Below, in pieces: positions 1-44,825 of a stretch of 44,825 nucleotides of DNA (the stretch's first letter is position 1; each line of letters starts with the position of its first letter). Under the pieces are notes generated by a model that did no database searches, was not told the DNA's origin, and worked only from the letters and a program-made list of their open reading frames with translations. A program made the translations under genes and the position numbers. The stretch spans positions 1-44,825 of the forward strand of contig JAFQJE010000026.1 of assembly GCA_017415145.1 (NCBI GenBank), written 5' to 3'. Source of the stretch: Clostridia bacterium (GTDB lineage: Bacteria; Bacillota; Clostridia; UBA1381; UBA9506).

Positions 1-1
1 A

Positions 2-46
2 AGAGCAAGAAGATGCGTTATGGTTGACGGTCTTCGTATTGTATAA
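2..46 (+). CDS. C-terminal tail of an upstream gene, possibly CoA-acylating aldehyde dehydrogenase (5' end outside window)
   Basis: Frame 2 is open from the window edge to a TAA at 44-46 and encodes a tail ending in RRCVMVDGLRIV. It is followed after 24 bases by the shell-protein gene. Basic-Cys-Val tails of this kind are, from memory, typical of the PduP/EutE CoA-acylating aldehyde dehydrogenases that sit in microcompartment loci, where the enzyme would feed the PduL phosphotransacylase encoded at 741. Only about 14 residues are visible, so the family call is an inference from the tail and neighbours. Frames 1 and 3 are also open for short distances. Confidence 0.4.
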   Translation, partial: RARRCVMVDGLRIV

Positions 47-70
47 TTTACAAGATAAAGGATTGATATT

Positions 71-715
71 ATGAACGCATTAGGAATGGTAGAAGTATAT
101 AGCTTTACAACAGCTGTTTGTGTGGCAGATATTGTAGCAAAAACTTCAGACGTAAAAATTATAGCTTTTGACAGAAACAGACCTATTAGTCCCGACGTTC
201 CTGCACCTTTGGTTATGATTGTTAAGTTCGAAGGTAGTGTTGCCGCAGTTAACGCCGCCGTTGAAGCAGGCGTTGAATACGCAAAATCAGAAGGTAAATA
301 TATTGTTTCCCACGTTATCCCCAATCCCGGCGATGGCGTAGAAAAAATGGCTTACCTTATGGATGTTAACAAAGATAAATTTAATAAAAAGCTTCCTAAA
401 AGCTTTTTAGGCGTTGATTATTCTGCACCTGCAAATAACGATGAAGCTATTGGACTTTTAGAAGTACAGGGGCTTGTTGCATCAATAGAAGGTGCAGACG
501 CTATGCTCAAAGCCGCAAATGTAAGACTCATTCACTCAGAAAAACGTCTTGGCGGCAGACTTGTTACATTTATTATCAGAGGCAAAGTAGATGCTGTAAG
601 TGCTGCAATAGCTGCAGGCGAAGAAAATGCTAAAGCTTTAGGTGAAATCTTTGGCAAGGCAGTTATTGCTCGTCCTCATGATGAAGTTATTAAGTTTTTT
701 GATATTGAAGAATAA
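71..715 (+). CDS. Tandem-domain bacterial microcompartment shell protein (BMC-T)
   Basis: This 214-residue protein contains two BMC folds. Domain 1 (about 1-100) begins ALGMVEVYSFTTAV. Domain 2 (about 125-205) begins AIGLLEVQGLVASIEGADAM, a classical BMC signature. Fused BMC pairs assemble as trimers forming pseudohexameric tiles in the protein shell of metabolosomes, often with a gated central pore. Domain 1 carries an insertion rich in Pro and Asp (about 33-45) that could shape the pore or edge. There is no Cys at a position that clearly suggests the Fe-S cluster reported for PduT. The start follows an AAGGATTG ribosome site. The gene lies 25 bases before pduL and is probably co-transcribed. 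The substrate of the compartment cannot be read from this gene alone. Confidence 0.9.
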   Translation: MNALGMVEVYSFTTAVCVADIVAKTSDVKIIAFDRNRPISPDVPAPLVMIVKFEGSVAAVNAAVEAGVEYAKSEGKYIVSHVIPNPGDGVEKMAYLMDVNKDKFNKKLPKSFLGVDYSAPANNDEAIGLLEVQGLVASIEGADAMLKAANVRLIHSEKRLGGRLVTFIIRGKVDAVSAAIAAGEENAKALGEIFGKAVIARPHDEVIKFFDIEE

Positions 716-740
716 TTTTCTATAAAGCGAGTGTATTATT

Positions 741-1379
741 ATGTACGATATTAAAGAAATAACCGAGGCTGTAAAAAAAGCAGTTATCGATTTTGAAGAA
801 AATAGAGACAAAGTTACAATCGGTGTTTCTCAGCGTCACGTTCATCTTTCCAGAAAAGATCTTGATATTCTTTTTGGCGAAGGTTTTGAACTAACCAAGA
901 AGAAAACACTTATGGGAAGAGAATTTGCTTCTGACCAGTTTGTAACACTCGTTGGACCATCTTTAAAATCCATTGAAAAAGTAAGAGTCTTAGGACCTGT
1001 TAGAAAAGATACTCAAGTTGAAATTTCGAAAACTGACACATTTATTTTAAAGGTAAGTCCTCCGGTCCGTCCTTCCGGTAAAATCGAAGGCTCAGAACGT
1101 CTTGTTTTGGTTGGTCCTTGTGGTACTGTATATCTTAACGAAGGTGTTATCATAGCAAATAGACACATTCATCTTGATCCTCAGTATGCCGCAGCCAATA
1201 ATATCTCTGATAACGAATACGTAGACGTTGTTGTTGAGGGTATCAAACCTACAAGATTTTATGACGTTCAAGTTCGTGTACGTGATGATTTCAGATGTGA
1301 AATGCACATTGATACAGATGATGCCAACTCTACACTGCTCCGTAATGGTGATAAAGTAAAAATCATCAAAAAGAAGTAA
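741..1379 (+). CDS. pduL: Phosphate propanoyltransferase PduL
   Basis: PduL interconverts acyl-CoA and acyl-phosphate inside a microcompartment, recycling CoA and leading to ATP through an acyl kinase. The 212 residues match the family length. Both halves carry the zinc-binding His motifs, SQRHVHLSRKDL near 30 and ANRHIHLDPQ near 138, plus the RPSGKIEGSERLVL stretch between them. The first 18 residues (MYDIKEITEAVKKAVIDF) look like an amphipathic helix of the encapsulation-peptide type, which would target it to the lumen. The ribosome site is weak (GCGAG at about 9 bases), so translation may depend on the upstream gene. It lies between the shell gene and the DeoR regulator. Confidence 0.93.
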   Translation: MYDIKEITEAVKKAVIDFEENRDKVTIGVSQRHVHLSRKDLDILFGEGFELTKKKTLMGREFASDQFVTLVGPSLKSIEKVRVLGPVRKDTQVEISKTDTFILKVSPPVRPSGKIEGSERLVLVGPCGTVYLNEGVIIANRHIHLDPQYAAANNISDNEYVDVVVEGIKPTRFYDVQVRVRDDFRCEMHIDTDDANSTLLRNGDKVKIIKKK

Positions 1380-1393
1380 TATGAGGTGAAAAA

Positions 1394-2158
1394 ATGTTTG
1401 CGTTAGAGCGCCAGAAAATAATTTTAGAAAAATTGAATTTAGACGGTGCTGTATGGGTAAGCAAACTCAGCACAGAATTAGGCGTTACCGAAGAAACAAT
1501 AAGACGTGACTTGGAAAAACTTGAAAAACAGGAAGTATTAGTAAGAACCCATGGTGGCGCTGTTCCAATTACTGACAGTTCATATGAATTGTCTTTAGAA
1601 AAAAGAAAGCAAACTAATTTAGCAGCAAAAGAGAAACTGGCAAAAGCTGCTGCTGAACATATTTTACCCGGTGATACAATATTTTTGGACTCATCTACTA
1701 CAACGTTTTATATTGCAAAAGAAATTAAAAAGATAAACAATGTAACTGTAATAAGCAACTCACTAAGGGTTATAAATGAGCTTTCAAATGTTGAAAACAT
1801 TAAAATGATTGGCGTTGGCGGCGTAGTAAGCAATAACCAGTCAACTGTTGGTTATTTGGCAGAAAACTCAATTAAGAATAATTTTTATGCAGTTAAATTC
1901 TTTTTCTCAAGCAAGGGAGTTTCACCTTCAGCAGGAATTCTTGAGAGTAACGAGCAAGAATGTGCTATAAAGAAACAAATGTTAGCAAACTCCAACGAGA
2001 AATACTATCTATGCGATGCTTCTAAAATCGGAAGAGTTGGTTTTTATAAGCTAACTCCTATTGAGCAAGTTGATTATTTTATCACAGAAGCGAAGTTGAA
2101 TGACAGTTACATAGACATTTTTAACGAATTCGATGTAAAATACATTCAAGCTGAATAG
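1394..2158 (+). CDS. DeoR-family transcriptional regulator
   Basis: This 254-residue regulator has an N-terminal winged helix (about 5-58), including the recognition region VTEETIRRDLEKLEKQ and the family signature VRTHGGAVP. It is followed by a DeoR C-terminal sensor domain (about 75-235) of the sugar-phosphate-isomerase-like fold. DeoR proteins usually repress sugar catabolic operons and are released by a phosphorylated sugar intermediate. Its place as last gene after the shell protein and PduL, behind a good AGGTG site and 15 bases from pduL, makes it the likely local regulator of the microcompartment operon. A fucose or rhamnose phosphate as effector is a guess, supported only by the rhamnulokinase gene 30 kb away. 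Confidence 0.88.
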   Translation: MFALERQKIILEKLNLDGAVWVSKLSTELGVTEETIRRDLEKLEKQEVLVRTHGGAVPITDSSYELSLEKRKQTNLAAKEKLAKAAAEHILPGDTIFLDSSTTTFYIAKEIKKINNVTVISNSLRVINELSNVENIKMIGVGGVVSNNQSTVGYLAENSIKNNFYAVKFFFSSKGVSPSAGILESNEQECAIKKQMLANSNEKYYLCDASKIGRVGFYKLTPIEQVDYFITEAKLNDSYIDIFNEFDVKYIQAE

Positions 2159-2203
2159 ACAAAAAAACACGGTAGATTTTAAATCTACTGTGTTTTTTTG
2201 TCT
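2159..2203. terminator. Bidirectional terminator between the DeoR gene and pfkA
   Basis: A long stem pairs AAAAAAACACGGTAGATT with its near-perfect complement, with one G-T pair and A/T tracts on both sides. Both flanking genes end into it, so it can stop transcription from either strand. Confidence 0.85.
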
Positions 2204-2204
2204 A

Positions 2205-3179
2205 CTATAATGAAAGAACTTCTGCTACACCAACTAGCTCATTGTCGAGATTTTTGTGCATATTTAAACCTTCTAAAATATCATAGTCAACAATTTTGTC
2301 GCCTTCTATTGCTACAATTCTGTTTCCTAAACCCTGATTCAATAGGTCGACCGCTGCCACACCCATACGACTTGCAGTAACTCTGTCTTTTACAGTAGGA
2401 TTACCGCCACGCTGAATGTGTCCTAAGATCGTTGCTCTTGTTTCGATTCCTGTTTCTTCCTCAATACGTTCTGCCATTTTAATAGCACTCATATTGTCCT
2501 TGGTTACACCTTCTGCTACAATAATTAGATGCTGTTCTTTACCGCGTTTGATACCCGACTTTATTTGAGATAATATATCTCTTTTAAAATCAAAATCCTT
2601 TTCCGGAATAATAATTGCCTCTGCTCCGCACGCGATACCGACATTTACAGCAATATAGCCCGCATCTCTTCCCATAACTTCAACAACCGAACAACGGTCA
2701 TGGCTGCGACATGTATCTCGTATCTTATCAATTGCTTCCTGCACAGTATTTAATGCAGTATCAAAACCAATTGTATAATCTGTACATCCGATATCATTAT
2801 CAATTGTTCCCGGAATGCCGACAGTAGGCAATCCTGCGAGACTCAAATCTCGTGCTCCACGGAAAGAACCATCTCCACCAATTACCACAAGACCTTCTAT
2901 TCCCATTGCCTTTGCATTTTCTACCGCCTTTGCAACTGCTTCCGGCTCTTTAAATTCGGGACATCTTGCAGACTGCAATATGGTACCCCCTCTGTGCAAA
3001 ATATCAGAAACAGAACGAGGTCCCATATCTTCAAACAAGTTTGTCAAAAGTCCATAGTATCCTTTTCTAAAGGCGACAACTTCCATTCCAATAGCACATG
3101 CAGAACGAACAACCGCACGAATGGCAGCATTCATACCCGGAGCGTCTCCTCCACTGGTTAAAACTCCAATTTTCTTCAT
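2205..3179 (-). CDS. pfkA: ATP-dependent 6-phosphofructokinase
   Basis: PfkA phosphorylates fructose 6-phosphate to fructose 1,6-bisphosphate in glycolysis. From ATG at 3179 the product is 324 residues, close to the usual 320. The ATP-binding loop TSGGDAPGMNAAIR is at about 9-22, the catalytic PGTIDNDIGCTDYTIGFDTA is near 122, and EVMGRDAGYIA is near 167. GGDGS suggests an ATP rather than pyrophosphate-dependent enzyme. A TTG two codons upstream (3185) sits 6 bases from AGAAAGG and could also start translation. It is the last gene of the pnp-thrS-3446 gene cluster, about 70 bases after the small gene. Its leader carries a hairpin directly before the Shine-Dalgarno sequence (see the 3196-3229 entry). 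Confidence 0.97.
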   Translation of the reverse strand: MKKIGVLTSGGDAPGMNAAIRAVVRSACAIGMEVVAFRKGYYGLLTNLFEDMGPRSVSDILHRGGTILQSARCPEFKEPEAVAKAVENAKAMGIEGLVVIGGDGSFRGARDLSLAGLPTVGIPGTIDNDIGCTDYTIGFDTALNTVQEAIDKIRDTCRSHDRCSVVEVMGRDAGYIAVNVGIACGAEAIIIPEKDFDFKRDILSQIKSGIKRGKEQHLIIVAEGVTKDNMSAIKMAERIEEETGIETRATILGHIQRGGNPTVKDRVTASRMGVAAVDLLNQGLGNRIVAIEGDKIVDYDILEGLNMHKNLDNELVGVAEVLSL

Positions 3180-3195
3180 ATTCAATCAATACCTT

Positions 3196-3229
3196 TCTGC
3201 CCATATTTTTTTTCCCCAATCATGGGCTG
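3196..3229 (-). promoter_or_regulatory. Hairpin abutting the extended Shine-Dalgarno sequence of pfkA
   Basis: On the minus strand GCCCAT pairs with ATGGGC and the 3' arm runs straight into AGAAAGG, the extended Shine-Dalgarno sequence complementary to the 16S 3' end. The same arrangement (GGC, then AGAAAGG) occurs before pnp and upp. Function is unknown. Confidence 0.4.
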
Positions 3230-3248
3230 ATAAGGGATAAAACTACAT

Positions 3249-3446
3249 TCAAAAAAGTTCCGAAATCAAAACTCTATGGCCCTCTTCAACTTCAGATTCA
3301 GGAAGCAAGATTTCGTAACAGCCATAAGCTGCATTTTCTCTTGCGCTAGTAGAACGCATTTTTACAATAAGTCCTGTTGCACGCAAAAGCTCTGTAACAT
3401 TATTAGCCGTTTCTTTATTCTGTGTTATAAAAATAACAATCCACAT
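3249..3446 (-). CDS. Small DUF2007-like protein
   Basis: This 65-residue protein begins MWIVIFITQNKETANNVTEL. Its pattern (beta strand, helix over residues 11-24, strand GLIVKMRST, then GCYEILLPESEVEEGHRVL) resembles the small DUF2007 signal-transducing fold, which is an inference from shape. The start is supported by a GGAG site 8 bases upstream of ATG at 3446. It lies 28 bases downstream of thrS and about 70 bases before pfkA on the same strand, so it is likely expressed with them. No catalytic motif is visible. Confidence 0.7.
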   Translation of the reverse strand: MWIVIFITQNKETANNVTELLRATGLIVKMRSTSARENAAYGCYEILLPESEVEEGHRVLISELF

Positions 3447-3474
3447 AGTATCAGCTCCTCAAAATCAAACAAGT

Positions 3475-5409
3475 TTATCTGACTTTTTCTCTGATTTCTT
3501 TCGTAATGTTTGCGATAAAGTCTTCTTTAGAAACCTGTCCTAAGTCGCCCGCCTTTCTTGAACGAACGGAAACCGCACCTGCTTCTATTTCTTTTTCGCC
3601 AACAATTAACATATAAGGAATCTTTTCCAACTGTGCTTCTCTTATTTTATAACCAATTTTTTCGTTCCTATCATCAACTTCAACTAAAACTCCGTTTGTA
3701 CGTAAAACTTTTGCGTACTCATGAGCATACTCTTTTTGCGCATCTGTAATAGGAAGTATTTTTGCCTGAACGGGAGCAAGCCACGTTGGGAACGCACCTG
3801 CATACTTTTCTATTAATAATGCCAATGTTCTTTCGTAACAACCGATTGATGTTCTGTGGATGATGTAGGGATTCTTCTTAGAACCGTCACTATCGGTATA
3901 TTCCATACCAAATTTTTCAGCTAACATCTGGTCAACCTGAATTGTTATAAGCGTATCTTCTTTTCCAAATACATTTTTAATCTGAATATCAAGTTTAGGA
4001 CCATAGAAAGCAGCTTCACCAATGCCAATCTTATATTCGAGACCAAGGTCATCAAGAATTGTTTTCATTGTACCTTGAGCTTCTGCCCACTGTTCGTCCG
4101 TCCCAATATACTTTTCGCGGTTTTCAGGATCCCATTGAGAGAATCTGTAAGATACATCCTCATATAGACCTAATGTCTTTAACATATAATTTGTCATCTC
4201 TAAACAGTTTTTGAATTCATCTTCAAGCTGATCAGGTCTGCACATTAAGTGACCTTCAGAAATTGTGAACTGGCGGACACGAATAAGCCCGTGCATTTCG
4301 CCTGAAGCTTCGTTTCTGAAAAGTGTAGATGTTTCGCCGTAGCGCAATGGTAAATCTCTGTAACTTCTCATTTTTGAAAGATAAGCCTGGTACTGGAAAG
4401 GACAAGTCATAGGACGAAGTGCAAACACTTCTTTGTCGCTCTCAGGGTCACCCATAACAAACATACCATCCAAATAATGATCCCAGTGACCAGAAATTTT
4501 ATAAAGGTCACTTTTTGCCATTAAGGGTGTTTTTGTTCTGAGCCAACCGTTTGCTTCTTCATAGTCTTCTACCCATCTCTGGAGTGTCTGTATAATCTTT
4601 GTACCCTTTGGAAGCAATACAGGTAAGCCCTGTCCGATAACATCTACTGTTGTAAAAATTTCGAGCTCACGACCAAGTTTATTGTGATCGCGTTTTCTTG
4701 CTTCTTCCTGTGCAGCCAAGAATTCTTCCATATCTGCTTTGTTTGTAAACGCAGTACCATAAATTCTTTGGAGCATCTTGTTCTTTTCATCACCACGCCA
4801 GTAAGCACCCGCTGTACCTGTTAAGGTGAACGCCTTTACTTTACCGGTTGATGAAATATGAGGCCCTGCACAAAGGTCTGTAAACTCACCCTGCTCATAA
4901 AAGCTGATTTCAGCATCTTCAGGTAAATCTGATATAAGCTCTACTTTATATATTTCGCCTTTTTCTTCAAAATATTTAAGAGCGTCACTTCTTGATTTAA
5001 TAATTTTTCTTACAGGGAGATTTTCCTTTACAATTTTTTTCATTTCAGCAGAAATTTTCTCTAAAACTTCAGGTGTAAAGGAAACCTCTGAATCAATATC
5101 ATAGTAAAAACCATTTTCAATCGCAGGACCAATCGCAAGCTTAGAATCAGGATAAAGTCTTTTTACCGCCTGTGCCAAAATATGGGATGCAGTATGTCTG
5201 AATACATCCTTACCTTTTTGGTCATCAAAGGTAAGGAAAGCGATAGTAGCATCACTTTCGATTACCTCGCCCATACCCAAAACCTTACCGTCTACTTCTG
5301 CAGCTAAAGACGCACGCATAAGACCTTCAGAAATGTCTCCTGCAATTTCGTATAAATGCTTAGGTTCGCTATATTCTAAGATTTTTCCATCTTTTAATGT
5401 AATTTTCAT
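3475..5409 (-). CDS. thrS: Threonyl-tRNA synthetase
   Basis: ThrS charges tRNA-Thr. From ATG at 5409 it is 644 residues, the normal length. It has a TGS domain (about 1-60), the editing domain with HTASHILAQ (about 72-80), and the class II catalytic core with the motif 2 region (RNEASGEMHGLIRVRQFTIS) and the Zn-site Cys in MTCPFQ. The C-terminal anticodon-binding domain starts near WLAPVQAKILP. A GGAGG lies 8 bases before this ATG. A TTG six codons upstream overlaps the ribosome site and is unlikely to be used. Unlike many Firmicutes thrS genes it has no T-box leader, because pnp ends only 21 bases upstream and the gene is inside the pnp operon. Confidence 0.97.
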   Translation of the reverse strand: MKITLKDGKILEYSEPKHLYEIAGDISEGLMRASLAAEVDGKVLGMGEVIESDATIAFLTFDDQKGKDVFRHTASHILAQAVKRLYPDSKLAIGPAIENGFYYDIDSEVSFTPEVLEKISAEMKKIVKENLPVRKIIKSRSDALKYFEEKGEIYKVELISDLPEDAEISFYEQGEFTDLCAGPHISSTGKVKAFTLTGTAGAYWRGDEKNKMLQRIYGTAFTNKADMEEFLAAQEEARKRDHNKLGRELEIFTTVDVIGQGLPVLLPKGTKIIQTLQRWVEDYEEANGWLRTKTPLMAKSDLYKISGHWDHYLDGMFVMGDPESDKEVFALRPMTCPFQYQAYLSKMRSYRDLPLRYGETSTLFRNEASGEMHGLIRVRQFTISEGHLMCRPDQLEDEFKNCLEMTNYMLKTLGLYEDVSYRFSQWDPENREKYIGTDEQWAEAQGTMKTILDDLGLEYKIGIGEAAFYGPKLDIQIKNVFGKEDTLITIQVDQMLAEKFGMEYTDSDGSKKNPYIIHRTSIGCYERTLALLIEKYAGAFPTWLAPVQAKILPITDAQKEYAHEYAKVLRTNGVLVEVDDRNEKIGYKIREAQLEKIPYMLIVGEKEIEAGAVSVRSRKAGDLGQVSKEDFIANITKEIREKVR

Positions 5410-5430
5410 AATTTCGCCTCCGAGCAAAAA

Positions 5431-7548
5431 TTATTCGTTGTCTTCTTTTGTGCCTTCTAAATCATTTAAAGCATCTTTTCTGGATAAGCTGATTTTTCCT
5501 GTCTTTTCATCAACTTCCATTACTTTAACCATGATTTCGTCACCAACGTTTACAACATCTTCTACTTTCGCTACTCTTCTGTTTTCAAGTTTTGAGATAT
5601 GGCACAAACCTTCAACACCGGGAATAAACTCTACGAATGCACCGAATGTTGTAACTGTTGTAACCTTACCCTTGAAAATCGCACCGATTTCAATATTACC
5701 ACAGATAGCATCAATAATTTCCATTGCACGCTTTGCATCTTCTTCAACACTTGTTGCGATATATATTGTGCCATCTTCTTCGATATCAATCTTTGTCTGA
5801 GTTTCTGCAATAATTTTCTGGATTACCTTACCGCCTGAACCAATAACGTCACGGATCTTATCTTTGTCAATATGCATTGTATAAATCTTAGGAGCATATT
5901 TAGAAAGTTCTGCACGGGGTTCAGGAATAGCCTTTAAGATAACTTCGTCTAAGATATAGTTTCTTGCTTCTTTTGTCTGGGCAAAAGCCTGCTTGATGAT
6001 TTCAGGAGTTAAACCGTCAATCTTAATATCCATCTGAATAGCGGTAATTCCTTCTTTTGTACCTGCTACTTTGAAGTCCATGTCGCCATAGAAATCTTCT
6101 AAGCCCTGAATATCAACCATTGTGATAAATCTGTCACCTTCTGTAACTAAACCTACAGAAATACCTGCAACAGGAGCCTTTATCGGAACACCAGCATCCA
6201 TTAGTGCCAATGTGCTACCACAAACGCTTGCCTGTGATGTACTACCGTTTGAAGAAAGTACTTCAGAAACAAGTCTTAATGCATAGGGGAATTCCTCTTC
6301 ACTGGGGATAACAGGCTCTAAAGCTCTTTCTGCTAAAGCACCGTGACCAATTTCACGTCTGCCGGGACCCCTAGAGGGTCTTGTTTCGCCTACACTGTAT
6401 GAGGGGAAATTGTAGTGATGGATATAACGTTTCTCTGTTTCAGCATCAATACCATCTAAGATCTGAGCCTCTCCAATAGGACCGAGTGTTGCAATTGTTA
6501 ATACCTGTGTCTGACCTCTTGCAAAAAGACCTGAGCCATGTGTTCTGGGAAGAATTGAAACCTCAGCACTTAAAGGTCTGATATCTGTGATGCCACGACC
6601 ATCAACACGTTTGCCTTCGTCTAAAATCCAACGACGAACAATATATTTCATTAACTTTTCTACTGCTTCTGTAATTTCTGCGCCATTTTCTTCTTCTGTG
6701 TATTTGCCTTCAAAATGTGCATAGAGTTCTTCGTAGAATACTTTCATATTTGCTTCACGTACATTTTTGTCGTCTGTATCTAAAGCAACTTTTAATTTAT
6801 CCATACCAAACTCTTTGATATCGTTGTAGAGTTCTTCGTCAACAACATGAGGCTCGTATGTGATTTTTTCTTTACCTACTTCTGCCTGAATTGCAGAAAT
6901 GAAATCACAGATCTTTTTAATTTCTTCATGAGCCATCATAATAGCATCAAAAACAACATCTTCTTTAACTTCCTTAGCACCTGCTTCGATCATAACAACC
7001 TTTTCTTTTGTACCTGCAACTGTTAAGTAAAGGTCACTCTTTTCGCGTTCTGCAAGTGTGGGATTAATAACGAGTTTTCCGTCAACATAACCCATAACAA
7101 CGCCGCCGATGGGACCGTTCCACGGAATTTCAGAAATTGCGATAGCAACTGATGTACCAATCATCGCAGCAACCTCAGGTGAATAGTCCTGATCAACTGA
7201 CATAACTGTATTTACAACAGATACGTCATTTCTTAAATCCTTAGGGAATAACGGACGAATAGGTCTGTCAATAACACGTGATGTTAAAACTGCCTTATCA
7301 GAAGGCTTACCCTCACGTCTTGTGAAACCACCGGGGATTCTGCCTACTGAGTAGAGTTTTTCTTCAAAATCTACACTCAAAGGGAAGAAATCAATACCCT
7401 CTCTGGGTTTTGCTGCCATTGTTGCTGTTGATAACACGCAGGTCTCACCGTATCTTACCATAACTGCGCCGCCTGCAAGCTCTGCAAACTTGCCTGTTTC
7501 GATTTCTAGAGGTCTACCTGCAAATTCTGTCTTAAAGCTTTTGTACAT
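5431..7548 (-). CDS. pnp: Polyribonucleotide nucleotidyltransferase (PNPase)
   Basis: PNPase is a phosphorolytic 3'-5' exoribonuclease, a trimer that degrades mRNA and can add tails. The 705-residue product has two RNase PH domains (about 1-230 and 310-545), a KH domain with GSGGKVIQKI (about 565), and a C-terminal S1 domain (about 620-690) with IFKGKVTTVTTFGAFVEF. The region GPGRREIGHGALAERAL belongs to the active second RNase PH domain. The start codon ATG at 7548 follows AGAAAGG. It is the first gene of a minus-strand operon with thrS. Its 5' leader is unusually structured, which fits the known self-control of pnp by leader processing in other bacteria. Confidence 0.97.
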   Translation of the reverse strand: MYKSFKTEFAGRPLEIETGKFAELAGGAVMVRYGETCVLSTATMAAKPREGIDFFPLSVDFEEKLYSVGRIPGGFTRREGKPSDKAVLTSRVIDRPIRPLFPKDLRNDVSVVNTVMSVDQDYSPEVAAMIGTSVAIAISEIPWNGPIGGVVMGYVDGKLVINPTLAEREKSDLYLTVAGTKEKVVMIEAGAKEVKEDVVFDAIMMAHEEIKKICDFISAIQAEVGKEKITYEPHVVDEELYNDIKEFGMDKLKVALDTDDKNVREANMKVFYEELYAHFEGKYTEEENGAEITEAVEKLMKYIVRRWILDEGKRVDGRGITDIRPLSAEVSILPRTHGSGLFARGQTQVLTIATLGPIGEAQILDGIDAETEKRYIHHYNFPSYSVGETRPSRGPGRREIGHGALAERALEPVIPSEEEFPYALRLVSEVLSSNGSTSQASVCGSTLALMDAGVPIKAPVAGISVGLVTEGDRFITMVDIQGLEDFYGDMDFKVAGTKEGITAIQMDIKIDGLTPEIIKQAFAQTKEARNYILDEVILKAIPEPRAELSKYAPKIYTMHIDKDKIRDVIGSGGKVIQKIIAETQTKIDIEEDGTIYIATSVEEDAKRAMEIIDAICGNIEIGAIFKGKVTTVTTFGAFVEFIPGVEGLCHISKLENRRVAKVEDVVNVGDEIMVKVMEVDEKTGKISLSRKDALNDLEGTKEDNE

Positions 7549-7554
7549 AATGTC

Positions 7555-7614
7555 ATAACCTTTCTGCCCGCGTGAATTTATTTAATTATTAATACTCCGA
7601 ATTGCGGGCAAAAC
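7555..7614 (-). promoter_or_regulatory. pnp hairpin abutting the extended Shine-Dalgarno sequence
   Basis: On the minus strand TGCCCGC pairs perfectly with GCGGGCA, enclosing an AT-rich loop of about 32 bases. The 3' arm leads directly into GAAAGG before the pnp start. pfkA and upp share this arrangement. Folding or protein binding here could control ribosome access, which is inference. Confidence 0.45.
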
Positions 7615-7632
7615 GGGTATTTTGTTTTGATT

Positions 7633-7715
7633 CGCTTGGTAATAAGAGATAAGACATAAACATCAAACTTTTTTATCTTTTGGTGCTTATCTCTTACATC
7701 TTAATACACCAAGCG
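7633..7715 (-). promoter_or_regulatory. Long stem-loop in the pnp 5' leader
   Basis: In the minus-strand transcript CGCTTGGT (7715-7708) pairs with ACCAAGCG (7640-7633), and TAAGAGATAAG (7696-7686) with CTTATCTCTTA (7653-7643), giving 19 perfect pairs separated by an asymmetric internal loop. It lies between the pnp promoter and start codon. In E. coli a pnp leader stem is cut by RNase III and then destabilised by PNPase. This stem is a plausible analogue, but no sequence relation is claimed. Confidence 0.55.
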
Positions 7716-7729
7716 TCCAAAACACATAT

Positions 7730-7758
7730 ATTATAACAGATTTAATACCAAAAATCAA
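7730..7758 (-). promoter_or_regulatory. Sigma-A-type promoter for pnp
   Basis: On the minus strand TTGATT (7758-7753) and TATAAT (7735-7730) are 17 bases apart. Transcription would begin near 7723, giving a leader of about 175 bases. Together with the next entries this accounts for the 310-base gap between pnp and yybS. Confidence 0.7.
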
Positions 7759-7795
7759 GGAAAAATGCCTTTGTTACATTAATTTAATTTTACTG

Positions 7796-7824
7796 TTGAT
7801 ATTTTAAAACTATTATGTTAAAAT
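7796..7824 (+). promoter_or_regulatory. Sigma-A-type promoter for the yybS-gdpP-rplI-dnaB cluster
   Basis: TTGATA (7796-7801) and TAAAAT (7819-7824) are separated by 17 bases. The start site would be near 7831, about 28 bases before the TTG start codon of the first gene. Confidence 0.65.
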
Positions 7825-7858
7825 ATAAGTTACGATATTATGAGCAGGAGTCTTTTCA

Positions 7859-8785
7859 TTGATTAAAAACAAGTTTAAAAGTTACGCAATAATATTAATA
7901 TTGACAGCCATTTTCACATTAGGTAATGTATTACCTTTAGGTATATTTTCATTGATATTTCAGGCGATTTCTATAGCTATACTGGGGTGTACTGTAACAA
8001 AATATCATTATACTTTTGTAAGTGTGGTGTGTGCCTTTGTGGTAATGCTTTACTCCCTATTTACACAAAATATTTTGTCAGGCATCAGCTTTGGAGTTGA
8101 AGTGATTCTTTACGGAATCACTCTCGGAATAGGATATAATCTTAAATTGTCAGAATTTAAAATAGTAGGTATACTTGCTGCTATTTATTCTCTTTTTATG
8201 ATATTCAATATAAAGTTTTCAGGGACAGGCGAAAACTTGAGAACCATTATTGCCTCTTCTATGGAATCTTTATATACCATCTATGAATCACAGATTACAC
8301 AGACAGACTTTAAGACTATTGTATCTACACTGCTTGACGTGTTTATGAAGTTTATGCCAAGTATTATCATCATAATCGGAATAGTTTTTGGACTGTGGTA
8401 TTTCTGGTTTTTTAAAAAACTACTTAAAATCACAAAATCTGATATAAATAATTACTTATGTTTTTCAGATTTACATGCTGATAAGTCCCTAAGTATAACA
8501 TATCTTATACTTTCGTTACTAAGCTTTTTAATGCCTCAAGGCACTTATTTCAGCGATGCACTTGCAAATGTAATAACAGTCGCTTCATTTGTATTCTTTA
8601 TTTTTGGACTTTCATATGCAGATTTCATATTAAAGAATAAAATGAAAAATACGGTGTTAAGACGCTTAATGCTTATATTTTTAATATTTGCATCACTTTC
8701 TATTATTGGAATACCCTTTATAATGCTTAGCATTCTTGGAGCTATGGATGGGTGCTTTGATTACAGGAACAGATTAACCAAATGA
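7859..8785 (+). CDS. DUF2232 (YybS-like) membrane protein
   Basis: This 308-residue polytopic membrane protein has about eight hydrophobic segments (for example 10-60, 75-120, 160-190, 205-235, 240-300). Length, hydrophobicity and position directly upstream of gdpP, rplI and dnaB match B. subtilis YybS, whose family is DUF2232. Its function is unknown. Some relatives look like transporter substrate-binding membrane components. TTG at 7859 is chosen because AGGAG lies 8 bases upstream and no closer ATG exists. It is the first gene of a long plus-strand run. Confidence 0.85.
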   Translation: MIKNKFKSYAIILILTAIFTLGNVLPLGIFSLIFQAISIAILGCTVTKYHYTFVSVVCAFVVMLYSLFTQNILSGISFGVEVILYGITLGIGYNLKLSEFKIVGILAAIYSLFMIFNIKFSGTGENLRTIIASSMESLYTIYESQITQTDFKTIVSTLLDVFMKFMPSIIIIIGIVFGLWYFWFFKKLLKITKSDINNYLCFSDLHADKSLSITYLILSLLSFLMPQGTYFSDALANVITVASFVFFIFGLSYADFILKNKMKNTVLRRLMLIFLIFASLSIIGIPFIMLSILGAMDGCFDYRNRLTK

Positions 8786-8809
8786 TTTGTTCAATTGGAG
8801 TGTTTATTT

Positions 8810-10804
8810 ATGAATAACAAAAAAACAGAAAAATTTTATATTGCAAACGAACTCTATGTTTTAGCATTTGTAGTTTTAGGTATACTTATGCTTATGAGCA
8901 ACCACTACTGGTTAGGAATTATTCAGTTGGTGCTTTCTGTTGTAATTTTTTCGCTCAATCTGATGTTTAAGCATTCATCAAAAAAGAAGATTAACACAAT
9001 GATTGAAAAGGTTACTCTAAGTGCCAATAACAACAACGACAGCTTGTTATCATTTCCTTTACCGATTGTACTTTTAGACTCTACAGGCGCAATCCTTTGG
9101 TACAACACTCAATTCCGTGACATATTCCCTGACAAAAGTATCAGCGAGTGTGAAATACAGGATTTATTCGATGATTTTAACCTTTCACTTTTGTCTGCTG
9201 AAAACAATAATGGTTCTGTTTGCGAATTAAAGCTTGACAACAAAATATACAAAGCAATCTGCAACACTCCTCAACTGGCAGGAGATACAGACAAGGCAAT
9301 TACACTCGTATACTTAGACGATGTAACAGAAATATCTGAACTACGAAAAAAATACATAGCAGAAAAAGTTTTTTCATGCTTTGTTACAGTGGATAACTAC
9401 GACGAGCTTATGGACTCTACCCCGTCGTCTTCTGTACCGCAGCTTCAGGCTGAAGTATATAAGGTTATAAATGACTGGGCAGTAGAAAACAACGGTACCC
9501 TCTTAAAGTACGAAAAAGACAAGTATTTTATCACTTTTGAATACAAATATCTCGAAAGTTTTATAAAAAACAAGTTTGACGTACTTGCAAAAATCAGAGA
9601 AATCAACGCCAATAACACCATCCCTGCCTCAATCAGTATAGGTATAGGATTAAATGGTGCCACACTACCTGAAAATGACTATTTTGCAAGAAACGCTCTT
9701 AATATGGCATTAGGCCGCGGCGGTGATCAGGCAGTAATTAAAGATAATGAACAGTTCCGTTTTTACGGCAGTGCTAACAAAGAACACGAAAAAAGCACAC
9801 GTGTTAAAGCACGTGTGGTTAGCTTTGCGTTGTCAGGTCTTATCAACAATGCTGAAAACGTTGTTGTTATGACTCACAAAAACGCCGATATAGATGGTGT
9901 TGGCGCTGCATTTGGTCTACTTAGAATTTGTCGCATTCATAATACGCCTATGACAATTGCAATGGAAACATATGATAAAACAGTTGCTAATGTTTTGTCT
10001 AAACTTGAAAATACAGAAGACTATAACGGTCTTGTGATAAGCAACGAGGCAGCAAAAGATAAAATTACTCAGAGCACACTTGTTATACTTGTCGATACTC
10101 ACAAGGTTTCATTACTTGAGGACCCCTCTCTTCTTGACAATACAAAACAGGTTGTTGTAATCGACCATCACAGAAGAAATGCAGATTTTGTTGAGCATCC
10201 TGCTTTAGTTTATCACGAACCGTATGCTTCATCTGCCTGTGAAATGGTGACAGAAATTTTACAGTACACATCAAACAAGATGTCACTTACAAAATTCGAG
10301 GCAGAAGCTCTTTATTCAGGAATAGTAGTTGATACTAAAAACTTTACTTTTAAGACAGGGGTTAGAACATTTGAAGCTGCATCCTTCCTGCGTAAACAGG
10401 GTGTTGATACAATTGCTGTAAAAACTGTTTTCCAACAGGATTTACAAACTTATATCAAGCGTTCAGAAATTATCAAAAACGCTGAAATCATAAGAAACAA
10501 TATTGCTATAAGTATTGCTCCTAATAATAGCGATATAACGCACACAGTTATGGCTCAGGCTGCCGACGAACTCTTAAATATCAAAGGTATCATTGCATCC
10601 TTCGTTATTTTGCAGACAGGAAATAACGTGAGCATCAGCGGTCGTTCTCTTGGCGAAATCAACGTTCAGGTAATCCTTGAAAAATTAGGCGGTGGCGGTC
10701 ATCTTACAATCGCCGGTGCACAGCTTGAAAACACTTCAAGTTCAGATGCAAAAGATGTGTTAATAGAAGCAGTTGATAACTATTATATTGAAAATGCAAA
10801 CTAA
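8810..10804 (+). CDS. gdpP: Cyclic-di-AMP phosphodiesterase GdpP
   Basis: GdpP hydrolyses c-di-AMP to pApA and so controls potassium and wall homeostasis. From ATG at 8810 (GGAGTG upstream) it is 664 residues. There are two N-terminal membrane segments (about 12-55), a PAS-like domain (about 75-170), and a degenerate GGDEF domain ending in GRGGDQAVIK as in B. subtilis YybT. The catalytic DHH domain has HKNADIDGVGAAFG (about 358), LVDTHKV and VIDHHRRN. DHHA1 ends with GGGGHLTIAGAQ. All metal-binding motifs are present, so it should be active. It sits 24 bases downstream of the YybS-like gene and 22 bases upstream of rplI. Confidence 0.96.
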   Translation: MNNKKTEKFYIANELYVLAFVVLGILMLMSNHYWLGIIQLVLSVVIFSLNLMFKHSSKKKINTMIEKVTLSANNNNDSLLSFPLPIVLLDSTGAILWYNTQFRDIFPDKSISECEIQDLFDDFNLSLLSAENNNGSVCELKLDNKIYKAICNTPQLAGDTDKAITLVYLDDVTEISELRKKYIAEKVFSCFVTVDNYDELMDSTPSSSVPQLQAEVYKVINDWAVENNGTLLKYEKDKYFITFEYKYLESFIKNKFDVLAKIREINANNTIPASISIGIGLNGATLPENDYFARNALNMALGRGGDQAVIKDNEQFRFYGSANKEHEKSTRVKARVVSFALSGLINNAENVVVMTHKNADIDGVGAAFGLLRICRIHNTPMTIAMETYDKTVANVLSKLENTEDYNGLVISNEAAKDKITQSTLVILVDTHKVSLLEDPSLLDNTKQVVVIDHHRRNADFVEHPALVYHEPYASSACEMVTEILQYTSNKMSLTKFEAEALYSGIVVDTKNFTFKTGVRTFEAASFLRKQGVDTIAVKTVFQQDLQTYIKRSEIIKNAEIIRNNIAISIAPNNSDITHTVMAQAADELLNIKGIIASFVILQTGNNVSISGRSLGEINVQVILEKLGGGGHLTIAGAQLENTSSSDAKDVLIEAVDNYYIENAN

Positions 10805-10826
10805 TTATGAAATGAGGTAAATACAG

Positions 10827-11270
10827 ATGAAAGTAATTTTAAAAGCCGATGTAAAAGGTCAAGGCAAAAAAGGCGATTTAATAAACGCTTCAGACGGATA
10901 TGCAAAGAACTTTTTACTTCCTAAAGGTCTTGCTATTGTTGCAGATAAATCTGCTATAAATGAATTGGAAGGTAAAAAGAGTGCTGCACAATTCCATAAA
11001 AATCAGGAAGAAATGAGAGCACGCGAATTAGCCGAGAATTTAGAAGGCAAAAAAGTAACTTTCAAAGCAAAATCAGGCGAAAACGGCAAACTTTTTGGTT
11101 CAATTACAGCACAAGACGTTGCCGACGAAATTAAACAGCAGCTCCACTTAGAAGTTGATAAGAAAAAATTACAGTTAGAAAGTATTAAAACATTAGGAAC
11201 AACTGAAGCAGTTGTTAAGGTATATCCCGGAATTTCTGCAAAAGTTAAAGTAGAAGTTCTCCCTTTATAA
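10827..11270 (+). CDS. rplI: 50S ribosomal protein L9
   Basis: L9 binds domain V of 23S rRNA near the base of the L1 stalk. The 147 residues match the family. The N-terminal RNA-binding domain contains DVKGQGKKGDLINASDGYA, followed by the connecting helix (about 45-75) and a C-terminal domain ending KVKVEVLPL. An AGGT ribosome site precedes ATG. It lies between gdpP and dnaB, the usual Firmicutes order. Confidence 0.97.
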   Translation: MKVILKADVKGQGKKGDLINASDGYAKNFLLPKGLAIVADKSAINELEGKKSAAQFHKNQEEMRARELAENLEGKKVTFKAKSGENGKLFGSITAQDVADEIKQQLHLEVDKKKLQLESIKTLGTTEAVVKVYPGISAKVKVEVLPL

Positions 11271-11293
11271 ACAGATGAAAGGACTGTCCGCCA

Positions 11294-12625
11294 ATGGATA
11301 TTCAGAACGAAAATTTAATACAAAGTGCTATGCCACACAATAAAGAGGCAGAACAGTCCGTATTAGGCTCAATGCTTCTCAATCGTGAGTGCGTTACCAC
11401 TGCCTTTGAATTTTTAACAGAAAATGATTTTTACATAGAAGCAAACAAGAAAATATTTGCAGCTATGCTCTCTTTGTTTAACCGAAATGTGCCTATAGAT
11501 TTGGTAACAGTATCAGACGAATTAACCGCACAGTCAACACTTGAGGCAATCGGCGGTATTCAGTATTTATCGTATCTTGCCTCTACTCTGCCCACTACTG
11601 CAAATATCGAACAACATATAGGTATTATTCGTGAAAAATCTTTACGTCGCAGACTTGCGGATGTGGCCCAGAAAATCAAGGACCAGAGTTTAGATGCTGC
11701 TGCAAACGCAGGAGACGTTGCAGATATTGCGGGTAAATTAATATTTGACGCTCTTGATAGCAAGAGCAACAGTATGCGTCATATCAGGGATGTATTGATC
11801 GATACACACGAAAATCTTACAGCAATATACAATAACAAAGGCGAGCTTACGGGTGTTCCCACAGGAATACCTACTCTTGACAGAACACTTAATGGTCTGC
11901 AGAAATCAGACCTTATAATACTTGCCGCACGTCCCAGTGTAGGTAAAACAAGTTTTGCCCTAAACATCGCCGCAAAAGCAGCTATAAACGGCAATGTACC
12001 TGTTGCGATATTCAGCTTGGAAATGTCAGCAACTCAGCTTGTTACAAGAATTATGAGTTCAGAAATGGGTATTGATAACGGACATTTGAGTTCAGGCGAA
12101 TTAAATGACGACGATTGGGAAAAGATAGCTCTTGCCTTAAATTCCTTAGGAAGGGCACCTATCTACATAAGTGAAAAAACCGCAATAAAGGTATCTGATA
12201 TACGAGCAGCTTGCAGAAGATTAAAAGCTGAACACGGTTTAGGACTCATTGTAATCGACTACTTACAGTTAATGCAGGGTGACCGCGCAGAAAGCAGACA
12301 ACAGGAAGTTGCAGATATGTCCCGTTCCTTGAAAATTTTAGCAAAGGAGCTTAATGTGCCTATACTCACTCTGTCACAGCTTTCACGTGCATCAGAAAAA
12401 CGCAGCGAAGACTCAAGTCCCAAGCTTTCTGATCTTAGAGAATCAGGTTCTATTGAACAGGATGCGGATATTGTAATGTTTTTGTACCGCGACGACAAGG
12501 ACCCTGAAAACAGAAGTGCTGTAAAGCTCAACATCGCTAAAAACAGAAGCGGTTCTTTGCGTACTATCGACCTTGCATTCCAGGGACAATACACAAGATT
12601 CATGGAAGCTGATACATCACACTAA
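11294..12625 (+). CDS. dnaB: Replicative DNA helicase DnaB (DnaC in B. subtilis)
   Basis: This is the hexameric 5'-3' helicase of the replication fork. The 443 residues show the N-terminal primase-interacting domain with HNKEAEQSVLGSMLLNRE (about 15-32) and the RecA-like motor. The motor carries the Walker A motif ARPSVGKTSFALN (about 210), the Walker B region LIVIDYLQLMQG (about 318) and the arginine-finger region near the C-terminus. No intein is present. An AAAGGA ribosome site lies upstream of ATG at 11294. It is downstream of rplI, with tilS following after 20 bases. Confidence 0.97.
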   Translation: MDIQNENLIQSAMPHNKEAEQSVLGSMLLNRECVTTAFEFLTENDFYIEANKKIFAAMLSLFNRNVPIDLVTVSDELTAQSTLEAIGGIQYLSYLASTLPTTANIEQHIGIIREKSLRRRLADVAQKIKDQSLDAAANAGDVADIAGKLIFDALDSKSNSMRHIRDVLIDTHENLTAIYNNKGELTGVPTGIPTLDRTLNGLQKSDLIILAARPSVGKTSFALNIAAKAAINGNVPVAIFSLEMSATQLVTRIMSSEMGIDNGHLSSGELNDDDWEKIALALNSLGRAPIYISEKTAIKVSDIRAACRRLKAEHGLGLIVIDYLQLMQGDRAESRQQEVADMSRSLKILAKELNVPILTLSQLSRASEKRSEDSSPKLSDLRESGSIEQDADIVMFLYRDDKDPENRSAVKLNIAKNRSGSLRTIDLAFQGQYTRFMEADTSH

Positions 12626-12645
12626 ACTCAAAAGCAGGTTTAGAT

Positions 12646-14013
12646 ATGGATACTAAAAATAAAGTTTTAAATTATATAAAGAAGCATAATTTACTGAAAT
12701 CCGGCGATGCTGTTATATGTGCAGTTTCCGGCGGAGCTGATTCCGTATGTATGCTGGAAATTTTAAAAGAGCTACAAGAAGAACTCTCCTTAACATTGTA
12801 CATTGCTCACGTAAATCACCAATTGCGTGGTACAGAATCAGACAGAGATGAGCTTTTTGTTCAAAAACTTTCCAAAAACTCAAAAATTCCTTTTTACTGC
12901 AAAAGAGCAGATGTAAAGTTATTTGCCAATACAGCTAAACTTTCCTGCGAAGAAGCTGGTCGAATCGTCCGTTATGACTTCTTTGAAGAGCTGATACAAA
13001 CACTCGGCGCTAATAAAATTGCTACTGCTCACAACAAAAATGATAATATTGAAACTGTTCTAATGAGAATCATGCGCGGGACTGATATAAAAGGACTGTC
13101 AGGAATTCCTGTACACAACGACCGTGATGTTATAAGACCTATTTTATGTTTGAGTCGCTCAGAAATAGAAGATTATTTAAAGTGTAAAGGTATTGACTTT
13201 GTCACCGATTCTACAAACTTAGAAGACGACTTTTCACGAAACAAAGTAAGACATAACCTTATACCAATGATAGAAAATCAGTTTAACGAAAATTTTGTGA
13301 ATGTAATGTCATCTAACATCGAGCTTTTCGGTGAAGCAAATTCTTTTATCGAAAAAAAAGTCAACTCAGCATATGAATCTCTAATTGTTAAAGATGATTA
13401 TGTACATAGCTTTTTCGTGCCTTCTTTGTTACGCGAAGATTCTTATATTGTCAAAAGAATAATCAAAAAAGCTATTTTTGAATTGGCTCAGATAAATATT
13501 ACAAACGATTTATGCAATTTAATTTATGCAACACTAACAAACGGCTCTTCAGTGTCTATCAGTAAGGATTTAGAGTTTTATGTAAAATATGAACGTGCTT
13601 TTTTTGTAAAGAAACATAAGATTGATAATATGCTATACAATATAAACTCACCCGGTGTTTATCGCATCAGGGAAATTTCTTCAGTCTTGGAAATAACCGA
13701 AGGCAAGGGTAACGTTGATTTCAGTAATAAAAATACTATATACTTAAAAAAAGATTTGTTTACATATGATTTTATTTTACGCAGCAGAAATTCAGGAGAT
13801 AGGATGTCACTTAAAAACTGCGGAACAAAAAAAATCAAAGATATATTTATTGACGAAAAAATTCCGTCGTTTCTTAAGGATGAATTTCCCATTTTAGAAT
13901 ACAACGGTAAAATTATCTGGTTATGTGGCTTGCGTGATGATCCGCAATTCAGAGCTAAAAAAAATGAAAATTATATCAAAATAAGTCTACATAAGGAGAA
14001 TAACAATGAATAA
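12646..14013 (+). CDS. tilS: tRNA(Ile)-lysidine synthase TilS
   Basis: TilS converts C34 of the CAU-anticodon tRNA-Ile to lysidine so that it reads AUA. The 455-residue protein has the PP-loop AVSGGADSVCMLEILK (about 26-41), HVNHQLRGTESDRDE (about 55), the ATP-pyrophosphatase core (to about 215), and C-terminal TilS domains (about 370-445). AGCAGG lies 7 bases before ATG. Its stop overlaps the hprT start by 8 bases, indicating coupled translation. The tilS-hprT-ftsH order is the classic Firmicutes arrangement. Confidence 0.95.
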   Translation: MDTKNKVLNYIKKHNLLKSGDAVICAVSGGADSVCMLEILKELQEELSLTLYIAHVNHQLRGTESDRDELFVQKLSKNSKIPFYCKRADVKLFANTAKLSCEEAGRIVRYDFFEELIQTLGANKIATAHNKNDNIETVLMRIMRGTDIKGLSGIPVHNDRDVIRPILCLSRSEIEDYLKCKGIDFVTDSTNLEDDFSRNKVRHNLIPMIENQFNENFVNVMSSNIELFGEANSFIEKKVNSAYESLIVKDDYVHSFFVPSLLREDSYIVKRIIKKAIFELAQINITNDLCNLIYATLTNGSSVSISKDLEFYVKYERAFFVKKHKIDNMLYNINSPGVYRIREISSVLEITEGKGNVDFSNKNTIYLKKDLFTYDFILRSRNSGDRMSLKNCGTKKIKDIFIDEKIPSFLKDEFPILEYNGKIIWLCGLRDDPQFRAKKNENYIKISLHKENNNE

Positions 14014-14548
14014 GGACCTTAAAAACATTCTATTTACACAAGAAGAAATTCAGAAAAAAGTCAAAGAAATTGCAGCACAATTAAACGAAGATTACAAAGG
14101 CGAAGAAGTAATATTTGTATGTGTTTTGAAAGGTTCACTTCCCTTTTATGCAGATTTGGTAAGGGAAGTTAAATTCCCTGTTACCTTTGATATGGTATGT
14201 GTTTCAAGTTATGGCTCAAACTCGGAAAGCTCAGGAACATTAAAAATCAAGCTCGACTCCGGTGTGCCCTTCGAAGGCAAAAACGTTTTAATTGTTGAAG
14301 ATATTTTAGACACAGGTAATACTCTGTCCAACCTCTTAGCTCATTTTGCCAAAAGAAATCCCAAATCCATAAAGTTGTGTTGTCTACTGGATAAACCTTC
14401 ACGTCGTTTGCGTGACATCGAAGCAGATTACAAGGGTTTTGAAATTCCTGACGAATTTGTGGTAGGATATGGTCTTGACTATGCTGAAAAATACCGTGAA
14501 CTTCCTTATATCGGTGTTTTGAAGCCTGAGGTATACCAAAATAATTAA
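14006..14548 (+). CDS. hprT: Hypoxanthine phosphoribosyltransferase
   Basis: HprT salvages hypoxanthine or guanine with PRPP to IMP or GMP. The 180 residues contain the PRPP-binding motif VLIVEDILDTGNTL (about 97-110), the N-terminal CVLKGSLPFYADLVR, and the C-terminal base-recognition segment DEFVVGYGLDYAEKYRELPY. The start overlaps the end of tilS and is preceded by AAGGAG inside that gene. It is followed by ftsH after 89 bases. Confidence 0.96.
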   Translation: MNKDLKNILFTQEEIQKKVKEIAAQLNEDYKGEEVIFVCVLKGSLPFYADLVREVKFPVTFDMVCVSSYGSNSESSGTLKIKLDSGVPFEGKNVLIVEDILDTGNTLSNLLAHFAKRNPKSIKLCCLLDKPSRRLRDIEADYKGFEIPDEFVVGYGLDYAEKYRELPYIGVLKPEVYQNN

Positions 14549-14575
14549 CATTAAATGAATTTTGCATAAGTTATA

Positions 14576-14604
14576 TTGTGTTTTAAAAGACTATATGTTA
14601 GACT
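14576..14604 (+). promoter_or_regulatory. Possible weak promoter for ftsH
   Basis: TTGTGT and TAGACT are 17 bases apart in the only sizeable gap of this gene run. Both boxes deviate from consensus. Readthrough from hprT is also possible because no terminator separates them. Confidence 0.3.
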
Positions 14605-14637
14605 AAACTGAAAAACAATCAACAGAGGTGAAGCTTT

Positions 14638-16551
14638 TTGAAAAAAATGGGTAAAAGAGGTTTTAACGGAATATGGTTTTACGTTATATTGTTGGGAATC
14701 GTATTTCTGATTTTCAGTGTACTGAATTACCAACCCGGTGTAAAACAAATTCTTTATTCTGACCTTTTAAGTTATATAAAATCAGGTTCAATTACGGAAA
14801 TGGTAATTGAAGACCGCACGGTAACAATTTCTCTAAACGAAGAAATTGTTTCACCTGACTCAAATCTTCGTGTTGCCAACATTCCTTCCATCAGTATTTT
14901 ATATGCTAATGCAGGAGCAGAAATCCAACAACAATTAGACGAGGGAACATTAAAACTTGATACTCCAGCTCCGGAAGAATTTCCATGGTGGGTATCATTC
15001 TTACCTACTCTACTCACTATAGGCATTTTTGTTGTTTTCTGGGTATTGATGATGCGACAATCTGGCGGCGGTGGTAAAGCTATGTCGTTCGGCAAAAGCA
15101 CCGCTAAAATGACTTTAGGCAGTGAAACTCGCGTTACATTTAAGGATGTAGCAGGAGCTGATGAAGAAAAGGAAGAGCTCGAAGAAATTGTAGACTTCCT
15201 ACGTGATTCTTCAAAGTTCATTGAGCTCGGTGCTCGTATTCCTAAGGGCATACTATTAGTCGGACCTCCCGGAACAGGTAAAACATTACTTGCAAAAGCA
15301 GTTGCAGGTGAAGCTAAGGTTCCATTCTTTTCCATCAGTGGTTCTGACTTCGTTGAAATGTTCGTAGGTGTTGGTGCATCACGTGTGCGTGATTTATTTG
15401 ACCAGGCAAAAAAGAATGCTCCAAGCATTATTTTTATAGATGAAATCGATGCTGTTGGTCGTCATCGTGGTGCAGGTTTAGGTGGCGGTCACGATGAACG
15501 TGAACAGACTCTAAACCAGTTGTTGGTTGAGATGGATGGTTTCGGTGTAAACGAAGGAATTATCATAATGGCTGCAACCAACAGACCTGATATATTAGAC
15601 CCTGCTCTTCTTCGTCCCGGTCGTTTTGACAGACAGATTGTTGTAAATACACCAGATTCAAAAGGTCGCGAAGAAATATTAAAGGTTCACTCACGTGCAA
15701 AGCCATTGGCTGATGATGTTGATTTGTCTGTTGTTGCAAAATCAACAGTCGGATTTACAGGTGCTGACCTTGAAAATCTTATGAATGAAGCGGCATTACT
15801 CGCTGCCCGTTTAGGCGAGAAAAAAATCAGAATGCAACACATCGAAGACTCTGTTATAAAAGTTATCGCAGGTCCTGAAAAACGTTCAAAAGTTGTTACA
15901 GACAAAGACAAAAAATTAGTTGCATATCACGAAGCAGGTCATGCAATTATCCATCATATACTTCCCCATTGCGACCCCGTTCACGAGGTTTCAATCATAC
16001 AGCGTGGCAGAGCTGGCGGATATACACTTTCACTTCCTACCGACGATAAAAATTATGTTTCTAAAAACGATATGCTTGATAACCTTGTAAGCTTACTGGG
16101 TGGACGTGTTGCAGAAAAACTGGTACTTGATGATATATCGACAGGTGCTTCCAATGATATTGAACGCGCAAGCAAAATTGCCCGTGATATGGTTACAAAA
16201 TACGGTATGAGTGACTCAATAGGTCCTATATCTTTCCGTTCTGAAAATGATGAGGTATTCCTTGGCATGAGCTACTCATCAGGGCGCGAATATTCAGAAA
16301 AGCTCGCTGCTGAGATCGATACTGAAGTAAAATCTATTATTGATAACGCATACGAGCGTTGTACAAAGATTTTAACTGACAATATTGCAAAGCTTCACAA
16401 CGTAGCACAAGCCCTCTTCGAAAAAGAAAAAATCAACGGCGAAGAGTTTGTTGAGATTTTCAATCAAGATGAAAAATGTGAATCTTCTGAAAATGTAAGT
16501 AAAATCGTTGATGAAACTATAGAAGAAACAGTTGAAGATATTTTAGAATAA
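14638..16551 (+). CDS. ftsH: ATP-dependent zinc metalloprotease FtsH
   Basis: FtsH is a membrane-anchored hexameric AAA+ protease that degrades misfolded membrane and regulatory proteins. The 637 residues have two membrane segments (about 12-32 and 120-140) flanking an extracytoplasmic domain. The AAA module carries Walker A GPPGTGKT (about 207), Walker [12 protein letters not shown], and the SRH with [19 protein letters not shown]. The M41 protease domain has the zinc motif HEAGH (about 431). The TTG at 14638 is chosen because AGAGGTG lies 7 bases upstream. An in-frame ATG three codons later is too far from it. Confidence 0.97.
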
Positions 16552-16552
16552 C

Positions 16553-16583
16553 AAAAAATCCCCGCCTAAGCGGGGATTTTTTT
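16553..16583. terminator. Bidirectional terminator between ftsH and yqeY
   Basis: AAAAAATCCCCGC pairs with GCGGGGATTTTTT across a 4-base loop, with T tracts on both strands. Confidence 0.95.
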
Positions 16584-17019
16584 ATTTACACAATTCAGAA
16601 ACTATCTGATTAATCATTTTTCCGTCTGCTTTACCATTGAGTTCTCCCATAGCAGCCTTCATTACAAGTCCCTTGTTCTTTGTTGCTAAAACATCAGCAA
16701 ACTTAGTTGTGATTATTTCTCTTATTTCATCCTCTGATAAAACTTTCGGTGCGTATTTTTCAACAATTGAATATGTTGTGGTATATTCCGCTTTGAGCTC
16801 TGCTCTTTCATCAGGACATGTATCAATTTGTTCTTTAATTGATTTTAATTCTTTTAAGATTACCTTATCTACAAGGCTTTCAGGAATATCCTCTCTCACA
16901 CCTTCATCAATAGCTACTTTTTTTACTGCTGCAATAATCGACGAAATAGCATCTTTTGTTGTTTTATCTTTCGCCTTCATAGCTGCAACCATATCTTGTC
17001 TTAATTGTTCTATAGTCAT
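16582..17019 (-). CDS. yqeY: GatB/YqeY domain protein
   Basis: This 145-residue all-helical protein resembles the tail domain of GatB. Visible family features are the start TIEQLRQDMVAAMKAKDKTT and the C-terminal GLVMKAAMGELNGKADGKMI. It may bind tRNA, but its exact cellular role is not settled. It lies 11 bases downstream of upp, with GGAGAGA before ATG, so the two are one transcription unit ending at the terminator shared with ftsH. Confidence 0.93.
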   Translation of the reverse strand: MTIEQLRQDMVAAMKAKDKTTKDAISSIIAAVKKVAIDEGVREDIPESLVDKVILKELKSIKEQIDTCPDERAELKAEYTTTYSIVEKYAPKVLSEDEIREIITTKFADVLATKNKGLVMKAAMGELNGKADGKMINQIVSELCK

Positions 17020-17030
17020 TTTTTCTCTCC

Positions 17031-17660
17031 TTATATTGTACCAAAAAGTCTATCGCCCGCATCACCCAATCCCGGAACTATATAGCCTTTTTCATTTAAT
17101 TTTTCATCTACTGTACCAATAAACAATTCAATATCTGGATGTGCCTTCATAACTGCTTCAACACCCTCAGGTGCTCCGATTATACACATGAGCTTAATTC
17201 GCTTTGCACCGCGTTTTTTTATGAAATCAATAGCCGCAGCAGCACTACCGCCCGTAGCAAGCATAGGGTCTAAAACCAACACCTGTCTTTCGTCAATATC
17301 AGGTGGTAACTTGCAGTAATATTCTTTGGGTTCTAATGTTTCGTGGTCACGGTACAAACCAACGTGACCTACTTTTGCCGCCGGAATGATACTCATAAGT
17401 GCATCAACCATACCTAATCCTGCCCGAAGAATAGGAACAAGTGCTACTTGCTTTGCAATAAATTTGCCTGTTGTTTCAGCCAAGGGAGTCTTTACAGGCT
17501 GAGATACCATAGATAAATCTCTGGTTGCTTCGTAACCCATTAAAAGAGAAATTTCATAGACCAATTCACGAAAATCCTTAACTGTAGTATTTTCATCACG
17601 AATCATCGAAATTTTGTGTAAAATCAACGGGTGTGTCATTACGTGTACTCTTTCGTTCAT
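17031..17660 (-). CDS. upp: Uracil phosphoribosyltransferase
   Basis: Upp converts uracil and PRPP to UMP. From ATG at 17660 the product is 209 residues, exactly the usual length. The PRPP loop [17 protein letters not shown] is near 122-138, and the uracil-binding C-terminus is [21 protein letters not shown] nine codons upstream would extend the protein beyond family length and overlaps the ribosome site, so it is rejected. The leader contains the hairpin-plus-AGAAAGG arrangement also seen before pfkA and pnp. Confidence 0.97.
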
Positions 17661-17673
17661 AGTGTATATCCTT

Positions 17674-17694
17674 AGCCTTTCTGCCAAATCGGCA
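17674..17694 (-). promoter_or_regulatory. Short hairpin abutting AGAAAGG in the upp leader
   Basis: TGCC and GGCA pair across a GATTT loop on the minus strand, and the 3' arm runs into AGAAAGG. AAGGA, 8 bases from the ATG, is the better placed ribosome site, so the AGAAAGG part may be a conserved protein or ribosome contact. This is the third copy of the arrangement. Confidence 0.35.
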
Positions 17695-17714
17695 TTTTTT
17701 CTTTAACTTTTTTA

Positions 17715-17743
17715 ATTATATAATACTTTTCTTTTTTTGTCTA
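17715..17743 (-). promoter_or_regulatory. Sigma-A-type promoter for upp-yqeY
   Basis: On the minus strand TAGACA (17743-17738) and TATAAT (17720-17715) are 17 bases apart, with transcription starting near 17708. Confidence 0.6.
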
Positions 17744-17786
17744 CAATATTTATTCAAAAAAAGTTCATAAAAAATCAAAAAAAATG

Positions 17787-17814
17787 TTGTATTTTCAAAA
17801 AAATATGTTATAAT
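17787..17814 (+). promoter_or_regulatory. Sigma-A-type promoter for potABCD-dus
   Basis: TTGTAT (17787-17792) and a perfect TATAAT (17809-17814) are 16 bases apart. Transcription would begin near 17821, leaving a leader of about 144 bases before potA. Confidence 0.65.
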
Positions 17815-17845
17815 GAAAGTACAAAGTGAATAATTCATTTTTTTG

Positions 17846-17915
17846 TATGCAATTTTGCATATTTTTAAATGTGGGGTGTCGGACGCATAAGAACGATGTG
17901 TGTTCCGGCTTTTAT
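17846..17915 (+). promoter_or_regulatory. Two-hairpin leader of the pot operon with attenuator-like second stem
   Basis: The leader first carries the palindrome TATGCAATTTTGCATA (17846-17861). A second stem pairs GTCGGACGCATA (17878-17889) with TGTGTGTTCCGGC (17897-17909), 12 pairs with one bulge and three G-T pairs, loop AGAACGA, followed by TTTTATTTTTG. A stem plus T tract upstream of the coding region is the form of a transcription attenuator. A polyamine-sensing role is an inference from the downstream genes. Confidence 0.5.
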
Positions 17916-17964
17916 TTTTGTTATGACATATTTTTACATAAATCGTAGTTTAGGAGGGTGATAA

Positions 17965-19002
17965 ATGTCCAACGCTATTATTGAACTTAAAAACATTTCC
18001 AAAAGCTTTGGTGAAGAGGATATTCTTGAAAATTTCAGCGTTGAGATTGCAAGACATGAATTTGTTACCATACTAGGTCCTTCCGGTTGCGGCAAGACTA
18101 CTATGCTGCGCTTAATCGGAGGCTTTGAAACCCCTGATAATGGTCAGATTTTTTTTGACGGAGAAGATATTACTAATCTTCCCCCTTATAAAAGACGTCT
18201 CAATACTGTATTTCAAAAATATGCTCTTTTTCCGCATATGAACGTTTTTGACAACGTAGCTTTCGGGTTAACTATAAAGAAAATCGACAAAAATATCATA
18301 AAAGAAAAAGTAAGCGAAGTTTTAAAGCTTGTTAATTTAAGCGGTTTTGAAAAACGAAATATCGACTCTCTTTCAGGTGGTCAGCAACAGCGAATTGCTA
18401 TAGCAAGAGCGTTAGTTAACGAACCTGAAGTTCTCCTTCTAGATGAACCTTTAGGTGCCCTTGACTTAAAACTTCGTCAGGAAATGCAACTGGAACTGAA
18501 AAAAATACAGAAAAAGTTAGGCATTACCTTTATTTATGTTACTCATGACCAGGAAGAAGCTCTTACTATGTCTGATGAAATTATCGTTATGAATAACGGT
18601 AAAATTCAGCAAAAAGGCTCACCTATTGATATTTATAATGAACCTGAAAATGCTTTTGTTGCAAGCTTTATCGGCGAAAGTAACATTATAGATGGCATTA
18701 TGCAGAAAGACTTTTTAGTTGAATTTGCAGGCACAACCTTTGAATGTCTTGACAAAGGCTTTGATGATTACGAGTTTGTAGACGTTGTAATTCGTCCTGA
18801 AGATATTAAGTTCGACAAGGAAAAAGGCAAAATTGAAGGCGTTGTCAATTCAGTTGTATTTAAAGGTGTTCACTACGAAATGAGAATAAGTGCAGCAGAT
18901 TTTGACTGGATAGTTCACTCTACTACTATGGAGCCTGTAGGCAGTAGAGTGTACCTTGATTTTTATCCTAATGATATCCATATTATGAAGAAGGTGAAGT
19001 AA
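17965..19002 (+). CDS. potA: Spermidine/putrescine ABC transporter ATP-binding protein
   Basis: PotA powers polyamine import. The 345 residues contain Walker [11 protein letters not shown] (about 38-47), the Q-loop in [10 protein letters not shown], the ABC signature LSGGQQQR (about 138), Walker [13 protein letters not shown], and the switch His in VTHDQEE. A C-terminal TOBE regulatory domain spans about 280-345. AGGAGG is 7 bases upstream of ATG. Its stop shares one base with the potB start (TAATG). Confidence 0.95.
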
Positions 19003-19841
19003 TGAACAGACGCTGGTATTCCGCACCTTACTTAGTATGGTCACTGATATTTATAGTGGTTCCTATGTTAATGGTGGCATTTTACGGTCTTACTGTTGTT
19101 GGCGAAGACGGAAGCTTTATTTTCTCTTTGGAAAATATTAAACGTTTCTTCACTCCCCTGTATTTAGGAGTACTGGGACGTTCTGCTCTTTACGCTGCTA
19201 TCAGTACTGTTATATGCATCATTTTAGGATACCCCGCTGCTTTAATTCTTTCTTCCAAAGATTTAAAGCACAAAAGCGTTATGATGTTTTTAATAGTTAT
19301 CCCCATGTGGATGAATTTGCTTCTTCGTACCTATTCCTGGCTCTCACTTTTAGAAAATGAAGGCCTTATTAATCAGTTTTTACGATTTATAGGAATTTTA
19401 GGTAGCGAAGAATATATCCAATTTTTATATGGCGAAGGTGCGGTTATCTTTGGTATGGTTTATAATTTCCTGCCGTTTATGATATTACCCATCTATTCCG
19501 TTATGTCTAAAATGGACTACTCTATTATTAACGCCGCTGAAGACTTGGGTGCAAATAAATTTAACGTATTCAGAAAAGTAATATTTCCATTGAGTATTCC
19601 AGGTATTTCATCAGGAATAACTATGGTGTTTATTCCTGCTATTACGACATTTGCTATTTCAAGCATTTTAAGCGGTAACAACGTGAATCTCTTAGGCAAC
19701 GTTATCGAAAAGCAATTCGGCATAGGCGGAGACTGGAATTTCGGTTCTACAATGTCTTTGGTGCTTATGATTTTTATACTGATAAGCATGTTTGTTATGC
19801 CCGATTCTGAAAAAGAATCACAAGGAGGTCTGATAATATGA
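19002..19841 (+). CDS. potB: Spermidine/putrescine ABC transporter permease PotB
   Basis: PotB is one of the two membrane permeases of the polyamine importer. The 279 residues show about six membrane segments and the EAA loop NAAEDLGANKFNVFRKVIFPLSIP (about 178-201, seen here in two parts), which contacts PotA. Translation is coupled to potA by a TAATG junction and to potC by ATGA. Confidence 0.93.
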   Translation: MNRRWYSAPYLVWSLIFIVVPMLMVAFYGLTVVGEDGSFIFSLENIKRFFTPLYLGVLGRSALYAAISTVICIILGYPAALILSSKDLKHKSVMMFLIVIPMWMNLLLRTYSWLSLLENEGLINQFLRFIGILGSEEYIQFLYGEGAVIFGMVYNFLPFMILPIYSVMSKMDYSIINAAEDLGANKFNVFRKVIFPLSIPGISSGITMVFIPAITTFAISSILSGNNVNLLGNVIEKQFGIGGDWNFGSTMSLVLMIFILISMFVMPDSEKESQGGLII

Positions 19842-20608
19842 AAAAGCTCCAGAAGCTATATTTATATTTAATCCTTGTGTTTTTATATGCACCGATAATC
19901 ATTATGATTATCTACTCTTTCAACGAATCAAAATACCGTGTGTGGACGAAATTTTCTTTTAAATGGTATATTGAACTTTTCCAGGACGGACAAATAATGT
20001 CAGCACTGTCCAATACCTTATTGGTAGCAGTTATAGCATCTGTGCTCTCTACGATTTTTGGCACAATTGCAGCAATCGGTATTAATTCATTAAAAAAATG
20101 GCGTAAAAGTGCCGTTATGAACATTACAATGCTGCCCGTGTTAAATCCTGATATTGTAACAGGTATTGCTTTGATGCTCTTATTTTTCATGGCAAAGCTA
20201 CCTACAGGAAGACTGACATTGATACTTGCTCACATGAGCTTTTGTATTCCCTATGTTATATTGTCCGTTTTGCCTAAATTAAAACAAGCTGACAACAGAA
20301 CTTATGAGGCTGCTCTTGACTTAGGAGCAACACCCGCACTTGCCACATGGAAGGTTACTCTTCCTGAGATTATGCCAGGTGTGATTACAGGATTTTTGAT
20401 GGCATTTACACTGTCAATTGATGATTTTATAATCAGCTACTTTACGACAGGTCCCGGTGTTGAAAACTTGTCTATTCTTATTTACAACGCCGCTAAAAAA
20501 GGTGTAAGCCCGTCTATCAATGCACTTTCAGCACTTTTGTTTGCGGTTATTATGTTACTTTTGATTGTAATCAATGTAAGAACACATAGAGCTTCCGAAA
20601 AAGCTTAA
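19838..20608 (+). CDS. potC: Spermidine/putrescine ABC transporter permease PotC
   Basis: PotC is the second permease. The 256 residues contain about six membrane segments and the EAA loop EAALDLGATPALATWKVTLP (about 166-185). The ATG overlaps the potB stop by 4 bases, and AAGGAGG lies just upstream. FTLSIDDFIISYF near 190-202 is characteristic of PotC. Confidence 0.94.
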   Translation: MKKLQKLYLYLILVFLYAPIIIMIIYSFNESKYRVWTKFSFKWYIELFQDGQIMSALSNTLLVAVIASVLSTIFGTIAAIGINSLKKWRKSAVMNITMLPVLNPDIVTGIALMLLFFMAKLPTGRLTLILAHMSFCIPYVILSVLPKLKQADNRTYEAALDLGATPALATWKVTLPEIMPGVITGFLMAFTLSIDDFIISYFTTGPGVENLSILIYNAAKKGVSPSINALSALLFAVIMLLLIVINVRTHRASEKA

Positions 20609-20636
20609 AAATATTAAAATAAAGGGGTATGATGAA

Positions 20637-21671
20637 ATGAAAAAAATTGTATCTTTACTTTTAGCAGTGCTGCTCTGCTCTTTAATGTTTTCCGGTTGCG
20701 GCACAGACCCGTCTAAAGTCATAAGAGTTTATAATGCCTCAGAATACATTGGCGAGGGTGTTATTGAACAGTTCGAAAAAGAAACAGGCTATAAAGTTAT
20801 ATATAGCGAATTTGCATCAAATGAAGATATGTATACAAAAATTAAAACTACTTCATACGATGTTTTAATTCCATCTGACTATATGATTGACAAACTCGTA
20901 CGCGAAGAACTGGTACAACCTTTGGATTTCAATAATATTCCTAACTATCAGTTTGTGAACGAAACTTTCAAAAGCCCTTACTACGACCCAGATAATAAGT
21001 ACTCCGTACCTTATATGTGGTCAACCGTAGGTATTCTTTATGACAGTACAAAGGTGAAAGAAGAAGTTACTGATATGTCTGTTATGTGGAATAAGGACTA
21101 TTCAGGCAAAATCTTTATGCTCGATAGTGTAAGAGACTCCATTGGTATGACACTTAAAAAACTTGGATACTCTGTTAACACAACAAACGATGACGAACTG
21201 AATGAAGCAAAAAAGGAGTTGCTTACTCAGCGTGAGCTTATTTTAGGTTATGTTACAGATGAAGTCAAGGACAAAATCATCTCCGGCGAGGGTTCATTAG
21301 GTCTTGTTTATTCAGGCGAAGCCGGCAAAGCTATGGCTGAAAAAGATACATTAAAATATGCAATTCCCGAAAACGGCACTATTTACTGTGTTGATGCTAT
21401 GGTTATTCCTGCAAACTCACAAAATAAGACAGGAGCAGAAGCCTTTATAAACTATATGCACAAACCCGAAATTGCAGCTCAGAATGCATTGGAAACATTC
21501 TATGGAATTACAAATGTAAGAGGCTTGGAATTACTTCCTGATGCTATTAAAAACAACAAAGGCTTATATCCTGATGCGACAATCCTTGAAAAGAGCGAAA
21601 TGCTAAAGAGCGAAGGTAATATAAATCAGAAATACTTAGAAATATGGAATCAGATTACAGCTGCAAATTAA
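20637..21671 (+). CDS. potD: Spermidine/putrescine-binding lipoprotein PotD
   Basis: PotD captures polyamines outside the membrane. The 344 residues start with a lipoprotein signal peptide (Lys-Lys, hydrophobic core, lipobox FSGC with Cys at about 21). The mature domain follows with VIRVYNASEYIGEGVIEQFE and SYDVLIPSDYMIDKLVRE, typical of PotD. Aromatic and acidic residues such as YMWSTVGILYD agree with a polyamine site. AAAGGGGT precedes ATG. It ends one base before the dus start. Confidence 0.94.
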   Translation: MKKIVSLLLAVLLCSLMFSGCGTDPSKVIRVYNASEYIGEGVIEQFEKETGYKVIYSEFASNEDMYTKIKTTSYDVLIPSDYMIDKLVREELVQPLDFNNIPNYQFVNETFKSPYYDPDNKYSVPYMWSTVGILYDSTKVKEEVTDMSVMWNKDYSGKIFMLDSVRDSIGMTLKKLGYSVNTTNDDELNEAKKELLTQRELILGYVTDEVKDKIISGEGSLGLVYSGEAGKAMAEKDTLKYAIPENGTIYCVDAMVIPANSQNKTGAEAFINYMHKPEIAAQNALETFYGITNVRGLELLPDAIKNNKGLYPDATILEKSEMLKSEGNINQKYLEIWNQITAAN

Positions 21672-21672
21672 T

Positions 21673-22623
21673 ATGACAAATTTTTATAATAACAAAATTT
21701 TCTTAGCCCCTATGGCGGGTGTCACAGACCTTGCGTTTCGTACACTATGTCGGGAATATGGTGCAGACCTTGTAGTTTCTGAAATGATAAGCTCAAGGGG
21801 TCTTCACTACAAAGACAAAAAAACAAACGATTTACTGAAAACAAATGATATCGAAGCACCATTAATAGTTCAGCTATTCGGAAATGAACCCGAGGTAATG
21901 GCTGAAGCCGCTAAAATTCTAGAGGATAGCGGTGTTAAATATCTTGATATCAATATGGGATGCCCTGCTCCAAAGATTGTAAAAAACGGTGACGGTTGTT
22001 CGCTTATGCGTAACGAAGTTTTGGCAGGTAGCATTGCAGAATCGGTCGTTCGCGCCGTCAAAATCCCTATCAGCGTGAAATTTCGTGCAGGTTGGGATAA
22101 GGATTCCATAAATGCCGTATCCTTTGCAAAAACCATGGAAAATGCAGGCGTTTCCTGTGTTACAGTTCACGGCAGAACCAAGGACCAGTTTTATTCAGGA
22201 AATGCCGATTACAATATAATAAAACAGGTTCGCGAGGCGGTAAGCATTCCCGTAATTGCAAACGGTGATGTAACAGATGGTAATTCTGCAAAGAAAATCT
22301 TGGAAGAAACGGGTTGTAGCAGCTTAATGGTCGGACGTGGTTCATTGGGCAATCCTTTCATATTTAAAGAAATTAAGACAACTTTTGAAGGCAATAGTAC
22401 TACCTGTATACCTTTATCAGAAAAACGCAAAGCACTTCTTCGTCATATCGAACTGATGGAAGAATATAAACCTGAACATATAGGCGTTCCTGAAATGCGA
22501 AAACATTTTGCATGGTATTTGAAAGGCATTCCCCATTCAGGCAAATACAAGCTTGAAGCATTTTCCGCAAAAACCTATAATGAAATGAAAAATTTAACTA
22601 AAGCAATTTTTTTAAAAAAATAA
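21673..22623 (+). CDS. dus: tRNA-dihydrouridine synthase (DusB-like)
   Basis: Dus enzymes use FMN and NADPH to reduce uridine to dihydrouridine in tRNA. The 316-residue protein has the FMN-barrel start LAPMAGVTDLAFRTLCRE, the active-site region LDINMGCPAPKIVKNGDG (about 95-112), the VTVHGRTKDQFYSG region and VIANGDVTD. It begins one base after the potD stop, with no evident Shine-Dalgarno sequence, which suggests translational coupling to the transporter genes. The operon ends at the stem immediately downstream. Confidence 0.94.
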   Translation: MTNFYNNKIFLAPMAGVTDLAFRTLCREYGADLVVSEMISSRGLHYKDKKTNDLLKTNDIEAPLIVQLFGNEPEVMAEAAKILEDSGVKYLDINMGCPAPKIVKNGDGCSLMRNEVLAGSIAESVVRAVKIPISVKFRAGWDKDSINAVSFAKTMENAGVSCVTVHGRTKDQFYSGNADYNIIKQVREAVSIPVIANGDVTDGNSAKKILEETGCSSLMVGRGSLGNPFIFKEIKTTFEGNSTTCIPLSEKRKALLRHIELMEEYKPEHIGVPEMRKHFAWYLKGIPHSGKYKLEAFSAKTYNEMKNLTKAIFLKK

Positions 22624-22657
22624 CCTCCTGTAAAGTTACAGGAGGTTATACTATTTT
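22612..22657. terminator. Bidirectional terminator between dus and rubrerythrin
   Basis: TAACCTCCTGTAA pairs perfectly with TTACAGGAGGTTA (22621-22648), with an A-rich left flank and a T-rich right flank. Both genes end into it. Confidence 0.9.
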
Positions 22658-23199
22658 TAGTAATTTTCTGCATGTACTTCAAAATGTGCCTGAGGGTGAG
22701 CACATACGGGACAAATTTCAGGGGCTTTTTCGCCTATTGCAAGATGTCCGCAGTTGCGACATTCCCAGATAACTACGCCTGCTTTTTCAAACACTTTCTT
22801 TGTTTCAACGTTATTTAAGAGCGCACGGTATCTTTCTTCGTGTGCCTTCTCTATTGCAGCTACTCCTCTGAACTGTTCTGCCAGTTCATGGAAACCTTCT
22901 TCGTCAGCTTCTTTCGCCATTCTGCTATACATATCTGTCCATTCAAACTGTTCTCCCTCGGCTGCAGCCTTTAGGTTCTCCTCTGTTGTTCCTAATTCTC
23001 CTAAAGCCTTAAACCAAAGTTTTGCATGTTCTTTTTCGTTGTCTGCTGTTTTTAAAAACAATGCTGCAATCTGCTCATACCCTGCTTTTTTTGCAACAGA
23101 TGCAAAGTATGTATACTTGTTTCTTGCCTGGGATTCGCCTGCAAATGCCTCCCAGAGATTTTTTTCGGTTTTTGAACCTTTAAATTTGTTTTCTGCCAT
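22657..23199 (-). CDS. rbr: Rubrerythrin
   Basis: Rubrerythrin reduces hydrogen peroxide in anaerobes. The 180 residues comprise a ferritin-like diiron domain (about 1-135) with metal ligand motifs [21 protein letters not shown] and [11 protein letters not shown]-terminal rubredoxin-like iron site (about 145-170) has WECRNCGHL and [16 protein letters not shown] precedes ATG. It lies downstream of trxA on the same strand, with a 153-base gap whose content I cannot assign. A redox-stress unit with thioredoxin is plausible. Confidence 0.96.
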
Positions 23200-23352
23200 T
23201 TTATTCTCCTCCTGATTTTTTATTTAAAATATTATTTGATAACCTAAAAAACAAAAACTAGAAACTGTAAGTGGTGTATGCCCTGCACGAAAAAACACTT
23301 CCATACAATATTTCAGATAAAATTATTCATAGTTACTCCTCACGCGGATAGA

Positions 23353-23661
23353 TTATTTCAACAACTCAAGAATTTCATCTTTAGGGCAGAAACCTATTGA
23401 ACGTGTTTTTTCTGTCCCATTTTCCATAACTACCAATGTAGGTATACTCATAACACCGAATTTCACTGCTAATTCACCCTCGGCATCTACATCAATTTTT
23501 CCTACTTTTATATCATCACGCTCTGCTGCAATTTCTTCTAAAACAGGTGCAATCATTTTACATGGTCCGCACCATGTTGCCCAAAAATCAAGCAATACAG
23601 GAACATCGCTTTTTATTACCTCTGATTCAAAGTTTTCTTTCGTTATTTTTAAAATACTCAT
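23353..23661 (-). CDS. trxA: Thioredoxin
   Basis: This 102-residue thioredoxin reduces protein disulfides. The active site WCGPCK is at about 30-35, followed by the cis-Pro in SIPTLVV (about 75) and the usual C-terminal helix. GGAGGG precedes ATG. A promoter on the minus strand lies immediately upstream, face to face with the comF promoter. Rubrerythrin follows downstream. Confidence 0.96.
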   Translation of the reverse strand: MSILKITKENFESEVIKSDVPVLLDFWATWCGPCKMIAPVLEEIAAERDDIKVGKIDVDAEGELAVKFGVMSIPTLVVMENGTEKTRSIGFCPKDEILELLK

Positions 23662-23677
23662 ATTTTACCCTCCTATG

Positions 23678-23736
23678 TTGAAATTTGTCGAAAAAACTGT
23701 TATAATTATTTTATCATATTTTTATAAATTTTACAA
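23678..23736. promoter_or_regulatory. Face-to-face overlapping promoters of trxA (minus) and comF (plus)
   Basis: Plus strand: TTGAAA (23678-23683), 17 bases, TATAAT (23701-23706). Minus strand: TTGTAA (23736-23731), 17 bases, TAAAAT (23713-23708). The two -10 boxes are one base apart. Each polymerase would cover the start region of the other promoter, so the genes may be expressed alternately. Confidence 0.6.
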
Positions 23737-23747
23737 GGAGGGTGGAA

Positions 23748-24461
23748 ATGTTTTACAAAAAAATTAACATTTTGTCTTTACTTTTCCCTGACACTTGTAT
23801 CGTTTGTAAAAAGCCTGTGAGAATTAGTTCTTACGCTTGTAAAAGATGCAATGATAAGATAGAATATATAAATCCCATCTTTAAATGTAAGACATGTCTT
23901 TCGCACATCCCAAAATCTGATAACAGGATTTGCGGATTTTGTCTGAAAGAAAATCCGCAATATTCAAGATTGATTTCTTGCGTTGCCTATAAAGGATATA
24001 TTAAGTCTTCACTTCAGGCGTATAAATTTAATAATCGCCCTGATTTACATATTGGTTTTTCAAAACTTGCCTGCGAAACTTTGGAACATGATGGTGTGTA
24101 TTTTGATGCAGTTATATCAATGCCACTACACAGAAATAAACTTTTAGAACGAGGATATAATCAATCTGCGCTGATTGCAAAAAACATAGCTAAGCATTTC
24201 GAGGTGCCGTTTTACGATGATTTACTAATAAAGGTAAAGGAAACTAAAACTCAGTCTGAACTAAAATATGCAGAACGCCGTAAAAATATAAAAGGAGCAT
24301 TCGATGTTAATAACCCCGAAAGAATCAACGAAAATACAATTCTGTTGGTTGATGATATATTTACTACAGGTTTTACTATGAGGGAGGCTGCGAAGACTTG
24401 TGCTCCTCATACGGATAAAATCATTGCTTTTACCATTGCAAAAGGTATACTTGAAAACTAA
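23748..24461 (+). CDS. comF: ComF-family amidophosphoribosyltransferase-like protein
   Basis: ComF proteins are linked to DNA uptake and processing in competent Firmicutes, but many orthologues are uncharacterised. The 237 residues begin with a four-pair Cys region (CIVCKK, CKRC, CKTC, CGFC, between about 16 and 66) that likely binds zinc. A type I PRTase domain follows with MPLHRNKLLERGYNQS and the PRPP loop ILLVDDIFTTGFTM (about 199-212). ATG at 23748 is preferred because AGGAGG lies 6 bases upstream. A GTG two codons earlier overlaps it. It stands alone between trxA and spoVT. Confidence 0.9.
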   Translation: MFYKKINILSLLFPDTCIVCKKPVRISSYACKRCNDKIEYINPIFKCKTCLSHIPKSDNRICGFCLKENPQYSRLISCVAYKGYIKSSLQAYKFNNRPDLHIGFSKLACETLEHDGVYFDAVISMPLHRNKLLERGYNQSALIAKNIAKHFEVPFYDDLLIKVKETKTQSELKYAERRKNIKGAFDVNNPERINENTILLVDDIFTTGFTMREAAKTCAPHTDKIIAFTIAKGILEN

Positions 24462-24489
24462 AAGCGTACCATGTTTGGTACGCTTTTAG
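24458..24489. terminator. Bidirectional terminator between comF and spoVT
   Basis: CTAAAAGCGTACC pairs with GGTACGCTTTTAG around a 6-base loop, with A/T tracts on both sides. Confidence 0.9.
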
Positions 24490-24490
24490 T

Positions 24491-25033
24491 TTACTGCTCC
24501 ATATGTCTACCCAAAAAGTTTGCTGCAGACTGGGCTAATTTTTCCTCTATCTCGCTCATTTTAGGTTGTTGTTCATTTGAAAAAAACACTACTGAGCCGA
24601 TCGTGTCACCCTCTGCAATAATTGGTGCTACTACTCCTGCAGAATATTTTTCACTTCCTTCAATAACAGGCACATTTTTCTTTTCACCTCTTGAAATGAA
24701 GGTGATTTTTTCTTCTATAAGTCTTTCCATATCAGGACTAATTTTTTTATCGGACAATTCACGTTTTGGCACACCTGACACCGCAATTACATTATCCATA
24801 TCAGTGATACATATGGGAAAACCACTTGTTTTTGCCAAAGTTTCTGCATAATCTCCTGCAAAGTCACCGAGTTCTCCCACCGGAGAATACTTTTTGAATA
24901 TCACTTCCCCGTCTTTACCTGTATAAATTTCTAAGGGTGCTCCTTCCCTGATGCGTAACGTTCTGCGTATTTCTTTAGGAATTACAACACGGCCTAAATC
25001 GTCTATTCTTCTAACAATTCCTGTTGCTTTCAT
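24491..25033 (-). CDS. spoVT: Stage V sporulation protein T
   Basis: SpoVT is an AbrB-like regulator active in the forespore. From ATG at 25033 it is 180 residues, the usual length. The N-terminal swapped-hairpin DNA-binding domain reads MKATGIVRRIDDLGRVVIPK, followed by a GAF-like C-terminal domain (about 55-178). The open frame continues upstream for 67 codons, but that extension is AT-rich, crosses the terminator of the preceding gene and has no family match. AGGAG is 13 bases from ATG, a rather long spacing. A sigma-G-like promoter lies upstream. The gene indicates that the organism sporulates. Confidence 0.95.
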   Translation of the reverse strand: MKATGIVRRIDDLGRVVIPKEIRRTLRIREGAPLEIYTGKDGEVIFKKYSPVGELGDFAGDYAETLAKTSGFPICITDMDNVIAVSGVPKRELSDKKISPDMERLIEEKITFISRGEKKNVPVIEGSEKYSAGVVAPIIAEGDTIGSVVFFSNEQQPKMSEIEEKLAQSAANFLGRHMEQ

Positions 25034-25071
25034 ATGAAATAATTTGCTCCTTTTTTGTGAGTTTACATAAA

Positions 25072-25101
25072 TAGTATTAGCAATCAAGGAATTTTTATGT
25101 A
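25072..25101 (-). promoter_or_regulatory. Candidate sigma-G promoter of spoVT
   Basis: On the minus strand TACATA (25101-25096) and AATACTA (25078-25072) are 17 bases apart, compared with a sigma-G consensus near TGAATA and CATACTA. The match is partial, but spoVT is forespore-expressed in Bacillus. Confidence 0.35.
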
Positions 25102-25140
25102 ATAAAATGAAAATAATTATACTGATTAGAAACACAAAAC

Positions 25141-25172
25141 AAAGAGGTTTGTTACTTGTAACAAACCTCTTT
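25141..25172. terminator. Terminator after the efp-SLOG gene cluster
   Basis: AAAGAGGTTTGTTAC pairs with GTAACAAACCTCTTT around a two-base loop. It lies directly after the stop of the SLOG gene read on the minus strand and separates it from spoVT. Confidence 0.88.
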
Positions 25173-25631
25173 TTATATATAAAAAACTTTTTTATTTTTA
25201 GATTCTGCGTATCTAGCGGTATAATATGAACCACCTGAATTTTTTCTTACATACGCTATAACAAAATCAGAATCATCCACCATGCTTTGATTTCTGTCCT
25301 TCATACATTCAGAATGATGAAATTGTGAAATAACTTCTATTCTATCTGCTCTTGATAAAATATAGTCATATATCGTCTTATTATCATCGCTCCATCTGTC
25401 GGACTGTCCCTTGTGGGGAACATAGATATGGAGTTGTATTTTTGGATACTTATTCTTTAACCCAAGAACAGCTAAGGCAGATAAAGTGTCAAAACCTAAA
25501 GCGCCGCCGTTTATAAAAACGGCGACACCTTCATTGATTAATTGTTCAATTTTGTCAGTTAAAACAGGAATTATCTGCTCACGTACAGAACCCTCAAGAT
25601 TTCTGTGACCTGTAAAGCAGCAAGATTTCAT
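25173..25631 (-). CDS. SLOG-fold (DUF1273/YpsA-like) protein
   Basis: This 152-residue protein has a Rossmann-like SLOG fold: SCCFTGHRNLEG near the start, a glycine-rich nucleotide-binding loop NGGALGFDTLSALAVL (about 41-56), and a C-terminal DDSDFVIAYVRKNSGGSYYT. SLOG proteins bind nucleotide-derived ligands or cleave nucleoside monophosphates. The specific role here is unknown. It starts 2 bases after the CD1247-like gene, so it is translationally linked to it and efp. Confidence 0.85.
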   Translation of the reverse strand: MKSCCFTGHRNLEGSVREQIIPVLTDKIEQLINEGVAVFINGGALGFDTLSALAVLGLKNKYPKIQLHIYVPHKGQSDRWSDDNKTIYDYILSRADRIEVISQFHHSECMKDRNQSMVDDSDFVIAYVRKNSGGSYYTARYAESKNKKVFYI

Positions 25632-25633
25632 TA

Positions 25634-26107
25634 TTATTCCTCTTCTTCTACAAACTCGATTTCGATTTTTTTGCTGCAGTTAGGACATATTAAGCTTTCG
25701 TCGTTAATCATATCCTCATCGAAATATACCTTTTCGCCGCAGCCGTCACATTCTACTTCGTAGAATTCCATATCTTCGTCATCATCGTAGTATTCGTCAT
25801 CATAATCGCCGTCGCAACCATCACAACCATCACAGTCGCAGCAATCCTCGTCTTCGTCAAAGATTTCGTCAAGGTCATCATAAACCGCATCTAAATCTTC
25901 GCAAACTTCGTCAAGACATTCTTCAACATCGTCGAGTCTTTCTGAGTTTTCTGCAACTTCTTCGTCAAGTTCGTCGATTGTGATTGCCATTTCATCTAAA
26001 ACTTCAATAATTTTTAATAATAATTTTCCTTCATCTTTTGCTTCGTCAATTTTTAAGCCGTCTGCCAATCCTCTTAAATATGCAGCCTTTTCTGAAAGAT
26101 ATGCCAT
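25634..26107 (-). CDS. CD1247-like acidic zinc-ribbon protein
   Basis: From ATG at 26107 (AAAGGAG upstream) the product is 157 residues. The N-terminal helical region (about 1-75), with AYLSEKAAYLRGLADGLKID, matches the CD1247 N-terminal family of Clostridia. The centre (about 75-110) is extremely acidic and contains a Cys/Asp run with CDCDGCDGCDG. The C-terminus has a zinc ribbon (CDGCGEKVYFDED and LICPNCSKKI). A structural or metal-binding role is likely, but the function is unknown. It lies 27 bases downstream of efp. Confidence 0.85.
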   Translation of the reverse strand: MAYLSEKAAYLRGLADGLKIDEAKDEGKLLLKIIEVLDEMAITIDELDEEVAENSERLDDVEECLDEVCEDLDAVYDDLDEIFDEDEDCCDCDGCDGCDGDYDDEYYDDDEDMEFYEVECDGCGEKVYFDEDMINDESLICPNCSKKIEIEFVEEEE

Positions 26108-26134
26108 GGTAATTTCTCCTTTCAAAATTAAAAA

Positions 26135-26692
26135 TTATACTCTTTCCATGTATTCGCCTGTTCTTGTATCAACACGGATTTTCTCGCCCTGGTCTATAAA
26201 GAGAGGAACGTTAATCTGAGCACCTGTTTCTAAAATTGCGGGCTTTGTAGCACCTGTTGATGTATCACCTTTAAAACCGGGCTCTGTTTCTGTAACTGTA
26301 AGTTCAACAAATGTGGGTGGTTCGATACCGAACACACTGCCCTTATATGAAAGAACTGTTACATTCATATTTTCTGTAACGAACTTTAATGCATCACCTA
26401 ACTGGTCTGCACCTAAAGGCATCATATCAAATGTTTCGTTGTCCATAAAGTAATAAAGGTCACCATCACTGTAAGAATATGCCATATTCTTTCTTTCGAT
26501 GTGAGCTTTAGGCATTTTTTCTGTGGGACGGAATGTTTTTTCAACAACACCGCCTGTGATTACGTTCTTTAACTTTGTACGAACGAACGCAGCACCTTTG
26601 CCGGGCTTTACATGCTGGAACTCCACAATCTGATATACGTTACCTTCAAATTCAAATGTAACGCCATTTCTAAATTCTCCTGCTGAAATCAT
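26135..26692 (-). CDS. efp: Translation elongation factor P
   Basis: EF-P relieves ribosome stalling at proline runs. The 185 residues have the N-terminal KOW-like domain with the tip loop [15 protein letters not shown], whose Lys (about 32) is the modification position in other bacteria, and two OB domains (about 65-185). GGAGG precedes ATG. No EpmA or YmfI modifying gene is seen nearby. It is the first gene of the efp, CD1247-like and SLOG unit. Confidence 0.97.
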
Positions 26693-26736
26693 ATATAAAC
26701 CTCCAAAAATAAATATTCATAAGTATCGACACTATT

Positions 26737-26765
26737 ATTTTAAATGATAACGGCAGAAATTGCAA
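26737..26765 (-). promoter_or_regulatory. Sigma-A-type promoter for efp
   Basis: On the minus strand TTGCAA (26765-26760) and TAAAAT (26742-26737) are 17 bases apart, about 40 bases upstream of the efp start. Confidence 0.6.
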
Positions 26766-26821
26766 GTGATTTTTAAAGTTTTTTCCATTTTTTTCGTTTT
26801 TTATACCCTTTAACATTTTTC

Positions 26822-26850
26822 TTGACTAAATCTTTAATATTTAATATAAT
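26822..26850 (+). promoter_or_regulatory. Sigma-A-type promoter for the lone PRTase gene
   Basis: TTGACT (26822-26827) and TATAAT (26845-26850) are 17 bases apart, about 34 bases upstream of the ATG. Confidence 0.7.
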
Positions 26851-26890
26851 TATTTTGCGATTATTTTAAATAAAGAAAGGGTTTGTTTTT

Positions 26891-27451
26891 ATGAAAACAG
26901 CTTATGAAATGAATATTGCAGGTTGCAAGCGAGCACTTCCCTTGTGTCCTGTTAACAAAAACCTATACATAGGAGCATTTGTTATGTTCGGCGATGTGGA
27001 AATCACAGTTGCCGCAGCAAAAGCGCTACTCGAAAAAGCTCCTGAATTTGATGTGTTAATTTCTGCTGAAGCCAAGGGTATTCCGCTCGTTTATGAAATG
27101 GCACGTCAGGCAAAATCAGAAAAGTACGTTGTAGCAAGAAAAGCCTCAAAGCTTTATATGAGAAACGTCGTGTCCGTTAAGGTAAACTCAATCACTACAG
27201 ACCACGAGCAGATGCTTTGTCTTGATTTTGAAGATGCAGCATATATGAGAGGAAAGCGTGTTTTAATCGTTGATGACGTTATTTCAACCGGAGAGTCTCT
27301 AAGAGCATTAGAACAGCTAGTCAACGAAGTTGGTGGTATTATATGTGGTAAAATGGCAGTGCTTGCTGAAGGTGAAGCTGCGGACCGTGATGATATTATT
27401 TATTTAGAAAAATTACCTCTCTTTGATAAAGACGGAAACATAATAGGCTAA
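26891..27451 (+). CDS. Phosphoribosyltransferase, adenine-PRTase-like
   Basis: This 186-residue type I PRTase has the PRPP-binding motif VLIVDDVISTGESL (about 118-131) and the core motif FDVLISAEAKGIPLVYEMAR (about 54-73). VVARKASKLYMRN (about 80-92) resembles the APRT-type loop. It could be an adenine phosphoribosyltransferase or a ligand-binding PRTase regulator. The sequence alone does not decide. There is no extra HTH domain. AAAGAAAGGG precedes ATG. It has its own promoter and terminator. Confidence 0.8.
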   Translation: MKTAYEMNIAGCKRALPLCPVNKNLYIGAFVMFGDVEITVAAAKALLEKAPEFDVLISAEAKGIPLVYEMARQAKSEKYVVARKASKLYMRNVVSVKVNSITTDHEQMLCLDFEDAAYMRGKRVLIVDDVISTGESLRALEQLVNEVGGIICGKMAVLAEGEAADRDDIIYLEKLPLFDKDGNIIG

Positions 27452-27453
27452 CT

Positions 27454-27481
27454 AAAAAGCGGCTCATATGAGCCGCTTTTT
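27454..27481. terminator. Bidirectional terminator between the PRTase gene and the M42 cluster
   Basis: AAAAAGCGGCTCAT pairs perfectly with ATGAGCCGCTTTTT. The stop codon of the last M42 gene falls at its edge. Confidence 0.95.
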
Positions 27482-28472
27482 ATTGTCCGAAGCCTTCTTC
27501 TATTAATTTAATGCCTAAACTTATTACTGCCTCAATGTCGTTTTTATCCGCCATTTCTGAAGGTGAATGGATATATCGTGTAGGAATGGATATTGCCCCT
27601 GTAGCGACACCTGAGCCTGATAAATGAATCGCGCCTGCATCAGTCCCGCCGAATTCCAAAACTTCTGTCTGGTAAGGTATATCATACTTTTTACAAGTGT
27701 CTATCATAAGTTGCTTGATATAGGGATGGCACAGAATTGAATTATCCTTTATTTTAATAGCAGCCCCTGAACCTAATTTAACCGCCATTTTGCGCTTTCC
27801 TAATGTATCGCCTGTTGCGGTTACATCTAAAGCTACAGCAAATTCAGGATTAATTGATACAGCTGCAGCTTTTGCTCCACGAAGTCCCAATTCTTCGGAA
27901 GCTGCAAAAACAAAGTATAAATCGTTTTTCTGTGATTTTATTTCTTTGATTATTCTTATCATACAATAACAAGCGACACGGTCATCTAATGCTTTTGATA
28001 CTATTCTATCGCCCATTTCACAAAAATCTCCGCAAAAAGCCGCTGCATCTCCTATTAAAACTCTTGACTCTGCATCTTCTTTATCTTTTGCACCTATATC
28101 AATGTAAAGGTCGGAAAGCTTTAAGTTTTTCATAATATCATCACGGCTTGCATCTACCGTCACTACACCTTCAGTACCGTTTAAAAACTTAACCCTTTGG
28201 TAGAGCGCATTATACGGCGAAACCCCACCTAAATTAGCAAAGCGAATATAGCCATTGTCCTCGATATAAGTTGCAAGTATGCCAATCTCGTCTGTGTGTG
28301 CATCAAAAAGAACTCGAGCACCCGGACCTTTTTTATGTGCGATTAAATTCCCTAAGTTGTCACGGTATAATTCGTCAACATAATCTTTTATTTCGTTTTC
28401 TATAAAGTCACAAACAGCACTCTCATTACCTGATGGTGCTGCAATTTGTGTAAGTTTTTTTAGTAACTCCAT
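27480..28472 (-). CDS. M42-family metallo-aminopeptidase, third tandem copy
   Basis: M42 enzymes are cytosolic dodecameric dinuclear metallo-aminopeptidases that trim peptides. This 330-residue member keeps the ligand motifs DAHTDEIG (about 58), KALDDRVACY (about 176), catalytic EE in AASEELGLRGA (about 208), ALDVTATGD (about 230) and IPTRYIHSPSE (about 305). The start codon shares one base with the stop of the upstream copy (TAATG), with AGGAGGT ahead. It is the last of three paralogues in the murD cluster and ends at the terminator shared with the PRTase gene. Confidence 0.93.
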   Translation of the reverse strand: MELLKKLTQIAAPSGNESAVCDFIENEIKDYVDELYRDNLGNLIAHKKGPGARVLFDAHTDEIGILATYIEDNGYIRFANLGGVSPYNALYQRVKFLNGTEGVVTVDASRDDIMKNLKLSDLYIDIGAKDKEDAESRVLIGDAAAFCGDFCEMGDRIVSKALDDRVACYCMIRIIKEIKSQKNDLYFVFAASEELGLRGAKAAAVSINPEFAVALDVTATGDTLGKRKMAVKLGSGAAIKIKDNSILCHPYIKQLMIDTCKKYDIPYQTEVLEFGGTDAGAIHLSGSGVATGAISIPTRYIHSPSEMADKNDIEAVISLGIKLIEEGFGQ

Positions 28473-29485
28473 CAGAGTTTTACCTCCTGTAAATATTTTA
28501 TTGAAAGTTCACGCATAGCACTAAAATCACTCTTTTTGATAACTGACGAGGGTGAATGAATATATTTTGTGGGAACAGACATCACGATAGTTTTTATGCC
28601 GCCACAGGACAAGTGAATTGCCCCTGCGTCGTTTCCTCCTGAAACAGTTTTTTTGAACTGATAAGGAATATTATATTTTTTCGCAACTTCTGTAATATCT
28701 TTTAGTATTTCTTTGCTATAATACGTACGCATATCAGCAAATGACAGAGCAACACCCCCGCCTGATACTGTAGAATAATCCTTTTCATCCACACCAAAGG
28801 TATCGTTGCATGCTGTTGTTTCAAGCACAAGTACAAAATCAGGGCAGATTCTTCTTGCTGCAACTTGTGCTCCACGCAACCCTGTTTCTTCCTGTGCTGT
28901 AAACACTAAATACAAGTCGTAATCAAAGTGCATATCAGCTAAATCTATCAGTACATCGCATCCTACTCTATCATCTAAAGCCTTTGCCTTTATAAAGTCG
29001 TCACCAAATTCTACATATTCACTGTCAAAAGTTGCATAATCACCTAATGACACTTTCTTCTCAGCTTCTTTTTTATCACTAGCACCAATGTCAATGTATA
29101 ATTCCTCTAATTCGATACCTTTTCCACGTTCTGACTTTTTCTGAAGGTGTATGGCCTTAGCACCGATAACACCATGGATTGCCTTATCGCCTACCAAAAC
29201 CTTTTTAGATACCAGTACTGAGGTATCAATACCACCTAAGGTATCAAACTTTAAAAAGCCGTCTTCTGTTATTTTTGTGATAAAGAGCGCCACCTCGTCC
29301 ATATGGGCACAAACCATTACCTTTTTAGGATTTTCTTTTCCGCAACGATTGACTGCAATCAGATTGCCAATATTATCACGGTAAATTTCATCGCATTTGT
29401 CTTTTATTTTTTCAAATATAAATTCACGGACCGGAGCTTCATACCCCGGAACTCCCCGTAAATCCGTCAGTTCTTTAAGGTACAT
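28472..29485 (-). CDS. M42-family metallo-aminopeptidase, second tandem copy
   Basis: The 337 residues have the expected ligands CAHMDEVALF, KALDDRVGCD, TAQEETGLRGAQ and VPTKYIHSPSS. At the position where the third copy has ALDVTATGD it reads LVLETTACND, placing Glu at the usual Asp ligand. As I recall, Glu occurs there in part of the family, so activity is still expected. The start overlaps the first copy by 19 bases, and AGGAG lies inside that gene. Substrate preference is not predictable. Confidence 0.92.
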   Translation of the reverse strand: MYLKELTDLRGVPGYEAPVREFIFEKIKDKCDEIYRDNIGNLIAVNRCGKENPKKVMVCAHMDEVALFITKITEDGFLKFDTLGGIDTSVLVSKKVLVGDKAIHGVIGAKAIHLQKKSERGKGIELEELYIDIGASDKKEAEKKVSLGDYATFDSEYVEFGDDFIKAKALDDRVGCDVLIDLADMHFDYDLYLVFTAQEETGLRGAQVAARRICPDFVLVLETTACNDTFGVDEKDYSTVSGGGVALSFADMRTYYSKEILKDITEVAKKYNIPYQFKKTVSGGNDAGAIHLSCGGIKTIVMSVPTKYIHSPSSVIKKSDFSAMRELSIKYLQEVKL

Positions 29486-30516
29486 AAGGTAAACTCCTCC
29501 GTATCTAAATTCATTAATGTATGGGCAATGAGTTTTGCCGTTGCCTCTACATCTTTCATCGACAATGTTTCAACCGTGGTATGCATATAACGTAGTGGTA
29601 TTGACAACAAAAGTGTAGCAACGCCTAAACGTGTTGTTTGCACAACCCACGCATCTGTTCCTGTGTGACCACTTTCTGCTTCAATTGAATATTTTATTTT
29701 CTTTTCATCTGCTATTTTTTTAGCAATTTCGAACATTCTTCTGTCAATGTTAGGTCCACAGGTTATTACAGTACCCGTTCCTAATTTGAACGTAGTTGCA
29801 CTTCCGCTGTCAGGTGTTGTACCATGGCAAACATCAATAACTATCGCACAAGCAGGATCGACATTGTAACTCCCTGTAACCGCACCACGCAATCCCACTT
29901 CTTCCTGAACAGCACATAAAACTGCAAGATTAAAGGGGAGTTTTTTGCCCTTTAATTCGTCCAGTGCCATAACAAGTGCTATAACACCTGCCCTATCATC
30001 TAAGTATTTACCCGACAGTTTTTTATTTAAAAGCTTTACCGCTTCTGTTTTAAAGTAAATCATATCTCCAGGTGTCACAATTTCTGCCACCTCATGATTA
30101 CTCATACCTACATCTACTGCCAAGTTTTCAATTTTAACGCCTGCATTCTGCTCGTCCGCTGCTATCAAATGAGGGGCACGGGCAGCAATTACTCCGTAAA
30201 GTTCACGCTTGCCACAAACTACAACTTCTGCAGCAGGTAAAATTCTCGGGTCTACTCCACCGATAGTAACAAATGTAATAAACCCTCGCTCGTCTATATC
30301 CTTTACCATCAGACCTATACCGTCAGTATGTGCTTCAATCATTACAGTAGGAGCATTCTTAACCTCTGAATAAATGTAGCCAATTACATTCCCTGAAACA
30401 TCTTTATTTACTTTGTCGCAGTATTTTGAAAGAAGTTTTTCAATTACAGGGGTCACAGTATATTCAAATCCCGATATTCCGCCTGCATTTGACAATTCCA
30501 TCAGTTTTTTTATCAT
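29467..30516 (-). CDS. M42-family metallo-aminopeptidase, first tandem copy
   Basis: The 349 residues keep EAHTDGIGLM, YLDDRAGVIAL, AVQEEVGLRGAV, IVIDVCHGT and IPLRYMHTTVE, so both metal sites and the catalytic Glu are present. This copy is the most divergent of the three in loops and C-terminus. Its start overlaps the end of murD by four bases, so peptidoglycan precursor synthesis and peptide trimming genes are translated together. No signal peptide is visible, so it is cytosolic. Confidence 0.92.
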   Translation of the reverse strand: MIKKLMELSNAGGISGFEYTVTPVIEKLLSKYCDKVNKDVSGNVIGYIYSEVKNAPTVMIEAHTDGIGLMVKDIDERGFITFVTIGGVDPRILPAAEVVVCGKRELYGVIAARAPHLIAADEQNAGVKIENLAVDVGMSNHEVAEIVTPGDMIYFKTEAVKLLNKKLSGKYLDDRAGVIALVMALDELKGKKLPFNLAVLCAVQEEVGLRGAVTGSYNVDPACAIVIDVCHGTTPDSGSATTFKLGTGTVITCGPNIDRRMFEIAKKIADEKKIKYSIEAESGHTGTDAWVVQTTRLGVATLLLSIPLRYMHTTVETLSMKDVEATAKLIAHTLMNLDTEEFTLCTLKN

Positions 30517-31865
30517 AACTTATTTACCAGTTCTTTAAAAAGGTTTCCTCTTTCTTCAAAATTATTAAACATATCAAAGCTTGTGCTCGCAGATGACAGT
30601 AAAACAACATCACCTGATGTGGCACTTTCTTTTGCCTTAGTTACCGCCTCTTCATAAGTATTTACAAAAAATGTAGGCACAGTTTTTCCTGTCTTTTTTA
30701 CAGCCTCATCAATTACCTTTGATGTTGCACCAATAAGTATTAATGTCTTTACGTGCTCTGCAATAGGTGCACCTATCTCATCATAAGGGATTCCCTTATC
30801 CTTACCGCCTGCAATCAATACAACAGGTTCAGAAAATACATTAAGAGTATTAATTGTACGGTTTGGCGATGAATCAATAGAACTATTGTAATACCTTACA
30901 CCATCTATTGTTCTTACCAACTCAATTCTATGAGGCACACCACCAAATTCACGTGCCACCTTGTTTATTATGTCTTTATCCACAAGGTCATATACAGCGG
31001 CAATAGCCGTCATATAATTTTCTATGTTGTGTTTTCCAGGGATTTTGATATTTTTAATATCTAAAATTTCCTCATCACCATAAAAAATTTTATCTTTATT
31101 TAAGTGTACAAGAGCGTCCGTTTTAGAAGAAAAACTTCTAACCTTACCACAAGCATTTTCACCAATCTTTTTCGTCTCCTGGTTACCTGCGTTTACTACC
31201 AGAATATCTTCCTCATTTTGATATTGCATAATATTTTTCTTTGCATCAATGTATTCCTGATAATCAATATGCCAATCAAGATGATTGGGAGTAATATTTG
31301 TAATTACAGCTATGTGGGGGCTTTTTTTCATTGTGTGAAGTTGGAAGCTTGAAAGTTCTAAAATCGCATAGTCGCCCACATTCATTTCTTCAGCCTTAGT
31401 CATCAAAGGCGTACCGATATTACCACCTAAATGAGCAGTATAGCCTGCTTCCTTCAGCATCGTGTATATAAGTGTAGTTGTTGTTGTTTTTCCGTCACTG
31501 CCTGTAACTGCAATTGTGTTTGCAGGGCAAATCTCAAAAAACACTTCCATTTCTGATGTAATGACACTCCCCTGTTTTTCTGCTTTTAATATAGCGGGGT
31601 TATCATATCTCATACCTGGGGTTTTAAAAATAACATCTCCTGATAAATTATCAAGGTAATTTTCTCCTAAAATTAACTTAACCCCTAAAGCTTTTAGCTC
31701 ATGGGCAATATCGCCAAGCTGTTCTTCTGTTTTTCTGTCATATGCCGAAACATCAGCACCTGCAGCAACCAGATATTTAATCAAAGGTCTGTTACTGATA
31801 CCGATACCGATAACGCCCACGTTTTTTCCTTTTATATTTTCTTTAAATTGAGCCACTTTACACAT
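30513..31865 (-). CDS. murD: UDP-N-acetylmuramoyl-L-alanine--D-glutamate ligase
   Basis: MurD adds D-Glu to UDP-MurNAc-L-Ala in the cytosol. The 450 residues have the N-terminal Rossmann domain with GVIGIGISNRPLIKYL, the ATP loop VTGSDGKTTTTTLI (about 113-126), the Mur ligase middle domain with ITNITPNHLDWH, and a C-terminal domain with IAGGKDKGIPYDEI. The loop reads SDGK rather than the usual TNGK, a mild variant. GGAGAGAG precedes ATG. It lies outside the division-wall cluster, heading the M42 genes. Only 77 bases separate it from rhaB, mostly a terminator, so a promoter (possible TAGAAT at 31878-31873) must be very close. Confidence 0.94.
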   Translation of the reverse strand: MCKVAQFKENIKGKNVGVIGIGISNRPLIKYLVAAGADVSAYDRKTEEQLGDIAHELKALGVKLILGENYLDNLSGDVIFKTPGMRYDNPAILKAEKQGSVITSEMEVFFEICPANTIAVTGSDGKTTTTTLIYTMLKEAGYTAHLGGNIGTPLMTKAEEMNVGDYAILELSSFQLHTMKKSPHIAVITNITPNHLDWHIDYQEYIDAKKNIMQYQNEEDILVVNAGNQETKKIGENACGKVRSFSSKTDALVHLNKDKIFYGDEEILDIKNIKIPGKHNIENYMTAIAAVYDLVDKDIINKVAREFGGVPHRIELVRTIDGVRYYNSSIDSSPNRTINTLNVFSEPVVLIAGGKDKGIPYDEIGAPIAEHVKTLILIGATSKVIDEAVKKTGKTVPTFFVNTYEEAVTKAKESATSGDVVLLSSASTSFDMFNNFEERGNLFKELVNKL

Positions 31866-31889
31866 TGCGCTCTCTCCATTCTACATAAA

Positions 31890-31927
31890 ACAATACAGTC
31901 TGTATTAGTTTATACAGACCGTATTGT
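31890..31927 (-). terminator. Terminator after rhaB
   Basis: Stem of 16 pairs with one mismatch: ACAATAC and GTCTGTAT pair with ATACAGAC and GTATTGT around a 6-base loop. On the minus strand it is followed by TTTTATG and ends the rhaB transcript. Confidence 0.75.
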
Positions 31928-31942
31928 TAAAATTTATAAAAA

Positions 31943-33427
31943 TCACATTTTTGCGTATTTTTTGAATTCTTCGTATGCAGCACTCCAAGCGTCTGCATCT
32001 TCGGGCTCGTATGTCTTGATTGGGAATGAATTCTTAATAATACGACGAGCATCCATTAAATCTTTAACCTTACCTAAAGCCATTAACTGTACCGCAGCAT
32101 TACCTGTACTCGTTGCCTCAACAGGACCTGCCAAAACCTTTTTACCTGTTGCAGAAGCAGTAAAGCGACAAACCATTGTATCCTTGATACCGCCGCCTAC
32201 CATATGAACAGTACACAGGGGTTCTCCGATAACATCTTCCATAGCTTCTGTTACCATACGGAATTTAAGTGCTAAGCTCTGTGCTGTACAACGGATAATT
32301 TCTCCCTCGTTTTGAGGTACATACTGACCTGTACGTTCACAGAAATCACGAATCTTTTTAGGCATATTACCAGGTGTTGCAAAATCAATATAATCAGGGT
32401 CAATAAAGCATTTAAAAGGTTCAGCTGCCCATGCTGCCTGCTCTAAATCGTTAAATGAAAATTCCTTACCTTCTCTTGCCCACTGACGACGACTCTCCTG
32501 AATAATCCAAAGACCCATAATGTTTTTCAAGAAACGGATTTTACCACATACGCCGCCCTCGTTTGTAAAGTTGTAGCCATATGTTATATCGTTTACGTTG
32601 GGTGAATCAAGTTCTGAACCCATCAACGCCCATGTTCCTGTTGAAATGTATGCATATTTATAATCTTCTGTTACGGGTACACTTGCAACAGCTGATGCTG
32701 TATCGTGTGAACCAACTGCAATAACAGGAATTTTAGGACAACCCAATTCTTCGCAGATACTGTCGGATAACATACCTACAATTTCACCAGGCATAATGAT
32801 ATCACAGAAAATGTCTGAAGGAATACCCGCTTTTTCCATCAATTCCTTATCCCATGTTTTTGAATTAACTTCCAATAACTGAGATGTTGATGCAATAGAA
32901 TATTCATTCTTCATTACACCTGTTAATAAATAATTGAAAATATCAGGAATGAATAACATCTTATCTGCAATAGAAAGCAACGGATCATTTTCTTTCTTCA
33001 TTGCCATAAACTGAAATATTGTGTTATAAAAATTAAACTGAATACCTGTTCTGTCAAAAATGTATTTTTTGCCGATTACCTCGTCAGCATATTCAATCAT
33101 GCCATCTGTTCTTGTATCACGATAATGATAGGGGTTTCCTAACATTTTGCCGTTCTTATCAAAAAGACCGAAATCAACACCCCATGTATCAATACCGATA
33201 GCTTTGATATCTTTGTGCCCTGCTAAAACTGTCTTGTTAATACCCTGCTTTATTTCAAAGAAAAGTCTTAACACGTCCCAATGAAAGCTGTCACCTGTCA
33301 TAACGGGATCATTTGAAAATCTGTGCATTTCTTCAATTTCAAGTTTCTCACCATCAAATGTAAAAAGCATAGCTCTGCCGCTTGATGCACCAAAGTCAAA
33401 AGCTAAAACTTTTGTAATTTCGCTCAT
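31943..33427 (-). CDS. rhaB: Rhamnulokinase
   Basis: RhaB phosphorylates L-rhamnulose to rhamnulose 1-phosphate in the cytosol. From ATG at 33427 (AAGGAG 8 bases upstream) it is 494 residues, an FGGY-family kinase. The N-terminal ATP fold contains FDFGASSGRAML, the substrate segment reads DTWGVDFGLFDKNGKMLG with YHYRDTRTDGM as in E. coli RhaB, and the C-terminal ATP domain contains HMVGGGIKDTMVCRFTA. No rhamnose isomerase, aldolase or transporter gene adjoins it, so the pathway is dispersed. It may supply rhamnulose phosphate whose aldolase product leads to 1,2-propanediol, a typical microcompartment substrate. Confidence 0.93.
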   Translation of the reverse strand: MSEITKVLAFDFGASSGRAMLFTFDGEKLEIEEMHRFSNDPVMTGDSFHWDVLRLFFEIKQGINKTVLAGHKDIKAIGIDTWGVDFGLFDKNGKMLGNPYHYRDTRTDGMIEYADEVIGKKYIFDRTGIQFNFYNTIFQFMAMKKENDPLLSIADKMLFIPDIFNYLLTGVMKNEYSIASTSQLLEVNSKTWDKELMEKAGIPSDIFCDIIMPGEIVGMLSDSICEELGCPKIPVIAVGSHDTASAVASVPVTEDYKYAYISTGTWALMGSELDSPNVNDITYGYNFTNEGGVCGKIRFLKNIMGLWIIQESRRQWAREGKEFSFNDLEQAAWAAEPFKCFIDPDYIDFATPGNMPKKIRDFCERTGQYVPQNEGEIIRCTAQSLALKFRMVTEAMEDVIGEPLCTVHMVGGGIKDTMVCRFTASATGKKVLAGPVEATSTGNAAVQLMALGKVKDLMDARRIIKNSFPIKTYEPEDADAWSAAYEEFKKYAKM

Positions 33428-33467
33428 AACCAACACTCCTTAAAATAACTTTTTTGTTTTCTATATA

Positions 33468-33496
33468 ATTCTAACATAATCAAGATAATTATTCAA
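33468..33496 (-). promoter_or_regulatory. Sigma-A-type promoter for rhaB
   Basis: On the minus strand TTGAAT (33496-33491) and TAGAAT (33473-33468) are 17 bases apart, about 40 bases before the ATG. Confidence 0.55.
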
Positions 33497-33565
33497 GTTT
33501 TTTTACTTAATTGCATTGATTATATTTTAATTGCTACAAAATTGTTAAGAAAGTTTTAAAAACTA

Positions 33566-33594
33566 TTGACAAAACATCGAATATTGTGTATAAT
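33566..33594 (+). promoter_or_regulatory. Consensus sigma-A promoter for the NlpC/P60 gene
   Basis: Perfect TTGACA (33566-33571) and TATAAT (33589-33594) with 17-base spacing, the best promoter match in the window. This suggests strong expression. Confidence 0.9.
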
Positions 33595-33611
33595 AGTCAA
33601 CGTGGAATAAA

Positions 33612-33643
33612 GGCGGAAGTTATGTGCATCATGCATTTTCGCC
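33612..33643 (+). promoter_or_regulatory. Leader hairpin of the NlpC/P60 gene
   Basis: GGCGGAA pairs with TTTCGCC, with an inner TGCA/TGCA pair, between the promoter and the CGGAGG ribosome site. It may stabilise the transcript. No regulatory evidence is visible. Confidence 0.35.
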
Positions 33644-33661
33644 AAAATTCGGAGGTTAATA

Positions 33662-34375
33662 ATGAATAAGATTACTAAGGTAATCTGTGCTGCAAGTTTA
33701 GCTTTTGCTTTACTTTTGGGTTCAACAGCATCTACTTTTTCTGTTACATATCCTTGCACAGGTTATTCTACAGGGGCTAATGTAAATCTTCGCAACGGCC
33801 CTTCTACTGATTACTACTCATACGGAACCATTCATTATGGCGATGCTTTGAAGGTTATTGGTGAAGAAAATGGTTGGTACAAGGTTGTTTATCCCTTATG
33901 TGACGATGGTTTCGCATTCATTTCAGGTGACTACGTTAGTATGACAGCTCCTGCACCAAGAAACACAGTAAACATTTCTTACGGTGCAACTTATAACACA
34001 TCAGCAGGTCAACGCGTTGTGCAGATTGCAGAGCAATTTTTAGGACTTCCCTACGTTTACGGCGGCTCTACTCCTGCCGGTTTTGACTGCTCAGGCTTTA
34101 CATCTTACGTTTTTAAACAGTTAGGTTACAGCCTGTATCGTTCATCATATCAGCAGATAAATAATGGTGTTCCCGTAAGCAAAAGCGAACTCCAGCCCGG
34201 AGATTTGCTTCTCTTTAAAAAAAGCGGTGCATCAAGAATACACCACGTAGGTATCTACGTTGGCGACGGTATGATGATTCATTCACCTCAGACAGGTGAT
34301 GTTATCAAGTACGCAAGTATAGTTTCAGGATATTACAATAACTGTTATTACGCAGCACGTAGAATAGTTCAATAA
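33662..34375 (+). CDS. Secreted SH3b-NlpC/P60 cell-wall peptidase
   Basis: The 237 residues start with a signal peptide (MNKITKVICAASLAFALLLG, cleavage probably near Ala-24). A bacterial SH3 domain (about 32-95) contains GANVNLRNGPSTDYYSYGT, and an NlpC/P60 domain (about 115-237) follows. Catalytic Cys lies in GFDCSGFTSYVFKQLG (about 142) and His in IHHVGIYVGDG (about 197), so it should hydrolyse gamma-D-Glu-diamino acid bonds in wall peptides. CGGAGG precedes ATG. It is single with its own strong promoter and terminator. Confidence 0.94.
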   Translation: MNKITKVICAASLAFALLLGSTASTFSVTYPCTGYSTGANVNLRNGPSTDYYSYGTIHYGDALKVIGEENGWYKVVYPLCDDGFAFISGDYVSMTAPAPRNTVNISYGATYNTSAGQRVVQIAEQFLGLPYVYGGSTPAGFDCSGFTSYVFKQLGYSLYRSSYQQINNGVPVSKSELQPGDLLLFKKSGASRIHHVGIYVGDGMMIHSPQTGDVIKYASIVSGYYNNCYYAARRIVQ

Positions 34376-34377
34376 AT

Positions 34378-34412
34378 AAAAGCCACGCAGAAGCGTGGCT
34401 TTTATTTTTTTT
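34378..34412 (+). terminator. Terminator after the NlpC/P60 gene
   Basis: AAAAGCCACGC pairs with GCGTGGCTTTT across a 4-base loop, followed by ATTTTTTTT. Confidence 0.95.
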
Positions 34413-34456
34413 GTATTTTTTTCGAAAAAAGTCTTTATTTTTCCTATAAAATGGTG

Positions 34457-34508
34457 TATAATGTTAAAGTTAGCAGATTTATGCTTGTAATACAGGGGTT
34501 TTTGCCCC
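34457..34508 (+). promoter_or_regulatory. Promoter -10 box and small leader hairpin for nusB
   Basis: TATAAT at 34457-34462 has only a weak -35 (TTTATT) 17 bases upstream. A GGGG/CCCC hairpin (34493-34507) follows in the leader, before AAGGAG and the nusB ATG. Confidence 0.4.
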
Positions 34509-34531
34509 GTTTGCGTAAAAAGGAGAACTGT

Positions 34532-34936
34532 ATGACCAGAAAAGAAGCAAGAGAAAGTTGTTTTAAACTCCTATTTGAATACGAGGTACAAAAGCTCACT
34601 GCTGAAGAAGCATTAGAACTGTTCTATGAGCTTACAGAAGATGTAAAAGGGCAAACAGATTATATCGACAATACTGTAAAAACTGCAATCAGTAATGTAG
34701 AAAAAATCGACGCAGTAATTGAAGAATATTCAAATTCCTGGAAGGTTTCCCGTCTTGCTAAGGTTACCCTGGCGGTACTTCGTGTAGCTATTTGCGAAAT
34801 ATTGTATATGGATGATATCGCCGACAGCATCGCTATCAACGAAGCAGTTGAAATTGCAAAAAAATATGGCGATGAGAAAAGTCCCAAATTTGTAAATGGT
34901 ATACTGTCATCCGTTTACAAATCGAAAGAGCAATAA
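34532..34936 (+). CDS. nusB: Transcription antitermination protein NusB
   Basis: NusB binds boxA RNA with S10 (NusE) in rRNA antitermination. From ATG at 34532, with AAGGAG 7 bases upstream, it is 134 residues, the normal size. All-helical family motifs are TRKEARESCFKLLFEYEV at the N-terminus and INEAVEIAKKYGDEKSPKFV near the C-terminus. The open frame upstream of this ATG crosses the promoter and is not coding. It heads a run of genes and is 3 bases before xseA. Confidence 0.94.
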   Translation: MTRKEARESCFKLLFEYEVQKLTAEEALELFYELTEDVKGQTDYIDNTVKTAISNVEKIDAVIEEYSNSWKVSRLAKVTLAVLRVAICEILYMDDIADSIAINEAVEIAKKYGDEKSPKFVNGILSSVYKSKEQ

Positions 34937-34939
34937 ATC

Positions 34940-36136
34940 ATGAATAAAGAAATTCTTACGGTTTCTGTTTCGCAGCTTAACAACTACATAAAGCGTGTAA
35001 TTGATGCAAACTCATACCTTTCCGATATAAAGGTGTGCGGCGAGCTTTCAAACTTTAAGTTCCATTCTTCAGGACATATATACGCAAGTCTAAAGGATGA
35101 GGGCGGTGTTATCAAACTTGTTATGTTCCGTTCATTTGCTCAGTATCTTAAGTTCCGTCCTGAAGACGGCATGAAGGTTATAGTTCGAGGCAGAATTTCA
35201 GTATACGAACAAGGCGGTATATATCAGATATATGCAGAAAGTATTGAACCTGACGGCGAAGGTACTCTTTATGCTGCTTTTGAAAAGTTAAAGGAAAAGC
35301 TTGCCGAGCTCGGTATGTTTGATGAGATACACAAAAAGCCAATCCCTCACTACCCTGCCCGCATCGGTGTTGTAACGGCACAAGGTGGCGCTGCTCTACA
35401 AGATATTTTAAATATCACACGCCGTCGCTACCCAATCGCTGAAATTGTTTTGTTTCCTGTAAGTGTACAAGGTGTCTCTGCTGCAGGAGAAATTGCATCA
35501 GCAATAAAGCATCTCAACAATAATCACGCCTGTGATGTAATGATTGTAGGTCGTGGTGGCGGTTCCATAGAGGATTTGTGGGCATTTAACGAAGAAATTG
35601 TAGCAAATGCTATTTTTGACTCATCAATACCCGTGATATCTGCGGTTGGACACGAAACAGATTTTACAATTGCTGATTTTGTTGCCGATCTCCGTGCTCC
35701 TACTCCATCTGCTGCTGCAGAGCTGGTATGTCCTGATTCTGCTAAACTACAGGAAACTTTAGCGAACACAAAGTCAAAACTTACCGCATTATTAAAAAAT
35801 AATTTGGAATTAAAAAAGGCAGAGCTTGTAAAGATAACAAATTCCTATGTTTTTACAAGATTTTCTGATGTTTTAAATACACATAGACAAAGCACAGACT
35901 TGCTATTATCCGACGCTGTAATTGCTTTTAAGGAAATTGTCAGTACAAAAAGGACACAGCTTGCTAAAAATGCTGCAAAGCTGGATGCACTAAGCCCTTT
36001 AAAGGTTTTATCACGAGGATATTCAATTGCAGAATACTCATCAGGTGGTGTTATTTCGTCTGTAAACGATGTAAAATTTGACGAAGAATTTACATTAAGA
36101 CTTTCTGACGGCACTGCCCGTGGCAAGTTTTTTTAG
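34940..36136 (+). CDS. xseA: Exodeoxyribonuclease VII large subunit
   Basis: XseA is the catalytic subunit of a single-strand DNA exonuclease. The 398 residues include an OB fold (about 1-100) with VSQLNNYIKRVID, and the nuclease domain with RIGVVTAQGGAALQDI (about 142), IVGRGGGSIEDLWAFNEE (about 191) and ISAVGHETDFTIADFVAD, followed by a coiled-coil C-terminus. The small subunit gene xseB, usually next, is absent here. pgsA follows with a TTG start 12 bases downstream. Confidence 0.95.
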   Translation: MNKEILTVSVSQLNNYIKRVIDANSYLSDIKVCGELSNFKFHSSGHIYASLKDEGGVIKLVMFRSFAQYLKFRPEDGMKVIVRGRISVYEQGGIYQIYAESIEPDGEGTLYAAFEKLKEKLAELGMFDEIHKKPIPHYPARIGVVTAQGGAALQDILNITRRRYPIAEIVLFPVSVQGVSAAGEIASAIKHLNNNHACDVMIVGRGGGSIEDLWAFNEEIVANAIFDSSIPVISAVGHETDFTIADFVADLRAPTPSAAAELVCPDSAKLQETLANTKSKLTALLKNNLELKKAELVKITNSYVFTRFSDVLNTHRQSTDLLLSDAVIAFKEIVSTKRTQLAKNAAKLDALSPLKVLSRGYSIAEYSSGGVISSVNDVKFDEEFTLRLSDGTARGKFF

Positions 36137-36147
36137 GAGGAAGAATT

Positions 36148-36720
36148 TTGAAAATACCAATGAATGTACCAAACATTCTGACTTTTTTCAGATTTTGTTT
36201 GATACCCGTCTACATCATCGCTTTTATAACAAGCGAAACCAAAGAACTTGCTGCATGGATTTTTATCCTTGCCAGTGCTACGGATGTTTTAGATGGTTAT
36301 ATTGCAAGAAAATTTAATATGATGACAAAGGCAGGACAGCTTTTAGACCCCTTGGCAGACAAACTTATGCAATTGACAGTTGTGGTGTCCCTTTTAGTTG
36401 CCAAAATAATTCCATTATGGTTTGTGATTATTCTGGCAGTAAAAGAAATATTGATGATTGTAGGAGGAATTTTCCTCTACTCCAAAAAGACTTTTGTCAA
36501 ATCCAACATCTTTGGAAAAGTGAATACTGTAATTTTATTTATTGCTATGATTGTCATTTTATTTGCACATGCGAGCCAAACTATTACAGATATTGTACTT
36601 GCAATTTCTGCAATTTCAAACTTTATGGCAATTGGCTCTTACATTTATATATATGCCCTAAAACATGACCAGTATAAAGATTATCTGGAAGAAATGCACA
36701 ACGGAGGAAAATCAATATGA
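36148..36720 (+). CDS. pgsA: CDP-diacylglycerol--glycerol-3-phosphate 3-phosphatidyltransferase
   Basis: PgsA makes phosphatidylglycerophosphate in the membrane. The 190 residues have the full CDP-alcohol phosphotransferase motif, DVLDGYIARK through GQLLDPLAD (about 47-72), with all conserved Asp and Gly residues, and about five membrane segments. TTG at 36148 is chosen because GGAGG lies 7 bases upstream. The ATG four codons later is too far away. Its last bases overlap the next gene as ATGA. Confidence 0.93.
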   Translation: MKIPMNVPNILTFFRFCLIPVYIIAFITSETKELAAWIFILASATDVLDGYIARKFNMMTKAGQLLDPLADKLMQLTVVVSLLVAKIIPLWFVIILAVKEILMIVGGIFLYSKKTFVKSNIFGKVNTVILFIAMIVILFAHASQTITDIVLAISAISNFMAIGSYIYIYALKHDQYKDYLEEMHNGGKSI

Positions 36721-36920
36721 AAGGTTTAGATATTGTTTCAATCGTACTTATTCTGGTTGGTGCCATAATTAACTTTTTGGTACCGCCAGTTATTAAGAAA
36801 AAATCAGGCGACAACGAGGAAACACTAAAGACTATATACATCGTAAAATCATTAGGTCTTATTCTCGTTATTATCGGCTGTATCATATTCTTTTGGTTAG
36901 GAGGAAAATTCGGTGTCTGA
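36717..36920 (+). CDS. Small two-span membrane protein of unknown function
   Basis: The 67 residues form two hydrophobic segments (about 5-25 and 44-62) joined by a polar, charged loop ([13 protein letters not shown]), so both ends probably lie on the same side. The start overlaps the pgsA stop by 4 bases, with a GGAGG site just upstream, and its end overlaps the valS start by 8 bases. Tight coupling on both sides supports a real gene. I do not recognise a family. Confidence 0.75.
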
Positions 36921-39540
36921 GCAGATAAACAAAACTTATAATCCTAAAGAGGTGGAAGATAGACTCTATAACCGTTGGGTTGAAAATGGTTACTTCACTC
37001 CCAAGGCAGATAGCGCAAAGGAACCTTTTACAATTGTTATCCCGCCCCCGAACGTAACAGGTCAGCTCCATATGGGGCACGCTCTGGACGAAACCTTACA
37101 GGATATTTTAATAAGATACAAGCGTATGGCAGGCTTTAATGCATTATGGGTTCCCGGTACAGACCACGCTGGTATCGCAACTCAGGTAAAGGTCGAAGAA
37201 GTATTAAGAAAAGAAGAAGGGCTTTCCCGTTACGATTTAGGTCGTGAAAAGTTTGTAGAGCGTGTATGGGACTGGAAAAAGCTCTATGGTTCAAGAATTA
37301 TTAATCAGTTAAAGAAACTCGGTAGCTCATGTGACTGGACTAGAGAACGTTTTACAATGGATGAAACGTTATCTAAAGCTGTTCGTGAAGTATTCGTTTC
37401 ATTATATGAAAAGGAGCTTATCTACCAGGGGAACAGAATTATCAACTGGTGTCCTAAGTGCATTACTGCCCTTTCTGATGCTGAAGTAGAATACGCAGAA
37501 CAGGCAGGTAGTTTTTGGCACATCAAGTATCCTATCAAAGATTCTGATGGTTACGTTGAAATCGCTACAACAAGACCTGAAACAATGCTTGGCGATACTG
37601 CAGTTGCCGTTCATCCTGACGATGAAAGATACAAGGATTTAGTAGGCAAAATGCTTATTCTCCCCTTGGTTGGTCGCGAAATCCCCGTTATTGCCGACGA
37701 ATACGTTGACAAGGAATTCGGTACAGGTTGCGTAAAAATCACCCCTGCACACGACCCCAACGACTTTGAGGTTGGTAAACGCCACAACTTAGAGGTTATT
37801 AAAGTATTAAACGACGATGCAACTGTTAACTCATACGGTGGAAAATACGAAGGATTAGATCGATATGATGCAAGAAAGCAGATGGTAGCAGATTTAGAAG
37901 AACAGGGATACTTAGTAGCAGTAAAAGACCATACACACAACGTAGGTCAGTGCTACCGCTGCGGAACAACCGTTGAACCCATCACATCAAAGCAGTGGTT
38001 TGTAAAGATGCAACCCTTAGCTGAAAAAGCTTTAGAGGTTGTAAAAGACGGAACAGTTAAGTTTGTTCCTGACAGATTCTCAAAAACATACATTAACTGG
38101 ATGGAAAATGTACACGACTGGTGTATTTCACGTCAGTTGTGGTGGGGACACAGAATCCCTGCTTTCTACTGTGAAGATTGTGGAGAAACCACAGTATCAA
38201 GAGAAGACATTACAGTATGTCCCAAGTGTGGTGGCAAAGTAAAGCAGGACGAAGACGTTTTAGACACATGGTTCTCATCAGCTCTGTGGCCTTTCTCAAC
38301 ATTAGGCTGGCCCGAGCGTACTGAAGATTTAGAGTACTTCTACCCCACGAGCGTTCTTGTAACAGGTTATGATATCATATTCTTCTGGGTAGCAAGAATG
38401 ATTTTCTCTGCTATGGAGCATATGGGCAAAGAACCCTTCAAACACGTTCTTATTCATGGTCTTGTACGTGACGCTCAGGGCAGAAAGATGTCAAAATCAT
38501 TAGGTAACGGTGTTGACCCATTAGAAGTTATTGAAGAATTTGGTGCTGATGCTTTGAGGTTCACACTTGCCACAGGTAACTCACCCGGTAACGATATGCG
38601 TTACTCTGTTGAAAAGGTTACCGCAAGCAGAAACTTTGCAAACAAAATCTGGAATGCTTCACGTTTTGTTCAGATGAATTTAACTATTTCTGAACTGAAA
38701 ATTCCCGAAAATCTTTGCATTGAGGATAAATGGATATTAACTAAGTATAATAAGTTAGTAGAAGAAGTTACAGAAAACCTCGACAAATTCGAACTCGGCG
38801 TTGCAGTTGCAAAGCTTTATGACTTTATCTGGGACGTTTTCTGTGATTGGTACATCGAACTTGTAAAACCCCGTCTTTATGACAGTGCAGATACAACAAA
38901 CGAAGCCGCTCAGTATGTGCTCTCTTATGTACTTTCAAACACACTTAAATTATTACATCCCTTTATGCCTTTCATCACAGAGGAAATATGGTTATCACTT
39001 CCCCACGAAGGTGAAAGTATAGTTATTTCTGACTGGCCGAAGGCAGATAGCAGCTTGAACTTCCCTGTTGAGACGGAAGAGATGGAAATGATTATGAATG
39101 CTGTTAAAGCAGTAAGAAACAAGAGAGCTGAAATGAATATTCCACCCTCAAAGAAAGCAAGTATGTTTATTGTAACAGACAAAGCAGATGTGTTCTCTGC
39201 CGGTACAACATTCTTTGAAAAGCTGGCAAGTGCATCTAATGTTACTGTGCTTAATGAAAAAACAAGCATAGATGATAACAGTGTGGCAGTTATTGTAGAC
39301 GGTGCACAGATTTTCATGCCTATGGGCGAGCTTGTAGATGCAGAAAAAGAAATCGCAAGACTAAATGATGAAAAGAAAAAGCTAATCGGCGAAATCAAGC
39401 GCGTTGAAGGGAAACTTTCAAATGAAGGTTTCGTAGCAAAGGCTCCTGCACACGTTGTCGAAGAAGAACGTGCTAAGGGCGAAAAATATAAGCAGATGCT
39501 AGAAAAAGTAGAAGAAAGCCTAAAGGCTTTCGGTGCATAG
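36913..39540 (+). CDS. valS: Valyl-tRNA synthetase
   Basis: ValS charges tRNA-Val. The 875 residues have the HIGH-type motif [17 protein letters not shown] (about 45), the editing domain (about 190-330) with [18 protein letters not shown], the KMSKS motif [15 protein letters not shown] (about 525), and a C-terminal coiled-coil arm (about 810-870). The GTG at 36913 is chosen because AGGAGG lies 8 bases upstream, inside the preceding gene. No T-box precedes it. Its expression is tied to the upstream operon. Confidence 0.97.
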
Positions 39541-39551
39541 GAGGTAAAATA

Positions 39552-39857
39552 ATGGCAGATATTAATAACAACATCCCCGAAGAAGAATTAGAGGGTATCG
39601 TTACAATGGTAAATGAAGACGGCGAAAAGCACGACTTTCTCCATTTAGACTCTTTTGAATTAAACGGCGAAACATACGTAGTACTCTTACCCGCTGACGA
39701 AGGCGACGAAGATTGCGAAGAAGTATTAATCTACACATTGAAAGTAGAAGAAGACTCATCTGAAACACTTCTTCCCATTGATGATGAAGCAGAACTCGAC
39801 ATGGCATTTGAAGAGTTCAAAAATCGAATGAGTGACGAATACGATTTTGAAGACTAA
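39552..39857 (+). CDS. DUF1292-family protein
   Basis: This 101-residue acidic protein contains ITLVNEDG-like GIVTMVNEDGEKHDFLHLDS and TYVVLLPADEGDEDCEEVLI, the usual DUF1292 pattern. The function is unknown. In other Firmicutes DUF1292 proteins are linked to RNA-metabolism neighbours. AGGAGG precedes ATG, 11 bases after valS. Confidence 0.9.
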   Translation: MADINNNIPEEELEGIVTMVNEDGEKHDFLHLDSFELNGETYVVLLPADEGDEDCEEVLIYTLKVEEDSSETLLPIDDEAELDMAFEEFKNRMSDEYDFED

Positions 39858-39885
39858 AAACAGACTGTCGCATTTAGCGCAGATC

Positions 39886-39972
39886 GTCAAAAGACAAAGT
39901 TTGTCTTAGTTTAAAACATTATGTAGAGATTCGCACGTAGACGCGAATCTCTTTCATTTTGAGTCTTTTGAC
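39886..39972 (+). other. Nested inverted repeats downstream of the DUF1292 gene
   Basis: GTCAAAAGAC (39886-39895) is the exact complement of GTCTTTTGAC (39963-39972). It overlaps the alternative local hairpin AAGACAA/TTGTCTT (39891-39907), so two mutually exclusive folds are possible. The pair encloses the terminator-like stem at 39925-39952. With the following entries it accounts for most of the 380-base gene-free gap. Confidence 0.55.
39925..39952 (+). terminator. Stem after the nusB-valS-DUF1292 operon
   Basis: AGAGATTCGC pairs perfectly with GCGAATCTCT around an 8-base loop, followed by TTCATTTT. It probably terminates the operon, though the T tract is interrupted. Confidence 0.6.
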
Positions 39973-39975
39973 TAC

Positions 39976-40044
39976 GAACAAACCGCCCCTCTCGCCTTAC
40001 CTATGTACGCCTTCGGGGCACACCCCTACGGGTTCGGTTTGTTC
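39976..40044 (+). repeat. Three-way-junction-like inverted-repeat element
   Basis: GAACAAACCG (39976-39985) pairs with CGGTTTGTTC (40035-40044). Inside, CCCC (39986-39989) can pair with GGGG (40015-40018), and ACCC with GGGT (40022-40033) around CTAC. The element is much richer in G and C than its AT-rich surroundings. It may be a dispersed repeat or a small structured RNA. Copy number elsewhere is unknown. Confidence 0.5.
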
Positions 40045-40156
40045 ATTCTGCATCTAAATCCGTTCAGTCCCAGATTACCAGTAATATCAAAAAGCAGAAC
40101 TTATTAAACAACCGTTAATGTTTTATGTTTTTGAGTATTTTAATAGCGAAAAACAT

Positions 40157-40185
40157 TTGACACTCTATTTGCGATGTGTTAATAT
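40157..40185 (+). promoter_or_regulatory. Sigma-A promoter for the regulator-synthetase fusion gene
   Basis: TTGACA (40157-40162) and TAATAT (40180-40185) are 17 bases apart. The start site would be near 40192. Confidence 0.75.
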
Positions 40186-40194
40186 CAATTGTAG

Positions 40195-40210
40195 TTAATC
40201 GAAAGATTAA
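40195..40210 (+). promoter_or_regulatory. Candidate operator palindrome of the fusion gene
   Basis: TTAATC-GAAA-GATTAA is a perfect 6+6 inverted repeat placed at about +3 to +18 from the predicted start site. It fits an HTH dimer operator for self-repression, or a small RNA hairpin before the TATTTTTT tract. Confidence 0.4.
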
Positions 40211-40237
40211 AATATTTTTTAAGAAGGAGGATATGTA

Positions 40238-42526
40238 ATGTTTGAAAACAACGATAATCTGAAGGATGTGGCATTACGAATTAGAAACGCACGTGAAGAT
40301 TTAGGTGTAACCCAGGAAATCATGGCTAAAAACACCGATGTCTCCTTAAAGGACTATATCGCTTATGAAAACGGCGAGAAAGATATGGATTTTACATTCA
40401 TATATAAGTGCGCAAAATGCTTCAACGTTGACCCCACAGATCTTTTAAAAGGTACAAGTCCAAGGCTTACAAGTTTCGAAGTTACAAAACACGGCGGTGG
40501 TCTGCCCATTGCCAGAAAAGCAGGCAATGAATATAAAAACTTAGCCGCAATGTTTAAAAATAAAACAACGGAGCCTTTTCATGTAATTATACCTTATGTT
40601 GAAAATGATGACTCTCACGATTTTTCTTCTCACAAAGGTCAGGAATTTGATATCGTTATTTCAGGTCAGCTTAAAATCACAGTGGGTAACAATACTCAGA
40701 TTTTGGAGGCTGGCGATACAATATACTACAACAGTACTATCCCCCACAAGTTAGAGGCTTATGGCGGAAAAGACGTTGAAATATATGCGATGGTTATGAA
40801 AGAAACCGAAACTGACGATTTCCGTCAGCAGGAGGAAGAATTCATAAAAAGAGTTTCAGGTAAAACAGTTCCTGATGTACATAAAAACTTTATTGACTGC
40901 GTCGAAAACGAAAAAGGTGCGCTCATTTCTATAGATTTTAAAAACGAAGAAAAGTTCAACTTTGCCTTTGATTGCGTAGACGTTTTAGCAGATAAATCTC
41001 CCGATAAAGTAGCTATGATTCACATTTCAGAAAAGAAGGAAGAAAGAAAATTTACTTTCTCTGAACTAAAGAAATACTCAAATATGACTGCAAATTATTT
41101 TGAATCCTTAGGGATCAAAAAAGGCGATCGCGTAATGCTTGTATTAAAGCGCCATTACCAGTTCTGGTTCTCAATGCTTGCACTTCATAAAATCGGTGCT
41201 ATCGCAATTCCTGCTACTAACCTACTTGTAGAGCACGATTTCGATTACAGATTTAAAGCAGCAGGTGTTTCTGCTATTGTATGTACTGCAGATGGCGACG
41301 TTTCTCGTCAGGTAGATTTAGCAGAGAAAAACTATGACGAAAGTCTCACAAAAATCATGGTAGGCGGAAGTCGCTCCGGTTGGCACAGCTTTGACAAGGA
41401 AATAAACCGCTACTCAGACCTATACGCTCGTACAGAAAATTCAGCATGTGGTTCTGACCCGTTACTTATGCTGTTTACTTCTGGTACAACCGGTTATCCT
41501 AAGATTGCAACACACGATCACAAGTACCCCTTAGGTCATTACATTACTGCAAAATATTGGCACAACGTAAACCCTGATGGTGTCCATCTTACAATTTCAG
41601 ACACAGGTTGGGGAAAAGCTCTTTGGGGCAAACTCTACGGTCAATGGTTATGTGAAGCTGCAATATTTGTATACGACTTTAACAAGTTCAAAGCAGAAGA
41701 CATTCTGCCGATGTTTAAAAAATACAACATCACAACATTTTGTGCACCGCCTACAATGTACAGATTCTTCATCAAGGAAGATTTATCAAAATATGATTTA
41801 TCTTCTATTGAGTATTCAACTGTTGCAGGCGAAGCATTAAACCCTGAAGTTTATGAGCAGTGGAAAAAAGCAACAGGCTTAAAGCTCATGGAAGGATTTG
41901 GACAGACAGAAACAACACTTACCGTTGCAAACCTTTGGGGTATGAATCCCAAACCCGGCTCTATGGGTAAACCCAGTCCTCTGTATGATGTAGATATAAT
42001 TTTAGACGACGGCACATCAGCAGGTATTGGTGAAACAGGTGAAATTGTTGTTAAAACCGACAAGAAAGTTCCCTGTGGTCTGTATATGGGATATTATAGA
42101 AACGAAGAAGCAACCAAAGAATCATATAATAATAACATCTATCATACAGGCGACCTTGCTTGGCGTGATGAAGACGGATATCTCTGGTATGTAGGTCGCT
42201 CAGATGACGTTATCAAGTCCTCAGGCTATAGAATCGGACCTTTTGAAATTGAAAGTGTTATCATGGAGCTTCCCTACGTTTTGGAATGCGCGATTACTGC
42301 AGTTCCCGATGAAATCCGAGGACAGATTGTAAAGGCCACAATCGTGCTTACAAAGGGAAATAAAGGAACCGATGAGTTAAAGAAAGAAATTCAGGATTAT
42401 GTAAAAACTCATACAGCACCCTATAAATATCCCAGAATTGTGGAATTTGTAGACGAACTTCCCAAAACAATCAGTGGTAAAATCAGACGTGTTGAGCTTC
42501 GTAACAACGACAAAGCTAAAAATTAA
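40238..42526 (+). CDS. XRE-HTH / cupin / acyl-CoA synthetase fusion protein
   Basis: This single 762-residue frame joins a DNA-binding regulator to an adenylate-forming enzyme. An XRE helix-turn-helix lies at about 7-68 (IRNAREDLGVTQEIMAKNTD). A cupin follows at about 95-190, with HKGQEFD and IPHKLEA as likely ligand residues. An AMP-binding acyl-CoA synthetase spans about 230-760, with the ATP loop FTSGTTGYPK (about 412), GFGQTETT (about 550), YHTGDLAWRDEDGYLWYVGR (about 632) and the catalytic Lys in PKTISGKIRR (about 745). All core motifs are intact, resembling medium-chain acyl-CoA synthetases. The substrate is unknown. AAGGAGG precedes ATG, and it has its own promoter and terminator. No stop or frameshift separates the halves. 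Confidence 0.9.
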   Translation: MFENNDNLKDVALRIRNAREDLGVTQEIMAKNTDVSLKDYIAYENGEKDMDFTFIYKCAKCFNVDPTDLLKGTSPRLTSFEVTKHGGGLPIARKAGNEYKNLAAMFKNKTTEPFHVIIPYVENDDSHDFSSHKGQEFDIVISGQLKITVGNNTQILEAGDTIYYNSTIPHKLEAYGGKDVEIYAMVMKETETDDFRQQEEEFIKRVSGKTVPDVHKNFIDCVENEKGALISIDFKNEEKFNFAFDCVDVLADKSPDKVAMIHISEKKEERKFTFSELKKYSNMTANYFESLGIKKGDRVMLVLKRHYQFWFSMLALHKIGAIAIPATNLLVEHDFDYRFKAAGVSAIVCTADGDVSRQVDLAEKNYDESLTKIMVGGSRSGWHSFDKEINRYSDLYARTENSACGSDPLLMLFTSGTTGYPKIATHDHKYPLGHYITAKYWHNVNPDGVHLTISDTGWGKALWGKLYGQWLCEAAIFVYDFNKFKAEDILPMFKKYNITTFCAPPTMYRFFIKEDLSKYDLSSIEYSTVAGEALNPEVYEQWKKATGLKLMEGFGQTETTLTVANLWGMNPKPGSMGKPSPLYDVDIILDDGTSAGIGETGEIVVKTDKKVPCGLYMGYYRNEEATKESYNNNIYHTGDLAWRDEDGYLWYVGRSDDVIKSSGYRIGPFEIESVIMELPYVLECAITAVPDEIRGQIVKATIVLTKGNKGTDELKKEIQDYVKTHTAPYKYPRIVEFVDELPKTISGKIRRVELRNNDKAKN

Positions 42527-42534
42527 TAATTTGT

Positions 42535-42562
42535 AAAGGCTACGCAAATGCGTAGCCTTTTT
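42535..42562 (+). terminator. Terminator after the fusion gene
   Basis: AAAGGCTACGC pairs with GCGTAGCCTTT around AAAT, followed by TT. Confidence 0.93.
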
Positions 42563-42564
42563 CA

Positions 42565-42593
42565 TTGACTTGAATATTTTGTAAGTATATAAT
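42565..42593 (+). promoter_or_regulatory. Sigma-A promoter for the 42618 gene
   Basis: TTGACT (42565-42570) and TATAAT (42588-42593) are 17 bases apart, beginning 3 bases after the previous terminator. Confidence 0.75.
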
Positions 42594-42617
42594 TATACTA
42601 ACAAAAGAGGTGATTTG

Positions 42618-43430
42618 ATGACCAGGAATTCTTTTATAAAAAATGCAAAAGAAGATATCAAAAAGAATAAGTTTACTTTCTTTGTTTACCTTGTCCTGCG
42701 TTTTTTTGTTATAGTGTCGCTGATAATGGCAGCTATCCGCGGAGAATACGAAAATGTTTTTGTATGTACACTATCTCTTGTGCTCTTTTTAGTTCCTTCA
42801 TTTATTGAAAGGAGCTTAAAAATCGAATTCCCGTCTACCTTGGAAATTATTATGCTTCTCTTTATTTTTTCTGCAGAAATTTTGGGAGAAATACATAATT
42901 ATTATGTAAAAGTTCCCTACTGGGATACAGTACTTCATACACTGAACGGATTTTTATTTGCAGCAATTGGGTTTTCTTTATTAGATATAATAAACAGAAA
43001 TCCCAGATTCAAATTTCAGTTGTCCCCGATGTATCTGGCAATAGTAGCATTTTGCTTTTCAATGACTATCGGTGTTCTGTGGGAATTTTTTGAATTTGGT
43101 GCAGACTTTCTTTTTAATAAGGATATGCAAAAAGATGTAATTGTTCATACCATAAATTCTGTAACGCTAAATCCTGCACACCAGAACATTCCTCATACTA
43201 TAGATAATATAACATCTGTTGTTGTCAACGGCAAAGACATGGGACTTGGCGGATATTTAGATATAGGGCTATACGACACAATGAAGGACTTAATTGTCAA
43301 TTTTATCGGCGCAATTATATTTTCCGTTATCGGTTATTTCTATATAAAAGGCCGTGGAAAAGGAAAATTTGCAAAAAAATTTATACCTGTAATAGAAGAA
43401 GAAAAAGAACAGAAAAACAGCGGGCAATAA
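42618..43430 (+). CDS. Polytopic membrane protein, YjdF/DUF2238-like
   Basis: From ATG at 42618 (AGAGGTG upstream) the product is 270 residues with about six membrane segments and a charged C-terminus (EEEKEQKNSG). YWDTVLHTLNGFLFAAIG (about 100), GVLWEFFEFGADFLF (about 157) and GLYDTMKDLIVNFIGAIIF (about 217) recall the conserved Asp/His and Trp-Glu motifs of the YjdF family (DUF2238). It has an extra hydrophilic insert at about 172-213. The function is unknown. It is a single-gene unit. Confidence 0.6.
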   Translation: MTRNSFIKNAKEDIKKNKFTFFVYLVLRFFVIVSLIMAAIRGEYENVFVCTLSLVLFLVPSFIERSLKIEFPSTLEIIMLLFIFSAEILGEIHNYYVKVPYWDTVLHTLNGFLFAAIGFSLLDIINRNPRFKFQLSPMYLAIVAFCFSMTIGVLWEFFEFGADFLFNKDMQKDVIVHTINSVTLNPAHQNIPHTIDNITSVVVNGKDMGLGGYLDIGLYDTMKDLIVNFIGAIIFSVIGYFYIKGRGKGKFAKKFIPVIEEEKEQKNSGQ

Positions 43431-43447
43431 TACCCGCTGTTTTTTTG
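43417..43447 (+). terminator. Terminator after the YjdF-like gene
   Basis: ACAGCGGG pairs with CCCGCTGT, followed by seven T. The gene's stop codon lies in the loop. Confidence 0.93.
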
Positions 43448-43503
43448 CTGATGTGTGAGACCTGGGTTGTCGATGGTATATTTTATTATTTGGTCGGCAT
43501 TCG

Positions 43504-44823
43504 TTATCTTACGATAATGATTTCCTTAACTTCGTCCTTGTAAATTCTAATGAACACACGGCTTACGTCAAGTTCATCGTACTGTGTGATGTCACCTGCT
43601 TCTGCTACTCTTACAGGGTTTGTTGTCTTTGATGTGTTTACTTCATACACTGTCGCACCCTGTGTTGAATAGTTTTCTACTGCTCCACCATTTACAGATA
43701 CGTTAATTGAGTTTGTGAACTTCTTAACAACCTTACCGTAAACTGTGATTAAATCTTCTGCAACAGTTGTTTTTACTTCTGTTGCTTTATCATCAACCTC
43801 AAACAGTACTCTGATGCTTTCAATTTCGCCCTTTGCGTTTGTTTTGACCTGAATGATGTCACCAGCCTTGAGCTGTTCGCTATCACCATTTACTAAGATT
43901 CCTTCTTCTGCTGTTACAAATGTTTTCTCTTCACCATCAACAAAGGCATAAAGCTTTTCAACTTTTTCATCTTCATCGTTTAATGATATTGAAATTTTAT
44001 CAACAATCACTGCAGATGCTTCTAAGTTTGCAATACCTGTTGAATTTGTTACGATAACAACACCTGCTGTTAAATCTTCTCTTACATCGTAAACCAATAC
44101 ATCGTAATCTGTGTTATCTTCGAAGAGCTTGTAGTCTGCAATTGCATACTTTTTAGCATCTGTTTCACCTGCAGGAATGTCAAATACGATTGTATGCTCG
44201 TCTACATTGTAGCTACCAAGCTTTTTAGCTGATTCGCGATATTTGAGAGTTGTTTTTGCATTCAATGTGAACTTATCCTTTAAAATACCGCCTGATGTTT
44301 TATCTACTGCTGTGTTGAACTGTGTGATTTCTCCGTCCGAGTTCACTTCATAAGTGATGAGTGCAGGTACTACAGAACCTTCAACCTTAAGTGCTTCTAA
44401 TGCTTCTGCCGCAGTCTTGTTAGGTGTACCATTTACTTTTACTTTTTCTGTTGACTTAATCACTTTGATTTCGCCATTTTTATCAAAGATTTTAACACTT
44501 AATCTCTTGTCAAAGCCTGTTGTTACCTCTGCACCTGTTAAATATGCATAGTTTGAAGACAATGCGCTTGTAGCATCAACTGCTGCAATATGACCATCTT
44601 TATCGAGGTAGAAGGTGCCTTCGTCGTTTAATTTGATTTCATCTGTATAGTTTGCTGAAACGTAATATTCCTTACCGCCAATCACAAACTTTTCGCCATG
44701 CTTTTCTGTAACTTTACCTGTTACTTTTTCAGATGTTACATCTACGATTATGATAGATGAATCCTTGCTCTTTGCTACTGATAAAACGTCCCATTCATTT
44801 AAGTCTTTTAATTCAACTTCCTG
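43504..44823 (-). CDS. C-terminal part of a probable cell-surface (S-layer-type) protein; 5' end outside window
   Basis: The frame is open from the window edge to the stop at 43504, giving 439 residues without the start. There is no enzyme motif. The sequence is beta-rich, acidic and Thr/Val-rich, with recurring small units such as DLNEWDVLSVAKSKD, KDGHIAAVDA, VNGDSEQLKAGDIIQVKT and NAKGEIESIRV, which alternate Gly-Asp turns and strands. Such modules are common between SLH domains or after Ig-like domains in Clostridia surface proteins. The anchoring or SLH part would lie upstream, outside the window. A GTG inside (44685) is not the true start. The call is by composition and pattern only. Confidence 0.55.
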   Translation of the reverse strand, partial: QEVELKDLNEWDVLSVAKSKDSSIIIVDVTSEKVTGKVTEKHGEKFVIGGKEYYVSANYTDEIKLNDEGTFYLDKDGHIAAVDATSALSSNYAYLTGAEVTTGFDKRLSVKIFDKNGEIKVIKSTEKVKVNGTPNKTAAEALEALKVEGSVVPALITYEVNSDGEITQFNTAVDKTSGGILKDKFTLNAKTTLKYRESAKKLGSYNVDEHTIVFDIPAGETDAKKYAIADYKLFEDNTDYDVLVYDVREDLTAGVVIVTNSTGIANLEASAVIVDKISISLNDEDEKVEKLYAFVDGEEKTFVTAEEGILVNGDSEQLKAGDIIQVKTNAKGEIESIRVLFEVDDKATEVKTTVAEDLITVYGKVVKKFTNSINVSVNGGAVENYSTQGATVYEVNTSKTTNPVRVAEAGDITQYDELDVSRVFIRIYKDEVKEIIIVR

Positions 44824-44825
44824 AC

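Follow-up and report, generated by a model that had tools for sequence, protein, structure and literature searches.

Leaders that carry a premature terminator are already known from polyamine genes. Naville and Gautheret (2010, PMC2965389) describe, in a figure legend, an ABC-leader with a premature terminator before the potABCD genes of two Pasteurellaceae, Haemophilus somnus and Pasteurella multocida. The spermidine riboswitch (PMC10853860) is a SAM-I variant in which spermidine triggers termination at polyamine biosynthesis genes; natural polyamine-sensing RNAs have been a matter of dispute, and the same paper judges the claims that preceded this class unconvincing. In Borrelia burgdorferi, spermidine is reported to decrease the full-length pot mRNA and to increase short 5' RNAs at potB (PMC10319736), and other polyamine-linked motifs are treated in PMC8632094 and PMC11477304.

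Here we describe a leader that precedes the potABCD-dus operon of a gut bacterium and appears to be new and restricted to its genus. It lies in a stretch of 44,825 nucleotides of Clostridia bacterium contig JAFQJE010000026.1, which we call the window. Like the Pasteurellaceae ABC-leader, it places a premature terminator in the leader of potABCD, but the hosts of the ABC-leader are Gammaproteobacteria and the two are set side by side by a figure-legend description, not by structure (PMC2965389). With the spermidine riboswitch, which is an off-switch, it shares a Firmicute leader RNA, an intrinsic terminator and polyamine genes; the riboswitch differs in having a SAM-I fold and in serving biosynthesis genes, whereas the window leader precedes a transporter (PMC10853860). 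The Borrelia RNA ends inside potB (PMC10319736), whereas the predicted 3' end in the window falls in the potA leader. We counted the precedents of PMC2965389 and PMC10853860 in favor of attenuation, and we lean, with modest confidence, toward reading the potABCD-dus 5' leader as a lineage-specific cis-regulatory attenuator RNA.

Architecture of the leader and its operon

The initial annotation had described a promoter, a palindrome and a 12-pair stem with a T tract before potA, and this layout is present in the sequence. The features, all on the forward strand, are as follows:

17787 to 17814, forward strand: potA promoter, read from the sequence and conserved in the related genome G002
17836 to 17871, forward strand: two-tier hairpin P1, from folding and the two-species alignment
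17858 to 17923, forward strand: 66-nt block identical in G002 (locus L062), from the alignment
17872 to 17877, forward strand: G-rich linker TGGGGT between P1 and the terminator, identical in both species
17878 to 17909, forward strand: terminator hairpin of 12 pairs and one bulged base with the 7-nt loop AGAACGA, from folding, shuffles and the alignment
17910 to 17919, forward strand: T tract TTTTATTTTT, read from the sequence, the predicted 3' end of a short RNA
17952 to 17964, forward strand: conserved potA Shine-Dalgarno region, from the sequence and the comparison with G002
17965 to 22623, forward strand: potA-potB-potC-potD-dus operon, from gene spacing, gene order and family profiles

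Read 5' to 3', the leader thus consists of a TG-TATAAT promoter, the palindrome, the 12-pair stem and the T tract, followed by potA at 17965. The -10 element TATAAT (17809-17814) has an upstream TG (extended -10) and is separated by a 16-nt spacer from a weak -35 element (TTGTAT, 17787-17792, three of six positions). This promoter, missing from the output of a simple consensus promoter scan, is conserved in G002, and transcription would start near 17821. The lower stem of P1 pairs CATTT with AAATG (17836-17840 with 17867-17871) and is invariant between both species; a U-rich internal loop separates it from the upper stem, TATGCA/TGCATA (17846-17851 with 17856-17861), which is the palindrome itself. 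The latter, TATGCAATTTTGCATA at 17846-17861, spans 16 bp with perfect arms of 7 bp. Directly 3' of the terminator stem lies TTTTATTTTTG (17910-17920), and a hairpin with a U tract is thereby found between the promoter and the first gene.

A perfect 16-bp dyad just downstream of a promoter also suits control by a protein. The palindrome could be a DNA operator, or the P1/linker RNA could be bound by a repressor or by an antiterminator protein, and the terminator would then be an expression platform or incidental. We regard this reading as fairly unlikely, and the evidence on it is given below with the conservation data and with the regulators of related operons.

PotA scores above the NCBIfam cut-offs for the spermidine/putrescine ATPase; PotB, PotC and PotD have polyamine permease and binding-protein families as their best matches, yet fall under the NCBIfam equivalog cut-offs, a point that we counted against the reading favored here. 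The last gene of the operon is dusB, and its placement on the same transcript as potABCD, proposed in the initial annotation, is supported by gene spacing and by the identical gene order in G002. The order tilS-hpt-ftsH-YqeY-leader-potABCD-dus is common to the window and G002, the first four names being those that we take the window's genes to have from their translations. In the window, upp (17031-17687) stands between YqeY and the potA promoter, and G002 has no upp there. Elsewhere, weak matches to Spermine_synth that barely exceed the cut-off (PF01564, cut-off 22.9 bits) were observed at L124 (G000:C18:12017-12346, 28.7 bits) and L125 (26.9 bits), weak candidates for spermidine synthesis in the genus.

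Conservation between two species of the genus

G002, a congener known as a yak-colon MAG, is the only relative found to carry the same leader, and its PotB is 87% identical to that of the window's own genome (G000). The two species are well diverged at silent positions, with fourfold-degenerate sites 47% identical (822 sites, seven common genes). Against this background, the 66-nt block is the longest exact run in three aligned blocks of about 21 kb; the next-longest runs, of 61 and 57 nt, both lie inside window positions 1-760. Identity is 86/100 in the 100 nt before the block and 30/41 in the 41 nt after it, and conservation returns at the Shine-Dalgarno region with a 32-nt exact run (17947-17978). 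With sites taken as independent, the chance of a 66-nt run at one given place is 2e-7 at 79% identity, and it rises with the assumed identity to 1e-5 at 84% and 1e-3 at 90%. Since the run is less extreme at rates near those just upstream, the evidence lies in the conservation of the whole leader and not in the run alone.

Between the two species, no base differs in the hairpin loop, in the bulge or in the TGGGGT linker. A bare terminator requires only pairing and a U tract, so that the fixed loop and linker point to something more than a bare terminator; judged from this comparison, the core of the leader is under sequence-level constraint beyond the needs of termination. That the leader's stop signal has stayed identical in a related species suggests that the leader probably controls the polyamine-uptake genes. 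Located 3' of the promoter, the block has remained linked to potA despite a change of the divergent neighbor, which is upp in the window and YqeY in G002; as upp is found there in the window only, the neighbor has changed while the pot leader stayed.

P1 and the 12-pair terminator fit both species, with 46/46 cells paired. The sole varying pair belongs to the upper P1 stem, where G002 has U-A in place of C-G, a symmetric double change in the palindrome, and in a control with two sequences and one double change, 248/500 shuffles reached covariation as high. Such a change would fit an RNA stem and a DNA operator equally. It preserves dyad symmetry, as expected of an operator under protein control; against such control, most of the invariant 66 nt fall outside the palindrome, and it is the palindrome that changed.

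A 30-codon frame crosses the terminator from ATG 17869 to a TGA overlapping the potA Shine-Dalgarno, open in both species and with the same end point, and ribosomes on it would open the hairpin. We hold control by such a leader peptide to be very improbable. No Shine-Dalgarno precedes ATG 17869, the tail of the frame differs freely between the species, and third codon positions are invariant in its conserved part, compared with the 47% identity of silent sites elsewhere, a constraint that resembles that on an RNA and not that on a protein.

Outside the pot locus, the intergenic stretch 7549-7858 of the window has exact runs of 37, 39 and 41 nt in common with G002 and showed no plausible ORF, tRNA or Rfam match. 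It is possibly a second leader or promoter region under constraint.

Folding and terminator strength

The terminator scores -13.2 and -14.9 kcal/mol in two registers of one hairpin. The best of 60 dinucleotide shuffles reached -9.8 kcal/mol, so that 0/60 were as strong in the combined score of hairpin and T tract. Sequence, shuffle test and the extreme conservation between two species thus all support the attenuator-like layout that had been proposed. Folded as a whole, the leader is unexceptional (z -1.47, 13/200 shuffles equally good), and the fold of the hairpin region 17866-17920 is moderately better than shuffles (z -2.71, 4/200).

In folding of successively longer prefixes, the terminator forms once its 3' arm is made and dominates at every length tried from 90 nt. 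AUGUG at 17869-17873 has two possible partners, CAUAU in P1 and CGCAU in the terminator arm (17884-17888); on the fragment that ends at 17893, these pairings reach about -4 kcal/mol. Among such alternatives, no competitive antiterminator was found in the isolated leader, which in these folding models argues against a simple self-contained switch; if the leader switches, a bound factor would therefore probably be needed.

The dominance of the terminator also agrees with an unregulated element, either a partial terminator of fixed strength that reduces pot expression, or the 3' end of a trans-acting small RNA whose function explains the constraint; a promoter and a terminator about 100 nt apart are the layout of a small-RNA gene too. 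We nevertheless consider this reading unlikely. There is hardly space for a second promoter between 17919 and potA (17965), and pot expression must therefore pass the terminator or come from upstream; the return of conservation at the Shine-Dalgarno region also stands against it.

Under the attenuator reading that we favor, the TG-TATAAT promoter would give an RNA of about 100 nt that folds into P1, the invariant G-rich linker and the intrinsic-terminator hairpin, and a variable fraction of polymerases would stop at about 17915. Read-through into potA would be set by a factor, either a small molecule or an RNA-binding protein, that recognizes P1, the linker and the hairpin loop. As no alternative pairing seen comes near the strength of the terminator (-13 kcal/mol), termination is probably the default, relieved by the bound factor. 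To judge from the downstream genes alone, the most likely signal would be polyamine status, and polyamine control of the potABCD-dus leader is plausible.

A more specific proposal is that the P1-linker-terminator RNA of about 85 nt constitutes a new class of very small riboswitches that respond to a polyamine or related cation, in which a ligand at the invariant linker and loop decides between termination and read-through and which replaces, in this genus, the ldcC RNA of its relatives. We consider this improbable. A compact leader that holds the longest unchanged stretch of its neighborhood and precedes a polyamine importer would offer a cheap test case for a polyamine-sensing RNA.

Distribution of the leader

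The initial annotation had recognized no published riboswitch consensus in the leader, and Rfam 15 agrees: the window has no match at the gathering cut-off, and permissive searches with the leaders of both species returned sub-threshold matches only (E 1 to 8.8), so that a known riboswitch is ruled out against Rfam at both thresholds. The SAM clan gave no match on the leader at E<=10, and a SAM-I-like four-helix aptamer was not found. The leader is also short before its terminator relative to what we take to be the size of a SAM-I aptamer.

A PotB match (E<=1e-30) was found in 45 of 61 genomes, that is, the window's own and 60 relatives. By DNA search, three of 95 genomes of the order gave any match to the leader: G000, G002 and a third with a match of 26 nt. 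A corrected two-species covariance model (R2) scored 121 bits in G000 and 120 bits in G002, and no more than 25.1 bits, with weak chance-level matches only, in 40 relatives, 391 genomes of the class and 398 of the phylum, these sets overlapping with one another and with the order set searched by DNA. The match at 25.1 bits (L159, second by covariance) was rejected as a loose alignment beside unrelated ORFs. Neither PotB nor the leader was found in the third genome of the genus, G001, which is 54% complete; a 23-nt exact pattern of the leader was not found in IMG/VR. In a GTDB protein scan that gave 79 loci, L062 alone was above 60% PotB identity. A repeated element was rejected, as BLAST found one leader copy per genome and the other matches in the window's own genome are short and at chance level. 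Among the genomes searched, the leader thus appears to be restricted to the genus, and the conserved stem that the initial annotation expected upstream of pot genes in relatives is present in the congener G002 and absent from every other genome searched. A literature search that covered few subscription papers found no published account of this leader.

Control of the pot operon in relatives

Different controls precede this transporter operon within one order and its relatives: an XRE-cupin regulator gene, the ldcC RNA with a terminator, and the present leader. The XRE-cupin gene lies upstream of potA in at least 28 of 91 loci examined elsewhere, a lower bound because 19/91 had under 600 nt upstream, and this suggests that pot operons are often under protein control. 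For the window leader such control is weakened by the lack of a close XRE-cupin homologue (E<=1e-10) in the three genomes of the genus, which are 54-85% complete. The motif CCACCAAGTTTTTAAAGGAG, found before potA in many Clostridia, resembled a leader but belongs to the XRE-cupin regulator gene, of which it forms the 3' end.

RF02440 (SpF59_sRNA / ldcC RNA, Rfam 15) was detected in 21 of 95 genomes of the order and is absent from G000-G003; its conserved GACC..AAGGCCAUACGGACAGCCGGGUC core had no match in G000, G001 or G002 and none on the leader at E<=10. A PotA-like gene comes next in 15/21 loci and an Orn/Lys/Arg decarboxylase in 2/21 (L141, L146), one further locus ending at a contig edge and three having no assigned next gene. 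In each of the 15 loci with a PotA-like gene, a terminator-like hairpin (-12.5 to -21.0 kcal/mol) ends within 60 nt of potA, and we counted these 15/15 pot loci of the same order in favor of the attenuation reading. Aligned (L129, L131-L140, L142-L145), they are conserved far past the 54 positions of Rfam and show a closed multi-branch structure that spans about 190 columns, with double changes in 11/52 predicted pairs, partly in the terminator stem, in loci that are not independent because the species are related. The 54-nt model is probably the 5' part of a larger RNA of about 190 nt, which would be a candidate class of polyamine-related leaders that extends beyond the Rfam entry. RF02440 RNAs and the window leader occur in the same family and order and both precede potA, with a terminator directly ahead of it, but the former have about 190 nt before the terminator, are unrelated in sequence and were not found in the window's genus. 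Descent of the window leader from the ldcC RNA has no support, R2 having given two chance-level matches (15.8 bits) in 24 loci.

In a separate set, a strong terminator within 150 nt before potA was found in only 6 of 90 pot loci, in a scan that required a PotA/PotB match pair, counted short or N-rich rows as misses and used thresholds slightly different from those applied to the 15 RF02440 loci. The six are the window, G002, L030 (an RF02440 locus), L094, L050 and L052, the last two with a promoter after the terminator, as judged by eye. The scan left out L031, L039 and L062 (repeats of L001/L002) and L081, as well as L058, L092 and L099 (no potA upstream) and L041 and L057 (no start found).

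In G003, which has the closest PotB outside the genus, the potA leader holds a different and very stable hairpin without a T tract (L003:376-461, z -4.0). The CCUUUC of its 3' side could pair with GAAAGG of the Shine-Dalgarno region, suggesting that translational control is possible in this species.
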